A program made the position numbers and the translations under genes. A model generated the notes under the pieces. It worked only from the letters and a program-made list of their open reading frames with translations. It made no database searches and was not told the origin of the DNA. Below are positions 1 through 64,000 of a stretch of DNA of 64,000 bases, piece after piece. Source of the DNA: Antarctobacter albus (GTDB taxonomy: Bacteria > Pseudomonadota > Alphaproteobacteria > Rhodobacterales > Rhodobacteraceae); contig NZ_FMZI01000005.1 in NCBI RefSeq assembly GCF_900101505.1, positions 186,001 through 250,000 on the forward strand. Reading direction: 5' to 3'. Position 1 is the stretch's first letter, and each line of letters begins with the position of its first letter.

Positions 1-1620
1 GTCCTTGCCCAGCCAGGTGTAGAAATCCGCCTTGAGCTGCGAGACGTTCAGGATCCGCCCCTGACGCCGCGCGGCGCGGGCCCGGGCATCCTTGCGGTCG
101 CCCATGACCATCCGCTTCATGATCGGCCCGGTCTGGCCGGACCCGCCCTTGACCACGATCAGGCGCTTGGCCTGCCACCGCTTGGCGAAGGCCCAGACAT
201 CCTCTGTGTAGGTGCCGCCGTCGATGGCCATGCGGTCCAACGGCAGGCGGTGCCCCTTCTCGGTCCGCCAGGTCGTTTTCAGCAACGCATCCAGCGCCGC
301 CCGCCCCTCTTCGCTGCCGACGTGATGCGGGATCACCCGGTACTCGATCACCCAGCGCTGGTAGTTCGCGCCATAGGCCACCACCTGCACCTCTGTCCGA
401 TCGAGCTGACAGTCCACGCCCGCCGTCAGGATCACGCCCCGCGCCGGCACGATGCCGACCCCGCGGCCCTCACCGTCCGGCACGTTCTCGACCCGGTCGC
501 GCAGTTTTTCCCAGTCCGGCCCCTTGCTCGCCTGTTCGTAGGGCAGGCCCAGGACATCGTTCCAGAATGTCTGTTCCGTCTCTGCTTCGACCTTGTCGCG
601 CAGCGCCTGTTCTGTTTCGCCGCTGACCTTGGCCGTGGTCCAGCCCATGACCTGCGCGTATTCGTATGCGATCGAGGCCCAGTCCCGCTGCGGCCCGTAG
701 GCCCGCCACAGGTGAAACCCCGGGTGATCGCCGCGGGGGTTCGTCGCCACCCACTTGCCGTTCGCGATCAGCGCCGGCTTGTCCGAATGCCGGATTTCGC
801 AGCCGCAGGCTTCGCAGGTGAAATGCGCATCGGCCAGGTTTTGCGGGTCGATCCGCTTCTTGAAGTTCTCCCAGGTCAGCGGCGCCATGTTGCCGCAATG
901 CGGGCATGGCACGTTGTAGTACCGCTGGTCCGACCGCGCAAAGGCGGCACTGATCCGGCAGGCCCCCAGGATCTGCGGGGTCGAGGCGCGCAGGATCTTC
1001 GCATCCTCGAAAGCGGCGGCCCGGCTGACCGCCATCGCCTCGGGGTCGCCCTTGGCATGCATCTCGAACTTCGACAGGTCGTCCATAACAACCAGCCGGT
1101 GCGAGGTCTGCGCCAGGTCATCCGGCGACCCGGCGCTGGTCACCTTCAGGATGCCGGACCGGTCCAGAGTTTCCTGCCGAAACTTGGCGTCGCTGTTCTT
1201 GTCGGCCCCGCCGCCGCGCCCGAACATGCGCCGCAGCGACGGCGCCGCCCGGCGGATCGGATACCACTTCTGGTCGATCCAGTCGGTGGCCGCCTTGTTC
1301 GTCGGGTGCACCACCAGCGAATTGAGCGGCATGTATTCATGCCAGGCCGCCACGGTCGGGTTGATCACCGATTCCGTCTTGGCGATCTGGGCCGATCCCC
1401 GCAGCGTCACTTCCCGGCAGGGATGCTCCGGGCTCAATACCGCGTGGATCTCCGCCAGGAACTGCACCGGACGGATCGAGAACGGGCCGGGAAACGGCGA
1501 CCGCTCGTCGAAGACGATGTTCTCCCGGCACCAGCGCGTGATGTCGGGTGGCGGCGGCGGGCGCATGGCATCGGCCATCGCCGAGGCGATGACGGCCCGC
1601 GCCGAGGTCAGGAAACCCAT
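1..1620 (-). CDS. Phage terminase large subunit, GpA family (3' end off window)
   Basis: Packaging ATPase/nuclease of a tailed phage. The frame is open from an ATG at 1620 down to base 1, giving 540 codons, so the C-terminus lies outside the window. Visible features are a P-loop-like GSAQIAKTE at about residues 75-83, a Walker-B-like LVVMDD at about 176-181, and two cysteine pairs (CPHC near 239, CEAC near 269) typical of lambda gpA-type terminases. The start lies 1 nt beyond the stop of the small subunit gene. The GpA family identity is strong. The end of the protein and the nuclease residues beyond the edge are not seen. Confidence 0.93.
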   Translation of the reverse strand, partial: MGFLTSARAVIASAMADAMRPPPPPDITRWCRENIVFDERSPFPGPFSIRPVQFLAEIHAVLSPEHPCREVTLRGSAQIAKTESVINPTVAAWHEYMPLNSLVVHPTNKAATDWIDQKWYPIRRAAPSLRRMFGRGGGADKNSDAKFRQETLDRSGILKVTSAGSPDDLAQTSHRLVVMDDLSKFEMHAKGDPEAMAVSRAAAFEDAKILRASTPQILGACRISAAFARSDQRYYNVPCPHCGNMAPLTWENFKKRIDPQNLADAHFTCEACGCEIRHSDKPALIANGKWVATNPRGDHPGFHLWRAYGPQRDWASIAYEYAQVMGWTTAKVSGETEQALRDKVEAETEQTFWNDVLGLPYEQASKGPDWEKLRDRVENVPDGEGRGVGIVPARGVILTAGVDCQLDRTEVQVVAYGANYQRWVIEYRVIPHHVGSEEGRAALDALLKTTWRTEKGHRLPLDRMAIDGGTYTEDVWAFAKRWQAKRLIVVKGGSGQTGPIMKRMVMGDRKDARARAARRQGRILNVSQLKADFYTWLGKD

Positions 1621-1621
1621 C

Positions 1622-2251
1622 TCAGAAATCGGCGTCCTGTTCTTCCGGCGCCATCTCTGCCGCCTCGGCCTCCTGGTCGAGCTGCTGCGCCCGGGCGCTG
1701 CGATGCTCGCGCCAGACGTCGATCATGATCTGCCGGGCCGTCTTGAAGTCGACCCCCATCTTGTCGGCCACCGCCCGCGCCGCATTCCGCAACACGTTCT
1801 CGAACTGGGCCAGTTCCGCCGCCAGCGCGCGCCGGGCTTCACGCCCCGCCTGTTCCGCCAGGACCAGCGTCCCGTCATCTTGCGCATTGAGGCGGCGCAG
1901 CTTCCGGGCCTCTTCCTCGGCCTTGAGCGTCCGGGCCATTTCATAGCGGGCTTGGTCGGTGGTCCGCAGCGGCGCCGAGTCCCGCTCGGGCACATCCTGC
2001 GAAGCCTCCGTCGGCGAATCGGTTTCCTCGATCTCGCGCAGCGCCTGCCTGGTCCGGGCGCCGTTCCCCATCAACTGGCCCGGGTCCAGCTTCCTGTTCA
2101 GCGCGTTTGCGCAGGCCGCCAGGTCAAACCGGCGCGACCGCCCGTCCCCCTTGTAGCACCCGTCGAGCTTTCCCTCGGTCACCAGTTGGCTGATGCGGCC
2201 TTTGCTCAGGTCCAGCTTTGTCGCCAGTTGTGTCGCCGTCAGTCCGCTCAT
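1622..2251 (-). CDS. Terminase small subunit-like (Nu1-type) DNA-binding protein
   Basis: 209 aa. The N-terminal 40 residues look like a winged-helix/HTH (TATQLATKLDLSKGRISQLV), as in Nu1-type small terminase subunits that recognise the packaging site. The middle is a charged, probably coiled-coil segment with many E/R/A residues (about 100-180). A Shine-Dalgarno AGGAAAGG precedes the ATG. Position directly before the large subunit supports the role. It could instead be a generic phage HTH protein, but the gene order makes terminase the best reading. Confidence 0.8.
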   Translation of the reverse strand: MSGLTATQLATKLDLSKGRISQLVTEGKLDGCYKGDGRSRRFDLAACANALNRKLDPGQLMGNGARTRQALREIEETDSPTEASQDVPERDSAPLRTTDQARYEMARTLKAEEEARKLRRLNAQDDGTLVLAEQAGREARRALAAELAQFENVLRNAARAVADKMGVDFKTARQIMIDVWREHRSARAQQLDQEAEAAEMAPEEQDADF

Positions 2252-2542
2252 GCCTTTCCTGCCCGCCTAAACCGTGTCCCGGCTTCTAAACATCCGTTAT
2301 GTTTAGGCTTTCCATTTAGTTTACCGCCGCGAAACCCACGCGCTTAGCGCCCCCGTATAAGTTTATTTCGCCGGAAGGACCCGCTTTCGCTTGACATCTC
2401 GCCGGGGGATGTGGCGCCGCCCAGCCGCTGCAGCGCCCCGGCTCTGCTCGCGCCTGTCGGCTGGCGCGCTCGGGGTGTCCCGAAACGAGAAGCGCCCGGT
2501 GGCATCTCTGCCCCGGGCGCACTTCTGTTCAACGGCACTATG
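2252..2542. other. Gene-less prophage segment upstream of terminase, possible packaging site
   Basis: About 290 bases without a convincing ORF between the terminase small subunit and the preceding leftward gene. It contains an inverted repeat with 8-bp arms CTAAACAT (2286-2293) and ATGTTTAG (2299-2306), further TAAAC-type words nearby (2269-2275 and 2315-2322), and a terminator-like hairpin at 2488-2526. In lambda-like phages the cos/pac site lies beside the small terminase gene, so this is the natural candidate. That role is inferred. Confidence 0.4.
2488..2526 (-). terminator. Hairpin after the leftward early operon
   Basis: Arms GCGCCCGG (2492-2499) and CCGGGCGC (2513-2520) with flanking AGAA/TTCT pairing. 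On the minus strand it is followed by a T-rich stretch. It sits just below the end of the leftward gene at 2543 and probably ends or attenuates transcription before the terminase genes. Confidence 0.5.
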
Positions 2543-3199
2543 TCAACAGAGTGACTTTTCAGTCAAGCCCTTTCTCCACGGCTGCTGCGGCGGCATCCGC
2601 TCATCCACGACGAACCCGGTCAGATCCCGTCGTGTCCGAAAGGTTGTCTGCAACTCCAGCAGGGCGCCCCACCAAGCCAGCCAACTCCGTCGCTGCGCCG
2701 CCGTAGCACGCGCGTCACCGGTGAACCGCACGGGGCACCAATAACCCATGTCACCCCCCAGCCCCGGCACCAGCAGCTCGCGCCGCGCACGCATGCCATG
2801 CTTGCACCTCCGCCAAGTCACCGGTTCGCATACCGGGTCGACCTCAGGCGGAACCGGCCACCTGTCCGCCCTTGCCAACTCGGCAATCCAGATACCCATC
2901 CTGCGCCCGCCGCACCCCTCGGGCAAAGCCGCCACGGCCGAGGCCACAAGGTCAGCGTCGGGATGTGGTTCGCTTCGCCCGCCCCCGTCGATCTGACAAC
3001 CGAGATCCTTCCGCTGCATCAACAGCCATTCTGTCCCGATCCCCGGTCTCTCCCCCGACACCGAGGCCAGTTCATCGAAATCAAGAGAGACCTTCTCATC
3101 CCGAAACGCCCAGACCAGCAGATGCCAGATCGACACCTCACGCTTGCTCCCCCGCCCCGGCCTCACTGACCCAGAGGCCACCACTCGCCCTTGCATCAT
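2543..3199 (-). CDS. Conserved hypothetical phage protein
   Basis: 218 aa from ATG 3199, which overlaps the stop of the upstream gene by 4 nt (ATGA). A longer open frame exists to 3481, but it lies in the shadow of the neighbouring gene. No recognised domain. The protein is rich in W, R and C and ends in a basic tail. Its position as the last gene before the terminase region resembles that of late-gene regulators in lambdoid phages, but no motif proves this. Function unknown. Confidence 0.6.
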   Translation of the reverse strand: MMQGRVVASGSVRPGRGSKREVSIWHLLVWAFRDEKVSLDFDELASVSGERPGIGTEWLLMQRKDLGCQIDGGGRSEPHPDADLVASAVAALPEGCGGRRMGIWIAELARADRWPVPPEVDPVCEPVTWRRCKHGMRARRELLVPGLGGDMGYWCPVRFTGDARATAAQRRSWLAWWGALLELQTTFRTRRDLTGFVVDERMPPQQPWRKGLTEKSLC

Positions 3200-3801
3200 G
3201 CCGCCGCCCCGCGCTTGCCCGCCTCGACCAGGGCACGCGCCCGCGCCTCCAGCCCCTCGTACCAGGTCAGCCACTCGGCATCGTCCATGAACGGCGCACG
3301 TCCGGCCTCCCGATCCGCCCGCGCCCGGCGCAGCCGCGCGGCCATCTCGCGCGCATCCTCGGTCACCCGCAGCTTGTCGCCCTTGGACTGCGGCGGGCGC
3401 TTCATCCGCTCCCAGAACAGGAACTCGGACACCAGCCGGTCCTCCGCCAGCGCCTCGCGCCCGGCGGCACTGGCAAACCACGACGCCACGCCCGGGGTAT
3501 CCTCCAGCGCCCGGGGCTGGGCGATCTCGGCAAAGGCGAGGAAGGTCGCGCGATCAGGCCAGAAACACTTGGCCGTGCCCTCGCCCTTGGTCCGCAGGGC
3601 GCCGATCACCCGCCGCAGGTTCTCGGGCGAGAGATAGACCAGGTCATCGCAGATCCGGTCCAGCTTGCGCTTGGCATCCTCGGGCTTCACGCCCTTGGGA
3701 AACCGGAACCCCAGCCCCGCGACCAGCGCATCCCGCACCCGCCCGCGCTTCGTCTCGATCGTGTCACTGCCCGTCATCGCCTTTCCCCTTTTCTCAGCCA
3801 A
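3196..3801 (-). CDS. Hypothetical protein following the replication initiator
   Basis: 201 aa, first ATG at 3801; a second ATG eight codons on (MTGSDTIETK) is an alternative start. The protein is helical and charged, with no P-loop and no recognised family. It overlaps the end of the O-like initiator gene by 8 nt, so the two are probably translated together. By position it could be a helicase loader or accessory replication protein, as lambda P follows O, but no sequence motif confirms this. Confidence 0.6.
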   Translation of the reverse strand: MAEKRGKAMTGSDTIETKRGRVRDALVAGLGFRFPKGVKPEDAKRKLDRICDDLVYLSPENLRRVIGALRTKGEGTAKCFWPDRATFLAFAEIAQPRALEDTPGVASWFASAAGREALAEDRLVSEFLFWERMKRPPQSKGDKLRVTEDAREMAARLRRARADREAGRAPFMDDAEWLTWYEGLEARARALVEAGKRGAAA

Positions 3802-4474
3802 GTCCCGCCGCCTGCCGCTCTTGATCGGTCAGGAGGTTCGCCGAAACGATGTGCGCCAGCACCCAGGGCTGCAGGTCGGCAAAAGCCTCCGTCCGCCCCC
3901 GCCGCCAATCGGCCACCGCCCGCTCCGCCGATTTCGCCACCATCGGGTTGAAATCCGCCGCCTCGCGCGCGCCCGCGCTGGTTATTTCCTGGTTACTTAC
4001 AGGTTCCTCTCCAGTGGGCTGGAGACGGGTCGCCCCCGAAATTGGAGTCGGGTCGGCCCGCAGATTGGAGTCGGCTCCGACTCCACATTCTGGAGCCGGC
4101 TTGCCCGGTTTCCGGGGCTTTTTCGCCGCCGATCCGCCGCCCGATTTGCCCCCGTTTCCGCCTCCAGTTTCTGGAGTCGGCTCTTGCGGTTTGCCCATTT
4201 CGAACCCCAAGATGTAGCGGGTCGGGCATTGCCGTTTCGTCCGCCCGTCCCGGCTCTGGTGGCGCTGGATCAGCCCCTTGGTCTCCAGGCTGTTGAGCAC
4301 GTTGTTGACCGTGCCGTTCGACACGGCGGCCCGCTCGCGCAAGTAGACCTGCGAGGGGAAGCACCCCGCACTCGCATTGTGGCAATCACAGAGATAGAAA
4401 AGCACCCGGAATTCCGAGGCCGACAACAGCGCCGGGTCGAGGTCGGACAGCCAGTTGGTCGCCTTGTGACTCAC
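3794..4474 (-). CDS. Phage replication initiator, O-like, HTH domain
   Basis: 226 aa. Residues about 1-90 form a winged-helix region of the helix-turn-helix type (SEFRVLFYLCDCHN, then SNGTVNNVLNSLETKGLI), as in phage O/DnaD-like initiators. Residues about 95-150 are a low-complexity linker rich in G, P, K and S. The C-terminal part is a short helical domain. The DNA coding the linker carries repeated TTGGAGTCGG-type iterons at 23-bp spacing, matching the lambda arrangement in which the origin lies inside O. Initiator function is inferred from fold, linker and iterons. Confidence 0.7.
   Translation of the reverse strand: MSHKATNWLSDLDPALLSASEFRVLFYLCDCHNASAGCFPSQVYLRERAAVSNGTVNNVLNSLETKGLIQRHQSRDGRTKRQCPTRYILGFEMGKPQEPTPETGGGNGGKSGGGSAAKKPRKPGKPAPECGVGADSNLRADPTPISGATRLQPTGEEPVSNQEITSAGAREAADFNPMVAKSAERAVADWRRGRTEAFADLQPWVLAHIVSANLLTDQERQAAGLG
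3981..4183. other. Probable phage replication origin (iterons inside the O-like gene)
   Basis: On the plus strand a 13-base word of type YTGGAGNCGGNTC recurs at 4019, 4042, 4065, 4090 and 4171. The first three are exactly 23 bp apart. A perfect 9-bp inverted repeat (TGGAGTCGG at 4066-4074, CCGACTCCA at 4077-4085) overlaps the third copy. A less GC-rich stretch at about 3981-4009 abuts the array and could be the unwinding element. Lambda and related phages place ori iterons within the initiator gene. Confidence 0.6.
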
Positions 4475-4752
4475 GCCGCCACCTCGCGCACCTTCAAGGC
4501 CCAGTAGGCCGCCAGCCGCAGCTGCAGCGCATCCTTGGCCTGACCGTAGGCAAAAGCATCCCCGCCCAGACGCGCCGCCAGCAGGGCCTCACAGGCCCCG
4601 CGCACCGGCCCCAGGGCGTCACCCGCAGGCAAGCCCGGCAGCGCCTCGCAGGCAGAGGACAGCGGCGACAGCAGGTGCGAATCCCAAGACATCCCGCCCC
4701 GGTTGGCCGCCAGCGCGGCGGCGCAGATGACGAACCGCGCCCGCGGGGTCAT
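4471..4752 (-). CDS. Small hypothetical phage protein
   Basis: 93 aa from ATG 4752, which gives a 4-nt overlap with the stop of the upstream gene (4749) and a 4-nt overlap at its own end with the O-like gene. Alanine- and leucine-rich, mostly helical, with no recognisable motif. Part of the tightly packed leftward early operon. Function unknown. Confidence 0.6.
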   Translation of the reverse strand: MTPRARFVICAAALAANRGGMSWDSHLLSPLSSACEALPGLPAGDALGPVRGACEALLAARLGGDAFAYGQAKDALQLRLAAYWALKVREVAA

Positions 4753-5078
4753 GCGTCCACCTTCTCTGGCAACGTGGCCAGCCAGGCGTTGACTTCGCTG
4801 GCAGGGAGGACGCAATGAACAGCTTCACGCCGCCGTTGTGGCGTGGCACGCCCCGGCCACGATCCTCGGCATTCTTCTTCCCGATACTTTTCGCGAGCCT
4901 CTTCGATCAGAGCCCGGCACCCAGCATTTGTACCGGGGTAAACTGTCCACTCTCCCTCAGATCGTCCGGCATTGCCACCGTACTTGCGAGGCATGTCGTC
5001 GATGATCCCGTGAAGAACATCCTTCCGTGCACCGCGCAACGGCATAAGCCTCCAGTAAGTGTCCGCCTCTCCACTCAC
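4749..5078 (-). CDS. Small hypothetical phage protein
   Basis: 109 aa if translation starts at the GTG at 5078, whose GTGA overlaps the upstream stop. An internal ATG 10 codons on (MPLRGARKDV) is the alternative. Residues 30-60 contain a W/Y-rich segment (EGEWTVYPGTNAGCRALIEE). No known family. It is placed by operon logic, since all its neighbours overlap by 4 nt in the same way. Function unknown. Confidence 0.5.
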   Translation of the reverse strand: MSGEADTYWRLMPLRGARKDVLHGIIDDMPRKYGGNAGRSEGEWTVYPGTNAGCRALIEEAREKYREEECRGSWPGRATPQRRREAVHCVLPASEVNAWLATLPEKVDA

Positions 5079-5314
5079 GCCGCATCCTCCGCCATCGCCT
5101 TCTCGAAAACCGCCACCTGCACCGCCAGCTCGAACAGCCCGGCAGAGGTCAGCCCATCGTCCCCGCCCACCATGCCGCTCAGCAGCACCTTGTCCGGCGC
5201 GGGACTGTCGGGCGCCGCAAAGACGCCAAACGTCCCCTGCCCGCCCTCCAGCACCAGCTTCACCCGCAGATGCGCCAGAGGCACCACGAGCCGCATGACA
5301 CCCGGCGCGCTCAT
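5075..5314 (-). CDS. Small hypothetical phage protein
   Basis: 79 aa from ATG 5314 (MSAPGVMRLV), overlapping the stop of the Tat-signal protein gene by 4 nt. The frame extends further upstream, but that part shadows the neighbouring gene. The composition suggests a small beta-rich domain. No family recognised. Confidence 0.55.
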   Translation of the reverse strand: MSAPGVMRLVVPLAHLRVKLVLEGGQGTFGVFAAPDSPAPDKVLLSGMVGGDDGLTSAGLFELAVQVAVFEKAMAEDAA

Positions 5315-5727
5315 GACGCACCCACGAAGTCGATGAGGTTTTGGCGAAACTCGACCCGGGCAGACCCCTGCGCGCTCACATCGAAGACCGAAGGCGCGGA
5401 CGACCGGATCACGCACCCCATGATCGTCACGGCGCGCACCGGCCCGGACACCGCAAACCCCTCGGTGATGCGCAGATGGCTGTCGCGGATGGCAACACGC
5501 CCCCCATCGGTCCAGATCCCGCGCTGCGCCGCAGGGGACGCGAAATCGACCGGCGCACCGGACAACAGCGCCCTCAACGCCGGGCTGTCGTCGCGCAGCC
5601 CATCGGCAAAGATCACCGGACGGCTGGACGCCGGCACGGGCGGCAGGGCGACGGCCAGCGCCGCCGCCCCACCCAGCCGCAGCACGCCGCGCCGCGTGAC
5701 CTGCCCCATGTGCCCCGCCCCGCTCAT
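5311..5727 (-). CDS. Tat-signal exported protein within the prophage early operon
   Basis: 138 aa. The N-terminus carries a twin-arginine signal (TRRGVLRLGGAAALAVALP, residues about 11-29) ending in a PASS region, so the mature part of about 105 aa should be periplasmic. The mature part (residues VDFASPAAQRG, then DSHLRITEGFAVSG) resembles short beta-strand repeats of beta-helix proteins, but no family is certain. It overlaps its neighbours by 4 nt on both sides. An exported protein in a replication/regulation operon is odd and may be a lysogenic-conversion gene. Confidence 0.6.
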   Translation of the reverse strand: MSGAGHMGQVTRRGVLRLGGAAALAVALPPVPASSRPVIFADGLRDDSPALRALLSGAPVDFASPAAQRGIWTDGGRVAIRDSHLRITEGFAVSGPVRAVTIMGCVIRSSAPSVFDVSAQGSARVEFRQNLIDFVGAS

Positions 5728-6449
5728 GCCGCCCGCACCCGGTGCCAGATCCCCTCGACCGACTTCACCGGCAGGGAATGCGTCGCCGCCACCTCGGACA
5801 GGCGCCGGTAACTGCCCTTGCGCCCGATCCCGGCCAGCGCCTGGACAACCTCCGCCCCGAACCGATCCCGCAGGCGATCCAGCGGGTCGGGCTCCGCCTT
5901 GGCGACAGGCTTGGGCGGCACCGCCGCCACCCGCGGCACATCAGGCACCGCCGCCACCCGCGGCACATCAGGCACCGCCGCGACCGGCGTCGCGTCAAGC
6001 GCTGGCAGAACGCCGCGCTTGCGCAGCCGAACCTGCCATTTGCGCACCGTCGTCACCGCAATCCCCATCGCCTCGGCGATTTCGGACTGCGTACAGCCCG
6101 ACCGCGTCTTGGCGGCAATCGCCTCCGCACGGCACCGGATTTCCTCGCGCCGCCCTGCGCCGAACGTGATGCCCTCCCGACGCGCGGCAGAGGCCACGGC
6201 AGGTTTCGTCACCCCCAATTCACCCGCGACGGAGGCGGCAGTGAACCCTTCCCCGGCCCGCTTGCGGATCAGGTCGACATCCTCCGGGCTCAAACGGTTC
6301 GAAGGCGTATTCGCGTCCAGCTTCATCGCCCGGCGGTGGCGCCAGACCGTGTTCACGGCCACCCCCAGCGTATCGGCGATCTCGCGATCGCTGAGCCCGC
6401 GCGCGTGCAACACGCACAGCCGGTCCCTGTTCACAAAGGCCTGTCCCAT
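5724..6449 (-). CDS. Phage regulator with several helix-turn-helix repeats
   Basis: 241 aa. Two ATGs lie in tandem (6452 and 6449). The SD AGGAGG is only 2 nt from the first, so the second is favoured. Three HTH-like units are visible: LSDREIADTLGVAVNTVWRH near 20-40, TAASVAGELGVTKPAVAS near 70-90, and TQSEIAEAMGIAVTTVRKW near 120-140. A linker with an exact 9-residue tandem duplication (VPDVPRVAA twice) and a C-terminal domain follow. Probably a DNA-binding regulator or terminase-associated protein; the target is unknown. Confidence 0.65.
   Translation of the reverse strand: MGQAFVNRDRLCVLHARGLSDREIADTLGVAVNTVWRHRRAMKLDANTPSNRLSPEDVDLIRKRAGEGFTAASVAGELGVTKPAVASAARREGITFGAGRREEIRCRAEAIAAKTRSGCTQSEIAEAMGIAVTTVRKWQVRLRKRGVLPALDATPVAAVPDVPRVAAVPDVPRVAAVPPKPVAKAEPDPLDRLRDRFGAEVVQALAGIGRKGSYRRLSEVAATHSLPVKSVEGIWHRVRAA
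5935..5989. repeat. 27-bp perfect tandem duplication inside the HTH gene
   Basis: The unit beginning GCCGCCACCCGCGGCACATC occurs twice in direct succession and encodes VPDVPRVAA twice. A third, partial and degenerate unit follows. Copy number of such in-frame repeats is prone to change by slippage. Confidence 0.75.
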
Positions 6450-6474
6450 CATTCCCTCCTGTTCAATCGGGGCG

Positions 6475-7014
6475 TCACAGCGGATCACCCTCTGGCGGGC
6501 GGTCATCGACGGCAAAGAACACCTCGCCAAAGTCGATCACGCAGGCCAGGCCATCCGGCCCGACCCGCAGCGCCGTCCATTCGCCCAGCTCGGGGTGCGC
6601 GTAGATCTCGACGACAGACCCCTGCGACAGCATCACGGCGACCCGGCGCTGGCCGAACCCTTCCGCCAGGTCGACCATGATCCGGTCACGCTCCGCGCAG
6701 CCCTGTACCGCCTGCGCCGCCACGCCGGTGGCCAGCAACAGAAAGGCCCCAGCGGCCATGAGGAACCGCCGGGGCAGGTGCCGCGCGCCCATCACGACAG
6801 AGGCGCGCAGGGAAGTGACTTTGCGCCGGGTCTGCGGCCCACCGGACCCTGCACCGGCGGTGGCCTCCCACCACGCGCCAGCAACCACAGCACGCGACGG
6901 GATCTGATTGCGCAGGCCGGAGACCGCCCGGGGGGACGTCTGCACGCCCCCGGCCTGCTGACCGGCGCCATGCCCGAGCGCCGGTTTTCCGTGAGTGATG
7001 GGCGGGCAGATCAT
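6475..7014 (-). CDS. Hypothetical membrane-anchored or secreted phage protein
   Basis: 179 aa from ATG 7014, which overlaps the stop of the upstream regulator gene by 4 nt (ATGA). The start fits operon spacing, but a shorter form from ATG 6792 (MGARHLPRRF) would give 105 aa with a classical signal peptide (LMAAGAFLLLATGVAAQA). In the long form this is a single membrane segment near residues 84-101. The C-terminal 80 residues (SQGSVVEIYAHPELGEW) look like a small folded periplasmic domain. Family unknown. Confidence 0.5.
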   Translation of the reverse strand: MICPPITHGKPALGHGAGQQAGGVQTSPRAVSGLRNQIPSRAVVAGAWWEATAGAGSGGPQTRRKVTSLRASVVMGARHLPRRFLMAAGAFLLLATGVAAQAVQGCAERDRIMVDLAEGFGQRRVAVMLSQGSVVEIYAHPELGEWTALRVGPDGLACVIDFGEVFFAVDDRPPEGDPL

Positions 7015-7442
7015 GGGCACCCCGCCAGCTTGGATCGCGCCGCCGTCAGCGCCTCGATCGCCTCGTCGACCTCGACAATGGCCTGCCCCGTGTCGCGGGC
7101 CGTGTCCGACTGCTGGGCCGCAAGAATGGCCGCCACGGCCTCGCCGGATTCCTTGCTGATGACCCCGGCATGTTCGAACAGATGGCCCGAGGCACGGTTC
7201 CCGTCCGGGCTCAGCCGCCGGGCCATCATCCGCGTGACCGGGTAGCGCCCGGCGGCATCCTCCAGCGCCCAGACATAAGCCAGCGGCCACTGCAACTGCC
7301 CGCTGAGATACTTGGACAGGGTGCCCTTGCCGACCTGCCCGCCAAGCCGCGCATTGATCGTCTCGGCGGCAGCGTCGAGACAGCCGAACGTGCCGTCGAT
7401 CAGCGCCGACATGGCCGCATTGATGGTGCGCGCGTCACTCAT
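7011..7442 (-). CDS. Phage regulatory protein, CII-like
   Basis: 143 aa from ATG 7442 (MSDARTINAAM). Residues about 20-60 include a helix-turn-helix-like stretch (GKGTLSKYLSGQLQWPLAYVW), followed by an alpha-helical C-terminal half rich in A, E and D. Length and position, downstream of the Cro-like gene, fit phage CII/CP76-type regulators. The family is suggested only by general similarity. Confidence 0.5.
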   Translation of the reverse strand: MSDARTINAAMSALIDGTFGCLDAAAETINARLGGQVGKGTLSKYLSGQLQWPLAYVWALEDAAGRYPVTRMMARRLSPDGNRASGHLFEHAGVISKESGEAVAAILAAQQSDTARDTGQAIVEVDEAIEALTAARSKLAGCP

Positions 7443-7514
7443 CCGGAAACCTCGTTTCCTGTGCATCCCCGCGAGAGACAGGCAGGCTGTGGGCATGGGA
7501 CAGACAGACCGACA

Positions 7515-7754
7515 TCACGGCCGCCACCGGACACGAATGTCATCGCCGATGGCGATCACGGGGACGCGGCGCGGCACCCTCGCGGGCTTCGGCGGTGGCG
7601 GGGTTTGCGGCACCGCCGCCACGATCCTTCCGCAAGGCGCCTGGTCACGCCCCTGCCGGATCGCCCAAGCCGCAAGACAGCCCGCGCCGAACCCGGCAAG
7701 CGCGCCGACCAGGGCGGCGAGGAAGAGGAAGGCGGTGAAGGCGGCGGCGGTCAT
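7515..7754 (-). CDS. Small single-span membrane protein
   Basis: 79 aa. Residues 2-32 form one hydrophobic segment (AAAFTAFLFLAALVGALAGF), followed by a basic, proline-rich tail (PPPPKPARVPRR). It overlaps the end of the Cro-like gene by 4 nt. No family recognised. Small membrane proteins in this position are common in temperate phages. Confidence 0.5.
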   Translation of the reverse strand: MTAAAFTAFLFLAALVGALAGFGAGCLAAWAIRQGRDQAPCGRIVAAVPQTPPPPKPARVPRRVPVIAIGDDIRVRWRP

Positions 7755-7966
7755 GCGGCGTCTCCGGTCTGCGTGGACCCACGACAGAGGTCACCGCACG
7801 CTTTTTCGACCGCTTCGAGGTTTCGGAGATTGGGATAGTGCGCTCCGGATTTCCAACGCTGCCAGGTCGATTGCGCGATACTTGCCTCCCGGCAAAGGGC
7901 CGCAACAGAAATGCCCGCCTCACCCAATCGGCCCTCAATCTTCGCAAGCTGCTCGACAACGGACAT
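7751..7966 (-). CDS. Cro-like HTH repressor
   Basis: 71 aa with an XRE-type helix-turn-helix (AALCREASIAQSTWQRWKSG, residues about 22-41) and little else, the size of phage Cro/CI-antagonist proteins. It is the first leftward gene of the switch, divergent from the CI-like gene at 8074. Three copies of a 14-bp operator-like motif lie between them. It presumably competes with the CI-like protein for those sites. Confidence 0.75.
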   Translation of the reverse strand: MSVVEQLAKIEGRLGEAGISVAALCREASIAQSTWQRWKSGAHYPNLRNLEAVEKACGDLCRGSTQTGDAA

Positions 7967-7997
7967 GCTACGCCTTTCGGTTTACGTGCCCTCTGTT

Positions 7998-8054
7998 GTG
8001 CGTTTTTGCTCCACTTCGGTCAAGAGCGTTTTTGCTTGATGCGCGTTTGCGCTC
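7998..8054. promoter_or_regulatory. Lysogeny-switch operators, three copies of a 14-bp motif
   Basis: Copies at 7998-8011 (GTGCGTTTTTGCTC), 8024-8037 (GAGCGTTTTTGCTT) and 8041-8054 (GCGCGTTTGCGCTC) fit an imperfect palindrome GNGC-N6-GCTY. Rightward promoter candidates for the CI-like gene are -35 TTGCTT (8032-8037) and -10 CATAAT (8054-8059). A leftward -35 TTGACC lies at 8018-8023. The sites overlap these elements, as expected for repressor operators. Confidence 0.65.
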
Positions 8055-8073
8055 ATAATCGCATGATCGCCAC

Positions 8074-8511
8074 ATGACGAATTGGACCGGCGAATACCTG
8101 ACCCACGTTCTTGACGCGAAAGAATGGTCGATGAACCGACTGGCCGAGGAGATTGGCGTCGCGGCATCGACCATCAACAGGCCGCTGCGACTGAAAGAGC
8201 CCCTATCAGCCAAGACTGTCGCCGCGATTTACCAAGCGACCGGGATAGACCCGGCGGACTTTGTCCCGAAAGACTTCCAAGAACCCATTTCCGTCTACCG
8301 CAACGCCCCAAGCCAGCCGCGCCCCCGGACCGTCGCAGACGAGACCCTTGCAAAATTGGACTCTGAACCGGCAGCGCCAAACGCTCAGGCCATCAACGAG
8401 ATCAAGGTTGCGGTGGTAGGTCCAATCGCCCAGATCGTCGCGACCGTTGACCGCGATGGCATTGCCAAATTACGCGCGAAACTCGACGCCATTGAGTCTA
8501 TGTTGGACTAA
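8074..8511 (+). CDS. CI-like phage repressor (no LexA-type peptidase domain)
   Basis: 145 aa. An N-terminal XRE-type helix-turn-helix covers about residues 18-60 (MNRLAEEIGVAASTINRPLR). The C-terminal 80 residues lack the Ser/Lys self-cleavage motif of lambda CI and end in a short helix that may dimerise. It is the first rightward gene, divergent from the Cro-like gene. No Shine-Dalgarno is visible, and the predicted transcription start is only a few bases from the ATG, so the message may be leaderless, as with lambda cI from PRM. Induction probably needs an antirepressor or proteolysis. Confidence 0.7.
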   Translation: MTNWTGEYLTHVLDAKEWSMNRLAEEIGVAASTINRPLRLKEPLSAKTVAAIYQATGIDPADFVPKDFQEPISVYRNAPSQPRPRTVADETLAKLDSEPAAPNAQAINEIKVAVVGPIAQIVATVDRDGIAKLRAKLDAIESMLD

Positions 8512-8581
8512 GGCACTGCCGAGGTTGCGCGCGGCCGCCCATTGGCAGGCAAGACCATAAGCCCATGAAAGGTTTATTAGA

Positions 8582-8950
8582 ATGAGTTTCCACTACGCTG
8601 TGATTTCAGCCACCCTTCTTGCAGTCACCCTGCCCGCATGCTCCCCCGTACCCGTAGGCGGTAGCGGCTCAACCCAACGCGGCGAAGCCATCGCAGGCGA
8701 GATCCTAGTCGACCCGCTCGGTGCAGCCCATGAGCTCTTCATCAGAAGTCCCAAAGGGTGGCAGTGCCGGTCCGTCTTTGCCTCAAGCAAAGGGATCGCA
8801 AAGTCCGCCAACAAGACGATCCCCCTGGAATGCAACAACGGCGCGACAGGTACCGCGCTGCTGAGTTCAAACCGGTTCGGGAATCAAATCTCAGTCGCGT
8901 TCTCCCTATCAAACGGGGAAAACGGCAGCATTGTCATCGGGGTCGCCTAA
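8582..8950 (+). CDS. Prophage lipoprotein
   Basis: 122 aa. A signal peptide with lipobox LPAC (Cys at about residue 20) predicts a lipid-anchored envelope protein. The mature part has two more cysteines (WQCRS near 60, LECNN near 82) that may form a disulfide. AAAGG lies upstream of the ATG. Placed next to the repressor on the rightward strand, it would be expressed in the lysogen. A superinfection-exclusion or lysogenic-conversion role is plausible but unproven. Confidence 0.6.
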   Translation: MSFHYAVISATLLAVTLPACSPVPVGGSGSTQRGEAIAGEILVDPLGAAHELFIRSPKGWQCRSVFASSKGIAKSANKTIPLECNNGATGTALLSSNRFGNQISVAFSLSNGENGSIVIGVA

Positions 8951-9024
8951 CCCGAAGCCCGGTCGTCTTCGCGCTGCGAGACACGAATCAAAACACCTAA
9001 GCCGAGCGCCCGCGCGTTGAGCGT

Positions 9025-9062
9025 GTGCGTTTTTGCTTGACTAATGTTGAGCATTTTTGCTC
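9025..9062 (+). promoter_or_regulatory. Second operator cluster and promoter, two copies of the 14-bp motif
   Basis: Copies at 9025-9038 (GTGCGTTTTTGCTT) and 9049-9062 (GAGCATTTTTGCTC, a perfect palindrome GAGCA-N4-TGCTC). A -35 TTGACT at 9037-9042 and a weak -10 near 9061-9066 (TCTACA) place the second copy between the promoter boxes. It probably puts the genes from 9155 onwards under repressor control. Confidence 0.6.
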
Positions 9063-9154
9063 TACATGCTTCATCCCACCCCGGCCACATCCCCCGCGAT
9101 GCACCCGCCGGGACACCCCGCCCGCCGTCAGGCAGGCACTTGGATGGAGGCCCT

Positions 9155-9430
9155 ATGACTGACAAGTTGCTGGAAACCTTGAGCGCCGGAAACTTCGAGC
9201 GCGACGAGATGGACGCCGAGGCCTGCATCGACGTCCTGTCGCGCGAACTTTCGGAGCTTGCCGAAGAAAACCGCCGCCTGCGCGCGCTGCTGGCAGGATA
9301 TCGTTGCAATGGCACGGCGCAGTGCGAGTGCATCCGCATCAACGGCAGCCCACACAAACTTCTGATCTTTCGTGGCTTCGACGGTCACATTCACCGAATT
9401 GTCGAAATCCCCGTCAGAACGGATGCGTAA
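9155..9430 (+). CDS. Small phage protein with predicted coiled coil
   Basis: 91 aa from ATG 9155, preceded by GGAGG. The frame is open further upstream, but the SD and the start context select this ATG. Residues about 20-52 (LSRELSELAEENRRLRALLA) have leucine/charged periodicity typical of a coiled coil. Two cysteines lie in the middle (CNGTAQCEC). It is the first gene after the second operator cluster. Function unknown. Confidence 0.5.
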   Translation: MTDKLLETLSAGNFERDEMDAEACIDVLSRELSELAEENRRLRALLAGYRCNGTAQCECIRINGSPHKLLIFRGFDGHIHRIVEIPVRTDA

Positions 9431-9767
9431 GATGCCGGGGCGGTTCCTTGACATGCCTGCGCTCACCCTCGGGCAACGCCTCATAGGCCTCGACGAACTC
9501 GACCCGGGCGCGGTCGTAGTCCGCCAGGGCGCCCCGCAGCTCATCGCGATCAGGAAGGCGCGCCGGCCAGTCATTGATCCCAGGCTTGAAAGCTGGGTTC
9601 AGGGTCAGCGCGTTGAGCGGGCTTTGCCCAGGGCTTGCTGCGGAACCAACGACCAACCTGCAAACTTCGACAATTCGTTTGTGTATATCCAGCAAGGCGC
9701 TGTGCGCCTTTTCAAAGCCTACCCTTGCAGCCCTGTACCGGGCGTGCAGTGCATCAATGTCACTCAT
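9414..9767 (-). CDS. Hypothetical phage protein on the opposite strand
   Basis: 117 aa, transcribed leftward inside an otherwise rightward gene block, converging on and overlapping the previous gene by 17 bp. Helical and charged (LHARYRAARVGFEKAHSALL, then DYDRARVEFVEAYEALPEG). No family recognised. Codon use looks normal for the region, which argues against a chance frame. It must have its own promoter in 9768-9923. Confidence 0.5.
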   Translation of the reverse strand: MSDIDALHARYRAARVGFEKAHSALLDIHKRIVEVCRLVVGSAASPGQSPLNALTLNPAFKPGINDWPARLPDRDELRGALADYDRARVEFVEAYEALPEGERRHVKEPPRHLTHPF

Positions 9768-9923
9768 CTGAACATGTCTCCTGTGAAGTCTCGTTTCATT
9801 GGGGATGTGGCGAGGCGCGTGCCGGAATCGCGCGCCTCGCGCCTGACGCTATCACGCATCAATCCAACCCGGAAACAGGCCGCCCGTCCGAATGGCACGG
9901 CCCCGCATCCCGATGGAGGTCCC

Positions 9924-10196
9924 ATGCCCAAACGCATCCCTCGCGATTTCACCGCCGACCTGGTCGTACCGCCCTCGGGCGCGGTTGACCGGATCACCAG
10001 TCTGGACGCCTGGCTGCGGCTGAAAGCCCGCCAGCAGCTCGAAGACGGCACCAGCGCCGCCATCGACCCTCAGCGCCTCTCGCGCCTCCTGCGCCTGCCC
10101 ACCCCCGTCAACGAAATCGACGCCGCCCTTGCCCGCGCCCTGCCCGCCACCCGCGCAGCCATCGCGCGGCACCGGTCGGAAGGCGGTGCGGCATGA
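9924..10196 (+). CDS. Small hypothetical phage protein
   Basis: 90 aa from ATG 9924, behind GGAGG (9916-9920). The sequence is helical with a basic N-terminus (MPKRIPRDF) and no known domain. It starts a chain of overlapping rightward genes that continues to the integrase. Function unknown. Confidence 0.55.
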   Translation: MPKRIPRDFTADLVVPPSGAVDRITSLDAWLRLKARQQLEDGTSAAIDPQRLSRLLRLPTPVNEIDAALARALPATRAAIARHRSEGGAA

Positions 10197-10468
10197 CTCC
10201 GCATGACCAATGGGGCGGTCAGCAGATCGCCGAACACACCTACGGCACCAGTGATGCCGGAATGGAGGACATCGGCATGGGTGAGGCACCGCGCGTGGAC
10301 ACACGGCCCATCCACAAGGTCCCCCAGCGCCTGCACCTCTCGGCCCAGGCCGCCGAGGTCGCAGAGCGAGAGGCCGCCCGGCGCAGGCGCCGCCGCTGGG
10401 CCTTTGCCCTACCCATCCTCGCGATCCTCGCGCTGACCGCCGCGCGCCTGACACTTGGGGCGCCGTGA
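10193..10468 (+). CDS. Small phage membrane protein
   Basis: 91 aa, overlapping the previous stop by 4 nt. The N-terminal 65 residues are soluble. A run of arginines (ARRRRRRW) precedes one membrane segment (AFALPILAILALTAARLTL, residues about 69-87), predicting a cytoplasmic N-terminus. No family recognised. Confidence 0.5.
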   Translation: MTPHDQWGGQQIAEHTYGTSDAGMEDIGMGEAPRVDTRPIHKVPQRLHLSAQAAEVAEREAARRRRRRWAFALPILAILALTAARLTLGAP

Positions 10469-10650
10469 TGAAGACGATCCTCAGCATCGTCGCGGGCGTC
10501 CTGCTGATCGCCACCGTCGTCATGGCGCTGATGCTGGGCCGCGAATGGCCCGTCATGCGCCGCGGCGAACGCCAGGCCGCGGTCTGCCTGGTGGCCCTCT
10601 TCGCTGCCGTCACGGCGGGCCTGACCCTCTACGCACGAGGCCTGCAATGA
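10468..10650 (+). CDS. Two-span phage membrane protein
   Basis: 60 aa, with its ATG overlapping the previous stop (TGATG). Two hydrophobic segments (ILSIVAGVLLIATVVMALML and AVCLVALFAAVTAGLTLYA) flank a basic loop (RRGER). Size and topology resemble holins, but it sits in the early lysogenic block, far from any lysis genes seen, so no such role is claimed. Confidence 0.5.
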   Translation: MKTILSIVAGVLLIATVVMALMLGREWPVMRRGERQAAVCLVALFAAVTAGLTLYARGLQ

Positions 10651-10826
10651 CCCCCGCCGAGGCCCGCGCAATCCTCGCCCTGCCCGCCGATCACGACGAC
10701 GCCACGATCCGCGACGCCGCCCGCCTGCTGATCGAGGTGGGCAGCTCCGACGAAATCAAGGACGCCCGCAGGTTCCTCAGCTTCGGCCTGCGCCACACAG
10801 GAAAGGACACCCATGGCACGCGATGA
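10647..10826 (+). CDS. Very small phage protein
   Basis: 59 aa from ATG 10647, overlapping the previous stop by 4 nt, and overlapping the next start (10813) by 14 nt. Composition is helical (TPAEARAILALPADHDDATI). No motif recognised. Accepted mainly because of the operon overlaps. Confidence 0.45.
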   Translation: MTPAEARAILALPADHDDATIRDAARLLIEVGSSDEIKDARRFLSFGLRHTGKDTHGTR

Positions 10827-11139
10827 ACTGAACTTCCTCGAACTTCTCCAGACCTTCCGTCGCGGCGAACTGCTGCGCGAGATGGACACCCGCCTGGCCG
10901 AGGTGCTGGAGGCAATCCAGGAGACCGGGAACAGCGGCGAGATCACGCTGAAACTGCCACTCAAGGTGAACAAGGCCGGACAGATCGAATGCGTCCCGCA
11001 AGTCACCGCCAAGAAGCCGCGCCGCGAGCTGGGCGCTGGAATCTACTTCCTCAGCGACGACGCACGCCTGTCGCGCCGCGACCCCAACCAGGGCGACTGG
11101 CTGGACGAGGTCGAAAGCCGCCGCGACGCGGCGGAATGA
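10813..11139 (+). CDS. Conserved hypothetical phage protein
   Basis: 108 aa. The N-terminal half is helical (NFLELLQTFRRGELLREMD); the centre has a beta-like segment (GEITLKLPLKVNKAGQIEC). Lysine/arginine-rich in the middle and acidic at the end. It lies directly upstream of the DUF2303 gene, a pairing expected in siphophage early regions. Function unknown. Confidence 0.6.
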   Translation: MARDELNFLELLQTFRRGELLREMDTRLAEVLEAIQETGNSGEITLKLPLKVNKAGQIECVPQVTAKKPRRELGAGIYFLSDDARLSRRDPNQGDWLDEVESRRDAAE

Positions 11140-11162
11140 ATCCCAACCCGAAAGGACCTGAA

Positions 11163-11987
11163 ATGACCGACACCACACTGACCGACCCGCGCGCCGCGCT
11201 GGACGTGACCCTGACCGCCGCCCGGCTCGCCGAACCGGTGATCGAGGGCGCAAACGGCAAGCGCTTCACCTTTGGCCCGACCGATTTCAAGCTGACGGAG
11301 ATCCCGGATCCGCACGCCCTGCCGCCGCACATCATGGCACAGCCGGTGGTGGACGATGCTCAGTCGCTGATCACCTACGCCAACCGGTTCAGCACCGAGG
11401 ACTCGCTGCTGATCGCGGACATCGACAGCCTGCGCGTCATGGCCTGCCTCGACTATCACGCCAGCAACCTGGACGAGGAACCGCTGGCCCCCAGCCCGCG
11501 CAAGCACACGGCCACCCTGCAGCTGCGCGAAAGCGAAGAGTTCAAGCGATGGAACGACATCCAGGGTGAGCTGATCGACCAGATGGCCTTTGCCGAGTTC
11601 CTGGACGAGAACGCCAACGACATCATCGCCCCGGAACCTACCGTCATGATCGAGATCGCGCGCGACCTCGAAGCGACACAGGGCGTCAACTTCAAGTCCT
11701 CGACCCGGCTGCAAACCGGCGAACGGTCCATCGTCTACGAGACCGAGACCCACACCAAGGGCGAGATGAAGGTGCCAACCCAGTTCACCCTGCAGATCCC
11801 GCTTTTCGCGGGCGAGGCGCCTGTCGACATCACCGCCAGCTTCCGGTTCCGCCCCTCCGCCGGCGGCCTGAAACTCGGCTTCGTCTGGCGCCGGGTCGAG
11901 TACCGCCGCCAGGCAGAGTTCCAGCAGGTGGCAACGCGCATCGCCGAAGGCACCGGCCTGCCGGTGGTCTTTGGCCGCCCGGCGTAA
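11163..11987 (+). CDS. DUF2303 family phage protein
   Basis: 274 aa from ATG 11163, preceded by AAGGACC; the open frame extends upstream without a good start. The sequence matches the DUF2303 pattern: an early PHIMAQPVVDDAQSLITYA segment, a central ATLQLRESEEFKRWN, and a C-terminal beta-rich part (KLGFVWRRVEYRRQAEF). These proteins are found in prophage and phage early operons; their role is not established. Confidence 0.8.
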   Translation: MTDTTLTDPRAALDVTLTAARLAEPVIEGANGKRFTFGPTDFKLTEIPDPHALPPHIMAQPVVDDAQSLITYANRFSTEDSLLIADIDSLRVMACLDYHASNLDEEPLAPSPRKHTATLQLRESEEFKRWNDIQGELIDQMAFAEFLDENANDIIAPEPTVMIEIARDLEATQGVNFKSSTRLQTGERSIVYETETHTKGEMKVPTQFTLQIPLFAGEAPVDITASFRFRPSAGGLKLGFVWRRVEYRRQAEFQQVATRIAEGTGLPVVFGRPA

Positions 11988-12038
11988 ACCGGACTGCCCG
12001 CGCCGCCAGAGGCGCGGGTCCTCAATGGGAGCCGCCAC

Positions 12039-12278
12039 ATGAAAAACAAGCTCACCGACCTCAACAACCACCTCTTCGCCCAGCTCGAACGCCTCAGTGA
12101 CGAGAAACTGGACGCGGACATGATCGAGACCGAGTGCAAGCGCGCGGAGTCCATCGTCCAGGTCGCAGATCAGATCACCAGCAACGCCGAGTTGCAGCTC
12201 AAGGCGGCAAAACTCTTTGCTGAGCATGGTCAGGCGGTGCTGCCGATGCTGCCCCAGATCGGGAGCAAGAGCGAATGA
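12039..12278 (+). CDS. Small helical phage protein
   Basis: 79 aa with GGGAG upstream of the ATG. Almost entirely helical and charged (LTDLNNHLFAQLERLSDEKL), with no transmembrane segment. Its stop overlaps the next ATG by 4 nt. Similar-looking small proteins often accompany HNH genes in phages. Function unknown. Confidence 0.6.
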   Translation: MKNKLTDLNNHLFAQLERLSDEKLDADMIETECKRAESIVQVADQITSNAELQLKAAKLFAEHGQAVLPMLPQIGSKSE

Positions 12279-12910
12279 AGGGCCGGGCGATCAGCTATTC
12301 CGACGCCGAGCTCTTCTGGATCGGCGACAACTGCCACCTGCCCCGCCGTGAGCTGCACCGCGAATTTGTCGACATCTGGGACCGCCCGGACGTTAGCCAG
12401 GCCAATCTGACCGCCCTGTGCAAGCGCAAGGGTTGGCTCACCGGTCGCACGGGGCGCTTCCAGAAAGGTCAGGCACCGCACAACAAGGGCAAACCTTTCA
12501 ACCCGCCTGGCAGCGAACAAGGCCGGTTCAAGAAAGGGGAGCGCCGTGGTGTAGCGGTCGACCTCTACAAGCCGATCGGCACAGAACGCCTGAGCAAGGA
12601 TGGCTACCTGGAACGCAAGATCCACGACGGGATGCCGCTGCAGTCTCGCTGGCGCGCCGTCCACCTGATCCGCTGGGAAGAAGCAAACGGCCCCGTGCCG
12701 GAGGGCCACGCCCTGAAATGCCTGGACGGAGACCGGACCAATACCGACCCGGCCAACTGGAAATGCATCCCCCGGTCGATGCTCCCCCGTCTCTCGGGCC
12801 GCTGGACCACGGGATACGACGACGCGCCAGCGCAGTTGAAACCAACGATCATGGCAACGGCAGAATTGGAACAGGCCGTGCGGGTGGCCCGCAAAGGAGG
12901 AGCAGCATGA
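12275..12910 (+). CDS. Phage HNH endonuclease-like protein
   Basis: 211 aa. The N-terminal 75 residues contain an HTH-like DNA-binding segment and repeated basic linker motifs (GRFQKGQAPHNKGKPF and GRFKKGERR). Residues about 125-165 form the HNH core: AVHLIRWEEANGPVPEGHAL, then CLDGDRTNTDPANW. The first histidine, GH and N-x-D/N residues expected of the motif are present. It may act as a nicking or homing-type nuclease or in packaging; the substrate is unknown. Confidence 0.75.
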   Translation: MKGRAISYSDAELFWIGDNCHLPRRELHREFVDIWDRPDVSQANLTALCKRKGWLTGRTGRFQKGQAPHNKGKPFNPPGSEQGRFKKGERRGVAVDLYKPIGTERLSKDGYLERKIHDGMPLQSRWRAVHLIRWEEANGPVPEGHALKCLDGDRTNTDPANWKCIPRSMLPRLSGRWTTGYDDAPAQLKPTIMATAELEQAVRVARKGGAA

Positions 12911-13176
12911 CCGTCTATGTCGATGACATGCACCGCACACCGCTGGGCCAGTACGGTCGGATGAAGATGTGCCACATGATCGCGGACTCGACCGACGAAC
13001 TGCTGGCGATGGCCGACAAGATCGGCGTGGCCCGGCGCTGGATCCAGAAGCGCGGCACGGCCAACGAGCATTTCGACATAGCCACCAGAAAGCGCGCCCT
13101 CGCGGTCCAGCACGGCGCCGTCGAAATCACCATGCGCCAACTGGCGATGAAGTGCAGGGACAAGAAGAAGGCATGA
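12907..13176 (+). CDS. DUF4031 family protein
   Basis: 89 aa from ATG 12907, overlapping the previous stop by 4 nt. It carries the typical DUF4031 signature: MTVYVDDM at the start, KMCHMIADSTDELLAMADKI in the middle, RALAVQHGAVEITMRQ at the end. Short proteins of this family are widespread in phages and bacteria, with no assigned function. Confidence 0.85.
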   Translation: MTVYVDDMHRTPLGQYGRMKMCHMIADSTDELLAMADKIGVARRWIQKRGTANEHFDIATRKRALAVQHGAVEITMRQLAMKCRDKKKA

Positions 13177-13406
13177 CCTATCACTTCCTCCCAAGGCTGA
13201 TGCAGGCCAAGGCGGCGGCGCATTACCTGGGCGTCTCGCTCAGCAAGCTGCGCCAGCTCGACCTGCCCTGCAAGCGCGACGGGGGGAACGTGCTCTATGA
13301 CCGGCGCGATCTTGACGCCTGGGCCGATGGCCTGCCCTATGATGGGCAGGCCCCGCTACAGGTGGTCCCGGCACCGGCAAAACCGAAACAATGGCGGACA
13401 GGATAG
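13173..13406 (+). CDS. Excisionase-like HTH protein
   Basis: 77 aa from ATG 13173, overlapping the previous stop by 4 nt and ending directly at the integrase start. The sequence QAKAAAHYLGVSLSKLRQLD with GGNVLYDRRDLDAWAD is a MerR/AlpA-type winged helix, as in Xis and helix_turn_helix_17 proteins. Location right before int supports a recombination-directionality role. Confidence 0.7.
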   Translation: MTYHFLPRLMQAKAAAHYLGVSLSKLRQLDLPCKRDGGNVLYDRRDLDAWADGLPYDGQAPLQVVPAPAKPKQWRTG

Positions 13407-14486
13407 ATGCGCGTCAGACTTCCAGGCCTCCTGCGCGAGACACACCGGAACGGCTCACCGCGGTGGCGGGTCCGGGTTGAGGGTGACACGTCGCGCCGGA
13501 TCGCCCTGCCTGTCGGGCCGGATCACGCCGACTTCCTGGACCACTACTATGCCGCGCGTGCCGGCCAGATCTATCAGCCCGACACGCCTGTTGCGGTGGA
13601 ACGGTCACTGGACTGGCTCTGCACCCGATACCTCGATTACCTGCGCAAGATGGTGGAGGCCGGGCAGATGTCCCCCGACACGCTCCGCCAGCGCCGGAGT
13701 GTCCTGACACGGCTCTGCGACCACGCGGAAACACAAGGCGACCGCTACGGCGACTATGACATGGACGCCCCGCCCGCCGCCTTCGTCGCGATCCGGGACG
13801 CCTGGGCAGATCGGCCCGGTGCCGCCGACAACCTGATCAAGACCGGTCGCGCAGTCTATCAATGGGCGATCGAGCGCGGAGAAATTGGACACAACCCCGC
13901 TGCTGGAATCACGGCCATCAACCGCCGCCCGGCTGGCGGTGCAACGCCCTGGACAGCAGAGGATCTGCGCAAGTTCAAGGACCGCCACCCGAAAGGCAGC
14001 ACCCCACACCTCTGGCTAACCCTGCAGGCTTTCACGGCTTGCCGGATCGGGGATGCAATCTGGCTGGGTCGGGGAAATGAGCGGATCCGGGACGGCCAGA
14101 TCTTCCTGGAATGGCAACCGCGCAAGCGTGGGTCCGCCTTCGTCAGCATCCCGATGGCCCGCCCGCTCTTCGAGGCGACCCGTGCCGTGACCGTTGTGGG
14201 CCCCGCCTACATCCTGGGAAAACGCGGGCGTCCGTTCACCAGCGCGGAAAGCCTGCGCAACCAGGTCCGCCGCTGGTGCGACGACGCGGGCCTGCCCGAC
14301 AAGTCATCTCACGGCATCCGCAAGGCCGTTGCCGAGCTGATGGCCGAGTCGGGATGCACGCAGCACCAGATCATGGCGGTCATGTCGCACACCCAGGCAA
14401 AGACCTCCGAGGTCTACACGAAGGGCGTCCAGCGCCGGATTCTGGCCGCCGATGGCGTGGCCGCGCTGGAGGCTCGGGACTGGTAA
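13407..14486 (+). CDS. int: Tyrosine recombinase, prophage integrase
   Basis: 359 aa site-specific integrase. The C-terminal catalytic domain shows the tyrosine recombinase residues: R213 (ACRIGD), K240 (PRKRGS), H302-x-x-R305 (SHGIRKA), H328 (MSHTQA) and Y337 (SEVYTK). Residues about 60-160 form the SAM-like core-binding domain, preceded by a short N-terminal arm-binding region. It starts immediately after the Xis-like gene, and its end marks the right limit of the prophage, so attR should lie within the next few hundred bases. Confidence 0.93.
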   Translation: MRVRLPGLLRETHRNGSPRWRVRVEGDTSRRIALPVGPDHADFLDHYYAARAGQIYQPDTPVAVERSLDWLCTRYLDYLRKMVEAGQMSPDTLRQRRSVLTRLCDHAETQGDRYGDYDMDAPPAAFVAIRDAWADRPGAADNLIKTGRAVYQWAIERGEIGHNPAAGITAINRRPAGGATPWTAEDLRKFKDRHPKGSTPHLWLTLQAFTACRIGDAIWLGRGNERIRDGQIFLEWQPRKRGSAFVSIPMARPLFEATRAVTVVGPAYILGKRGRPFTSAESLRNQVRRWCDDAGLPDKSSHGIRKAVAELMAESGCTQHQIMAVMSHTQAKTSEVYTKGVQRRILAADGVAALEARDW

Positions 14487-16540
<2,054 letters not shown>

Positions 16541-16672
16541 GCCGGTGGCCGCATCAACCTTGTCTGTTCCCCGCGCAGGAATCGCCGCTCTCCCGGTTAT
16601 CAGGCCCTCGCTTGGGTCTTTCCTACCCGCTGTGCCCCCGGGGGGACAGCCGCAATTCGGTCCGATGCAGGA

Positions 16673-17473
16673 TCAGCCGCCGTGCCCGCCGAGCAGACGT
16701 CCGCCAAGAGCGCTTATGCCAAAGGTGATGGCAGCGGCGCAGACGATGCTCGGTCCCGCAGGCGTGTCAAGGCTCCACGCTGCCCAGAGCCCGCCCAGCG
16801 CGGCGATCACGCCCACCGTGGCCGCGCCCGCCAGCATTCCCTCGGGCGTGCGGGACAGGGGACGTGCCGCCGCCGCCGGGATGATCAGCAGGGCCGCGAT
16901 CAGCAGCGCGCCCACGACCTTCAGCGCCACCGCCACCACAAGTGCCAGCGCCAGCATCAGCGTCACCCGTTCACGTTCCGGGTTCACACCTGAGGCAGCC
17001 GCCAGGTCGGGAGAGAGGGTCGACAAGAGCAGCGCCTGCCAGCGCCAGCCGATCAGCGCCGCCACCGCGGCGCCCCCGCCCCAGATCACCGCCAGGTCCA
17101 TCTTGCTGACCGCAAGGATGTCTCCGAACAGATAGGCCTCGAGGTTCAGGCGCGGGCCCGACAGAAAGCTCGCGGCCACCAGCCCCGTCGCCAGCGCCGC
17201 GTGGGCGGCCACGCCCAGGACCATGTCCGCAGCATAGCCACGCCCGGTCAGGCGGGCGACGCCAAAGGCCACCAACAGCGCCACAACCAGCGTCCCGGCA
17301 AAGACAGGCACCGACAGGGCCAGCGCCAGCGCCACCCCCAGGATCGCCGCGTGCGAGGTCGCGTCGCCAAAATAGGCCATGCGCCGCCAGACCACGAAGA
17401 CCCCCAGAGGGGCCGCCGCCAGCGCCGCGCCCACTGCCGCCAGCACCGCGCGGACCAGGAAATCATCCAGCAT
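16673..17473 (-). CDS. znuB: Zinc ABC transporter permease
   Basis: 266 aa from ATG 17473 (MLDDFLVRA), the typical start of metal ABC-3 family permeases; the open frame runs further upstream, where it shadows znuC. About eight membrane spans. The GDATSHAAILGVALAL segment near residue 35 is the family's hallmark, preceding the coupling-helix region. It overlaps znuC by 11 bp. With ZnuC and the periplasmic ZnuA across the divergent promoter it imports Zn2+ at low availability. Confidence 0.93.
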   Translation of the reverse strand: MLDDFLVRAVLAAVGAALAAAPLGVFVVWRRMAYFGDATSHAAILGVALALALSVPVFAGTLVVALLVAFGVARLTGRGYAADMVLGVAAHAALATGLVAASFLSGPRLNLEAYLFGDILAVSKMDLAVIWGGGAAVAALIGWRWQALLLSTLSPDLAAASGVNPERERVTLMLALALVVAVALKVVGALLIAALLIIPAAAARPLSRTPEGMLAGAATVGVIAALGGLWAAWSLDTPAGPSIVCAAAITFGISALGGRLLGGHGG

Positions 17474-18206
17474 TGCAGGTCTCTCCCGGCGCGTGATCGT
17501 GACTGTGCGTGTGTTCGTGACGGTAGAGCGCCAGCGCGCCTTGCGTGCCGGTGCCGAACAAAGCGCGGTATTCCTCGGCCTGGGCGACGACCTCGGGGTG
17601 GCCTTCACAGCAGACATGCCCGTTGAGACAGATCACCCGGTCGCTTGCGCTCATGACGACGTGCAATTCATGGCTGACCATCAGGACGGCACAGCCCATG
17701 CGGTTCCGCAGCGCCTCGATCTGGCGATAGAAACTGGCCTGTCCGGGCTGGTCCAGACCGGTTGTCGGCTCGTCCAGGATCAGGATCTGCGGGTCGTTCA
17801 GCAGCGCTCGCGCCAACAGGACCCGCTGGAACTGACCGCCCGACAGGTCCGACATCTGCCGCCCCGCCAGGTCGCCTGCCCCGGCATCGTCCAGGACCTT
17901 GGCACAGTCCGCCGCGCTGACCCGCGACGGCAGGTTCAGGAACCGCGCCACAGTCATCGGCATCGACCCGTCCAGCCGCAGCCCCTGCGGGACATAGCCC
18001 AGCCGCAGCGCAGGTTGACGCGTCACCTTGCCCCGCGAAGGTCTGAGCGCCCCGATCAGCGCCCGCAGCAACGTCGATTTGCCCGACCCGTTCGGCCCCA
18101 CCACGGTGACGATCTCCCCAGGTGCGATCGAAAAATCCACGTCGCGCAGGACCTCGCGCGTGCCGTGCCGCAGGGTCAGGCCCCGCGCCTCGATCAAGCC
18201 GCTCAC
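17463..18206 (-). CDS. znuC: Zinc ABC transporter ATP-binding protein
   Basis: 247 aa. Walker A GPNGSGKST (near 38-46), Q-loop GYVPQGL, signature LSGGQ (near 130), Walker B ILILDEP and a His switch (VSHEL) are all present. The GTG start at 18206 overlaps the stop of zur by 4 nt; the ATG 9 codons upstream is less likely. The C-terminus ends in a histidine-rich tail (HEHTHSHDH), which may bind zinc. Confidence 0.93.
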   Translation of the reverse strand: MSGLIEARGLTLRHGTREVLRDVDFSIAPGEIVTVVGPNGSGKSTLLRALIGALRPSRGKVTRQPALRLGYVPQGLRLDGSMPMTVARFLNLPSRVSAADCAKVLDDAGAGDLAGRQMSDLSGGQFQRVLLARALLNDPQILILDEPTTGLDQPGQASFYRQIEALRNRMGCAVLMVSHELHVVMSASDRVICLNGHVCCEGHPEVVAQAEEYRALFGTGTQGALALYRHEHTHSHDHAPGETCNAG

Positions 18207-18682
18207 GCGTCGGCCTCCACGCAGGCGGGGCACAGGCCCTCGGCCTCGATTGCCACGCGTTCGACCTTGAACCCCAGCTCCCCGGCAGCGGCCCGCAGCG
18301 CGTCAGAGGCGCGCCGCCCCGGCGTTTCCGCCACCGCCGAACAGGCCCGGCAGATCAGGAAACAGGGCGCATGCCGTTCCCCCGGCGCCGCGCAGGCGAC
18401 AAAGGCATTCAGCCGCTCGATGCGATGCGCAAACCCGTTGGCCACAAGGAAATCCAGCGCCCGGTAGGCCACCGGCGGCTGTGAACCCAGCCCCTCCTTG
18501 CGCAGCACATCCAGCACGTCGTAGGCGCCCATCGCCCGGTGCTCGTCCAGCAGGATCTCCAGCACCCGGCGACGCACCGGCGTGAACTGCAGCCCCTGCG
18601 CCTTGCAGGCCTCTTCGGCCGTGCGCAGCGACGTGGCGATGCAGTGGTGGTGATCGTGATGTTCGAACCCCTTGGTTTCCAT
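18203..18682 (-). CDS. zur: Zinc uptake regulator (Fur family)
   Basis: 159 aa Fur-type repressor: an N-terminal winged helix (QFTPVRRRVLEILLDEH, then PVAYRALDFLVANGFAHRIE) and a C-terminal dimer/metal domain with CRAC and CPAC cysteine pairs that hold structural zinc. A His-rich N-terminus (EHHDHHHC) precedes it. It leads the zur-znuC-znuB operon and is divergent from znuA. Assignment to Zur rather than Fur rests on this context and on the Zur-like boxes at 18711 and 18748. Confidence 0.93.
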   Translation of the reverse strand: METKGFEHHDHHHCIATSLRTAEEACKAQGLQFTPVRRRVLEILLDEHRAMGAYDVLDVLRKEGLGSQPPVAYRALDFLVANGFAHRIERLNAFVACAAPGERHAPCFLICRACSAVAETPGRRASDALRAAAGELGFKVERVAIEAEGLCPACVEADA

Positions 18683-18710
18683 GTCGCGACTCTCCTTCGG
18701 GTTTGGGGTT

Positions 18711-18760
18711 GATATGGTATAACGTTTTGCCGTACAAGCCCGCGAACGTTATATCATAAC
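18711..18760. promoter_or_regulatory. Two Zur-box-like sites in the zur/znuA divergent promoter
   Basis: GATATGGTATAAC at 18711-18723 (reverse complement GTTATACCATATC) and GTTATATCATAAC at 18748-18760 share the palindrome GTTATAYCATAAC, which matches the alphaproteobacterial Zur motif. One site is closest to zur, the other to znuA, consistent with coordinate zinc repression of both operons. Confidence 0.8.
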
Positions 18761-18779
18761 ACACACGATCCGAGGTTCC

Positions 18780-19766
18780 ATGCTCCGCCCCCTTCTCCTG
18801 TCCGCCTGCATCGCCCTGCCCCAAACCACCCTGGCAGAGGTGCCCCGCGTCGTCACCGACATCGGCCCGGTCGAAAGCCTCGTCGCCACGGTCCTGGGCG
18901 ATCTCGGCACGCCGGAACGGCTTTTGGCCCCCGGTGACTCGCCGCACCACATGGCCCTGCGCCCCAGCCAGGGACGCGCCCTGTCCGATGCCGACGTGGT
19001 GGTCTGGGTCGGGCCGGACCTGACACCGCAACTGCAAGAGCAGATCGACGCGCTGGCCGGATCTGCCCTCTCGCTGCCCCTTGGAGAGGCGCCCGGCACG
19101 CATCTTTTGCCCTTCCGTGACACCGGTCTCTTTCCGCATGAACATGACGAGCATGAAGAGCATCGCGACGAACACGACGAACATGAAGATGACCACGACG
19201 ATGACCATCATGACGACCACGCCGAAGAGCATCATGCCCACGACGGCCACGGCGCCCATGACCCGCACGTCTGGCTGTCCCCGGAAAACGCGACGCTCTG
19301 GCTGAGCCTGATCGCCGAGGCCCTGTCACAGGCGGACCCCGAGAACGCCGCTACGTATGTCGCCAATGCCGAGGCCGGCGCCCGGACCATCGCAGAAACC
19401 GTGGAGCAGGCACGCGCGGCCCTGGATCCGGTCGCTGACCGCCCGCTCGCCCTCGCCCATGATGCCTACCAGTACTACGAAGAGTTCTTTGGCCTCAGCG
19501 TCATCGGCGCCATCTCGGATGCGGATGCGAACACGCCCGGACCGTCCCGGCTGGCCGCCCTGCGCGACGGGCTGGCCGAACAGGGGGCGGCCTGCGTCCT
19601 GACCGAAGCCACCACGGACCCGCGCCTGCTGGAGGCGGTCAAGGCCAGCGGCCTGCCCTCGGTGCAGCTCGACCCGCTGGGAACGGACCTGCCGCAGGGC
19701 ACCGCGCTTTATCCGGCGTTGATCCTGGAAACCGCGACCCGGATCGCAGGCTGCGCCGGCATCTGA
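18780..19766 (+). CDS. znuA: Zinc ABC transporter periplasmic binding protein
   Basis: 328 aa with a signal peptide (cleavage after about residue 19, TTLA). Cluster A-I metal-binding fold: the first ligand histidine lies in PGDSPHHMALRPS (near 60), followed by a long His/Asp/Glu-rich loop (about residues 119-158, over 15 histidines), then HDPHVWLSPENA. Further ligands follow (AHDAYQYYEEFFGL; the final Asp in LDPLGTDL). The acidic His loop is characteristic of ZnuA and is thought to scavenge zinc. Confidence 0.95.
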   Translation: MLRPLLLSACIALPQTTLAEVPRVVTDIGPVESLVATVLGDLGTPERLLAPGDSPHHMALRPSQGRALSDADVVVWVGPDLTPQLQEQIDALAGSALSLPLGEAPGTHLLPFRDTGLFPHEHDEHEEHRDEHDEHEDDHDDDHHDDHAEEHHAHDGHGAHDPHVWLSPENATLWLSLIAEALSQADPENAATYVANAEAGARTIAETVEQARAALDPVADRPLALAHDAYQYYEEFFGLSVIGAISDADANTPGPSRLAALRDGLAEQGAACVLTEATTDPRLLEAVKASGLPSVQLDPLGTDLPQGTALYPALILETATRIAGCAGI

Positions 19767-19780
19767 CCCGCGCCGGGGCC

Positions 19781-20557
19781 CTACGGGGCCCCGCGCCGCC
19801 CTTCGAAGGCCTTGACCTCGATCCCCGCCGCCTCCAGCGCACCACGCACGGCGCGCGCCATCGGCAGGGCCGTCGCCCCATCCCCATGCAGGCAGATCGT
19901 GTCGATCCCCGCCGGGATCGGATCGCCCGTCTCGGGCAGGATCGCGCCCGCCTGCACCATCTTCACAATCCGCGGCGCCGCCTCTGCGGGATCATGCAGC
20001 ACCGCCCCGGGCAGGCTGCGATCCACCAGCGTCGCATCCGCGTTATAGGCCCGGTCGGCGAAAATCTCACCCGCCCAGAGACAGCCCAGCCGTTCCACCA
20101 CCCGCTGCTGCGCCGTCGCGGCCAGAACCATCACGATGATCTCGGGCGCCACTTCCAAGGCGGCGCCATAACAGGCCTCGGCCAGCCCCTCGTCCTCTGA
20201 GGTCATGTTGGACAGCGCACCGTGCAGTTTCAGGTGCCGCACTTCGGCGCCCACCGCCCGCGCCATGCCCAACGCCGCCCCCAGCTGGTACTGCACCATG
20301 TGCCGCAGGGATCGCTCGGGCAGGTGCATCCGCCGCCGCCCGAACCCCTGCAGGTCGGCGAACCCGGGATGCGCGCCGATGCCCACCCCCCGCGCCTTGG
20401 CCGTCGTCATCGTCTCGGCCATCACGTCCCAGTCCCCGGCGTGAAAGCCGCAGGCGACATTGGCGCTGGTGACGACCTCCAGCAGGGCGGCGTCCTGCCC
20501 CATCACCCAGGGGCCAAAACTCTCGCCCATGTCGGCGTTCAGATCCACGGATGTCAT
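19781..20557 (-). CDS. pxpA: 5-oxoprolinase subunit A (LamB/YcsF family)
   Basis: 258 aa. It begins with the family motif VDLNADMGESFG and continues SANVACGFHAGDW and GIGAHPGFADLQGFGRR. PxpABC opens 5-oxoproline to glutamate with ATP. Its start overlaps the pxpC stop by 4 nt, making an operon pxpB-pxpC-pxpA. Last gene of the operon. Confidence 0.95.
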   Translation of the reverse strand: MTSVDLNADMGESFGPWVMGQDAALLEVVTSANVACGFHAGDWDVMAETMTTAKARGVGIGAHPGFADLQGFGRRRMHLPERSLRHMVQYQLGAALGMARAVGAEVRHLKLHGALSNMTSEDEGLAEACYGAALEVAPEIIVMVLAATAQQRVVERLGCLWAGEIFADRAYNADATLVDRSLPGAVLHDPAEAAPRIVKMVQAGAILPETGDPIPAGIDTICLHGDGATALPMARAVRGALEAAGIEVKAFEGRRGAP

Positions 20558-21555
20558 GACAGTTCCTCCCCGGCGGTCACGCCGTCGATCAATTCATAAG
20601 ACAGCAGGTCCGGCATGTCCGCCGGATCGCGCACCAGCGGGCGCACCGGGATACTTTCCAGCCCGCGCCGGAACGCCGCCTCTGCCTCCAGCGCCTCGTC
20701 GCGCGACACGAAGCGGAACCGCAGCTCCGCCCCCGGCGCCGCCTGCGCCACGCGCGGCAGGTCCGCCGGGATCACCGTGCCGATGCGCGGATAGCCCCCG
20801 GTGGTCTGGCATTCATAGAGCAGGACATAGGGCGCCCCATCGCCGGGGATCTGGATGTCCCCGGGCGTGATGACCTCGGACACGATGCTCTGCCCCTCGG
20901 TCAGGCCATAGCCTTGGCCCTCGGGTTTCAGGCGGATTCCCATGCGGTTGCCCCGGCTGTCGCGCGTGAATCGCTCTTCGACGAACCGCGCCCGCGTTTC
21001 CTCGGGGAACATGCCCGTCTGCAAGGACGGCAGCACCCGCAGCACACCGCCGCCGAACCGGTCCACCGGGTCCAGCGTCAGCCCCGTCTCGCGCCCGGTG
21101 TCGGGGCCAAGCGGCAGGCGGTCGCCCGCCTCCAGCAGCCTCCCCAACCCGGCGTTCAGATGCGCTGACCGCGCGCCGAGGTCCTCGGGCAGATCAAACC
21201 CGCCGCCCACGGTCAGGTAGCCGTAGACCCCCGCGAGGGCGCCGCCGATCTCCAGCACCGCCCCGGCAGGCAGGGCGTGGCTCGCGTTCCAGGCGAGCGG
21301 CGCGCCCGCCAGCGTGGCGCGCATCGGCGCCCCGGTCAGCGCGATGCGACAAGGCGCATCGACCCGGAACCGCCCGCCGTAGCCCGCCAGTTCCAAAGCC
21401 GTCCCCACGGGCTGGCGCAACAGCGCCGCCCCCTCGGCCAGCGCTTGCCGATCCGCCGCCCCGCCCCGCGACAGGCCCAGCGCCATGTACCCCGGTCGCC
21501 CGTCATCCTGCACCGTCACGCCCGGCCCGGCCTGCAGGATCTCCAGCACGCTCAT
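20554..21555 (-). CDS. pxpC: 5-oxoprolinase subunit C (biotin-dependent carboxylase-like, KipA type)
   Basis: 333 aa of the KipA/allophanate hydrolase-2 family: N-terminal GPGVTVQDDGRPGYMALG, then GAADRQALAEG and a C-terminal QTTGGYPRIGTVIPADLPR. It is the usual length and partners with PxpB and PxpA in 5-oxoproline hydrolysis. It overlaps both neighbours by 4 nt. Without the partners it might be called a urea amidolyase homologue; here the operon settles it. Confidence 0.94.
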   Translation of the reverse strand: MSVLEILQAGPGVTVQDDGRPGYMALGLSRGGAADRQALAEGAALLRQPVGTALELAGYGGRFRVDAPCRIALTGAPMRATLAGAPLAWNASHALPAGAVLEIGGALAGVYGYLTVGGGFDLPEDLGARSAHLNAGLGRLLEAGDRLPLGPDTGRETGLTLDPVDRFGGGVLRVLPSLQTGMFPEETRARFVEERFTRDSRGNRMGIRLKPEGQGYGLTEGQSIVSEVITPGDIQIPGDGAPYVLLYECQTTGGYPRIGTVIPADLPRVAQAAPGAELRFRFVSRDEALEAEAAFRRGLESIPVRPLVRDPADMPDLLSYELIDGVTAGEELS

Positions 21556-22295
21556 GCCAAAGGCTCCACCGTCACGCCGCCCTTGGGATCGCCCGACAAA
21601 CGGTCCCAGGCGTCCGCCGGAACCGCGTCAAAGACCACCTCGTCCCCGGGCCGCAACAGGAAGGGCGTCTCGCTCTCGGGCCGGAACAGGGGCGCCGCCG
21701 TGCGCCCCACCTGCCGCCACCCCGTCGGCGCCGAGACCGAGAACAGCACGAATTGCCGGATCGCCACCACCAGCGCCCCCTCGGGCACGCGCGGCGTCAG
21801 CCCGGCCTGGCGCGGGATGTCCCAGGCCTCGGGCAGCGTGCCCAGATAGGGCTGGCCCGGCGCAAAACCGATGGCGTTCACCCGCACCCGCGCCTGCGAC
21901 AACTCAAGCTGCGCCGCCTCCGCGTTCATGCCTGCCGCCGACGCCGCCTCATCCAGTTGCGGGCCGAAATCACCACCATAGACCGTGGGAATACGCAACA
22001 GCCGCCGTCCCTCGGGCAGGGGCGCCGCGTACCAGTCATCATGCGCCAGCCGCGCCTCCAGATCGGCACTCAGGGCCTCAAGCGACAGGAACAGCGGATC
22101 GAACCGCAGGTAGGTGGAGACAAGCGAAGTCGAAATCTCCTCGACCCCGTCCGGCGGATCGCGTTCGACCGCTGCCCGAAAGGCCAGCGCCGCCCTGTTC
22201 GCCGGTTCCGACAGCGCCGGACCGAACTGCACGATCACGCCATCCAGCCCGATGGGCGCAATCCGGGGAAAGTCAGTGCAAGGCTCTTTGGTCAC
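21552..22295 (-). CDS. pxpB: 5-oxoprolinase subunit B (KipI type)
   Basis: 247 aa. The allophanate hydrolase subunit 1 fold is recognisable from IPTVYGGDFGPQLDEAA (about residues 107-123), GFAPGQPYLGTLP and PRVPEGALVVAIRQ. First gene of the pxpBCA operon. The upstream gap carries a dispersed repeat rather than an obvious operator. Confidence 0.94.
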   Translation of the reverse strand: MTKEPCTDFPRIAPIGLDGVIVQFGPALSEPANRAALAFRAAVERDPPDGVEEISTSLVSTYLRFDPLFLSLEALSADLEARLAHDDWYAAPLPEGRRLLRIPTVYGGDFGPQLDEAASAAGMNAEAAQLELSQARVRVNAIGFAPGQPYLGTLPEAWDIPRQAGLTPRVPEGALVVAIRQFVLFSVSAPTGWRQVGRTAAPLFRPESETPFLLRPGDEVVFDAVPADAWDRLSGDPKGGVTVEPLA

Positions 22296-22357
22296 GTCGC
22301 GATGCTCCTCCTCCCAGAGACCACCACGCGGCAGGCGGCTTGTCCACTGCGCTGCAG

Positions 22358-22446
22358 CTTCTTTGGTTTTGAAAATACCTCGGGGGAGTCGACCGAAGGG
22401 AGACGGGGGTCATGCCGGAGGCGTGCCTTCGGCATGACGCCCCCCC
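22358..22446. repeat. Dispersed intergenic repeat, copy 1
   Basis: Begins CTTCTTTGGTTTTGAAAATA, continues CCTCGGGGGAGTC and ends with a GC-rich inverted repeat (GGGGGTCATGCCG facing CGGCATGACGCCCCC). Related segments occur at 36654, 51569 and weakly at 27898. It follows the 3' end of the leftward aminotransferase gene, where the hairpin may act as a terminator. Confidence 0.65.
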
Positions 22447-22474
22447 ACGCCACGCCCGGCGACCGGCACCACCT

Positions 22475-23719
22475 TCAACCGAGAATGCCCCGCATCGCCG
22501 TCAGGAAAGCCCGCACTTCCCCCATCGAGTTGTAGTGCGCCAGCGACACCCGGATGCAATCGGCCTGCCCCAGGGGGTCCAGCACGTTGCCCGAGTAGTG
22601 ATCCGCCTTGCGGGTATGCGTGCGGATGCCGGCCTCGTTCAGCGCCGCGACGATCTCGGCTGAAGGGCGCCCTTCGGCCCAGAAGCTCACCAGCCCTTCG
22701 CGGCCGGCGTTGTCGGTGCCGCCGATGACGGTCACGCCCGGCAGGTTCGCCAGCCCGGCCAGGTTGCCGGTACCGTGGATCATCGCCTGGCACAGCGCCG
22801 CCTCGTGGGCATGGATCGCCCGTCGTGCCTCCGCCAGCCGCTCGGTCCGCGTCGCCGCATCCGACACCTGCGCGCCCAGCCAGTCGAAATAGCTCACGAC
22901 GTCCGAGAAGGTCGCATAGGCGCCGGTATCCCGCGTGCCCAGTTCCCAGTTGCCCTCCGGCCCGCCGATCAGCGCATCATGCGCCAACGCTGTCAGCCGG
23001 TCCGAGGCCCAGGCCACGCCGTAGCCATGCCGCGAAAAGACCTTGTACGGAGAGATCACGTAGCCGTCGACACCCGCACCCGCCACGTCGATATGGCCGT
23101 GGCAAGCGTGCTGGATGCCGTCGACGATGATGAAACACTCGGGCGCAACGGCGCGGATCGCATCGGCGATCCCCGGCAGGTCCATCCCGATCCCCGTCAC
23201 CGGCGACGTGTGCAGGATCGTGGCCACCGCCGTGTCCGGCGTCACATGCGCCGCATAGGCATCGGGCGTCACCCGCCCCGTGGCGTCGTCATGCGGGATC
23301 AGGACATGCCGCCGCGAGGATACCCCGGCCCAGCGCGCCATCGCGCTGCGCGATGCAGGGTGTTCCACGGTCGACCCCAGCGCTCTCCCCGGCCCCGCGC
23401 CCAGGCAGGCATCCCGGATCAGCCGGAACAGCAGTTCGGTGCCGCTTTCGCCAAAGATCACCGCACCGCCCTCGGCGCCCAGGAATTCGCGCACATCCGC
23501 CCGCGCCCTGTCGATCACCTCGACCAGCGCCCTGGAGGCCGGGTTGTCGCGCCCCTGGTTGTCGGGGATCGCCGCGAACCGCGTCGATGTCTCGACCACC
23601 GCATTCAGGGTCAGTGCCCCGCCCGCGTTCTCGAAGAACACGCGCTTGCCGGTAAAGGGGCAGTCCTCGACATGGGCAAAACGCCCGCGAATCTCGCTCA
23701 ACAAGGCATCTTCGAACAT
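22475..23719 (-). CDS. Class V aminotransferase, cysteine desulfurase-like
   Basis: 414 aa from ATG 23719, 1-nt overlap with yacG (TGATG). PLP-enzyme landmarks: FFENAGGALTLNAVV, the histidine in STVEHPASRSAMARW, DGIQHACHGHIDV (Asp contacting the cofactor) and the Schiff-base lysine in ISPYKVFSRHGYG. SufS/Csd-like fold, but the distal Cys loop of a desulfurase cannot be identified with certainty, so the exact reaction is open (lyase, desulfurase or isopenicillin-N-epimerase-like). Confidence 0.85.
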   Translation of the reverse strand: MFEDALLSEIRGRFAHVEDCPFTGKRVFFENAGGALTLNAVVETSTRFAAIPDNQGRDNPASRALVEVIDRARADVREFLGAEGGAVIFGESGTELLFRLIRDACLGAGPGRALGSTVEHPASRSAMARWAGVSSRRHVLIPHDDATGRVTPDAYAAHVTPDTAVATILHTSPVTGIGMDLPGIADAIRAVAPECFIIVDGIQHACHGHIDVAGAGVDGYVISPYKVFSRHGYGVAWASDRLTALAHDALIGGPEGNWELGTRDTGAYATFSDVVSYFDWLGAQVSDAATRTERLAEARRAIHAHEAALCQAMIHGTGNLAGLANLPGVTVIGGTDNAGREGLVSFWAEGRPSAEIVAALNEAGIRTHTRKADHYSGNVLDPLGQADCIRVSLAHYNSMGEVRAFLTAMRGILG

Positions 23720-23901
23720 CAGTGTGGTTTCCGTTCTTCCCGTTCCACGGCCTGCGCCGCCTCTTCCATGTCCTCGGGATCCTCCGAGGGGATCGCGTAA
23801 CTGCCGCCCAGCCACTTCGCCAGGTCCACATCGGCGCAGCGTTTCGAGCAGAAGGGCCGGTACTCGGGGTCAGTGGTCTTCGAACAGATCGGACAGCTCA
23901 T
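23719..23901 (-). CDS. yacG: DNA gyrase inhibitor/zinc-binding protein YacG
   Basis: 60 aa. The four-cysteine zinc motif CPICSK...PFCSKRCADVD is complete, followed by DLAKWLGGSYAIP, the family's conserved tail. The ATG at 23901 overlaps the RNase gene stop by 4 nt. Placement after the RNase E/G-like gene and maf is common in Rhodobacteraceae. Confidence 0.93.
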   Translation of the reverse strand: MSCPICSKTTDPEYRPFCSKRCADVDLAKWLGGSYAIPSEDPEDMEEAAQAVEREERKPH

Positions 23902-24929
23902 ATCACCTCTCTCAACGCCACGCGGTCGCGCTTGCGCTGCAGTTCCAGCAAGCCCAGCGTCGTCCATCCCGCCACCACGGTCTCCGTGGTCTCGGCCTTC
24001 AGCGCCGCCTTCAGCACGCTTTCGACCTGGCGGCGGTCCTTTTTCACCATCGGCGCCGGGTCGACCACGATCTGCCCCCCCAGACCGCGCAGCCGCAGCT
24101 GGCGCGGCAGGTCCCGCATGGCGGCGATATTCGCCTTCAGCCCCGCCGCCGGAGAAGTATCGCCGCCGGTGTTGATGTCCACCGCCACCAGCGCCGAGGT
24201 CGGTTCGATCAGCATCGACCCGCCAGAGGGCAGCGCCACACGCGCCTTGCCCAGCGCCTCGATGGTCTCCCCCAGTTCGTGTCGGTCGAATGCCCCCTCG
24301 GCGTCGTCCAGATCCGCCGGGCCAACCCATTCGCGCCAGGCCAGCGCATGCGGGCCGTCGCCCTCGACCAGCAGTTCCGCATCGCCGATGGTATCCGCCA
24401 GAACCGCGCGGGCCAGGTCCGACATGGCCAGCAGGTCATCCATGACCTCATCCGCCAGGTCCGGATGCGCCGAGGAGCGCAGGATGACCCCCGCCCCCTC
24501 TGGCAAAGGGTTTTCAGAGATGACGTCATGCGCGATCTCCAGCAGGGCATCGCGGGTCTCGTCGTCGCGGATCTGGCGCGAGACGTTGATCCCCGGCGCC
24601 CCCGGCGTGACGATGGCATAGCGCGACTTGAACAGGATGCGATTGGTGACCGGGATCGCCTTGCCCGGCTCGGCATAGCCGGTCACCTGCACCAACAGCC
24701 GGTCGCCGGGGCTCAGCCCCTTGACCTGCCGCAGAAAGGCATTGCCGTCCGGGGTGCGCAGGAAAAGCCCGCCCTGCCCTTTCATCGGCCGTTCCACGAC
24801 GCCGCGATAGATCGACCCGGGACGCGGCAGGTCCGCGTCGATCAACAGGTCTTCCAACTGTCCATCCACCAGCAGAGCAGCCGCCTCGCGGCCTTTCCAA
24901 TGGTCCAATACGATTGTGCTGCCCTTCAT
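23898..24929 (-). CDS. Ribonuclease E/G family protein, short form
   Basis: 343 aa. It resembles RNase G/E catalytic domains: an S1-like N-terminus, and the two metal-binding aspartates in [17 protein letters not shown] (near 250) and [11 protein letters not shown] (near 288). It lacks the Zn-link and the long C-terminal scaffold of RNase E and is shorter than RNase G (about 490 aa). Its start overlaps maf by 4 nt. It probably acts in rRNA or mRNA processing. Confidence 0.88.
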
Positions 24930-25516
24930 GATGCGTCCCTGTAAAGCGGATAGCCCGCTGCTTGAAGCAGATTTGCCGTCTCGGCCAGCGGCAAGCCCAC
25001 CACGGCGGTGAATGACCCGCTGATCCAGGGGATCAGCGCCCCTGCCGGTCCCTGGATGCCGTAGCCGCCCGCCTTGCCGCGCCAGTCGCCGCTGTGCAGG
25101 TAGGCATTCAGCTCTTCGTTGGACAGCATCTTCATCTTGACCTGCGTGACCACGTCCCGCTCCCAGACCTTTTCACCCCGGCGCACGGCGACAGCGGTGA
25201 TGACCCGGTGGCGCCGTCCTGACAGCAAGGTCAGGAACTGCGCCGCCTCCTTTTCATCCTCGGGCTTGCCCAGGATGCGGCGGCCCATTGCCACAGTGGT
25301 ATCCGCCGACAACACGATCTCGTCCGGGTCCGAGGGAATCGCCTTGGCCTTTTCCCGGGCCAGCCGCACGCAATAGGGACGCGGCTGTTCCCCCTTTTTC
25401 GGGTCCTCGTCGATATCCGGCGGACGGATGTCATCGGCCGTGACACCAAGCTGTGCCAGCAGCTCGCGCCGGCGGGGGCTGCCGGAGCCCAGGATCAGGC
25501 GGGGCTTTGGGGACAT
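24926..25516 (-). CDS. maf: Maf family nucleotide pyrophosphatase
   Basis: 196 aa. Family motifs: [18 protein letters not shown] at the start, [30 protein letters not shown] and [10 protein letters not shown]. Maf proteins hydrolyse non-canonical nucleoside triphosphates. The gene lies between infA and the RNase gene, matching alphaproteobacterial gene order. Confidence 0.94.
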
Positions 25517-25600
25517 GGACGATTTCCTTGCAACGGGGACAGGTCAGGCTTCACCAGAGGCGCCGCGCGGATGCAAGGGTGCGACAGGCGCTGCCACGCG

Positions 25601-25646
25601 AAAAAGCGGCTTGAAAGCCGCTTTCAACGCGCTTCGCAAGCGCGTT
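25601..25646 (-). terminator. Double hairpin after infA
   Basis: Two adjacent inverted repeats: AAGCGGCTT/AAGCCGCTT (25603-25622), with a T-run on the minus strand (25601-25605), and AACGCGCTT/AAGCGCGTT (25626-25646). The first has the shape of a rho-independent terminator for the leftward infA transcript, separating it from maf. Confidence 0.8.
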
Positions 25647-25705
25647 CCCCGCATAACCCGGCGAACACCGCAACCGGAAAGGCTGCGCGCCGCCGGTCTT
25701 GCAAC

Positions 25706-25924
25706 TTACTTGAAGCGATAGTTGATCCGACCCTTGGTCAGGTCGTAGGGGGTCATTTCCACCTGGACCCGGTCTCCCGCGAGGACACGGATGCGGTTCT
25801 TGCGCATCTTGCCTGCCGTATGCGCGATGATCTCATGGCCGTTGTCAAGCTCGACCCGGAACGTCGCGTTCGGCAGGAGTTCCTTCACGACACCGGGAAA
25901 TTCGAGCGTATCTTCCTTGGCCAT
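25706..25924 (-). CDS. infA: Translation initiation factor IF-1
   Basis: 72 aa, full length, with the conserved [20 protein letters not shown] start and [15 protein letters not shown] core of the S1-like OB fold. It binds the ribosomal A-site region of the 30S subunit. SD AGGAGAG precedes the ATG. Confidence 0.98.
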
Positions 25925-26006
25925 GTTCTCTCCTGAATCGAAAACCGCGCTCTAGGCGCGGCGCGCCATAATATGCGCCTGCAGCGCGGGGAATTCAAGT
26001 CACATC

Positions 26007-26891
26007 TCAGCGCAGGGCAACCACCTCCGGCGCGCCGTCCCGGCCCACCTGATCGTCCCAATGCAGCCGGTTCAGAACCACGCCCTCACGCCGCACCCGC
26101 GCCACCGCGCCCGGGTCGATCTCGGCATAGGTCCAGCCGGGCCGGTTCAGCACGCCATCGGCCAGGATGCCGGTTTCGGGAAAGCCGATGTCCGGCGGGC
26201 CGAAGACCGCGCCGCGCCCGACGCTGACATCGATCGACTCGCTCCAGTCCGCCTCCCCCACGACCGAGGACATGACCGCGACACATTGCGCCTCCAGCGC
26301 CCGAGCCATAGCGCCGATGCGCACCCGGCTGTGCCCGGACAGCGCCTCTGTCACCGAGGGCACCAACAGGATTTCCGCCTCCTGCAGGGCCCGCCCCAGC
26401 AACGGATATTCGCTGTCATAGCAGATCAGGATACCGATCTTGCCCAGCACCGTGTCGAACAGCCGCAGCGGCCCGCCCGGCACGACGTCCCAGTCCTCGC
26501 GCTCGAACCGGGTCATGATTTGCTTGTCCTGCACGCCCATCTCGCCCGAAGGCGCAAAGAAGCGCGCCCGGTTCACCGGACGCGGCCCGATCGCGGGATC
26601 GAAGACCGGTGCCGAGGCGGCCAGGATATGCACCCCGAACCGCCGCGCCAGCGAGGCGTGCAACGCATCGGCGGCGGGCACCCGCTCGGACACCGCGTGC
26701 AGGCTGGCTTCTAGGTCCAGGGCGACTTCGCGGCCTGCCAGTGTCGCCAGTTCCATCGCGCCGTATTCGGGAAAGACCAGCAGGTCGGCCCCCTCGCCCA
26801 CAGCCTCACTCACCCATCGGGTCAACTTGGCCTCGTATGCCTGCCAACTGTCCAGAAATTCCGCCGGGTACGCCGCCGCTGCAACCTTCAT
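26007..26891 (-). CDS. Carbon-nitrogen hydrolase (nitrilase superfamily)
   Basis: 294 aa with the catalytic triad of the family: E42 (FPEYGAME), K123 (QDKQIMTRFE) and C157 (ILICYDSEYP). It probably hydrolyses an amide; substrate unknown. It starts 9 nt after the stop of the acetyltransferase gene. Paired GNAT and nitrilase domains occur fused in some bacteria, so these adjacent genes may act together. Confidence 0.88.
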   Translation of the reverse strand: MKVAAAAYPAEFLDSWQAYEAKLTRWVSEAVGEGADLLVFPEYGAMELATLAGREVALDLEASLHAVSERVPAADALHASLARRFGVHILAASAPVFDPAIGPRPVNRARFFAPSGEMGVQDKQIMTRFEREDWDVVPGGPLRLFDTVLGKIGILICYDSEYPLLGRALQEAEILLVPSVTEALSGHSRVRIGAMARALEAQCVAVMSSVVGEADWSESIDVSVGRGAVFGPPDIGFPETGILADGVLNRPGWTYAEIDPGAVARVRREGVVLNRLHWDDQVGRDGAPEVVALR

Positions 26892-26900
26892 CTCACTGCC

Positions 26901-27482
26901 TCACAATGCCCGAATCCAGAACTGGAGCGGCTTTTCCGTCTCCACCTCCTGGTCGATGTCCTTCCAGCGGAACCGCGCCACCGCGCCGTCCAGCGGTTCA
27001 TAGCCCCGCTTGCGCCAGAACGGATCAAGCGGCGCGTAACCTGCAGGCCGCAGCGGGTGATCCTTGGGACGCACCACCCCGCAAAAGACGCAGTACCGCC
27101 GCCCAAGCTCCCGCGCATGCGCTTCGCGCAGATCAAAGAACCGGTGCCCGATGCCGTGCCCGCGATACTCGGGCAAGAGCACCGACTCGGCACAGTAAAA
27201 GATCTGGGACAGGTCAAAGCCTTTGCCCTCGAAGGCCCCGGCGAAATCCTCGGCGTGATCCTCCAGCGGGGTGCCCGTGGACGCCCCGACAAGCCTGTCG
27301 CCGTCAAACGCTCCGACCAGCACCGCGTTTTCGCTCTCGCGGTAGGTCTGCAGATAGCCGCGCTCATAGGCGAAGTCCCCGTCATAAAGATAGGGAAAGG
27401 CACGGAAAACCGCGATCCGCAGTCGCGCCACGTCATCCAGCGCCGCCTCCAGCGCGGCGCCTGTCAGCACCTCGACCCGCAT
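26901..27482 (-). CDS. GNAT family N-acetyltransferase
   Basis: 193 aa from ATG 27482 (a GTG one codon upstream is possible). The acetyl-CoA site is seen as VLLPEYRGHGIGHRFFDLRE (about residues 102-121). The ATG overlaps the upstream stop (TGATG). It is immediately followed by the nitrilase gene, suggesting a shared pathway. Substrate unknown. Confidence 0.85.
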   Translation of the reverse strand: MRVEVLTGAALEAALDDVARLRIAVFRAFPYLYDGDFAYERGYLQTYRESENAVLVGAFDGDRLVGASTGTPLEDHAEDFAGAFEGKGFDLSQIFYCAESVLLPEYRGHGIGHRFFDLREAHARELGRRYCVFCGVVRPKDHPLRPAGYAPLDPFWRKRGYEPLDGAVARFRWKDIDQEVETEKPLQFWIRAL

Positions 27483-27883
27483 CACGAGACCTGCGCGGTC
27501 CAGTCTGCGAGGTTGTAATAGGTGACAACCCGGCTGATCTTGCCGCCGTCCAGCGAAAAGAACGACCCCGCCGGCAGGCGATAGGTCTGTCCGCGTGCCT
27601 CCGGCAGCCCCTCGTCCGTTTCCAGGTAGGTCCCGTTGACGGTGAATTCCGCCGCAGCCCGGCTGCCATCCTCGCTCTCGAAGACCACCATATCGGTCAG
27701 ATTTTCACGGTAGCAGCGGCTCATGTGGGCGCAGAACGCCTCGAACAGCTCTTTGCCGCGCCGCACTTGTCCCTCGTTGACGTGATGTGCCACGTCATCC
27801 GACAGGCACTCCAGCATTCCCGCCGTGTCGCCCGCATTGAAGGCCGCGAAATACTTCGCCACCACGTCCCGCGCCTGACCCAT
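27482..27883 (-). CDS. SnoaL-like/NTF2 fold protein
   Basis: 133 aa from ATG 27883, with GGGAG upstream. The NTF2-like pattern is clear: VVAKYFAAFNAGDTAGMLEC, DDVAHHVNEGQVRRGKELFE, and a final SFFSLDGGKISRVVTYYN. Such proteins are small isomerases, ligand binders or polyketide cyclases; the role here is unknown. Confidence 0.8.
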   Translation of the reverse strand: MGQARDVVAKYFAAFNAGDTAGMLECLSDDVAHHVNEGQVRRGKELFEAFCAHMSRCYRENLTDMVVFESEDGSRAAAEFTVNGTYLETDEGLPEARGQTYRLPAGSFFSLDGGKISRVVTYYNLADWTAQVS

Positions 27884-27938
27884 TGCGCAACTCCCTGTTT
27901 CTTCTCTCTGAAAATACTCGAAAAAGCGGTGCAGCCGC

Positions 27939-28385
27939 TTACTCCGCACTCCATTGATCGCCCAGCCGCTTGACCAGCTGGTCCCGCGTCTGGCGATAGG
28001 CGTTCAGCTTCTGCTCGCGCGTCTCGCCGATGCCTGTCGGATCCATGATCGGCCAGTATTCCACCGTCAGGTGGTAATAGCGTGTCAGGTCCAGCGCCCG
28101 CCGCTGCGAGGCCGGCGACAGGGTGACGATCAGGTCGAATCCCGACAACATCTCGCCCATCTGCTCCATTTCCTCGAAACTGCGCGATCGGTGCCGTTCC
28201 AGCTCTACCCCGATCTCCGCGCAGACCGAAATCGCGAAACCGTCGATCTCGAGATCGTTCACGACACCGACCGACTGCACATAGGTCTCTGTCCCGTACA
28301 GCTTTTTCATGATGCCCTCGGCCATCGGGGACCGAACGGCATTGTGGTCGCAGGCAAAGAGGATCGACTGCGGCAGCTCCGGCAC
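27939..28385 (-). CDS. Low-molecular-weight protein tyrosine phosphatase/ArsC-like
   Basis: 148 aa from GTG 28385, one base after the UPF0262 stop. The P-loop C12-D-H-N-A-V-R18-S is a C-x5-R motif, and a C-terminal DP pair (IMDPTG) fits the general acid of LMW phosphatases. Such genes often follow UPF0262 and hisD in this family. Whether it acts on phosphotyrosine or arsenate is not decided by sequence. Confidence 0.85.
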   Translation of the reverse strand: MPELPQSILFACDHNAVRSPMAEGIMKKLYGTETYVQSVGVVNDLEIDGFAISVCAEIGVELERHRSRSFEEMEQMGEMLSGFDLIVTLSPASQRRALDLTRYYHLTVEYWPIMDPTGIGETREQKLNAYRQTRDQLVKRLGDQWSAE

Positions 28386-28386
28386 C

Positions 28387-28866
28387 TCAGCCCCCGAAAT
28401 GCAGGACGCAGACCAGGGTGAACAGCCGTCGCGCCGTGGCGTCGTCGACCTCCACCTTGCCCTCCAGCCGCTCCTGCAGGATGCGCGCGCCTTCGTTGTG
28501 AATGCCCCGCCGGGCCATGTCGATGGTCTCGATCTGGCTGGGCGGCAGGGTCCGCACGGCATCGAAGTAGCTCTTGCAGATCTGGAAGTAGTCCTTGACC
28601 ACCTGCCGGAAGGGCGACAGCGACAGGTGGAATTCCGCCGCCTTTTCATGATCTTGTGTGCTGACGTCAAAGACCAGCCGCTTGTCCCGGATCGACAGCC
28701 CCACGTTGTAGGGCCCGGGCGGCACGGCGCGATCCTCGCGCGCGGGCAGGACAAAGGAATTCTCTTCCATCAGGTCGAACATGGCCACGCGCCGCTCCTG
28801 CTCGATCTCCGGCGTCGGCGGAGGCAGGTTGGCATCATCCAGTTCGATATGCGCGATGCGGGTCAT
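28387..28866 (-). CDS. UPF0262 family protein
   Basis: 159 aa from ATG 28866 (MTRIAHIELDDANLPPP), the conserved start of UPF0262; the open frame continues upstream without support. Further signatures are PYNVGLSIRDKRLVFDV and SPFRQVVKDYFQICKSY. Function unknown. The gene is conserved next to hisD in Alphaproteobacteria. Confidence 0.94.
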   Translation of the reverse strand: MTRIAHIELDDANLPPPTPEIEQERRVAMFDLMEENSFVLPAREDRAVPPGPYNVGLSIRDKRLVFDVSTQDHEKAAEFHLSLSPFRQVVKDYFQICKSYFDAVRTLPPSQIETIDMARRGIHNEGARILQERLEGKVEVDDATARRLFTLVCVLHFGG

Positions 28867-28968
28867 GGGTAGCATCCTGAAAACTCGCATTGGCTTAGCG
28901 CGACCCGCCCCCGGGGGCAATGGCACCAAAGGGTCAAATCTTGTGCCCGGACCGGCCCCGCCTCAACC

Positions 28969-29316
28969 CTACAGCAAGTCCGCCACCAATTCGGGCGGAC
29001 GGCACAGCCGCACGCCTTTCGGAGAACAGACGATGGGCCGTTCGACCAGTTCGGGATGCGCCACCATCGCCTCCAGGAGAGCCGCCTCGTCAACCCCCTC
29101 CTCCAGCAGTCCCAGGTCCTTCGCCCGACCACGCGCGGTGCGCAGCGCCTCGCGCGCCGTCAGCCCCGCCACGGCAAACAGTGCCTGCAACTGCGGCGCG
29201 GTCCAGCCCGTCTTCATGTAGGGCACGACAACAGGCTCCTCGCCCGCCTGCCGGATCAGCTCCAGCGCCGCGCGCGACTTGGAACAGTTCGGGTTGTGAA
29301 AAATGACGACCGTCAT
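28969..29316 (-). CDS. Arsenate reductase-like protein (ArsC/Spx family)
   Basis: 115 aa. The active-site region IFHNPNCSKSRAALELI has one Cys, as in glutaredoxin-linked ArsC, and the C-terminal ERPIVCSPKGVRLCRPPE carries the expected basic residue. It starts 11 nt after hisD. No other ars genes are nearby, so an arsenate role is not assured. Confidence 0.88.
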   Translation of the reverse strand: MTVVIFHNPNCSKSRAALELIRQAGEEPVVVPYMKTGWTAPQLQALFAVAGLTAREALRTARGRAKDLGLLEEGVDEAALLEAMVAHPELVERPIVCSPKGVRLCRPPELVADLL

Positions 29317-29327
29317 GCGAAGCCCCT

Positions 29328-30629
29328 TCAGCGATTGAGTTTTTCAAGCCGCGCCGTCACGCTCAGCCCATGTGCCTCCAGGCTTTCGGACCGCGCCAGC
29401 ACCTCGGCTGCCGGGCCGATGGCGCGCAGACTGTCCGGCGTCATCCGCGCCAGGGTCGTCCGCTTGAGGAAATCCATCACCGACAGGCCGGACGAGAACC
29501 GGGCAGAGCGCGCCGTCGGCAGAACGTGGTTCGGCCCGCCGACATAGTCTCCGATGGCCTCGGGCGTCCACTGGCCCAGGAAGATCGCCCCGGCGTGTTG
29601 GCATTTCCCGGCCAGCGCCTCTGGGTCGGCCACGCAAAGCTCGAGGTGCTCGGGCGCGATCCGGTTCGACAGCGCCGCCGCCTCGTCCAGGTCGGCCACC
29701 GTGATCACCGCCCCGAAATCGCGCCAGGAGGCCCCCGCGATGGCCCGCCGCTCCAGCGTCTGCAAGCGCGCCTCGACGGCCTCCGCCACCTGGCGGCCAA
29801 ATGCCTCGTCGGTGCAGATCAGCAGCGACTGCGCGCTCTCGTCGTGCTCTGCCTGGCTCATCAGGTCCAGCGCGATCCAGTCCGGATCGGTGCCTCCATC
29901 GGAAATGACCAGTATCTCGGACGGGCCGGCGATCATGTCGATGCCGACCTTGCCAAAGACCCGGCGCTTGGCCGCCGCGACAAAGGCATTGCCCGGCCCG
30001 GTGATCTTGTCGACCGGCGCGATGCTCTCGGTGCCATAGGCCAGCGCGGCAATCGCCTGCGCGCCGCCGATGCGATAGATCTCGTCCACCCCGGCAATCC
30101 GCGCCGCCAGCAGGACCGCCGGGTTCACGACCCCGTCCGGCGTCGGCACGCAGATCGCCAGCCGCTCAACACCCGCCACCTTGGCGGGAATGGCGTTCAT
30201 CAGCACCGACGAGGGATAAGAGGCCAGCCCCCCGGGCACATAAAGCCCCGCCGCAGACACCGCCCCCCAGCGCCAGCCCAGCGTGGCGCCTTCCGGGTCG
30301 GTCCAGCTCTGGTCCTGCGGCATCTGTCGGACGTGGTAGGCGCGGATGCGCTCGGCCGCCGTTTCCAGCGCCTGGCGCTCGGCCTCGGGCACGCGCGCGC
30401 ACTCCGCCTCGATCTCGGCCTCGGAAAACCGCAGACCGGCGGCGTCCAGCTCCAGCCGATCGAATTTCGCGGTCAGCTCCAACACCGCCGCATCGCCGCG
30501 CGCACGCACGTCCGCGATGATCTCCGCCACCACGGAATCCACGTCCGGGCTGTCCTCCCGCTTGGCCCCCAGAAGGGCCTGAAAGGCGGTTTCGAAATCG
30601 TCCTGGCGGCTATCGAGAAAGACGGGCAT
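29328..30629 (-). CDS. hisD: Histidinol dehydrogenase
   Basis: 433 aa from ATG 30629, preceded by GGAGG; GTG 30635 is a weaker alternative. Last two steps of histidine synthesis (histidinol to histidine, NAD-dependent, zinc enzyme). Landmarks: YVPGGLASYPSSVLMNAIPA, GPGNAFVAAAKRRVFG, the zinc and catalytic SQAEHDESAQS, and APEHLEL. Confidence 0.97.
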   Translation of the reverse strand: MPVFLDSRQDDFETAFQALLGAKREDSPDVDSVVAEIIADVRARGDAAVLELTAKFDRLELDAAGLRFSEAEIEAECARVPEAERQALETAAERIRAYHVRQMPQDQSWTDPEGATLGWRWGAVSAAGLYVPGGLASYPSSVLMNAIPAKVAGVERLAICVPTPDGVVNPAVLLAARIAGVDEIYRIGGAQAIAALAYGTESIAPVDKITGPGNAFVAAAKRRVFGKVGIDMIAGPSEILVISDGGTDPDWIALDLMSQAEHDESAQSLLICTDEAFGRQVAEAVEARLQTLERRAIAGASWRDFGAVITVADLDEAAALSNRIAPEHLELCVADPEALAGKCQHAGAIFLGQWTPEAIGDYVGGPNHVLPTARSARFSSGLSVMDFLKRTTLARMTPDSLRAIGPAAEVLARSESLEAHGLSVTARLEKLNR

Positions 30630-30958
30630 GGGCACCTCCGCTGTATCCAGCGCCTCTTAGCCCGCCCGTCCGCCGGCCTCAAGCGCCACGACCGGCGCGC
30701 TCCGCGTCTCAAAGTATCTGCTTATTCGCTTGCCACCCTCGGCGGACCGGTACTCAGCCTGTTCCCCGGAGCCCTCCGTCGCTTGAGGCCAATCAGGGCC
30801 GGAACGTGGGAGGGCTCAGGGGAACTGGCGATGCTTGTTTCCCAGTGACTCCAGAAACAAGAAACGGCGCCGACAGGCGCCGTCCAAAGGGGGGGCGGGC
30901 GGGCGCCTTTGCGGCAAAGCCGCAAACAGTCCCGTCCCGACGACAGCCCGCCACAGGC
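30630..30958. other. Gene-less interval between hisD and the DUF2948 gene
   Basis: About 330 bases with no convincing ORF. It holds a hairpin TTTGCGGC/GCCGCAAA (30908-30926) and a terminator-like hairpin ACGGCGCC/GGCGCCGT (30864-30883), both just downstream of the leftward DUF2948 gene, and presumably the hisD promoter nearer 30700. No other signal was recognised. Confidence 0.5.
30864..30883 (-). terminator. Hairpin after murA-DUF2948
   Basis: Perfect 8-bp arms ACGGCGCC (30864-30871) and GGCGCCGT (30876-30883) with a GACA loop. On the minus strand it is followed by TTCTTGTTTC. Probable rho-independent terminator separating murA-DUF2948 from hisD. Confidence 0.7.
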
Positions 30959-31438
30959 CTACGCCCCGTGGTCCGGGAGTTTCCCCGAGGGCGCCAGGTA
31001 AGGCCGCGTCACGTCCCGCAACGCCACTTCCAGCGCCTCGACCTTGGCACGCAAGGCCCCGTCCCCGGCCAGCGTCAGCACGACAAAACCCTCCGCGTCC
31101 TCGCCCGGCTCGAATGTCACCGACATCAGCTGCAGGATCATGTCGCGGTCCGACCGGTCCACCCCCTGGCTCGCCATTCCCAGCACGTTGTCGATCACCA
31201 GAAGTGACTGCACCCGCTCTACGGGACGGCCCCGCGCACGGGCCGCGTCGACATCTTCCCATCGGATGCGGTTGACCAACAGGCCGACCCGCCGTTTCGA
31301 AGCCTGCCAGCGGATTTCGGTCACGGGCAGAACCGCGTCCTGCACCAGGCTCGAAATTACCTCCAGGTCCCCGGCATCCAGCGCGCCAAGGTTCAGCGGG
31401 CGTTCGCCGCCATCTTCGAAACGCGCGTCCTCGGTCAT
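30959..31438 (-). CDS. DUF2948 family protein
   Basis: 159 aa. Matches DUF2948: [20 protein letters not shown], then [20 protein letters not shown], and a C-terminal [19 protein letters not shown]. Its start overlaps the murA stop by 4 nt. Function unknown; the murA-DUF2948-hisD order is typical of Rhodobacteraceae. Confidence 0.93.
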
Positions 31439-32706
31439 GTCTCCGCCACCCTCTCGATCCGGGCGCCCACCGCCGACAGCTTGTCCTCGACGTTTTCATA
31501 GCCGCGGTCCAAGTGGTAGACCCGGTTGACCACCGTCTCCCCCTCGGCCGCCAGCCCGGCCAGGATCAGCGAAACGCTGGCCCGCAGGTCCGTCGCCATC
31601 ACCGGCGCGCCGCGCAACCGCTCGACCCCGATCACGGTCGCCGTGCCACCGTGCACGTCGATCTGCGCGCCCATGCGCATCAGTTCCGGCGCGTGCATGA
31701 AACGGTTCTCGAAGATCTTCTCTTCCAGCACCGACACGCCCTCGGCGGTACACAACAGCGCCATCATCTGCGCCTGCAGGTCGGTCGGGAACCCGGGGAA
31801 AGGCTCGGTCGTCACGTCCACCGCCGAGACCCGGCCATTGCGGCGCGCGACCTTCAGGCCGGCCTCGGTTTCCTCCACGGCGATCCCCGCCGCGTCGAGT
31901 TTCTCGCAAAAGGCCTCGACCAGCTCGATCTTGCCACCCAGGCAGGTCACTTCGCCGCCGCAGATCGCAGGCGCCAGCATGTAGGTCCCCAGTTCGATCC
32001 GGTCGGTCACGACCGCATGCGTCGCCCCGCCCAGCCGGTCAACCCCCTGGATGGTGATCTCGGGCGATCCTTCGCCCTCGATCTGGGCGCCCATCGCCCG
32101 CAGGCAACGCGCCAGGTCGACGATCTCCGGCTCGCGCGCGGCGTTCTTCAGCACGGTGGTACCCTTGGCCAGGGTTGCCGCCATCAGCGCGTTTTCCGTG
32201 GCACCGACCGAGACGAAGGGAAACTCGACGATCCCGCCGCGCAGCCCGCCCGCCGGCGCCTTGGCATGCACATAGCCGTCGCGCAGGTCCATCTCGGCCC
32301 CCATCGCCTCCAGCGCCTTGAGATGCAGATCCACGGGCCGCGCGCCGATGGCACAGCCCCCGGGCAGGGACACCTCGGCATAGCCTTCGCGCGCCAGCAG
32401 CGGCCCCAGCACCAGGATCGAGGCGCGCATCTTGCGCACGATGTCATATTCCGCCCGCTGGGTGATCTTCCCGTGCGAGGACATGGCCAGCACCCGGCCA
32501 TCGGCCAGGGTCGACACCTCGGCGCCCAGCGACTGCAACAGCAGCGTCATGGTGCGGATGTCCGACAGGCGCGGCGCATTGGTGAGTGTCAGCGGCTCGT
32601 CGCTGAGCAGCGTCGCCGGCATCAGCGTCAGGCAGGCGTTCTTGGCGCCCGCGATGGGAATCTCTCCGGCCAGCGGGCCGTTCCCCGTCACAACAATCGA
32701 ATCCAT
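31435..32706 (-). CDS. murA: UDP-N-acetylglucosamine 1-carboxyvinyltransferase
   Basis: 423 aa from ATG 32706 ([20 protein letters not shown]); the frame extends upstream without a plausible start. First committed step of peptidoglycan synthesis (enolpyruvyl transfer to UDP-GlcNAc). The catalytic cysteine is C118 in [11 protein letters not shown], the fosfomycin target; [15 protein letters not shown] carries the conserved lysine of the substrate site. DUF2948 follows with a 4-nt overlap. Confidence 0.98.
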
Positions 32707-32713
32707 GCCTGTC

Positions 32714-32884
32714 CTATTCCTCGCCCGGCGTGTCGCCATTGTCCTGTGCAGCGGGCTCTGCGGCGTCCTGCCGCGCCCGGGCCTGGGCCTTGCGGCGCGC
32801 AAGGTTGGCTTTCAGCGCCGCTTTCAGCCGCGCATCCCTGCCGTCATTGCCACTTTGGCCCCGCCGTTTGTCATCCTGCTTCAT
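32714..32884 (-). CDS. Small basic protein upstream of murA
   Basis: 56 aa from ATG 32884 ([12 protein letters not shown]); a longer frame to 32962 is possible. The middle is a basic helix ([20 protein letters not shown]) and the tail is acidic. Ends 7 nt before murA, so probably co-transcribed. It resembles small hypothetical proteins found before murA in this family. Function unknown. Confidence 0.65.
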
Positions 32885-33011
32885 GGCGCGGGTGTACCCC
32901 AGCCGGGAAAGCTGGTCCAGCCTGCGGCAAGGCGTTGGGCAAAGCTTTGTCGGTTTTTTCAATTCGACCTCTTGCGCGGTCAGAATTTCCGGTCTAAGAG
33001 GCCCGCCACAC

Positions 33012-33086
<75 letters not shown>

Positions 33087-33783
33087 TTTTCCCAGTTCTC
33101 CCCTCCGTTTTCGCGCCCCTTCCTGGGCCTCGGAATCCTGGCTAACGGGCAGCGGGTACACTGCGGAAAAAGATGCGCCTCGTTTCGCATTCAACGCCCC
33201 GGCCCGACGCCATCGCCGAAGACCGCCCAAGGCACCTCTCCCGGATCAAGACCGAGCGCGGCCCCGGGGTGAGAAACGACCTACAACCACTTGTTTCGAA
33301 ATTGGAAAAGTGGTTTTCGGGCCCGCACCTTGACGGTATTGCTTACAAGCCGATTTTGAGGCCTTTCCGACCCGAATTCCTTTCACAGGAACCTGGGGCG
33401 GCAACCTGCTGATTCAGCGATGCGATCAGTAGTTATCCCCATATCGGAACAAGAAACTTGGTGACGGTCACCGCAGCGGCGAAGCCACTTGCCCAACTCG
33501 GTCCCGGCCTTCTGTTAAAAGATCGTGTAATGACAATTTTTCTGGCCGCGCCCAGGGAAATTAACGAAAAAATGCTCCTTTTGGTAAAGTGCCAGCCCGC
33601 CAGCCCAAGCTCACCCGAATCCTACTGCCAGCTCTAACCCACTGAAAACCCAAGCAGGCGAAAATGGTCACTCTCGTCGCGCAAACCGGGATCTGCAGCC
33701 ATATCGCCCACCCTTGCCAAAGCCCCGCTACAGGGCCTATCCGCAAGTTCGGGCAGTTGGCCCGCGCAACGACCGGATCGACC
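33087..33783. other. Gene-poor interval after tRNA-Thr
   Basis: About 700 bases without a credible gene; the small frames here have no SD and shadow-like composition. GC falls below that of the flanks in 33280-33620. One hairpin stands out: AACCACTT (33285-33292) with AAGTGGTT (33308-33315). It may be a remnant left by an element that used the tRNA, or a long leader for waaA. Nothing firmer can be said. Confidence 0.45.
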
Positions 33784-35007
33784 GTGTTTCTCTATCGTCT
33801 GCTCCTCAGCCTTTTTGCCGCCGGCACCCTGGGACGCGCCCTGCGTCGGGGCGGGATCGCCGCGGCCCGGTCCCGGCTGACGCCAGGCACGCCCGTGCCC
33901 GGCGCGCATGTCTGGCTGCACGGTGCCTCGAATGGAGAGCTTGCCTCCGTCCGGCCGCTTCTCGAACGGTTGATCGCCGCCCGCCCGGACCTGCACTGGC
34001 TGGTCACCGCCAACACGGACACCGGCGTGGCACTGGCCAAACGCTGGGACCTGCCCCGCGTCACCGCACGGCCGGCGCCACTGGACCTGCGCGGCCCGAC
34101 ACGCCGGATCATGCTGGGCTGGCAGGTGCGCGCCCATATCGCGCTGGAGGCCGAGCTCTGGCCAAACCGGTTCATCACCTGCCCCGGCCCCGTCCTGCTG
34201 CTGGGCGCACGGATGAGCGCGGGCACGGCGCGCAGCTGGGCGCGGCTGCCGAAACTGGCGAGGCGGACACTGAACCGCGTGGGCTTTGCCTCGGCGCAGG
34301 ACGCCGCAAGCGCAGAGCGGCTGGCCGATCTCGGCCTGCCCGCCAGCGCACGGGGGCCGGTCGTCGACCTCAAGGCCTTTTACACGCCCCCCGCCCCGGT
34401 GCCCGATCCCGGGCTGGACGCCGCCTTGCCCCGTCACCTGACCTGGCTCGCCGCCTCCACCCATGAAGGCGATGACCAGATCGCCCTGACGGCGCACAAG
34501 GCCTGCCTGCGGGATACTCCGGACCTGAAGCTCATCCTCGCCCCGCGCCATCCCCGCCGCGCCGACGAAATCGCCGAGGACGCCCGCGCCCAGGGCCTGA
34601 CCGTCGCCCGCCGCAGCCGGGGCGAGGACCCCGCCAAGGCGCAGGTCTACCTGGCCGACACGCTGGGAGAGATGCCGCTCTGGTACGCCCGCGCGGGCCG
34701 GGTCTTCATCGGCGGCACGCTCAGCGACCGGGGCGGGCACACCCCCTACGAGCCCGCCGCCTTTGGCGCCGCCTTGATCCACGGGCCGGACACGCGCAAT
34801 TTCACCGCCGCCTTTTCACGCCTGCGGGGCATCGCGCTGGAAATCACCGATGCCGACACGCTCGCCCGCGCACTGACTGCCCTGCAAGACCCTGCCGAAC
34901 AAGAGAAATCCGGCAGCGCGGCCTGCGCCGCCCTGCGCCAGGACAGCAACCTCGACGCGCTGGCAAAGAGCCTCCTGGCGCATCTGCCGCCGCCAGAGCG
35001 AACTTGA
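33784..35007 (+). CDS. waaA: 3-deoxy-D-manno-octulosonic acid (Kdo) transferase
   Basis: 407 aa from GTG 33784 (the ATG at 33664 adds 40 unlikely residues). It joins Kdo to lipid A precursors at the inner membrane. An N-terminal hydrophobic anchor (LLLSLFAAGTLG) is followed by the GASNGELASVRPL motif with the catalytic glutamate near residue 52. The C-terminal donor site includes STHEGDD and GGTLSDRGGHTPYEPAAFG. Slightly shorter than the usual 420-430 aa. Confidence 0.92.
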   Translation: MFLYRLLLSLFAAGTLGRALRRGGIAAARSRLTPGTPVPGAHVWLHGASNGELASVRPLLERLIAARPDLHWLVTANTDTGVALAKRWDLPRVTARPAPLDLRGPTRRIMLGWQVRAHIALEAELWPNRFITCPGPVLLLGARMSAGTARSWARLPKLARRTLNRVGFASAQDAASAERLADLGLPASARGPVVDLKAFYTPPAPVPDPGLDAALPRHLTWLAASTHEGDDQIALTAHKACLRDTPDLKLILAPRHPRRADEIAEDARAQGLTVARRSRGEDPAKAQVYLADTLGEMPLWYARAGRVFIGGTLSDRGGHTPYEPAAFGAALIHGPDTRNFTAAFSRLRGIALEITDADTLARALTALQDPAEQEKSGSAACAALRQDSNLDALAKSLLAHLPPPERT

Positions 35008-35059
35008 TCCGCCGCGCGTTATCCTTATCTTTCGTTCAATCGCCATCCGGAGCCGGGAG

Positions 35060-35491
35060 ATGATCCAGTACAGCCTCAAATGCGCCGACGGGCACCAGTT
35101 CGACAGCTGGTTCCAATCCGCATCTGCCTTTGACAAGCTGCAGGCTGCGGGCCACGTCGCCTGTGCCGTCTGCGGGTCGGAAAAGGTGGAAAAGGCGCTG
35201 ATGGCGCCGCGCGTCGGACATGGGGACAAGCCGGAACCTGCCCCGGAAAAACCGCTGTCCAAACCCGCGAATCCCGCCGAACAGGCTCTGGCCGCGCTCA
35301 AGGCCCATGTCGAGGCGAACTCTGACTATGTCGGCACGCGTTTCGCGCAAGAGGCCCGCGCCATGCACGCCGGGGACGCCCCCGAACGCCCGATCTGGGG
35401 CGAGGCCAAGGGACACGAGGCAAAGGCGCTGATCGAAGACGGCATCAAGGTCGCCCCCCTGCCCTTTACCCCCACGCGCAAGAGCAACTGA
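35060..35491 (+). CDS. DUF1178 family protein
   Basis: 143 aa. The start MIQYSLKCADGHQFDSWFQS and the CAVCGS zinc-ribbon-like pair are characteristic of DUF1178. GGGAG precedes the ATG. The C-terminal half (ERPIWGEAKGHEAKALIEDG) is conserved in the family. Function unknown. Confidence 0.93.
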   Translation: MIQYSLKCADGHQFDSWFQSASAFDKLQAAGHVACAVCGSEKVEKALMAPRVGHGDKPEPAPEKPLSKPANPAEQALAALKAHVEANSDYVGTRFAQEARAMHAGDAPERPIWGEAKGHEAKALIEDGIKVAPLPFTPTRKSN

Positions 35492-35552
35492 CCCCTGTTC
35501 CGGCCCCCGCCATTGCGCTAGGCAAAGCGGGCAGACATCAGGGAGCCCGCCC

Positions 35553-36197
35553 ATGCAGATCCTCATCACCGGCGCCAACCGCGGCATCGGCGCGGCGCTG
35601 GACAGCGCCCTGACGGCGCGCGGCGACAAGGTGCTTGGCACCGCGCGCAATCACCCTGAATACCTGCCGCTGGAGGTCACGGACCCGGCCTCGCACCGCA
35701 CCCTCTCCGCAAGGCTGGAAGGCCAGGCCATCGACACGCTGATCTGCAACGCCGGCGTCTACCTCGACAAGGGAGAGAACCTCGCCGATGGCTACCCGCC
35801 CGAGATGTGGGCCGAGAGTTTCGCCGTGAATGTCACCGGCGTTTTCCTCACAGTGCAGTCGCTTCTGCCCAACCTGCAACTCTCCGACATGCCGCGCATC
35901 GCGATCATCTCGTCTCAGATGGCCTCGCACAGCCGCGCGCCGGGCGGCAGCTATATCTACCGCGCCTCCAAGGCGGCGGCGCTGAACCTGGGCCGCAACC
36001 TCGCTACCGATCTGAAACCGCTGGGCATCGCCGTGGGCATCTACCATCCCGGCTGGGTCCGCACCGACATGGGCGGCGCCTCGGCCGAGATCGACGTCGA
36101 GGAGGCCGCGCGCGGGCTGGTGGACAGGATCGACGCGCTTTCCCCCGAAACCACCGGCTGCTTCGAGACCTGGGATGGCCGCGCCCATCCGTTCTGA
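35553..36197 (+). CDS. Short-chain dehydrogenase/reductase
   Basis: 214 aa Rossmann-fold oxidoreductase: NAD(P)-binding TGANRGIGAAL at 6-16, NAG (ICNAGVY), and catalytic Ser...Tyr-x3-Lys (ISSQMAS, then YIYRASKAA). Substrate unknown. The stop overlaps the next gene by 23 bp, suggesting coupled expression with the SnoaL-like protein. Confidence 0.9.
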   Translation: MQILITGANRGIGAALDSALTARGDKVLGTARNHPEYLPLEVTDPASHRTLSARLEGQAIDTLICNAGVYLDKGENLADGYPPEMWAESFAVNVTGVFLTVQSLLPNLQLSDMPRIAIISSQMASHSRAPGGSYIYRASKAAALNLGRNLATDLKPLGIAVGIYHPGWVRTDMGGASAEIDVEEAARGLVDRIDALSPETTGCFETWDGRAHPF

Positions 36198-36645
36198 GCC
36201 CCTCGCGCGGCCAGAGGATTTTCCCGCCGCCTTCATCGCCGCCTGGGAAACACGGCGCGGCGAGGCCATCGCCGCGCTCTTCACCGAGGACGCGGATTTC
36301 GTGAATGTCACCGGCCTCTGGTGGCACGGGCGCGCGGCCATCGCCAAACCGCATGACTACGCGCTGAAAAGCTTTTTCAGGGAGACGAGCCTACGCGCGG
36401 GCCGGACAGAGATCCGGCGCCTTGGCGAAGACGTGGCCGTGGTGCGCTGCCGCCTGACCCTTTCTGGCCAGACCGCGCCCGACGGCGGCACCGCAGGGGA
36501 CCGCCAGACCATCCTCACCGCCGTCCTGCAGCGCGGCCCCGGTGGCTGGCTGGCGGTCTCGGCCCAGAACACCGACGTCGTGCCGGGCAAGGAAACCCAT
36601 GTGAACTCCGGCGCCCTTGCCGCGGTCGATTACCGTCAGCGCTGA
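36175..36645 (+). CDS. SgcJ/EcaC-like (DUF4440, NTF2 fold) protein
   Basis: 156 aa. NTF2-like: FPAAFIAAWETRRGEAIAAL, FTEDADFVNVTGLWWHGRAA, then GGWLAVSAQNTDVV. Annotated homologues are called SgcJ/EcaC oxidoreductases, but the activity is rarely shown. It begins inside the 3' end of the SDR gene. Confidence 0.8.
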   Translation: MAAPIRSEPLARPEDFPAAFIAAWETRRGEAIAALFTEDADFVNVTGLWWHGRAAIAKPHDYALKSFFRETSLRAGRTEIRRLGEDVAVVRCRLTLSGQTAPDGGTAGDRQTILTAVLQRGPGGWLAVSAQNTDVVPGKETHVNSGALAAVDYRQR

Positions 36646-36653
36646 CCCTGCGG

Positions 36654-36732
36654 CTTCTTCTTGGTCCAAATACCCCCGGGGTGAATTGGTCCCGGACCTG
36701 GTCCGGGATCAAGAGGGGCAGCGCCCCTCCTT
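36654..36732. repeat. Dispersed intergenic repeat, copy 3 (diverged)
   Basis: CTTCTTCTTGGTCCAAATAC followed by CCCCGGGG and two hairpins (GGTCCCGGACC-type and AGGGGCAGCGCCCCT). Same layout as the copies at 22358 and 51569. It lies between the SgcJ-like gene and lysC and may terminate the former. Confidence 0.5.
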
Positions 36733-36815
36733 CGCCCCCCAACCCTGCGGCCAATGCGCCCTTGCGCGCGGCCTCAACGCGGCGTAAACGCCCTGCGATC
36801 TGAAGGGGGACCTCC

Positions 36816-38054
36816 ATGTCCGTGCTCGTGATGAAATTCGGCGGCACTTCCGTCGCCACGCTGGACCGCATCCGCCGCGCCGCCAAGCGCGTCGGCGTCG
36901 AGGTCGCCAAGGGCCATGACGTGATCGTCATCGTCTCGGCCATGTCCGGCGAGACCAACAAGCTGGTGGGCCTGGTCGAGGACACCTCGCCGCTGTTCGA
37001 CGCGCGTGAATACGATGCCGTCGTGTCCTCGGGCGAGAATGTCACCGCCGGGCTGATGGCGCTGACATTGCAGGAAATGGATATTCCCGCCCGCAGCTGG
37101 CAGGGCTGGCAGGTGCCGGTGAAAACCACCTCGGCCCATGCCTCCGCCCGGATCGAGGACATTCCCCCGGCCAATATCACCGCGAAATTCGCCGAGGGCA
37201 TGAAGGTCGCCGTCGTGGCCGGTTTCCAGGGCATCTCGCCCGAGGGCCGTATCACCACGCTGGGCCGGGGCGGTTCGGACACCACCGCCGTGGCCTTTGC
37301 CGCCGCCTTCGGCGCGGTGCGCTGTGACATCTACACCGACGTGGACGGGGTCTATACCACCGATCCGCGGATCTGCGAAAAGGCGCGCAAGCTGGACCGC
37401 ATCGCCTTCGAGGAAATGCTGGAAATGGCCAGCCTCGGCGCCAAGGTACTGCAAACGCGCTCTGTCGAGCTGGCGATGCGCTACAAGGTGCCGCTGCGGG
37501 TACTGTCGAGCTTCGAGGAAATGGACGACGCGGCGGGAACGCTGGTCTGCGACGAGGAAGAGATCATGGAAAGCAATATCGTGGCCGGTGTGGCCCACTC
37601 CCGCGACGAAGCCAAGATGACCCTGGTCTCGGTCGCCGACCGACCCGGCATCGCCGCCGCGATCTTCACCCCCCTGGCCGAGGCCGGGGTCAACGTGGAC
37701 ATGATCGTGCAGAACATCTCGGAAGATGGCCGCACCGACATGACCTTCTCCTGCCCCACCAACCAGGTGGCGCGCGCCGAGAAGGCGATGGAAGACGCCA
37801 AGGCCAAGGGCGAGATCAACTTTCACGGCATCGTCGCCGATACCAACGTGGCCAAGGTTTCGGTCGTGGGGATCGGCATGCGCTCGGCCGCCGGCGTCGC
37901 GGCCAAGTTCTTCCGCGTGCTGGCCGACGAAGGCATCAACATCCAGGTCATCACCACGTCGGAGATCAAGATTTCCGTCCTGATCGAACGCAAGTACATG
38001 GAACTGGCCGTGCAGGCGCTGCACGATGCCTTCGAACTGGACAAGGCAAGCTGA
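36816..38054 (+). CDS. lysC: Aspartate kinase
   Basis: 412 aa. It phosphorylates aspartate at the entry to lysine, threonine and methionine synthesis. N-terminal KFGGTSVA is the kinase motif; RGGSDTTAVAFAAAF is in the substrate site. Two ACT domains follow (about 265-340 and 345-412), as in feedback-regulated kinases. GGGGGACCTCC precedes the ATG. Confidence 0.97.
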   Translation: MSVLVMKFGGTSVATLDRIRRAAKRVGVEVAKGHDVIVIVSAMSGETNKLVGLVEDTSPLFDAREYDAVVSSGENVTAGLMALTLQEMDIPARSWQGWQVPVKTTSAHASARIEDIPPANITAKFAEGMKVAVVAGFQGISPEGRITTLGRGGSDTTAVAFAAAFGAVRCDIYTDVDGVYTTDPRICEKARKLDRIAFEEMLEMASLGAKVLQTRSVELAMRYKVPLRVLSSFEEMDDAAGTLVCDEEEIMESNIVAGVAHSRDEAKMTLVSVADRPGIAAAIFTPLAEAGVNVDMIVQNISEDGRTDMTFSCPTNQVARAEKAMEDAKAKGEINFHGIVADTNVAKVSVVGIGMRSAAGVAAKFFRVLADEGINIQVITTSEIKISVLIERKYMELAVQALHDAFELDKAS

Positions 38055-38270
38055 ACCCGGCGCCCCCAAGGCCCTGGACGGGTCTTGAGGGCACACTCCG
38101 GGCGCGGCCCGCGCCCACGCCGATTGAGTGTTTTCTCATCAAGTTGGCGCCACTCGTCACACGCATAGCGGGTATATTCTCGCCCCGTCCGCGAAAAGCG
38201 GTTTCCAATGGGGCGCGCAATGCTCTATTGCTCCGGATCGCATCCACCGGAGAGGCGCGGGAAGACATCC

Positions 38271-40511
38271 ATGCCGACAAATACCGAATCGGAAAGCCGC
38301 AAGCTGCTTGGCCGGCTTCGCGACACGATGGCAGAGGATGCCGCCGGGCAGGCGCGCCTGGACAAGATCACCCATCTGACCGCCGACAGCATGGGGACAG
38401 AGGTCTGCTCGATCTACCTGTTTCGCGACAATGAAACGCTGGAGCTCTGCGCCACCCAGGGCCTCAAGGCCGAGGCGGTGCACCAGACCCGCATGAAACT
38501 GGGCGAGGGCCTGGTGGGCCGCGTCGCCGCCACCGGCAAGACGATCAATGCCGCAGACGCGCCTTCGGCCCGCGGCTTCCGCTACATGCCGGAAACCGGG
38601 GAAGAGATCTATTCCAGTTTCCTCGGCGTGCCGATCCAGCGCCTCGGCTCCAAGCTGGGCGTGCTGGTCGTTCAGTCCAAGCAGGCGCGCGAATTCACCT
38701 CGGACGAGGTCTACGCACTCGAGGTCGTGGCGATGGTCCTGGCCGAGATGACGGAACTGGGCGCCTTCGTCGGCGAGGGCGCGGCGCTCAAGGCGCGCCA
38801 CACCCAGTCGCTGCTGTTCCGCGGCGGCACCGGTCAGGAAGGCAGCGCGATGGGCAATGCCTGGCTGCACGAACCGCGCGTGGTCGTCACCAACCCGGTG
38901 GCCGACGACCCCGACACCGAACTGCAGCGCCTGCATGACGCGGTGGACCAGCTGCGTGTCTCGGTGGACGAGATGCTGGCCGGCGCCGGCGGCGAAGGCG
39001 AGCACGCCCAGGTGCTCGAAGCCTACCGCATGTTCGCCAATTCCAAGGGTTGGATGCGCCGCATGGAAGAGGACATCGCCCGCGGCCTTTCGGCCGAGGC
39101 GGCGGTGGAAAAGGAACAGTCCACGGCCCGCGCCCGCATGGCGCAGGTCAACGACACCTACCTGCGCGACCGTCTGCACGATCTCGACGACCTGTCGAAC
39201 CGCCTGCTGCGCATCCTCACCGGCCAGGGCGCCCAGACCGGCGCCGAGCTGCCCGACAACCCGATCCTGATCGCCCGCAACATCGGCCCCGGCGAACTGC
39301 TGGAATACAACCGCAAGCTCAAGGGCGTGGTGCTGGAAGAAGGCTCTGTCGGCAGCCATGCCGCCATCGTCGCCCGCGCGCTGGCAATCCCGCTGGTGAT
39401 CCATGTCGACCGCATCACCAACGAGGCCCTGAACGGCGACCAGATCCTTGTCGACGGCGACCAGGGCATCGTGCACCTGCGCCCCGACGACACCGTGGTC
39501 AGCGCCTTCCGCGACAAGATGGCGATGCAGGCCAAGGCCCAGGAACGCTATTCCTCGATCCGCGACACCGATTGCGTCTCTGCCGACGGGGTGCGCGTGC
39601 ACCTGCACATGAACGCCGGGCTGATGGCCGACCTGCCTTCGCTCGAAGGCTCTGGCGCCGAGGGTGTGGGCCTGTTCCGCACCGAGCTGCAGTTCCTCGT
39701 CCGCAACAAGATGCCCAAGCGCACCGAGCTGGTCGAGATCTACGCCCAAGTGCTGGATGCCGCGCAGGGCAAGCGCGTGATCTTCCGCACCCTCGACATC
39801 GGCTCGGACAAGGTGCTGCCCTACATGAAATCGCTGGACGAGCCCAACCCGGCGCTTGGCTGGCGGGCGATCCGGGTGGCGCTGGACCGTCCCGGCGTGA
39901 TGCGGATGCAGCTTCAGGCGCTGGTGCGCGCTGCCAATGGCCGCCCGCTGACGATCATGTTTCCCTTTATCGCCCAGTACGAGGAATACGCCCGCGCCCG
40001 CGACGAGGTGGACAAGGTGCTGGCCCGCGAACGTCGCCTGGGTCACCCGGTGCCAGAGCCCATGGAGGTGGGCGCCATGCTGGAAACGCCCAGCCTCGCC
40101 TATGCCTCGCGCCGTTTCTTCGAAGAGGTGGAATTTCTCTCCATCGGCGGCAACGACCTCAAGCAGTTCTTCTTTGCCGCCGACCGCGAAAACGAGTTGG
40201 TCCGCCGCCGCTACGACACGCTCAACATCTCCTTCCTCAGTTTCATCGAGAACATAGTCGAACGCTGCGAAAGCACCGGCACACCGCTGAGTTTCTGCGG
40301 CGAGGATGCCGGCCGCCCGATCGAAGCGCTGGTGCTGGCCGCCATCGGGCTGCGCTCGCTCTCGATGCGGCCCGCCTCGGTCGGACCGGTGAAATCGCTC
40401 TTGATGCGCTATTCGCTGAAAGAGGTGCGCGACGTGATCGAGGAATCCAAGATGCGCGGTGAACAATCGGTACGGCAGGCCGTCATGGAGTACCTGCGCG
40501 ACAATTCCTGA
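38271..40511 (+). CDS. ptsP: Phosphoenolpyruvate-protein phosphotransferase PtsP (EI-Ntr)
   Basis: 746 aa from ATG 38271; an upstream in-frame ATG at 38208 is unlikely. An N-terminal GAF domain (about 15-160), a PEP-utilising swivel with the phospho-histidine in VGSHAAIVARALAIP, and a C-terminal PEP-binding TIM barrel (FRTELQFLV, FCGEDAGRPIEAL). It feeds phosphate to NPr and EIIA-Ntr, linking nitrogen and redox status to regulation. A large antisense frame over it is an artefact. Confidence 0.96.
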   Translation: MPTNTESESRKLLGRLRDTMAEDAAGQARLDKITHLTADSMGTEVCSIYLFRDNETLELCATQGLKAEAVHQTRMKLGEGLVGRVAATGKTINAADAPSARGFRYMPETGEEIYSSFLGVPIQRLGSKLGVLVVQSKQAREFTSDEVYALEVVAMVLAEMTELGAFVGEGAALKARHTQSLLFRGGTGQEGSAMGNAWLHEPRVVVTNPVADDPDTELQRLHDAVDQLRVSVDEMLAGAGGEGEHAQVLEAYRMFANSKGWMRRMEEDIARGLSAEAAVEKEQSTARARMAQVNDTYLRDRLHDLDDLSNRLLRILTGQGAQTGAELPDNPILIARNIGPGELLEYNRKLKGVVLEEGSVGSHAAIVARALAIPLVIHVDRITNEALNGDQILVDGDQGIVHLRPDDTVVSAFRDKMAMQAKAQERYSSIRDTDCVSADGVRVHLHMNAGLMADLPSLEGSGAEGVGLFRTELQFLVRNKMPKRTELVEIYAQVLDAAQGKRVIFRTLDIGSDKVLPYMKSLDEPNPALGWRAIRVALDRPGVMRMQLQALVRAANGRPLTIMFPFIAQYEEYARARDEVDKVLARERRLGHPVPEPMEVGAMLETPSLAYASRRFFEEVEFLSIGGNDLKQFFFAADRENELVRRRYDTLNISFLSFIENIVERCESTGTPLSFCGEDAGRPIEALVLAAIGLRSLSMRPASVGPVKSLLMRYSLKEVRDVIEESKMRGEQSVRQAVMEYLRDNS

Positions 40512-40604
40512 TCGCGGCGCCTCACGCCAAGTTGCCCTGCACCGCCTTGACAGGTGCCGCCCCTGCTTCAACTCTGCCCCGACACGACAGACTTGGGGAC
40601 AGAC

Positions 40605-41039
40605 ATGCACAAACCGATCCTGACCGGCCTTTTCATCCTGGCCGGGGCCGCCGCCCTTGCCCATTCCGGGGTTCAGAACCAGGCCGTTCTGGCGCGCATG
40701 GAGGCGATGAAATCCATCGGCGACGCGATGAAGGTGCTGGGCCGCATGGCCAAGGGACAGGCGAGTTTCGACGCCAGCGCCGCGCAAGACGCCGCCGCGG
40801 GCATCGCGCGCCATTCCGCGGACACCCCTGCGCTGTTCACCGCCCGGGAAACCGACCCGAAGTCCGAGGCCAAACCCGCGATCTGGACCGATTTCGCCGA
40901 TTTCACGGCCAAGGCCCGGGCGCTGGAAACCGCCGCCCTGGACGTGTCGAAATCGCTCACGTCGCCGGACGACCTGGTGCCTGCCGTGCAACGGCTGGGC
41001 CAGGCCTGCAAATCCTGCCACAGCCTCTACCGGGAATGA
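40605..41039 (+). CDS. Cytochrome c'-like periplasmic heme protein
   Basis: 144 aa. A signal peptide (LFILAGAAALAHS), then a four-helix-bundle-like chain ending in the heme motif CKSCH (135-139) near the C-terminus, as in cytochromes c' and c-556. Its stop overlaps the multicopper oxidase start by 4 nt, so electron transfer between them is a natural hypothesis. Confidence 0.88.
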   Translation: MHKPILTGLFILAGAAALAHSGVQNQAVLARMEAMKSIGDAMKVLGRMAKGQASFDASAAQDAAAGIARHSADTPALFTARETDPKSEAKPAIWTDFADFTAKARALETAALDVSKSLTSPDDLVPAVQRLGQACKSCHSLYRE

Positions 41040-42340
41040 CCATGTCGCTGAACCGCCGCCAGTTCCTTGCCTCGACGCTTGCCGTCACGGCCCTGCCCCG
41101 CTTGGCCCTGGCTGCCCCGCACCCGCTGCGGGCCGAACCCGTGGTCTCGCAGATCCTCGATGCCGGAGAGGGGCAGACGGCGGGCTTTGGCTTCAACGGC
41201 TCGACCCCCGGTCCGGAACTGCGCCTGCGCGCGGGTGAGCGCCTTTCGGTCGCCTTTGAAAACAATCTGCCCGATCCCACCGCCGTGCACTGGCACGGCA
41301 TCCGCATTGCCAACGCGATGGACGGCGTGCCCGGCCTGACGCAGGAGGCGGTCGCTCCCGGCGGCACGTTCGACTATGATTTCGTCGCGCCGGACGCGGG
41401 CACCTACTGGTTTCACTCGCATCACCAGAGCTGGGAACAGGTGGCGCGCGGTCTCTACGGCCCGCTCATCGTCGAAGAGGCCACGCCCCCGGATGTCGAC
41501 CACGACATCACCGTGATCCTCGACGACTGGCGGCTGGAGCCTTCCGGCAAGATGGCGGGCGATTTCGGCAACATGCATGATTTCGCCCATGCCGGCCGGC
41601 TGGGCAATTTCGCCAAGGCGATCCTCCCGGAGATCACGGTGAACCGGGGCCAGCGCCTGCGCCTGCGCATCATCAACACCGCCACCGCGCGGGTCTTTCC
41701 GCTGGCGCTCGACGGGATCGCGGGACGTGTCGTGGCGCTGGATGGCCGCCCCCTGCCGGAACCGCGCGGCCTGTCCCAGGTCTCGCTTTCCCCCGCGCAA
41801 CGGATCGACGTGATCGGGGACGTGACCGACACGGTCCGCTTTCTCTTTCCCACCCCGGAAGAGGCCTTTGTCATGGGCACGCTGGAACCCGGCCAGGACC
41901 CGGTGACGCCGCGCGAGGCACCCGTTGCCGCCCTGCCCGACAGCCCCCGCCCGACACCCTCGGACAATCCCCGCGCCCTGACCCTGCGGATGCAGGGCGG
42001 CGCGATGGGCGGGCAGCACGCGGGCGATGACATCTGGTCCTTCAACGGCGTCTCGGGCCTGCCCGACAGCCCCTGGGCCAGCTTCGACCGGGGGGAGACC
42101 GCGCGCCTGCGCCTCGTCAACGACACCGCCTTTCCGCATGGCATCCACCTGCACGGCCACCATTTCCACGAGGTGAACGAGGACGGCAGCCCCGGCGACC
42201 TGCGCGACACTACCCTGCTGATGCGGGGCGAGACGCGCGAAATCCTCGTGGTCTTCGACAATCCGGGCAAGTGGCTCCTGCATTGTCACATGCTGGGGCA
42301 TCAGGCCTCGGGCATGAAAACCTGGGTCGAGGTGGCGTGA
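41036..42340 (+). CDS. Tat-exported multicopper oxidase
   Basis: 434 aa. Twin-arginine signal (NRRQFLASTLAVTALP) for folded export. Copper ligands: HWHG at about 85-88, HSHH at about 127-130, HGIHLHGHHFH and HCHMLGHQASGM near the C-terminus, giving type 1, 2 and 3 sites. Three cupredoxin domains. Flanked by two c-type cytochrome genes with overlapping stops, which suggests electrons may enter via cytochromes. Substrate (Cu+, phenolics or other) unknown. Confidence 0.92.
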   Translation: MTMSLNRRQFLASTLAVTALPRLALAAPHPLRAEPVVSQILDAGEGQTAGFGFNGSTPGPELRLRAGERLSVAFENNLPDPTAVHWHGIRIANAMDGVPGLTQEAVAPGGTFDYDFVAPDAGTYWFHSHHQSWEQVARGLYGPLIVEEATPPDVDHDITVILDDWRLEPSGKMAGDFGNMHDFAHAGRLGNFAKAILPEITVNRGQRLRLRIINTATARVFPLALDGIAGRVVALDGRPLPEPRGLSQVSLSPAQRIDVIGDVTDTVRFLFPTPEEAFVMGTLEPGQDPVTPREAPVAALPDSPRPTPSDNPRALTLRMQGGAMGGQHAGDDIWSFNGVSGLPDSPWASFDRGETARLRLVNDTAFPHGIHLHGHHFHEVNEDGSPGDLRDTTLLMRGETREILVVFDNPGKWLLHCHMLGHQASGMKTWVEVA

Positions 42341-42765
42341 TGCGCGCGATTCTGGCCTTTGTCCTCTTGCCCCTGCCCGCCCTCGCGGCACATGAACTCG
42401 ACGGGCGCGACATTGACGCCGGGCGGGCGATCTATGCCGAAAATTGTGCAAGCTGCCACGGAGTCAACCTGCAGGGCCAGCCCGACTGGCAGACCCCGGA
42501 CGATCAGGGCATCTACCCCGCCCCGCCGCATGACGAGACCGGTCACACCTGGCACCATGCCAACGCCGATCTCTTCGATTACACGAAACGCGGCGGACAG
42601 GCGGTTGTGACAGACCTCGGGCTCAAGAATTTCACCAGCGGCATGCCCAGTTTCGCCGACACGCTTTCGGACGAGGAAATCTGGCAGGTGCTGGCCTATA
42701 TCCGCTCGACCTGGCCGGACCGCATCCGCGAGATCCACGCCGGCCGCAATCCGCCGCACGACTGA
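42340..42765 (+). CDS. Class I cytochrome c
   Basis: 141 aa with signal peptide (ILAFVLLPLPALAA). Heme motif CASCH at 36-40 and a likely axial methionine in SGMPSF near 102. The ATG overlaps the multicopper oxidase stop (TGATG). Third gene of the redox operon. Confidence 0.92.
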   Translation: MRAILAFVLLPLPALAAHELDGRDIDAGRAIYAENCASCHGVNLQGQPDWQTPDDQGIYPAPPHDETGHTWHHANADLFDYTKRGGQAVVTDLGLKNFTSGMPSFADTLSDEEIWQVLAYIRSTWPDRIREIHAGRNPPHD

Positions 42766-42795
42766 CCGGGACGCCCGTCCAGGCAACAGCCCATG

Positions 42796-42833
42796 AAAAA
42801 ACCCGGTCACAGCCTTCGGCATGTGACCGGGTT
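42796..42833 (-). terminator. Strong terminator for the minus strand
   Basis: 12-bp arms AACCCGGTCACA (42800-42811) and TGTGACCGGGTT (42822-42833), followed on the minus strand by TTTTTT (42796-42801). It lies about 190 bases below the EcsC-like gene and would end whatever is transcribed through the structured interval. Confidence 0.88.
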
Positions 42834-43006
42834 CCAGGACTGTCTACACGAGTTCGCCCCTACCGTTCTGGCCAGAGCGCCGCCCGCGCATTCTGCGCGG
42901 ATGGAGACCCTATCCCCTGTGCTTTTGGCGCGGCCTTCGGCGAAGCCGGGCCTTTCGTGGGACGGGCGCTTCGTTCCGGGGCTTTCCGCCCCGGTACGAC
43001 TCACAT
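42834..43006 (-). ncRNA. Candidate structured small RNA or long 3' UTR
   Basis: No ORF of substance, yet dense self-complementarity on the minus strand. There is a hairpin CCGGGGC/GCCCCGG, a long-range stem GGCCGCGCC with GGCGC-TCT-GGCC, and a hairpin CCGCGCA/TGCGCGG inside it. The perfect terminator at 42800 follows. Length (about 170-200 nt) is in the range of 6S-type RNAs, but I do not recognise a family. Confidence 0.4.
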
Positions 43007-43041
43007 ACCGCGGTTAAGCCTAATTCCGCGTTAACCGCGGT
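43007..43041. repeat. Inverted repeat across the EcsC stop codon
   Basis: Perfect arms ACCGCGGTTAA (43007-43017) and TTAACCGCGGT (43031-43041) with a 13-base loop that contains the stop codon. It could be a processing or attenuation hairpin preceding the structured interval. Confidence 0.65.
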
Positions 43042-43784
43042 TCCGCCATCTGGGCTTTCAGCTCGGCCACCAGTTCGTCCCGCGGCAGGCCGGATCGCTC
43101 GGACAGGGCCAGCAGGCCGAAATGCACATGCGCCATCTGCTGGTAGTAACTGGTATAGGCGTAATTCGTCGCCGCCCCCGCCACGGCCCCCAGTACCGGC
43201 ACCGTCTGCGCCGCCAGTTTCTGGCCCATCGCGACAGAGAGTTTCGGCGCGATCCGGGCAATCAGACTGTGCACCGCCGCGCCCGTAACCGTCACCCGTG
43301 CCGCGAGAAAGCCCATATCGGCGCCGTCGTCCGCTTCCAGCGGTCCCGCCACGGCAAAGACCGTCAGGCATTCCCGCGCCACTGCCGGGTCATCGGGATC
43401 GAACCCGTATTCCGCCGCAATCCCCTGGATCGCCCGCAACAGTACCGTCACCGTGACCGGCAATTCCGCCAGCGCCGTGGGCAAGCCGCCCGATCCGCCC
43501 GCAGCCCCCATCGCCGTGGCCAGCGCCGTGTTCAGCCAGCCCTTCTGGTCCGGCACCACGCCGCGCGACTGCTGCGCCGCCTGAAGGGCGACGGTCAGCG
43601 CCCGCCGAGTCCCCTCTTCCAGCCGGTCCTTGGCATGGTCGGGCAGTCGTTCCAGCAGATTGCCCGCCTGTCCGCCGATCAGCGACAACACCTGCATTCC
43701 GATCGACCCGGCCTCGTGATAACGTTTGGCCAGGGCGGCAATTTCCGCCTTGTGGTGCAGTACCGGCAATGTCGTGTCAGTCAC
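43020..43784 (-). CDS. EcsC family protein
   Basis: 254 aa from GTG 43784, with GAGGAGG eight bases upstream; the ATG at 43838 lacks an SD. EcsC-like pattern with amphipathic glycine/alanine segments (TALATAMGAAGGSGGLPTAL and AAQTVPVLGAVAGAATNYAY) and a conserved VTVLLRAIQGIAAEYGFDPD. Function in Gram-negatives unknown, probably membrane-associated. Its stop codon lies within an 11-bp inverted repeat (43007-43041). Confidence 0.85.
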   Translation of the reverse strand: MTDTTLPVLHHKAEIAALAKRYHEAGSIGMQVLSLIGGQAGNLLERLPDHAKDRLEEGTRRALTVALQAAQQSRGVVPDQKGWLNTALATAMGAAGGSGGLPTALAELPVTVTVLLRAIQGIAAEYGFDPDDPAVARECLTVFAVAGPLEADDGADMGFLAARVTVTGAAVHSLIARIAPKLSVAMGQKLAAQTVPVLGAVAGAATNYAYTSYYQQMAHVHFGLLALSERSGLPRDELVAELKAQMAEPRLTRN

Positions 43785-43834
43785 GTCTGGGCCCTCCTCG
43801 ATCCTCACAAAGATGGGATCTGAGCGGCCCGCGA

Positions 43835-44320
43835 TCAAGCCGCGCGCGTCACCGGACCCGTGACACCGGCCCAGGCACCGGGCACCAGCTCCAGCCCCAG
43901 CACCCGGTCCGGGTTGGTCGGCGGCGGCATCTCGACCCCTTCAAGACGCTGGAAACCGAAGCGGGCGTAATACGGCGCATCCCCCACCAGCAGCACCCGC
44001 GCAAAGCCCTGTTCCTCTGCCCGCGCCACCGTGTCCCGGATCAGCGCCGCGCCCAGCCCCTCGCCCTGGGCGATGGGGTGCACCGCGACCGGCCCCAGGA
44101 GAAGCGCGTCGTGATCGCCCACGCGCACCGGCCAATAGCGAATCGCCCCGCCGATGGTCCCGTTCTCGTCCCGGGCCACCCGGCACAGGGGCGCCACAGG
44201 CGCCACATCCTCGCGCAGGCGGTAGGACGACAGCGCCGTGCGTCCCGGCGCAAAGGCCAGGTCGAAGAGGGCCTCGACCTCCCACCAGTCATCCGCTGTT
44301 TCCTGTGCAAGCGTGAACAC
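43835..44320 (-). CDS. GNAT family N-acetyltransferase (YhbS-like)
   Basis: 161 aa from GTG 44320; a TTG at 44356 is the upstream alternative. Acetyl-CoA motif GPVAVHPIAQGEGLGAALI (about 82-100), followed by GDAPYYARFGFQR, matching the YhbS type. Substrate unknown. Confidence 0.85.
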   Translation of the reverse strand: MFTLAQETADDWWEVEALFDLAFAPGRTALSSYRLREDVAPVAPLCRVARDENGTIGGAIRYWPVRVGDHDALLLGPVAVHPIAQGEGLGAALIRDTVARAEEQGFARVLLVGDAPYYARFGFQRLEGVEMPPPTNPDRVLGLELVPGAWAGVTGPVTRAA

Positions 44321-44403
44321 CAGTCCTGCCCCCTGCCCCCGTGCATTCCGGCGCAAGGCCGCGTATCACGCGACAAACTCACGCGCAAACAGGAGCGACA
44401 CCC

Positions 44404-45009
44404 TTGTTCTATCGTCCCGAGGACGGCCACGGCCTGCCGCACAACCCGTTCAACGCCATCGTGACACCCCGCCCCATCGGCTGGATTTCGACCCGGGGGG
44501 CCGACGGGCACGACAATCTGGCCCCCTATTCCTTTTTCAACGCGGTCGCCTATGTCCCGCCGCAGGTCATGTTCGCCTCGACCTCGGCCAAGGAGGACCG
44601 CGGCGACACCAAGGACAGCGTCGCCCAGATCCGCGACACCGGCGTCTTCTGCGTCAACATCGTGGAATACGAGATGCGCGACGCGATGAACGCCACCTCC
44701 GCCTTCTTCGGCAAGGAGGTCGACGAATTCGCCGAGGCGGGCCTCGAGAAAGCGGAATGCGAGACCATCGCCTGTGCGCGCGTGGCCGCGGCCCCCGCCA
44801 ACCTGGAATGCAAGCTGACGCAGATCGTGCAACTGCCCGGCAAGTCGAATTTCGCCGTCTTCGGAGAGGTGACAGGCGTGCATATCCGCGACAATTGCCT
44901 GGTCGACGGCATCTTCGACGTGCTGACCTTCAACCCGCTCAGCCGCATGGGCTATCGCGACTACACCGTCGTGCGCGAGAAATTTCCGCTGAAGCGCCCG
45001 GGAGAGTGA
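44404..45009 (+). CDS. Flavin reductase family protein (FMN-binding)
   Basis: 201 aa starting at TTG 44404, with AGGAG upstream, giving the family-typical MFYRPEDGHGLPHNPFNAIV. FMN-binding split-barrel motifs: TPRPIGWISTRG, LAPYSFFNAVAYVPPQVMF and TGVFCVNIV. It may reduce flavin or bind FMN as a flavoprotein; the partner is unknown. Confidence 0.88.
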   Translation: MFYRPEDGHGLPHNPFNAIVTPRPIGWISTRGADGHDNLAPYSFFNAVAYVPPQVMFASTSAKEDRGDTKDSVAQIRDTGVFCVNIVEYEMRDAMNATSAFFGKEVDEFAEAGLEKAECETIACARVAAAPANLECKLTQIVQLPGKSNFAVFGEVTGVHIRDNCLVDGIFDVLTFNPLSRMGYRDYTVVREKFPLKRPGE

Positions 45010-45088
45010 CGACGCAGCGCCACGCTGACGCCCTGTAGAGCGGCTTCGGACAACGGGCGACAGCGCCGGGCGATCAACGGCTGTATAC

Positions 45089-45176
45089 GGGGAGCGGACT
45101 GTTCAACGTAATGTCCGCTCCCCGACATCGGTCATCCGCCTGAGGTGCGGCGAAAGCTGGCTAAGAGCCCAGCTTT
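45089..45176. repeat. Two hairpins before the DUF3592 gene
   Basis: GGGGAGCGGAC (45089-45099) pairs with GTCCGCTCCCC (45113-45123); AAAGCTGG (45153-45160) pairs with CCAGCTTT (45169-45176). Both may be terminators. They mark the left side of a lower-GC stretch. Confidence 0.6.
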
Positions 45177-45225
45177 CCAAAATTAGGCAACGCATCTAAT
45201 GTCGGGTCTCGGGAGTGGAGGCATG

Positions 45226-45732
45226 ATGAACATTTTAGCGAGGTTTTGGGATTTGCTACGTGTCGCATTCTTAGAAGGCATGTTGCATCGGACTGAAGAT
45301 GGTCAAAGGTTGGGCGTCTTCTCGAGAAGAGGCTCGGGGGCCAACCTAATGTTTGTGGGAATAACCGGTTGCATGGTTGGGTTGGTTTGGATCGTTCAAA
45401 GAGCACATTTTGAGTTAGACGCGCTCACTGCAACTTCAGAAGTTTTGGAGGTGCAGGAGGGCGAAACATCGGATGGTGATGCAGTCTATCAACTGACGCT
45501 TAAATGGACACACGAAAATGGAACCACCCACGTCACGACCCCTCGCGTCAGGGCCAGCTACTACAATGTGCCGGTCGGAACTGAGTTGGATATCAAGTAC
45601 GACCCCGATGACCCCAAGGACGTTCGTGTCGAAACTCAAGATGGGCCTTGGTATTTCCCTCGGCGGATCCTGATCGGAAGCTTGATGAGTTTTGTTATGG
45701 GACGATTGTTGAGGGGGAATCCAGAAGCTTGA
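45226..45732 (+). CDS. DUF3592 domain membrane protein, lower GC
   Basis: 168 aa from ATG 45226 (5 nt from GGAG); ATG 45223 and 45199 are alternatives. Two membrane segments (LMFVGITGCMVGLVWIV near 42-58 and ILIGSLMSFVMGRLL near the C-terminus) flank a DUF3592-like beta domain (VYQLTLKWTHENGTTHVTTP, then VPVGTELDIKYDPDDPKDVR). Base composition and codons (TTA, TTG, AGA) differ from the neighbours, suggesting horizontal acquisition. Function unknown. Confidence 0.75.
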   Translation: MNILARFWDLLRVAFLEGMLHRTEDGQRLGVFSRRGSGANLMFVGITGCMVGLVWIVQRAHFELDALTATSEVLEVQEGETSDGDAVYQLTLKWTHENGTTHVTTPRVRASYYNVPVGTELDIKYDPDDPKDVRVETQDGPWYFPRRILIGSLMSFVMGRLLRGNPEA

Positions 45733-46034
45733 CCAACAGTGTTTTCGGCGGATGCAGACCTTCATATCTACGATGTCAACGGCAGCAAGGTCCCGCAAAC
45801 CCGTCACTCATACAACCACCCCCGAAGGTCCGCTTCAACGGGCCGGCTCCTGACCTGCAATCTCCGCTTCGGACTGCAACCCTCCACCCCGCATGCCCTC
45901 CATGCGGATCCGCATGGCCCCGCACTCTCGCATTCCGGTGCCGGGCGTGCTACCACTGCCCTGCAACGATGGAGGCAGTGATGGACCAGACCCTTTGAAC
46001 CCCTGACATTTTCCCAGAGTTCAAAGGAGGCATC
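45733..46034 (+). promoter_or_regulatory. Leader region of the acyltransferase gene, with leader ORF and SD hairpin
   Basis: No full gene in these 300 bases. At 45969-45998 lies a tiny ORF MEAVMDQTL; its internal ATG at 45981 (MDQTL) has GGAGG at 45971-45975. Arms CCTTTGAAC (45992-46000) and GTTCAAAGG (46019-46027) are perfect and enclose an 18-base loop. The 3' arm contains the acyltransferase Shine-Dalgarno AGGAGG (46025-46030). The leader stop TGA (45996-45998) sits in the 5' arm. This layout matches translational attenuation. Confidence 0.6.
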
Positions 46035-46709
46035 ATGCCTGATCCATCCAAGCCGGGTCCTTCCCTGCCCGCGCCCGACGCGGCTTTTCCCATCATCCTG
46101 CCCGACGGCACCCCGCATCGCGGCACGGTTTTCCTGAAAAACGTGATCGACCATCCGCGCTTCGAGGTCGGCGACTACACCTACGCCTCGGACTTCGACC
46201 CGCCTGAGGACTGGGCGGCGCGGCTGGCCCCCTACCTGTTCCCCTTCAGCCAGGAAAAGCTGCGCATCGGCAAATACTGCCAGATCGCCCACGGGGTCCG
46301 GTTCATCGGCAGTTCGGCCAACCACGCGACGGACGGGCTGACCACCTTTCCCTTTGCGGTCTTCGACCCGTCGACCATGCTGGGTTACCAGCCCGACAGC
46401 CGCGACACGGTGATCGGCCATGACGTCTGGCTGGGCTATGGCGCCCTGGTCCTGCCCGGCGCGCGGATCGGCAATGGCGTCATCGTCGGCGCAGGCGCCG
46501 TGGTGCGCGGCACGGTGCCGGATTACGCTGTCGTCACCGGCAACCCGGCGCAGGTGGTCAAGATGCGGTTTGCCCCGCAAGAGATCGAGACGCTCAACGC
46601 GCTGGCCTGGTGGGACTGGCCCCCCGAGCTTGTCGCCCGGGCCCGTCCGGCGCTGGAGGCTGGCGACGTTGCCGCGCTGCAGCAAATCGCACCGGCAGAT
46701 CCCGGCTGA
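46035..46709 (+). CDS. Xenobiotic acyltransferase, hexapeptide-repeat (CatB/Vat-like)
   Basis: 224 aa left-handed beta-helix acetyltransferase. Hexapeptide turns (DTVIGHDVWLGYGALVLPGA, then RIGNGVIVGAGAVV) and the catalytic histidine in SSANHATDG resemble the Vat/CatB xenobiotic acetyltransferases. The C-terminal ALAWWDWP matches the LxxWWdW motif of that group. Substrate not known; chloramphenicol or streptogramin acetylation is only a family possibility. SD AGGAGG is masked by a hairpin. Confidence 0.88.
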   Translation: MPDPSKPGPSLPAPDAAFPIILPDGTPHRGTVFLKNVIDHPRFEVGDYTYASDFDPPEDWAARLAPYLFPFSQEKLRIGKYCQIAHGVRFIGSSANHATDGLTTFPFAVFDPSTMLGYQPDSRDTVIGHDVWLGYGALVLPGARIGNGVIVGAGAVVRGTVPDYAVVTGNPAQVVKMRFAPQEIETLNALAWWDWPPELVARARPALEAGDVAALQQIAPADPG

Positions 46710-46714
46710 GCGCG

Positions 46715-46743
46715 AAAAAGGGCGCCCTTTCACGGGCGCCCTT
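46715..46743 (-). terminator. Hairpin between the convergent acyltransferase and sulP genes
   Basis: Arms AAGGGCGCCC (46718-46727) and GGGCGCCCTT (46734-46743); the T-run is on the minus strand (46715-46719). It probably terminates the leftward sulP gene and may act on both strands. Confidence 0.75.
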
Positions 46744-46768
46744 AAAGAAACCTTGCCGGTTTGTACAA

Positions 46769-46810
46769 AATGCTGAAAACGGCGTACGTTTTGTACAAAA
46801 CGTACAAAAC
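46769..46810. repeat. TTTTGTACAAAA palindrome repeats
   Basis: TTTGTACAAAA occurs at 46770-46780 and again inside a perfect 22-bp palindrome at 46784-46805 centred on TTTTGTACAAAA, followed by another GTACAAAAC at 46802-46810. AT-rich against a GC-rich background. Possible protein binding site or mobile repeat; identity unknown. Confidence 0.7.
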
Positions 46811-46821
46811 GCCGCCCGCCC

Positions 46822-48456
46822 TCAGTGCCCGCCCAGGATGCCCGTGCGAACGTTGTAATCGACCGCCAGTTCGTAATCCGGGTCGTCGTCACTATCGACC
46901 ATCAGGTGGCCCGCCTTGGTCAACAGCTTGTGGCAATCCCGGCTCAGGTGACGCAGCTTGATCTGCTTTCCGGCGTCCTGGTACTTGCCCGCGACGGCCT
47001 CGATCGCCTGCAGGGCCGACTGATCGACCACCCGGCTTTCGTTGAAATCCACGATCACCACGTCCGGGTCGTTCTCGACGTCAAACAGTTCCATGAACCC
47101 GTCGCTGGAGCCAAAGAACAGCGGCCCCTGGATCTCGTAGACCTTGGCACCCAGATCGGTGTGGGACTCGCGCGTCTTTGCATGGATGCGCCGGGCGTTG
47201 TTCCAGGCATAGGCCAGAGCCGAGACGATGACACCGACGACAACCGCGACGGCCAGGTCTTCCATCACCGTGACGACCGTCACCAGCAGGATGACAAAGG
47301 CATCCATCGCCGGAACCTTTGTCAGGATTTTCAACGAGTTCCAGGCAAATGTCCCGATCACCACCATGAACATCACACCCACCAGCGCGGCCAGCGGGAT
47401 CAGTTCGATCAGCGGCGCGGCAAAGAGGATGAAGGTCAGCAGGAACAGCGCGGCCGCGATGCCCGCGATCCGCGTGCGCGCGCCGGATTTGACGTTGATC
47501 ATCGACTGGCCGATCATCGCACAGCCGCCCATGCCGCCGAAAAAGCCGGTCAGGATGTTCGAGGCCCCCTGCGCGATACATTCCTGGCTGGCGCCGCCGC
47601 GCTTGCCGGTGATTTCTCCCACCAGGTTCAGGGTCAGCAGCGATTCAATCAGCCCGATGGCCGCCAGGATCACGGCATAAGGCAGAATGATTTCAAGCGT
47701 TTCCAGGTTCAGAGGCACCGCCGGGATGTGGAAGGGCGGCAAGCCCCCCTGGATCGAGGCCAGGTCGCCCACGCGCGGCACGTCCAGCCCGAAGCCGATC
47801 ACCAGCGCGGCCACGACAAAGATCCCGGCCAGCGGCGCGGGCACAACCTTGCTGACCTTCGGCATGACCCAGATGATCGCCATCGTCAGCGCCGTCAGTC
47901 CCAGCATCAGGTACAGCGGCATCCCCGACAGCCATTCGCCCCCGCCCATGCCGTGCCCGGTATTTTCCATTGTTCCCGGGACCTTGAACTGACCCAGCTG
48001 GGCCAGAAAGATCACGATGGCCAGCCCGTTCACAAAGCCCAGCATGACCGGATGCGGCACCAGGCGGATGAACTTGCCCCATTGCAGCGCCCCGGCGATC
48101 ACCTGCAGAATGCCCATCAGGACGACGGTCGCGAACAGGTATTCGACCCCATGCTGCGCCACCAGCGCCACCATGACCACCGCCAGCGCCCCCGTCGCGC
48201 CAGAGATCATGCCAGGCCGCCCGCCGATCAGCGCCGTCACCAGCCCCACGAGGAAGGCCGCGTAAAGCCCCACCAGCGGGTGCACCCCGGCGACAAAGGC
48301 AAAGGCCACCGCCTCGGGCACCAGCGCCAGCGCCACGGTCAGACCCGCCAAAAGCTCGATCCGCCACCGGCTGGGCGTCAGTTTCTCGTCCGGCATCAGG
48401 GACAGGTCGGGCAATTCCACACGGTTGGCGAAACGCGCCAAGAGGGCTTTTTTCAT
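46822..48456 (-). CDS. SulP family anion transporter with STAS domain
   Basis: 544 aa from ATG 48456 with AAAGGA upstream. An N-terminal membrane domain of about 10-12 spans (residues about 30-400) contains the family motif LVPEAVAFAFVAGVHPLVGLYAA. A C-terminal STAS domain follows (VYEIQGPLFFGSSDGFMELF, then VDFNESRVVDQSALQAIE). Likely sulfate or bicarbonate import; the anion is not determined by sequence. Confidence 0.94.
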   Translation of the reverse strand: MKKALLARFANRVELPDLSLMPDEKLTPSRWRIELLAGLTVALALVPEAVAFAFVAGVHPLVGLYAAFLVGLVTALIGGRPGMISGATGALAVVMVALVAQHGVEYLFATVVLMGILQVIAGALQWGKFIRLVPHPVMLGFVNGLAIVIFLAQLGQFKVPGTMENTGHGMGGGEWLSGMPLYLMLGLTALTMAIIWVMPKVSKVVPAPLAGIFVVAALVIGFGLDVPRVGDLASIQGGLPPFHIPAVPLNLETLEIILPYAVILAAIGLIESLLTLNLVGEITGKRGGASQECIAQGASNILTGFFGGMGGCAMIGQSMINVKSGARTRIAGIAAALFLLTFILFAAPLIELIPLAALVGVMFMVVIGTFAWNSLKILTKVPAMDAFVILLVTVVTVMEDLAVAVVVGVIVSALAYAWNNARRIHAKTRESHTDLGAKVYEIQGPLFFGSSDGFMELFDVENDPDVVIVDFNESRVVDQSALQAIEAVAGKYQDAGKQIKLRHLSRDCHKLLTKAGHLMVDSDDDPDYELAVDYNVRTGILGGH

Positions 48457-48739
48457 CGGGGATCCTTTCCTGGGCGCAGCATCGGACAGCCTGTGGCCGC
48501 TAACGCCGCATCGCAGCATGTTCGCGATTCAGGGCCTCATAGCGGAACCTGGCCAAAGATGCACGGAATTCTTCCGTATGCGACCGGACCACAGCCAGTG
48601 GGTATCCCACAGAGGCAACACCGGCGGGATTGTATCACGAAACCCCGCTCGGGCGCTTGCCCTTGGACACGCATCCGGCACACTTCGGGCAAAGCGAAAC
48701 ACCGGGCGCCGCGACGCCACGCAAGGACGGGGTACAGAC

Positions 48740-49621
<882 letters not shown>

Positions 49622-49630
49622 CGCGCGGCC

Positions 49631-50308
49631 ATGCTGAGACCTGCCCTGTTCTGCCTGGCACTCGCCCTGCCCTGCGCCGCCTCGGGGGCGGTGGACTATG
49701 TCGAAACCGATGGTCTGCTCAGCGACGAGGATTTCTACCGGCTGGTCGCCTGCGCCGCCCCCCCGGGCCAGTCCTGCCGCAAGGACATGGTGCGCTGGCC
49801 CACAGACCGCCCCCTGCGGGTGCAGTTTGCCCGGATCGACCGCGCCTTTCTGGGCGGGCGGCAGAAACGCGCGCGCGCCGCGCTGGAACGGGCCATCCAG
49901 TACATCAACCGTGCCGGGGCCGGCATATCGCTCCGCGAAGTCGCGCCGGAGGCAGAGGCCGACATCCGCATCTACCTCGTCGATACGGACGGCTCCACGC
50001 CGATCAGCGGCACAGGGATCAAGGGCGTAGACGGCATGAGCGTCACCGGCGCGCGCGTCATCGTCTGGTCGCGCAGCGACACCCATGTGATCCAGCGCGC
50101 GCGGATCATCTTTGGCACCCGGCTGGACATCCGCCACTACGAATCCGCCATGATCGAGGAACTGACCCAGGCCCTGGGCCTGTTGACCGACATCCGGAAT
50201 CCCGCTTACCTCGGCAGGTCAATCTTTTCGCAGGATGACAATCAATCCAAGGACCTCGGCCCGCAGGATATCAAGGCCCTGCGCCGCCACTATCCGCCAC
50301 GGGAGTAG
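49631..50308 (+). CDS. DUF2927 family secreted protein
   Basis: 225 aa with a signal peptide (LFCLALALPCAASGA). DUF2927 features: LRVQFARIDRAFLGGRQ, ALERAIQYINRAGAG and a C-terminal HYESAMIEELTQALGLL, resembling a metallopeptidase-like fold without the canonical HExxH zinc motif. Function unknown. It starts 9 nt after mtnP, so probably in one transcript. Confidence 0.85.
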   Translation: MLRPALFCLALALPCAASGAVDYVETDGLLSDEDFYRLVACAAPPGQSCRKDMVRWPTDRPLRVQFARIDRAFLGGRQKRARAALERAIQYINRAGAGISLREVAPEAEADIRIYLVDTDGSTPISGTGIKGVDGMSVTGARVIVWSRSDTHVIQRARIIFGTRLDIRHYESAMIEELTQALGLLTDIRNPAYLGRSIFSQDDNQSKDLGPQDIKALRRHYPPRE

Positions 50309-50312
50309 CCTA

Positions 50313-50933
50313 ATGGACCTGAATCTCTGGCTGGCCTTCGTCGCCGCCTCGACCGCCCTCCTGCTGATCCCGGGCCCCACCGTTCTGCTGGTCCTGTCCT
50401 ATGCGCTCAGCAAGGGCCGGTCTGTGGCCATTGCCTCTGCCGCCGGCGTGGCCACCGGCGATTTCATCGCAATGAGCCTGTCTCTCGCGGGCCTCGGCGC
50501 GCTGGTCGCTGCCTCGGCGACGCTCTTCACGGTGCTGAAATGGGTCGGCGCCGCCTATCTGGTCTGGCTGGGGGTCAAGCTGATCCGCTCGGCCCCGCGT
50601 GAGGGGCTGGCCCTGCCCGACAGCGACGTGACCGCGCACGGCGTCTTTGGCCACAATCTCGCCGTGACCGCGCTGAACCCCAAGAGCATCGCCTTCTTCA
50701 TCGCCTTCGTACCGCAATTCGTCACCCCCCAGGCGCCGCTCCTGCCGCAGTTCGCTATCCTCGTGAGCACCTTTGTCACCCTGGCGGCGCTCAACGCCCT
50801 CGCCTATGCGCTGGCTGCCGACCGGCTGCGGCGCATGATCCAGCGACCCTCGATCCTGGCCTGGCTGACCCGCGCGGGCGGCGCCACGCTGATCGGGATG
50901 GGCGTGCTGACGGCAACACTGCGCCGCGCCTGA
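50313..50933 (+). CDS. LysE/RhtB family amino acid exporter
   Basis: 206 aa from ATG 50313. Six membrane spans; the N-terminal [20 protein letters not shown] is the LysE family hallmark, and [20 protein letters not shown] the second conserved block. It exports amino acids or homoserine lactones; substrate unknown. It starts 4 nt after the DUF2927 stop. Confidence 0.93.
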
Positions 50934-51015
50934 CAGGGGCCCTGCGGGCAGAAGACTTGCACAGCCCGCCACCGCCGCGCTACCGCGGTCGGGCGTTTCA
51001 ACCGGGGACCCTTCC

Positions 51016-51555
51016 ATGCCGCGCAAGACAGAGATCAAGGACTACATCCGGACAATCGTCGACTTCCCGCACGAGGGAATCATGTTCCGGGATGTCACCA
51101 CGCTGTTCGCCGACCCGCGCGGCTTTCGCATGGCCATCGACCAGCTCCTGCACCCCTACGCCGGGGTACGTTTCGACAAGGTGGTGGGGCTGGAGGCCCG
51201 CGGCTTCATCCTGGGCGGCGCCGTGGCGCACCAGCTCTCCGCCGGTTTCGTGCCGATCCGAAAGAAGGGCAAGCTGCCCGGCGCGGTCATCTCCGAAGAC
51301 TACCAGCTGGAATACGGCGACGCGGTGGTCGAGATCCACGACGACGCCATAGAGGCGGGCGAAAAAGTGCTGCTGGTCGATGACCTTCTGGCCACGGGCG
51401 GCACCGCCGAGGCCGGCATCAAGCTGGTCGAACGCCTGGGCGGCGAGATCATCGGCTGCGCCTTCGTGATCGACCTGCCGGACCTGGGCGGCCGCAAAAG
51501 GCTCGAAGCAATGGACATGGACGTCCATACACTCTGCACCTTCGACGGTCTCTGA
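51016..51555 (+). CDS. apt: Adenine phosphoribosyltransferase
   Basis: 179 aa. It converts adenine and PRPP to AMP. PRPP-binding motif [14 protein letters not shown] at about 120-133 and [17 protein letters not shown] near 58. Downstream of mtnP in the same direction, supporting coupled recycling of methylthioadenosine-derived adenine. Confidence 0.96.
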
Positions 51556-51568
51556 CACCCGCTCCGAG

Positions 51569-51630
51569 CTTCTTTGGTTTCAAAAATACCTCGGGGGAGC
51601 GCCAAAGGCGCGGGGGCAGAGCCCCCTGCC
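51569..51630. repeat. Dispersed intergenic repeat, copy 2
   Basis: CTTCTTTGGTTTCAAAAATA followed by CCTCGGGGGAG and hairpins GCGCC/GGCGC and GGGGGC-AGA-GCCCCC. It lies in the convergent gap between apt and phaZ, where the hairpin could terminate either strand. Confidence 0.7.
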
Positions 51631-51709
51631 GGAGGACGGCGCGCTTGCCGCGCAAGGACGACAGGCAAAGCGCGCGCCCGCAGGCGCGCACAATTGGATC
51701 ACCGATCGG

Positions 51710-52990
51710 TCAGCGGTGATCGGCCAGGTTCACCGGAACGGCCGCAGGGCCCTTGGGCAGGTCCGAATTGGCGTCGATGAAGTCCAGCACCAGCGGGCGG
51801 ATGTTGTTGCGCCAGCTCTTGCCGGCGAAGATGCCGTAGTGGCCCGCCCCCGGCTCCAGGTGGCTGGCCTTCTTCTCGTCCGGCAAGCCGGTACACAGAT
51901 CCAGCGCCGCCACGCATTGCCCGGGCGCCGAGATATCGTCCTTCGCGCCTTCGACGGTTTTCACCGCGACCTTGGTGATCTTGCCGATGTCCACCCGATG
52001 GCCGTCCACGATGAATTCGTTTTTGGCGATCTCGCGATTCTTGAAGACCCGCTCGACGGTCGACAGGTAGAACTCCGCCGGCATGTCCATGACCGCCAGG
52101 TATTCGTCGTAGAAACGGTTGTGCGCGTCGTGGTCCGAGGCCTCTCCGCGTGCGACGCGGATGATCTGGTCGCGGAAGGCAGCAGAGTGGCGATCCGCGT
52201 TCATCGACATGAACGAGGCCAGCTGCAACAGGCCCGGGTAGACCATGCGGCCGACGCCCTTGTACTTGAAGCCAACGCGCTGGATCATCGTCTCTTCCAG
52301 CTGCCCCATCGTCACGCGGCGGCCAAAGTCGGTCACGTCGGTGGGGGTGGCGTCCGGGTCGATCGGCCCGCCGATCAAGGTCAGGGTGCGCGGCTGCGCC
52401 TCCGGGTCCAGCTCTGCCAGGTAGGCGGTCGCGGCCAAGGTCAGCGGCGCCGGCTGGCACACGGCGATCACATGGGTATCCGGCCCCATGTGCCGCATGA
52501 ACTCCATCAGGTAGAGCGTGTAATCCTCGATATCGAACTTGCCCGCGCTCACCGGAATGTCGCGCGCATTGTGCCAGTCCGTGACGTAGACCTCGCAGTT
52601 CACGATAAGCGACTTGACGGTCGAGCGGAGTAGTGTGGCATAGTGGCCCGACATGGGCGCGACCAGCAGGATCTTCCGTGGCTGTTCCTCGCGCCCGGAG
52701 ACGTTGAAATGGATCAGGTTGCCAAAGGGTTTTTCCACCACGGTGGCGACGTCGACGAGGTGATCCTTGCCGTCCTCGCAGGTGAACGTGCGGATCCCCC
52801 AATCGGGCTTGACCACCATGCGTTCGAAGGTACGTTCCGTAACGGCACCCCATGCCGCCATCCACTCCAGCCCGGGGTTGGGAAAGGCCGAGAACACCGG
52901 GTAAGAGGCCATCGTCCGCGCCGTCGCGCCCATCCAGGCGTTGGTGTTGCGGATGCTCTCCATCAGATCATAGGTCGCCATGTAGCGCAC
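51710..52990 (-). CDS. phaZ: Intracellular polyhydroxybutyrate depolymerase
   Basis: 426 aa from GTG 52990 (AGGAG seven bases upstream), giving MRYMATYDLMES. It degrades intracellular PHB granules. The active-site cysteine is C178 in VCQPAPL, a Cys replacing the usual lipase-box Ser, as in the Ralstonia PhaZ group. The C-terminal HYGIFAGKSWRNNIRPLVLD carries the catalytic His. Divergent from phaC. Confidence 0.95.
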   Translation of the reverse strand: MRYMATYDLMESIRNTNAWMGATARTMASYPVFSAFPNPGLEWMAAWGAVTERTFERMVVKPDWGIRTFTCEDGKDHLVDVATVVEKPFGNLIHFNVSGREEQPRKILLVAPMSGHYATLLRSTVKSLIVNCEVYVTDWHNARDIPVSAGKFDIEDYTLYLMEFMRHMGPDTHVIAVCQPAPLTLAATAYLAELDPEAQPRTLTLIGGPIDPDATPTDVTDFGRRVTMGQLEETMIQRVGFKYKGVGRMVYPGLLQLASFMSMNADRHSAAFRDQIIRVARGEASDHDAHNRFYDEYLAVMDMPAEFYLSTVERVFKNREIAKNEFIVDGHRVDIGKITKVAVKTVEGAKDDISAPGQCVAALDLCTGLPDEKKASHLEPGAGHYGIFAGKSWRNNIRPLVLDFIDANSDLPKGPAAVPVNLADHR

Positions 52991-53121
52991 GACAGCACTC
53001 CTTTTGTTTCGCGGGGTCAGCGGCTTGCCGCGCACCCAGGCCCGAGCCAATTCGTCGCTTTGCCCCCCGAAACCCACGACGGTATTTCTGCACTTGCGAA
53101 GGATAGGGGGATTTGTTTCCA

Positions 53122-54924
53122 ATGACAACAAACGAGGTTGCCGCAGGCGAAAGCCGGGCGCGGCTGGAGGAGAACCTTGAGCGGGTCGAGGAACTGAGCA
53201 AGCGGCTCGTTTCGGCCCTGACCCGACGCCATCCAACGCCGCAGGCGCTGAACGGCCCCGACCACGCGCTGTATACCAAGGCCGCACAGGCCTACATGCA
53301 GGAATGGATGACCAACCCGGCCAAGCTGATCGAGCAGCAGGTCAGTTTCTGGGGCAAGACCGTCACCACCTTTGTCGAGGCGCAGCAACAACTGGCGCGC
53401 GGCAAGCTGACCGCGCCGGAGAACCCGGGCCCCAGCGACAAACGGTTCAAGAACCCGCTCTGGGACAGTCATCCCTATTTCAACTACGTCAAGCAACAGT
53501 ATCTCATCAACGCCAACGCCATCCGCGATGCGATCGACGCGATCGAGGACATGGACGAGAAGGAAAAGCGGCGTCTGCGCTATTTCAGCCAGCAGATCGT
53601 CGACATGTTCGCGCCGACCAACTTCCTGGCCACGAATCCCGACGCGCTGATGAAGGCGGTCGAGACCGAGGGCGAAAGCCTGGTGCGCGGGCTGGAAAAC
53701 CTTGTCGGCGACCTTGAAGCGAACAACGGCGAGCTTGTTGTGCGGCTGGCCGATGACAGCGCCTTCGAGATCGGCGAGAACATCGCCACCGCCCAGGGCG
53801 AGGTGATCTATCGCAACCGCATGATGGAGATCATCCAGTACAGCCCGACAACCGAACAGGTCTACGAGACCCCCATCGTGCTGTTCCCGCCCTGGATCAA
53901 CAAGTTCTACATCCTCGACCTGAAACCGCAGAACAGCCTGATCCGCTGGGTCGTGGACCAAGGCTATACCCTGTTCGTGGTCAGCTGGATCAACCCGGAC
54001 GGCAAGTACCGCGACGTCGGCCTCGAGGAATATGTCGACGAGGGTTTCCTCAAGGCGATCGAGGTCGCCAAGGACATCTGCGGGACCGACAAGATCAACG
54101 CGGTCGGCTATTGCATCGCCGGCACGACGCTCAGCCTGACCCTGTCGCTGATGAAAAAGCGTGGCGACAAGTCGGTGAAATCGGCCACTTTCTTTACCGC
54201 GCTGACCGATTTCAGCGACCAGGGAGAATTCACGCCCTTCCTGCAGGACGATTTCGCGGACGGGATCGAACAGGAGATCGACCAGGAAGGCATCCTGCCC
54301 TCCTTCATCATGGCGCGCACCTTTTCCTTTTTGCGGTCGAACGACCTGATCTACGGTCCTGCGATCCGCTCTTACATGATGGGGGAAACCCCGCCCGCCT
54401 TCGACCTGCTGTACTGGAACGGCGACGGGGCGAACCTACCGGGGCGGATGTTCAGCCAGTACCTGCGCGGGCTTTGCCAGCGCAATGAGTTTGCCGAAGG
54501 CACGTTCGAGCTTTTCGGGGAAAAGCTCAGCGTCAAGGACGTGGATGTGCCGCTGATGTCCATCGCGGCAGAGACAGATCACATTGCCGCCGCGCGTGAC
54601 GTCTATCGTGGCGTGCAGATGATGGGATCGCGGTCCAAGCATTTCGTGATGGGCCAGTCCGGCCATATCGCGGGGATCGTCAATCCGCCCTCCAAGGGCA
54701 AGTACGGCCATTTCGTCAACGACGACCTGTCCGGTGACTTCGATGCCTGGAAAGAGACCGCCGAGTTCCAGGAAGGCTCTTGGTGGCCGCACTGGGAAGG
54801 CTGGCTGCGCAAACGCTCGGGCAAGAAGGTCCCCGCGCGTGAACCGGGCGATTCGGCTTATGCGCCGCTTGCGCCCGCCCCCGGCACCTACGTTAAGCTG
54901 AAAGCGGCCCAGCAAAACCAGTGA
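53122..54924 (+). CDS. phaC: Class I poly-3-hydroxybutyrate synthase
   Basis: 600 aa from ATG 53122. It polymerises 3-hydroxybutyryl-CoA on granules. Catalytic triad C331 (GYCIAGT), D486 (AETDHIA) and H515 (GQSGHIAGIVNPP). N-terminal PhaC_N domain (about 100-270), alpha/beta hydrolase core after. It sits divergent to phaZ and ahead of two phasins; phaA/phaB and phaR are not in the window. Confidence 0.97.
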   Translation: MTTNEVAAGESRARLEENLERVEELSKRLVSALTRRHPTPQALNGPDHALYTKAAQAYMQEWMTNPAKLIEQQVSFWGKTVTTFVEAQQQLARGKLTAPENPGPSDKRFKNPLWDSHPYFNYVKQQYLINANAIRDAIDAIEDMDEKEKRRLRYFSQQIVDMFAPTNFLATNPDALMKAVETEGESLVRGLENLVGDLEANNGELVVRLADDSAFEIGENIATAQGEVIYRNRMMEIIQYSPTTEQVYETPIVLFPPWINKFYILDLKPQNSLIRWVVDQGYTLFVVSWINPDGKYRDVGLEEYVDEGFLKAIEVAKDICGTDKINAVGYCIAGTTLSLTLSLMKKRGDKSVKSATFFTALTDFSDQGEFTPFLQDDFADGIEQEIDQEGILPSFIMARTFSFLRSNDLIYGPAIRSYMMGETPPAFDLLYWNGDGANLPGRMFSQYLRGLCQRNEFAEGTFELFGEKLSVKDVDVPLMSIAAETDHIAAARDVYRGVQMMGSRSKHFVMGQSGHIAGIVNPPSKGKYGHFVNDDLSGDFDAWKETAEFQEGSWWPHWEGWLRKRSGKKVPAREPGDSAYAPLAPAPGTYVKLKAAQQNQ

Positions 54925-54939
54925 CTTGTCAGCCATATG

Positions 54940-54978
54940 CTGCGGCGCAGAAATTTTTCTTGAAATGCCGCGTCGCAG
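54940..54978 (+). promoter_or_regulatory. Pair of PhaR-type boxes before the first phasin
   Basis: CTGCGGCGCAG at 54940-54950 matches CTGC-N3-GCAG exactly; CCGCGTCGCAG at 54968-54978 is a one-mismatch copy 28 bp on. PhaR represses phasin genes through CTGC/GCAG elements in related species. Confidence 0.75.
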
Positions 54979-55048
54979 CATGCATATTCTAGTCAGTTGC
55001 TGAACGACGGGGCGGGCCCGGGGCAGCAAGACACAAGGATTGACTGAG

Positions 55049-55498
55049 ATGGCACAGACCCAGGACATCACCGCGATGATGAAAGAGATGATGGGCGCAT
55101 TCCCCGTGGACACCAAGGCCATGGAAGACGCGTTCAAAACCACCGCGACCATGAACGAAAAGCTGTCGGCGGTTGCTCTGGAAGCCGCTGAGAAGTCGAC
55201 CGAGCTGTCGGCAACCTGGACCAAGGACACCCTGTCCAAGCTGGCCGACATGTCGAAAGCCAAGGCAGAGCCGGCCGACTACGCCAAGGCGATGACCGAT
55301 TTCGCATCCGGTCAGGCCGAAGTGGCAGCCGAGAACATGGCCGCCTTCGCCGAGATCGCCAAGAAAGTCCAGATGGACACCGTCGAGCTGCTGATGGCAG
55401 CCGGCAAGGATTTCTCCGAGGACGCGACCGCGGCCATGAAGAAGGCCACCGACGAGATGACCGCGACCGCCAAGAAGGCAACCGCCGCGGCCAAGTAA
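55049..55498 (+). CDS. phaP: Phasin family protein (granule-associated), copy 1
   Basis: 149 aa from ATG 55049. Helical amphipathic phasin_2-type protein (ITAMMKEMMGAFPVDTKAME, then ELSATWTKDTLSKLADMSK) with a lysine/alanine-rich C-terminus (TAKKATAAAK). It coats PHB granules and limits their size. Paralogue of the next gene, which is nearly identical in layout. Confidence 0.93.
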   Translation: MAQTQDITAMMKEMMGAFPVDTKAMEDAFKTTATMNEKLSAVALEAAEKSTELSATWTKDTLSKLADMSKAKAEPADYAKAMTDFASGQAEVAAENMAAFAEIAKKVQMDTVELLMAAGKDFSEDATAAMKKATDEMTATAKKATAAAK

Positions 55499-55554
55499 TC
55501 GGTCTCGACCGAAAGATTTTGCGCCCTCTCCTCCCAAACTTGGCGCAATATCCT

Positions 55555-55585
55555 GGGGCAGGATCTTCGGATCCTGCCCCTTTTT
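55555..55585 (+). terminator. Terminator of the first phasin
   Basis: GGGGCAGGATC-TTCG-GATCCTGCCCC followed by TTTTT (55581-55585). Textbook rho-independent shape with a UUCG tetraloop. A near-identical one follows the second phasin. Confidence 0.93.
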
Positions 55586-55652
55586 CTTTGCCTGGCAGGA
55601 ACTTGTCCATCGCTACGTTGCCCCTGCGACAAGGGGTGCGACATAATTTTCG

Positions 55653-55692
55653 CTGCAGCGCAGCAGAAAAATCTTGAAATGCTGCGACGCAG
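55653..55692 (+). promoter_or_regulatory. Pair of PhaR-type boxes before the second phasin
   Basis: CTGCAGCGCAG (55653-55663) and CTGCGACGCAG (55682-55692) both match CTGC-N3-GCAG exactly, centred 29 bp apart, mirroring the pair upstream of the first phasin. Confidence 0.8.
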
Positions 55693-55762
55693 CATCCATC
55701 TTTGGGTCAGTGGAACGCAGCACGCCGGAGACGGCGCAACATTGGAAAAAGGATCAAGACAG

Positions 55763-56230
55763 ATGGCAAAGACCGACGACATCACCGCCATGATGAAAGA
55801 AATGATGGGCGCATTCCCCGTCGACACCAAGGCGATGGACGACGCCTTCAAGACCACCGCGACCCTGAGCGAGAAGCTGTCCGGCGTCGCGCTGGAAGCG
55901 GCCAAGAAATCGACCGAACTGTCGGCAACCTGGACCAAAGACACCCTGTCCAAGATGACCGAGATGTCGAAGGCCAAGGCAGAGCCCGCCGACTACGCCA
56001 AGGCAATGACCGACTTCGCCTCGGCACAGGCAGAGATCGCGGCGGAAAACACCGCCGCCTTCGCCGAAATCGCCAAGAAGGTCCAGATGGACACCGTCGA
56101 ACTGCTGATGGCGGCCGGCAAGGATTACTCCGAGGACGCGACCGCGGCGGTCAAGAAGGCCACCGACGAGATGACCGCGACGGCCACCAAGGCGACGACC
56201 ACCGCCAAGAAAGCCGCGCCGGCCAAGTAA
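55763..56230 (+). CDS. phaP: Phasin family protein, copy 2
   Basis: 155 aa from ATG 55763 with AAAGGA upstream. Close paralogue of the preceding phasin (ITAMMKEMMGAFPVDTKAMD, then ELSATWTKDTLSKMTEMSK). The C-terminal K/A tail is longer (TKATTTAKKAAPAK). The duplication includes the operator pair and the terminator. Confidence 0.93.
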   Translation: MAKTDDITAMMKEMMGAFPVDTKAMDDAFKTTATLSEKLSGVALEAAKKSTELSATWTKDTLSKMTEMSKAKAEPADYAKAMTDFASAQAEIAAENTAAFAEIAKKVQMDTVELLMAAGKDYSEDATAAVKKATDEMTATATKATTTAKKAAPAK

Positions 56231-56288
56231 TCCGGTCTAGACCGGACGGAAATTGCGCCTCTCCTCCCAACCTTGGCGCAAGGACCTG

Positions 56289-56317
56289 GGGCAGGATCTT
56301 CGGATCCTGCCCTTTTT
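56289..56317 (+). terminator. Terminator of the second phasin
   Basis: GGGCAGGATC-TTCG-GATCCTGCCC then TTTTT (56313-56317). Almost the same sequence as the terminator at 55555. Confidence 0.93.
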
Positions 56318-56343
56318 CATTTGCTCAATGCACCAACGAAAAA

Positions 56344-56368
56344 GGGCGCGCCCCTCGCGGGCGCGCCC
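56344..56368 (-). terminator. Terminator of the scoAB operon
   Basis: Palindromic arms GGGCGCGCCC at 56344-56353 and 56359-56368; the T-run is on the minus strand (56339-56343 AAAAA in plus). It ends the leftward scoA-scoB transcript and backs onto the phasin terminator. Confidence 0.85.
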
Positions 56369-56392
56369 TTGGGTCCGGAAAGTGTCCCGGGA

Positions 56393-57016
56393 TCAGACGA
56401 TGGTCGCCTCGGTCGCAGCGCGCAGTTCGTCCTCGGTCACGCCCTCGGCGCATTCGACGATCCTGAGGCCGCCCTCGACCACGTCCAGAACGCCCAGGTT
56501 GGTGATGATCCGGTCGACCACGCCCTTGCCCGTCAGCGGCAGCGTGCATTCCTTCAGAAGCTTCGAGTCACCGTGCTTGTTGGTGTGATCCATCACCACC
56601 ACGACCTTCTCGACACCGGCCACGAGGTCCATCGCCCCGCCCATGCCCTTGACCAGCTTGCCCGGGATCATCCAGTTCGCCAGGTCTCCGTTCTCGGCCA
56701 CTTCCATCGCGCCCAGGATCGCCGCCGCGATCTTGCCGCCCCGGATCATGCCAAAGCTCATCGCACTGTCGAAATACGACGTCCGCGCCAGTTCCGTGAT
56801 CGTCTGCTTGCCGGCGTTGATCAGGTCCGGGTCCTCTTCGCCCTCGAAGGGGAAAGGCCCCATGCCCAGCATGCCGTTTTCCGACTGCAGCGTGATGTCC
56901 TTGTCGCCGACGTAGTTGGCGACAAGCGTCGGGATGCCGATCCCGAGGTTCACGTACATGCCGTCTTCGAGTTCCTGCGCCGCGCGCGCGGCCATCTGGT
57001 TGCGATCCCAGGGCAT
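56393..57016 (-). CDS. scoB: 3-oxoacid CoA-transferase subunit B
   Basis: 207 aa. It uses succinyl-CoA to activate acetoacetate. The catalytic glutamate is E46 in TLQSENGMLG; GGAMDLVAG follows. The start overlaps the scoA stop. Together with phaZ/phaC nearby it suggests routing of PHB-derived acetoacetate back to acetoacetyl-CoA. Confidence 0.95.
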   Translation of the reverse strand: MPWDRNQMAARAAQELEDGMYVNLGIGIPTLVANYVGDKDITLQSENGMLGMGPFPFEGEEDPDLINAGKQTITELARTSYFDSAMSFGMIRGGKIAAAILGAMEVAENGDLANWMIPGKLVKGMGGAMDLVAGVEKVVVVMDHTNKHGDSKLLKECTLPLTGKGVVDRIITNLGVLDVVEGGLRIVECAEGVTEDELRAATEATIV

Positions 57017-57720
57017 CAGGCTTCCTCCCGCTTGCGGACGGTCCGCTGTTCGATCCGTTTCTCGTGCTCTCCCTGGATGATCCGGTGCACGTAGATCCCC
57101 GGCAGGTGGATGTGATCCGGATCCAGTGAGCCGCGCGGCACGATTTCCTCGACCTCGGCCACGCAGACCTTACCGCACATGGCCGCCGGCGGGTTGAAGT
57201 TCCGCGCCGTCTTGCGGAACACTAGGTTCCCGGTGTCGTCCGCCTTCCACGCCTTCACGATGGAAAGGTCGGCAAAGATGCCTTCCTCGAGGATGTAGTG
57301 TTCCCCGTTGAAGACCTTGACCTCCTTGCCTTCACCGATCTGCGTGCCGTAGCCGGTCTTGGTGTAGAACCCCGGGATCCCGCAGCCACCGGCCCGCATC
57401 CGCTCGGCCAGGGTGCCCTGGGGGTTGAATTCCAGCTCCAGCTCGCCGGAGAGGTACTGGCGCATGAACTCGGCGTTTTCACCCACGTAAGAGGACATCA
57501 TCTTCTTGATCTGGCGGGTGTCGAGCAATTTGCCCAGACCGAACCCGTCAACGCCCGCGTTGTTCGACGCGACCGTCAGATCCTTGACCCCGCTCTCGAC
57601 GATCGCGTCGATCAGCAGTTCGGGAATGCCACAGAGGCCAAAGCCCCCAGCGGCAATCAGCATGCCGTCTTCTAGAAGACCGTCCAGCGCTTCTGCCGCC
57701 GAACCGTAGACCTTTTTCAT
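57016..57720 (-). CDS. scoA: 3-oxoacid CoA-transferase subunit A
   Basis: 234 aa from ATG 57720 ([20 protein letters not shown]). Conserved [16 protein letters not shown] and [18 protein letters not shown]. Forms the heterodimer with ScoB; the genes overlap by one base. GGGGGAG lies upstream of the ATG. Confidence 0.95.
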
Positions 57721-57837
57721 GGGACTCCCCCTGTTCACCTGGATTGGCGCAAGTTGTCGCCGCTCTGCAGCAAAGAGTCAACGCGGGCGGGCCGATGTCG
57801 ACCCGCCCGCGGGATATCGCACCTGACCCAGAGGGTA

Positions 57838-58404
57838 TCAGATCAGGCGCACCTGCGTGCCGATCGGCGTGATCTGGTACAGCTCTGCGATCTTTTCGTT
57901 GTAAAGACCGATGCAGCCATCGGACGACGGTCGCCCGATCTTGCGCGTGTCGTGCGTCCCGTGGATCAGGTAGGCCGGCCAGTCAAAGTACATCGCGTGC
58001 GTGCCCAGGGGATTGTCCGGCGCGCCCCCTTCGACCGGTCGCCAATCCGGAAAGCGTTCCATCTGCGACGCGGTCGGCGTCCAGGAGGGAGCCTCCTTCT
58101 TGCGCACGATCCTGGTGTATCCGCGTTTCGTCAGCTCGTCGGTCTTGGGCACCGAGGTCGGATAGACGCGATAGTCGCTGCCGTCCGCGTTCCAGTAATG
58201 CAGTGCGCGGCTGGCGGTATCGCAAACGATGCAACCCACGCCCAGTTCGTCAAAATGGTCACGCCAGTCCTGGCTCGAAAAGCTCGAGATGTTGCGCCGC
58301 ACGACTGTCGCCTCTTCGCGCACCTCGGCCCGGACCCGGGCCGGCACGACCAGCGCCGCGCCGCCCGCGATCAGCAGGCCACGGCGGGACATTCCCTTGT
58401 TCAT
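57838..58404 (-). CDS. L,D-transpeptidase (YkuD domain), exported
   Basis: 188 aa from ATG 58404. N-terminal signal with twin arginine (MSRRGLLIAGGAALVVPARV). The catalytic motif H148-GTHDTRKIGRPSSDG-C164 is complete, so the enzyme can form L,D cross-links or attach proteins to peptidoglycan. Length is near the minimum for a stand-alone YkuD protein. Confidence 0.9.
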   Translation of the reverse strand: MNKGMSRRGLLIAGGAALVVPARVRAEVREEATVVRRNISSFSSQDWRDHFDELGVGCIVCDTASRALHYWNADGSDYRVYPTSVPKTDELTKRGYTRIVRKKEAPSWTPTASQMERFPDWRPVEGGAPDNPLGTHAMYFDWPAYLIHGTHDTRKIGRPSSDGCIGLYNEKIAELYQITPIGTQVRLI

Positions 58405-58493
58405 GATGCACTCCTTGCCTGTAGTATTCCACGGCAAGCCTTACTCCGCGCCGCGATGCGGCACCAATCACATCCAGTTGACGAAATGTGTTT

Positions 58494-61202
58494 TCAACCC
58501 TCGTCGCCGGCCGCTTTCTTCGTAGCGGTTTTCTTGGCCGTGGCCTTTTTCGCGGTGCTCTTTTTGGCGGCCGGTTTCTTGGCCGCTGCCTTCTTGGGAG
58601 CAGCCTTCTTCTTGCCGCTCTTGGCCGCCTTTTCGTTCACCAGCGCGACCGCGGCCTCCAGCGTGATCTCCTTGGGATCGGCATCCTTGGGCAAAGTCGC
58701 ATTGACCTTCTCCCACTTGACGTAAGGCCCGTAGCGCCCTTCGTAGACGCTCAGCGCGCCGCCGTCCGGATGGTCCCCCAGTTCCCGCAGCGGCTTGGCC
58801 GCCGCGCCACGACCGCGTCCCGGGTTAGCCCGTTTCTCGGCCAGCATTTCCACCGCACGGTTCATGCCGATCTCAAAAACCTCCTGGAATTCCTTGAGGT
58901 TGACGTAGACAGGTTTTTCCTCGTCCGGCTTCTGGTGCATGATGAATGGACCAAAGCGGCCCAGGTTCGATTTGACCACGCCGCCCTCGGGGTGCATCCC
59001 GATTTCTCGCGGCAATGTCAGAAGGGTCAGCGCCTTTTCCAGGGTCATGCCATCCGGCTCCCACCCCGGCAGGAACTGGCCGCGCGCCTTGGGCAGCGAG
59101 GCCCGCGGCGGCTTCTTGTTCTCGGGCGTGGGTTCGCCGCGCTGGACATAGGGCCCAAAGCGCCCGGCCTTCAGCCAGATCTCGTCTCCGCCGTCCTCGC
59201 CAAGCAGGCGCTCCTCGCCCTCGGCGCCTTCACCCGCGATCGGGCGGGTATAGGTGCATTCCGGGTAGTTGCCGCAGCCGACAAAACCGCCGGTGCGCGA
59301 GGTCTTCAGGTGCAACTGCCCCTGCCCGCACTTCGGACAGATGCGCGGATCGCTGCCATCCTCACGCGGCGGATATAGCTGCGGCGCCAAAGCCTCGTCC
59401 AGCACGTCCAGAACCTCGGAAATCCGCAACTCGGAAGTCTCGGCAATCGCGGCACTGAAGTCGCGCCAGAACTTGGCCAGAAGGTCCTTGTAGTCCTCGT
59501 TGCCCGCAGACACGCTGTCCAGCTCATCCTCGAGAGCGGCGGTGAAATCGTACTCGACATAGCGCTTGAAGAAGTTGAGCAGGAAGATCGTGACGATGCG
59601 CCCCTTGTCCTCGGGGATCAGGCGGTTCTGTTCCTTGCGAACGTATTCCCGTTCCTGGATCGTGGTCACGATCGAGGCATAGGTCGACGGGCGACCGATG
59701 CCCAACTCTTCCATCTTCTTGACAAGCGTCGCTTCGGTGTAGCGCGGCGGCGGGTTGGTGAAGCTCTGCGTCGCCAGCGTGGCCCCGTCATTCGACATGA
59801 CGGCGTTGCGCGCATCACCCACCGCCTTTTCGACCGCCTTGGCGTGTTCGCCTTTCAGGGCGTCGGCGTCGAACTTGGCCGCCTCTCCCTGCATGATCTG
59901 CGGCAGCCGCTTGTCGTCATCCTCGACCGGCTCGTCGCGGCCCTCTTCGTAGATCTTGAGGAAGCCGTCGAACAGGACCACCTGACCCGTCGCGCGCAGG
60001 CCCACCTGGCCGTCGTCGCTGCCGATCTCGACCGTGGTCCGTTCCAGCCGTGCCGCTTCCATCTGACAGGCCAGCGTCCGCTTCCAGATCAGGTCGTAAA
60101 GCTTGCGCTGATCGGGTTCGGACAGGCGCAGGCTCTCGGCGTCCTTGGTCATGTCCGTGGGCCGGATGCACTCGTGTGCTTCCTGTGCGTTCTTGGCCTT
60201 GTTCTTGTACATGCGCGGGCTGTCGGGAACGTAATTCGCACCGTAGCGATCCTTGATCGCGTCACGCGCGGCCATGACCGCCTCCGGCGCCATGTCGATG
60301 CCGTCGGTCCGCATGTAGGTGATGTGCCCGGCCTCGTACAGGCGCTGCGCCGCGTTCATCGTCTGGCGTGCGCCCATGCCGAACTTGCGACTGGCCTCCT
60401 GCTGCAGGGTGGAGGTCATGAAAGGCGCAGAGGGGTTCCGCGAGGTCGGCTTGGCTTCGACCGACAATACCTTCAATGCGCGCTTTTCGATGGCACTGAC
60501 GGCCATCTCGGCATCGGTCAGGTTGGCGAGGTCGTAGCGGTCGAGCTTCTTGCCCGCGAGATTGGTCAGCCGGGCCTCGTAGCTCTGACCCCGCGGCGTG
60601 GTCAGCTGCGCCTTCACCTGCCAGTATTCCCGAGGTTTGAAGGCCTCGATCTCCATCTCGCGCTCGACGATCAGGCGCAGGCAAACCGACTGCACCCGAC
60701 CCGCCGAGCGTGCGCCCGGCAGCTTGCGCCAGAGCACCGGCGAGAGGTTGAAGCCCACGAGGTAGTCCAGCGCCCGGCGCGCCAGGTAAGCCTCGACCAG
60801 CGGCGCGTCGATGTCGCGCGGGTTCTTCATCGCCTCGCTGACCGCCTGCTTGGTGATCGCGTTGAAGGTGACGCGTTCGACCTTGGTGGACTTCTTGATG
60901 GAGCGGCGCTTGGTCAGCGCCTCTTTCAGGTGCCAGGAAATCGCCTCCCCCTCGCGGTCGGGGTCGGTGGCGAGGATCAGTTCGTCGTCGGATTTGAGCG
61001 CCTCGGCGATCGCCGCGACGTGTTTGCGCGAATCGTTGGCGATCTCCCATTTCATCGCGAAATCATCATCGGTATCGACCGAACCGTCCTTCGGCGGCAG
61101 GTCACGGACGTGGCCGTAGGACGCCAGAACAGTGTAGTCGGACCCCAGATACTTGTTGATTGTCTTGGCCTTGGCAGGGGATTCGACGACGACGACGGGC
61201 AT
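58494..61202 (-). CDS. topA: DNA topoisomerase I
   Basis: 902 aa type IA topoisomerase. Toprim acidic residues in LATDPDREGEAISWHL; active-site tyrosine Y296 in ITYMRTDGIDM; one four-cysteine zinc ribbon (CPKCGQG...GCGNYPECTY) near 640; and C-terminal repeats of the TOP1 type. The last 45 residues are a Lys/Ala-rich tail (KKAAPKKAAAKKPAAKK), usual for alphaproteobacterial TopA, that binds DNA. It lies near dprA, as often seen. Confidence 0.97.
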   Translation of the reverse strand: MPVVVVESPAKAKTINKYLGSDYTVLASYGHVRDLPPKDGSVDTDDDFAMKWEIANDSRKHVAAIAEALKSDDELILATDPDREGEAISWHLKEALTKRRSIKKSTKVERVTFNAITKQAVSEAMKNPRDIDAPLVEAYLARRALDYLVGFNLSPVLWRKLPGARSAGRVQSVCLRLIVEREMEIEAFKPREYWQVKAQLTTPRGQSYEARLTNLAGKKLDRYDLANLTDAEMAVSAIEKRALKVLSVEAKPTSRNPSAPFMTSTLQQEASRKFGMGARQTMNAAQRLYEAGHITYMRTDGIDMAPEAVMAARDAIKDRYGANYVPDSPRMYKNKAKNAQEAHECIRPTDMTKDAESLRLSEPDQRKLYDLIWKRTLACQMEAARLERTTVEIGSDDGQVGLRATGQVVLFDGFLKIYEEGRDEPVEDDDKRLPQIMQGEAAKFDADALKGEHAKAVEKAVGDARNAVMSNDGATLATQSFTNPPPRYTEATLVKKMEELGIGRPSTYASIVTTIQEREYVRKEQNRLIPEDKGRIVTIFLLNFFKRYVEYDFTAALEDELDSVSAGNEDYKDLLAKFWRDFSAAIAETSELRISEVLDVLDEALAPQLYPPREDGSDPRICPKCGQGQLHLKTSRTGGFVGCGNYPECTYTRPIAGEGAEGEERLLGEDGGDEIWLKAGRFGPYVQRGEPTPENKKPPRASLPKARGQFLPGWEPDGMTLEKALTLLTLPREIGMHPEGGVVKSNLGRFGPFIMHQKPDEEKPVYVNLKEFQEVFEIGMNRAVEMLAEKRANPGRGRGAAAKPLRELGDHPDGGALSVYEGRYGPYVKWEKVNATLPKDADPKEITLEAAVALVNEKAAKSGKKKAAPKKAAAKKPAAKKSTAKKATAKKTATKKAAGDEG

Positions 61203-61389
61203 GGGGTTCTGCTACCTCGTTAAATTTCTTTGGGGCCCTGTGAGGGCCTTGTCTTGAGCCGCGTATGGCGGCGCAAGATGTGGTGCGCAAGGAGGATTTG
61301 TCAATCCGGGGCGCCATGACGCTGGCGATGCCGCTTTCCGCGCCGCTCCGGTTTCGGCTAGGTTCCCCGCATGTAACGGAGCTAGAACA

Positions 61390-61824
61390 ATGACCCGATT
61401 TACCGCTTTTCTGGCCGCCATCTCGTTGGCCGTCACGCCCTTGTCGGCCAGCGCCTGGCAGGAACCCGCACGCGGAACCGCTCTGCGAACCGACCTGATG
61501 GACGCGATCCGGCCGCACGCGGAATGGGTGCTTGGGGCGCCCGTGATCTTCGTCGTCTCGGACCTGCGGGTCAGCGGCGACGTGGGATTTGCCAGCCTGC
61601 ATCCCGTCCGCCCCGGCGGACGCGAGATTACGCGGGACGAGATCCCCGTCCGGCCCGGCTGGGACAATCCCTTTGACTGGGGCGGGCCGGACATCCAGGT
61701 CCTGTACCAGCGGTCCGGATCGACCTGGGTCGCCGTCCAGCACGCCATCGGCGCCACCGATGTCTGGTGGTCGGACCCCACCTTCTGCCCCACCTGGGGG
61801 CCGGTGATCCCGGAGTTCTGCTGA
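61390..61824 (+). CDS. Small secreted protein of unknown function
   Basis: 144 aa. A signal peptide (FLAAISLAVTPLSASA, cleavage about residue 22) and a mature domain with VLGAPVIFVVSDLRVSGDVG, then GPDIQVLYQRSGSTWVAVQH. Two cysteines near the C-terminus (FCPTW, EFC) may pair. No family recognised. It is the only rightward gene between topA and dprA. Confidence 0.7.
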   Translation: MTRFTAFLAAISLAVTPLSASAWQEPARGTALRTDLMDAIRPHAEWVLGAPVIFVVSDLRVSGDVGFASLHPVRPGGREITRDEIPVRPGWDNPFDWGGPDIQVLYQRSGSTWVAVQHAIGATDVWWSDPTFCPTWGPVIPEFC

Positions 61825-61832
61825 TCCCGGGA

Positions 61833-63038
61833 TCAGTGCCGCACCACCAAGGACAGTAATCCGCCCGGCTGGCGCCGGATGCGTCCGTCCAGTTCGAGGT
61901 CGGTGAGCACCGGCGATACCTTGCCGGCGGGTGCGCCCAGATCGCGGATCAACTGGTCTTCGGCCAAGGGCGAAGGACCAAGCCGGTCCAGAATCTGCTG
62001 GTGCAGTGCCGCGGCCTTGCGAAGGGCCGGGTGCCGGTCCTGCGCCCGCTGCGGACGGGACGGTGCCCGCACTACACGTTCCGCACCTTGTGACGAATCC
62101 TGTAGGTCCAGTTCGGGTTGGGCTTTGGCGTTCGGTGTATCCAGCGGAGGCAGCGCCTCGATGATGTCCTCGACGTTGCGCACAAGGCGCGCGCCGTCGC
62201 GGATCAGGATGTTGCAGCCGCTGGCGCGGGCATCCATCGGGTGACCGGGAACCGCCAGCACCTCGCGCCCCTGGTCAAGCGCGGTGCGCGCGGTGATCAG
62301 CGACCCGGACTTGGCCGCCGCTTCGACAACGACGACTCCGCGAGACAGGCCGGAAACGATCCGGTTGCGTGTCGGGAAATGCCGGGCCACGGGCTGCAGG
62401 CCCATCGGCTGTTCGCTCAGCCGGCAGCCACCACTCTGACATATCTCGTCCGCCAGACGCGTATTCTCGGACGGGTAAAGCACATCGACACCACCGGCCA
62501 TGACGGCCACGGTGCCGCTGCGCAGGGCGCCGACATGGGCCACGGTATCGATTCCCCGGGCCAGCCCGGAAACCACCACGAACCCGACTTCTCCCAGTCC
62601 TTCGGCCAGGCGCCGCGCCATGCGCGTACCCAGGGACGAGGCGCTGCGTGCGCCGACCAGGGCAATCATGGGGCGCCGCAACACGGCCCTGTCGCCGATG
62701 CCCCAAAGCAGCGGTGGCGCGTCTGGAAGTTCCGCCAGGTCCGGGGGATACCCCGGCTCGCCACGGCAGAGCAGCCAGGCCCCGGCGCGGTGCCCGGCGG
62801 CCAGTTCCGCCTCAGCCACGCCACGCGGGCAGGCCTCGTACTTCTCGACCCCGGCGGCGCGGGCGACATCCGGCAAGACGTCTATCGCGGCGGCGGCGCT
62901 GCCGTGTTCGTTCATCAATCTCCAGAAAGTCGTCGGCCCCACGCGACGAGAGCGCAAGAGACGGAGCCAATCCACGCGATGATCTTCCGTGGTGGGTGGG
63001 AGTGGGGGGTGAGTGGAAGAGTAGCTTTCGTCGCGCAT
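61833..63038 (-). CDS. dprA: DNA-processing protein DprA (Smf)
   Basis: 401 aa. It loads RecA on incoming single-stranded DNA in transformation. Rossmann-like core: ALVGARSASSLGTRMARRLA, then VVSGLARGIDTVAH, AVMAGGVDVLYP, FPTRNRIVSGLSRGVVVVEA and GREVLAVPGHP. The C-terminal winged helix (LDRLGPSPLAEDQLIRDLG) is present. Confidence 0.96.
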   Translation of the reverse strand: MRDESYSSTHPPLPPTTEDHRVDWLRLLRSRRVGPTTFWRLMNEHGSAAAAIDVLPDVARAAGVEKYEACPRGVAEAELAAGHRAGAWLLCRGEPGYPPDLAELPDAPPLLWGIGDRAVLRRPMIALVGARSASSLGTRMARRLAEGLGEVGFVVVSGLARGIDTVAHVGALRSGTVAVMAGGVDVLYPSENTRLADEICQSGGCRLSEQPMGLQPVARHFPTRNRIVSGLSRGVVVVEAAAKSGSLITARTALDQGREVLAVPGHPMDARASGCNILIRDGARLVRNVEDIIEALPPLDTPNAKAQPELDLQDSSQGAERVVRAPSRPQRAQDRHPALRKAAALHQQILDRLGPSPLAEDQLIRDLGAPAGKVSPVLTDLELDGRIRRQPGGLLSLVVRH

Positions 63039-63171
63039 CCTGACCCCGTCTTCTTGCAGGACCAGTGATAGCGCCAGAGTGGTTAATCATAGGTGAATCG
63101 CGCAGGATCACCCGCAGGATTTCGCGTAATGCACTGTTTTTCCGCAACTCTTGATCTCTGCCCGGCGCCAG

Positions 63172-63657
63172 CTAGGCAAGCCCCTCCGGCTCCGGTGGAG
63201 GGGCAGCGTCACCTGCAGGCCGAAACACGGATGCCATCCAGCGCAACGCGACAAGATGGATCAGGGCAAGGAACGGCCCCAGAATCACCGCCAGAATGCC
63301 GCCGATCAAAGCCGACAGGAGGGTGCCGATCACCAATCCGCCCGCAAGCGCCACGGCCCAGCCGCCCCACCCGTTGACCAAGGCTAGATGGAGGACCACC
63401 GCCCCAGGCAGATGACCCGCCCAGCTGAACAGGGCCGAGAACGCCAGGACGATCCCGATGGCGCCGAAAACACCGGCGATTTCGGAGGAAACCCCCGCCA
63501 GGAGCGAGGCATTCATGCCCAGGATGACCCCGAAGACCACCGTGCCGGTGACGGCGATGCCCACGGCCAATAGATGCACCCAGATACTCAATCCTTCCGC
63601 AAGACCGGGATCGCTGCGGAACGGGTGCCACCAGGGGTCAGGCCTGGGCGCCGCCAA
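63172..63657 (-). CDS. Four-span membrane protein of unknown function
   Basis: 161 aa starting at TTG 63657, overlapping the 3' end of tldD by 20 bp. About four hydrophobic segments, glycine-rich ([20 protein letters not shown], then [20 protein letters not shown]). No domain recognised. The start is uncertain; a start within the first 25 codons is possible. Confidence 0.6.
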
Positions 63658-64000
63658 CCGTAAGCCCCCCGATCATCACGGTCGGCTGTCCCACGCCCAC
63701 CGGCACCCATTGGCCCTGCTTGCCGCAATTGCCCATGCCCGGGTCCAGCTCCATGTCGTTGCCAAGCGCCAGGATACGGTTCAGCGCATTCGCACCGTCA
63801 CCGATCAGCGTCGCGCCCTTGACCGGGGCGCCCACCTTGCCGTTCTTCACGCGGTAGGCCTCGGTACAGGAAAAGACGAACTTGCCATTGGTGATGTCCA
63901 CCTGTCCGCCGCCAAAGCCAACGGCCCAGATGCCATCCTTGAGATCGGCAACGATGTCCGCGGGATCCGAATCGCCGCCCAGCATGTAGGTGTTGGTCAT
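63638..64000 (-). CDS. tldD: Metalloprotease TldD, C-terminal part (5' end off window)
   Basis: 120 codons visible, entering from the right edge; the methionine at 64000 is internal to the gene. C-terminal TldD features: [40 protein letters not shown] and [20 protein letters not shown]. TldD with TldE is a zinc protease processing modified peptides. The catalytic HExxH lies off the window. Confidence 0.93.

Follow-up and report, generated by a model that had tools for sequence, protein, structure and literature searches.

A putative translational attenuator with a short open reading frame upstream of Vat/CatB-type acyltransferase genes in Rhodobacteraceae

Described short leaders and the acyltransferase locus

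Leaders of cat genes encode a specific peptide and stall ribosomes at one fixed codon of it; the product of cat86 has the classical CAT fold. Other leaders tolerate a variety of peptides. In the Gram-positive systems vmlR, vga(A) and cplR, which sense pleuromutilins, lincosamides and streptogramin A through a minimal upstream open reading frame (uORF), these drugs probably act by stalling ribosomes on start codons (excerpt of the discussion of PMC12121999). The uORF of B. subtilis vmlR has 3 codons, MIN; according to an excerpt of PMC9226507, the natural variants MDN and MDK are at least as good for the lincomycin response, MRK is less efficient, and the 30S toeprint on the start codon lies 16 nt after its A. 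The leader described here, located upstream of a xenobiotic acyltransferase (XAT) gene, resembles these systems in its minimal, peptide-tolerant uORF. It differs from vmlR, which combines transcription attenuation with a separate hairpin over the Shine-Dalgarno (SD) sequence and encodes an ABC-F product (same excerpt), in having one hairpin, no terminator found (the sole terminator-like site in 45600-46900 lies past the gene), an acetyltransferase product and an alphaproteobacterial host; any induction of it is putative. As in cat86 and other cat genes, a single hairpin covers the SD of an acetyltransferase gene and the leader extends into the 5' arm, but the leader peptide varies between XAT loci and the enzyme belongs to the XAT type.

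Control by uORFs is already known in alphaproteobacteria, in one case from Rhodobacter, which belongs to the same family as the organism studied here. In R. capsulatus cutF-cutO, which responds to copper, delayed export of the nascent protein of the upstream gene allows a stem-loop shielding the downstream ribosome-binding site to unfold (excerpt of PMC9973294); CutF differs from a 5-codon leader in that it senses copper, is exported and itself carries a stalling-like motif. The S. meliloti duf1127 uORF, like the XAT leader an alphaproteobacterial uORF, responds to translation inhibitors acting at initiation or early codons, including tetracycline, but acts on a DUF1127 gene by presumed Rho-dependent transcription attenuation (excerpt of PMC12218461). 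Antibiotic-responsive leaders are also known in E. coli, where the toiL uORF of topAI pairs with the downstream ribosome-binding site and where tetracycline and retapamulin stall ribosomes at its start codon (excerpt of PMC12121999). The XAT leader shares with toiL this pairing in a Gram-negative organism; toiL differs by its toxin-antitoxin target, the involvement of Rho and several stall sites, whereas the XAT leader has 3-6 codons and precedes an enzyme of a drug-modifying type. The initial annotation of our locus knew of no alphaproteobacterial example of such control: cutF-cutO and duf1127 are related cases, but neither, in the excerpts of the two papers, acts on a drug-modifying enzyme. 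No description of a XAT leader-hairpin element was found in the literature among the matches listed, with subscription journals mostly outside the search, and the novelty appears to lie in a leader, deeply conserved and independent of its peptide, before a gene for a Vat/CatB-type enzyme in the Rhodobacteraceae.

The window, that is the whole stretch of 64,000 nt analysed here, comes from a genome of 5.26 Mb in 36 contigs (Table 1). The initial annotation had proposed a 5- or 9-codon leader with its own GGAGG, whose stop codon falls inside the 5' arm of a perfect 9-bp inverted repeat, and both points were confirmed. The arms, CCTTTGAAC and GTTCAAAGG, are complementary at 9 of 9 positions and separated by an 18-nt loop. 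That the 3' arm contains the XAT SD is true of the AAGG of AAGGAGG; the final AGG lies outside the perfect arm. The downstream gene was also rightly called Vat/CatB-like. Its product is a hexapeptide-repeat acetyltransferase (Pfam PF00132) whose best solved relative is 1xat (E = 5.8e-39, residues 26-217), followed by CatB- and Vat-type structures. Its NH...TFPF region aligns to the GH...TFPF region of 1xat, and the histidine of this region presumably has an active-site role. The protein can be assigned to the xenobiotic acyltransferase (Vat/CatB) type, though its scores stay below the cut-offs of the curated NCBIfam models of named Vat and CatB resistance enzymes (160.6 of 400 bits for VatF, 156.6 of 300 for Vat_ABCDEFH and 126.4 of 350 for CatB), so that "drug-modifying" is here deduced from the family. 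The closest named relatives of the genome are Mameliella, with 95% identity for this protein.

Table 1. Positions of the leader, the hairpin and neighbouring features in the window
Feature	Coordinates	Strand	Comment
Flavin reductase-like gene	44341-45009	+	Flavin_Reduct match, 3.3e-20
Possible -10 element GCTACC	45949-45954	+	picked by eye; weak; transcript would start just 5' of the leader
Upstream in-frame ATG	45969-45971	+	opens alternative 9-codon leader MEAVMDQTL; probably non-functional start
Leader SD GGAGG	45971-45975	+	read from sequence; kept in relatives
Leader ORF MDQTL*	45981-45998	+	ATG 45981-45983, 5 codons, TGA 45996-45998
Hairpin 5' arm CCTTTGAAC	45992-46000	+	overlaps final leader codons and stop; covariation
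Hairpin 3' arm GTTCAAAGG	46019-46027	+	overlaps first 4 bases of XAT SD
XAT SD AAGGAGG	46024-46030	+	partly buried in predicted hairpin
XAT gene (xenobiotic acyltransferase, Vat/CatB-like, 224 aa)	46035-46709	+	ATG at 46035

A promoter scan found no sigma-70 consensus. The best TATAAT-like hexamer at this locus, TACCAC, matches at 3 of 6 positions. In relatives, the best such hexamer often lies 28-34 nt 5' of the leader AUG (per-locus scan, no null). A perfect 18-bp palindrome, CCATGCGGATCCGCATGG, at 45900-45917 (64-81 nt 5' of the leader ATG) also occurs in the close relatives L008, L009 and L027, and is a possible operator. A DUF3592 ORF (45199-45732) with a GC content of 51%, against 66% for the window, separates the flavin reductase gene from XAT.

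Conservation and covariation of the leader and the hairpin

A search with the XAT protein (E≤1e-50) covered 394 genomes from the family to which the window belongs and gave 113 matches in 111 genomes. The upstream DNA of all matches was taken, and 111 loci were counted once two without a usable start (L230 and L243) had been set aside. A leader was scored when it had 3-8 codons, an SD and a stop 18-50 nt 5' of the gene. By these criteria, 58 of the 111 loci carry a leader, as compared to 88 of 5550 (1.6%) dinucleotide shuffles of the 110 bases upstream of each gene. An arm duplex of -8 kcal/mol or lower accompanies the leader in 51 of the 111 loci, all among the 58, and in 32 of the 5550 shuffles. 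Within the window, one of 62 coding-like ORFs chosen by codon-position GC has a leader, the XAT gene itself, and none was found before 46 ORFs chosen by length alone, a set that missed the XAT leader and may include spurious ORFs.

Among the 58 leader loci, the SD bases are G at -10 in 56, G at -9 in 58, A at -8 in 56, G at -7 in 57 and G at -6 in 51, the SD itself being among the criteria by which these loci were picked. A leader of 5 codons is more probable than one of 9, because the outer ATG is patchy (ATG at -12 in 42 of 58, its T at -11 in 44), whereas all 58 loci have the SD and the inner ATG or GTG, both of which served as selection criteria. The 9-codon leader starting at 45969 was thus disfavoured, the T of that ATG being missing in 14 relatives. 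The sequence CGATGGAGG / CGAGGGAGG just 5' of the leader (45967-45975 in the window, and relatives) is conserved beyond the needs of an SD, with A at -12 in 53 of the 58 loci followed by T (44) or G (12).

The remaining 53 loci lack a leader by the automatic criteria, and 2 of them have one by eye. Leaders seen by eye (L226, L230 and L239) stand outside the 58, and the tree described below includes L226 and L239, hence 60. In 24 of the 53 leaderless loci, XAT starts at the end of a long upstream ORF or at most 30 nt from it; the other 29 have neither a leader nor an adjoining upstream ORF end. As about half of the homologues are leaderless, such a switch would be dispensable in many lineages. 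XAT occurs in two alternative neighbourhoods, next to a flavin reductase gene (in the retrieved upstream stretch of 37 of 113 loci) or next to tuf, encoding EF-Tu (at most 1 kb 5' of XAT in 36 of 113 loci, L132-L244), with or without a leader. The 58 leader loci have flavin reductase upstream in 16 cases, its match ending 89-396 nt 5' of XAT, tuf in 23, and another gene or one too far to be seen in 19. At 18 leaderless loci with flavin reductase upstream, including L142, L143, L148 and L151-L154, a long ORF ends at or at most 30 nt before the XAT start, 7 times as TGATG; operon coupling would there apparently replace the attenuator.

In a tree of the 111 proteins, the leader is clustered, yet scattered tree-wide, with 25 changes as compared to 37.1 with shuffled labels (0 of 500). 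We read this pattern as pointing to a single ancient element that would have been lost many times. Because only 13 of the 108 inner branches are well supported, the leader may instead have been gained repeatedly in separate lineages. Outside the family, a leader was found in one case, Parvularcula mediterranea (L056, MNKSAI*). By eye, 39 other loci outside the family had no leader, about 12 of which have little or no sequence 5' of the start, and none was seen at 6 Rhizobiales plasmid homologues (for example in A. fabrum C58), 2 of them unannotated with a guessed start.

Folding predictions place the inverted repeat as the main stem (z = -2.65, with equal stability in 2 of 200 shuffles). Perfect 9-nt inverted repeats with a loop of 3-25 nt number 60 in the window, and the XAT repeat is the only one with a 3' arm that runs into an SD-like motif ahead of a start codon. 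The XAT SD has a predicted mean pairing probability of 0.73 at the window locus, and among the 58 leader loci the predicted value reaches 0.5 or more in 45. Together, these predictions support a hairpin that would hide the SD of the downstream gene.

Covariation was examined in a first set of 32 leader-bearing loci among relatives of at least 53% identity (47 loci and re-oriented ones), with leaderless loci omitted by design and duplicate retrievals counted once; removal of the near-duplicate L027 left 31 loci. Of these, 23 formed the core alignment A2, and the 8 divergent loci, omitted from the covariation count and from the model R1 described below, were included in the arm-swap test. Pairs make up 91.8% of the cells of A2, which 0 of 500 shuffles reach, whereas slid registers give at most 59.4%. 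Both sides have changed in 4 of 9 pairs (matched by 0 of 500 shuffles, shared ancestry uncorrected); further pair types are matched by 21 of 500 shuffles. As an example, CCTTTGA/TCAAAGG has become CCTGTAA with TACAGG in L046, so that 2 pairs are altered on both sides while Leu and stop are retained. Arms also pair better with their own partner than with swapped ones, with means of -13.8 and -10.0 kcal/mol for the 31 loci (0 of 20000 permutations, shared ancestry uncorrected) and of -12.9 and -9.0 kcal/mol for the 58 loci (0 of 5000 permutations, likewise uncorrected); for the 8 divergent loci alone, 71 of 20000 permutations were as good. The own 3' arm is the top partner in merely 10 of 58 loci (median rank 4.5), because similar arms are common to many loci. 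The geometry of translational attenuation suggested in the initial annotation is thus supported by conservation and covariation; of its proposal to align upstream regions for co-varying arms and a conserved leader peptide, the first expectation was borne out and the second was not.

The hairpin loop contains a CCTGA box (46002-46006 in the window) that is conserved in core relatives and mostly unpaired, its TGA sitting 8 nt past the leader TGA in 20 of 23 core loci. A second ORF ending at this conserved loop TGA was considered and dropped, as it vanishes in relatives. The same fate befell a programmed frameshift at CTT-TGA, for which prfB is the precedent, since L046 and L118 have CTG-TAA. A search of Rfam with 45700-46200 (E≤1) returned a single match, to a lncRNA family, with 21.4 of 50 bits and on the opposite strand, and a known RNA family was rejected for the element.

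We then built a covariance model, R1, from the core alignment and ran it over the 394 genomes. It gave 61 matches at E≤0.01, and the top 28 all lie directly 5' of XAT homologues; 10 of these (in L102-L108, L110, L112 and L114) are sequences used to build the model and 18 are independent. Weaker matches are mostly chance or unrelated, since matches 29 and 30 (L130 and L131) are non-XAT and 7 of matches 31-61 are XAT-adjacent by coordinate comparison. In the host genome itself, the element pattern was found once, allowing at most 3 mismatches. On this single match and the top 28 R1 matches, an element placed before other types of gene was rejected.

Leader peptides and the position of the hairpin

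The 58 loci encode 48 distinct leader peptides of 3-6 codons, and the conserved peptide at a stall site that characterizes cat/erm arrest leaders was not found. Codons 2 and 3 are nevertheless fairly conserved (Asp in 38 of 58, Gln or Lys in 40 of 58); peptides of the core clade are MDQ[T/H/N/P/Y]L-like, those of another large group are MDKTAI-like, and several leaders start with MDK. The hairpin position follows the start codon of the leader and not its stop codon in 5- and 6-codon leaders. The centre of the SD partner is at nt 14.3 from the AUG in 5-codon leaders and at 14.1 in 6-codon leaders (p = 0.24), whereas its distance from the stop is -1.7 and -4.9, respectively (p = 6.6e-5). These centres come from 57 of the 58 loci, L157 being without a partner. 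In the seven leaders of 3-4 codons, the centre is at nt 21-22 and the outer helix starts at nt 8-13 in six and at nt 7 in one. Overall, the helix starts no later than nt 16 of the leader at 56 of the 58 loci (median 11, no null), L215 and L183 being the exceptions. Both marks of a start-codon-stall uORF are present: independence from the peptide, and a control structure that a ribosome positioned on the start codon could reach. For L215, the automatic pick is an upstream ATG (7 codons) and the alternative an inner GTG (3 codons); the former was used in the leader count, arm swap, SD-partner centres and helix starts, and the latter in base counts, peptides and opening cost.

Opening of the SD was modelled with a ribosome on the start codon covering the leader to about nt 16, after the reported 30S toeprint. 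The computed cost falls from a median of 6.6 to 4.0 kcal/mol over the 58 loci, a drop matching that for a ribosome placed on the last sense codon (4.3 kcal/mol). The start-codon ribosome lowers it by at least 2 kcal/mol in 39 of 58 loci and by less than 1 in 11, in 8 of which it rises.

Proposed mechanism, alternatives and meaning

A leader, a predicted hairpin, co-evolving arms, a geometry anchored at the start codon and strong model matches exclusively 5' of XAT can be read directly off the sequence. On this basis we lean, with some reserve, towards the 5' end of the XAT mRNA being a translational attenuator that would sense the arrest of ribosomes during initiation or early elongation, the probable cause being antibiotics that inhibit peptidyl transferase. 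Working ribosomes would clear the leader quickly, the hairpin would re-form and little enzyme would be made. An inhibitor would hold a ribosome on the start codon or the first codons of the leader, covered to about nt 16; the parked ribosome would block the lower stem, and the next ribosome could load on the XAT gene. The inducer would probably be an antibiotic of the peptidyl-transferase centre from among those that XAT enzymes can acetylate, namely streptogramin A, a phenicol or a natural analogue, and the enzyme would then remove it. With a stall located at initiation or close to it, the peptide sequence would matter little. We also put forward, more tentatively and as one possibility, a peptide-blind form of stalled-initiation sensing, in which a 3-6-codon ORF would be a mere landing pad and any first-codon inhibitor would induce the acetyltransferase throughout the Rhodobacteraceae and their kin. 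Since codons 2-3 are fairly conserved and the MRK variant of vmlR is weaker, the sensor may be partly peptide-dependent. Against an attenuator stands the residual computed SD cost, with a median that is still 4 kcal/mol when a ribosome occupies the start codon. The 11 loci where this cost drops by less than 1 kcal/mol or rises, the leaderless half of the homologues, the modest rank of the own 3' arms and the XAT scores under the resistance-family cut-offs also weigh against it.

The main rival is constitutive translational coupling, in which leader ribosomes would open the hairpin or re-initiate to give a steady level of enzyme with no sensing. We regard it as rather unlikely. The strong leader SDs and the loose peptide sequence would suit it, as would the 18 leaderless flavin reductase loci, where the long ORF ending at XAT looks like a substitute, and it has been proposed that leader genes generally work by reinitiation (excerpt of PMC4833913). 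In that excerpt, however, the stop-to-start distance peaks at 10-11 nt in Actinobacteria and 15-16 nt in Firmicutes, whereas the XAT leaders have 29-50 nt (median 36, with criteria allowing 18-50). A covarying hairpin that hides the SD would moreover be costly if its purpose were merely higher expression, and analogy with studied systems of similar geometry, which are inducible, would also speak for sensing.

A classical arrest peptide in the style of cat86 or ermC, with a drug or metabolite stalling the ribosome at a defined codon such as Thr4-Leu5, is improbable in our estimation. The recurrent MDQ[T/H/N/P/Y]L-like and MDKTAI-like peptides, with their frequent Asp2 and Gln or Lys3, would be expected from it, but so great a diversity of sequences would not, and a specific arrest peptide was rejected as the general mechanism. 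Stalling of the cat/erm type on one specific nascent chain is accordingly unlikely as a general rule, and the geometry favours a stall on the start codon or the first codons. Ala, Ser or Thr, the context of chloramphenicol stalling according to an excerpt of the PMC12121999 discussion, is absent before the last residue in 29 of the 58 leaders, which makes such context stalling unlikely as the common trigger. The final Leu codon is CTT in 14 of 22 Leu-ending leaders, as compared to 6 of 123 Leu codons in four genes of the window, an excess that fits the demands of pairing with AAGG rather than those of the peptide. Very improbable is an element that would work mainly as a site for an sRNA or protein, or through mRNA stability or termination, with the ORF incidental. 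The well-conserved CCTGA loop box of the core clade and the conservation of the upstream GATGGAGG/GAGGGAGG beyond the needs of an SD would agree with it, but Rfam gave no credible match, the one terminator-like site found in 45600-46900 is past the gene, and relatives retain the start codon, the SD spacing and the short ORF although their loops and peptides differ.

If attenuation by stalled initiation is correct, the range of antibiotic-responsive translational attenuation would grow to include this alphaproteobacterial family and enzymes of the Vat/CatB type, and the XAT leader would be, as far as the literature matches show, the first stalled-initiation switch on a drug-modifying enzyme in alphaproteobacteria. 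It would also be a natural switch set by how far the hairpin lies from the start codon and not by the peptide, with 58 natural variants for testing this rule. Many members of the family are marine. The finding suggests that the habitat of these bacteria contains real ribosome inhibitors to which their chromosomal XAT genes respond and, if true, implies regular exposure to an inhibitor yet to be found, for the discovery of which the leader could serve as a biosensor.
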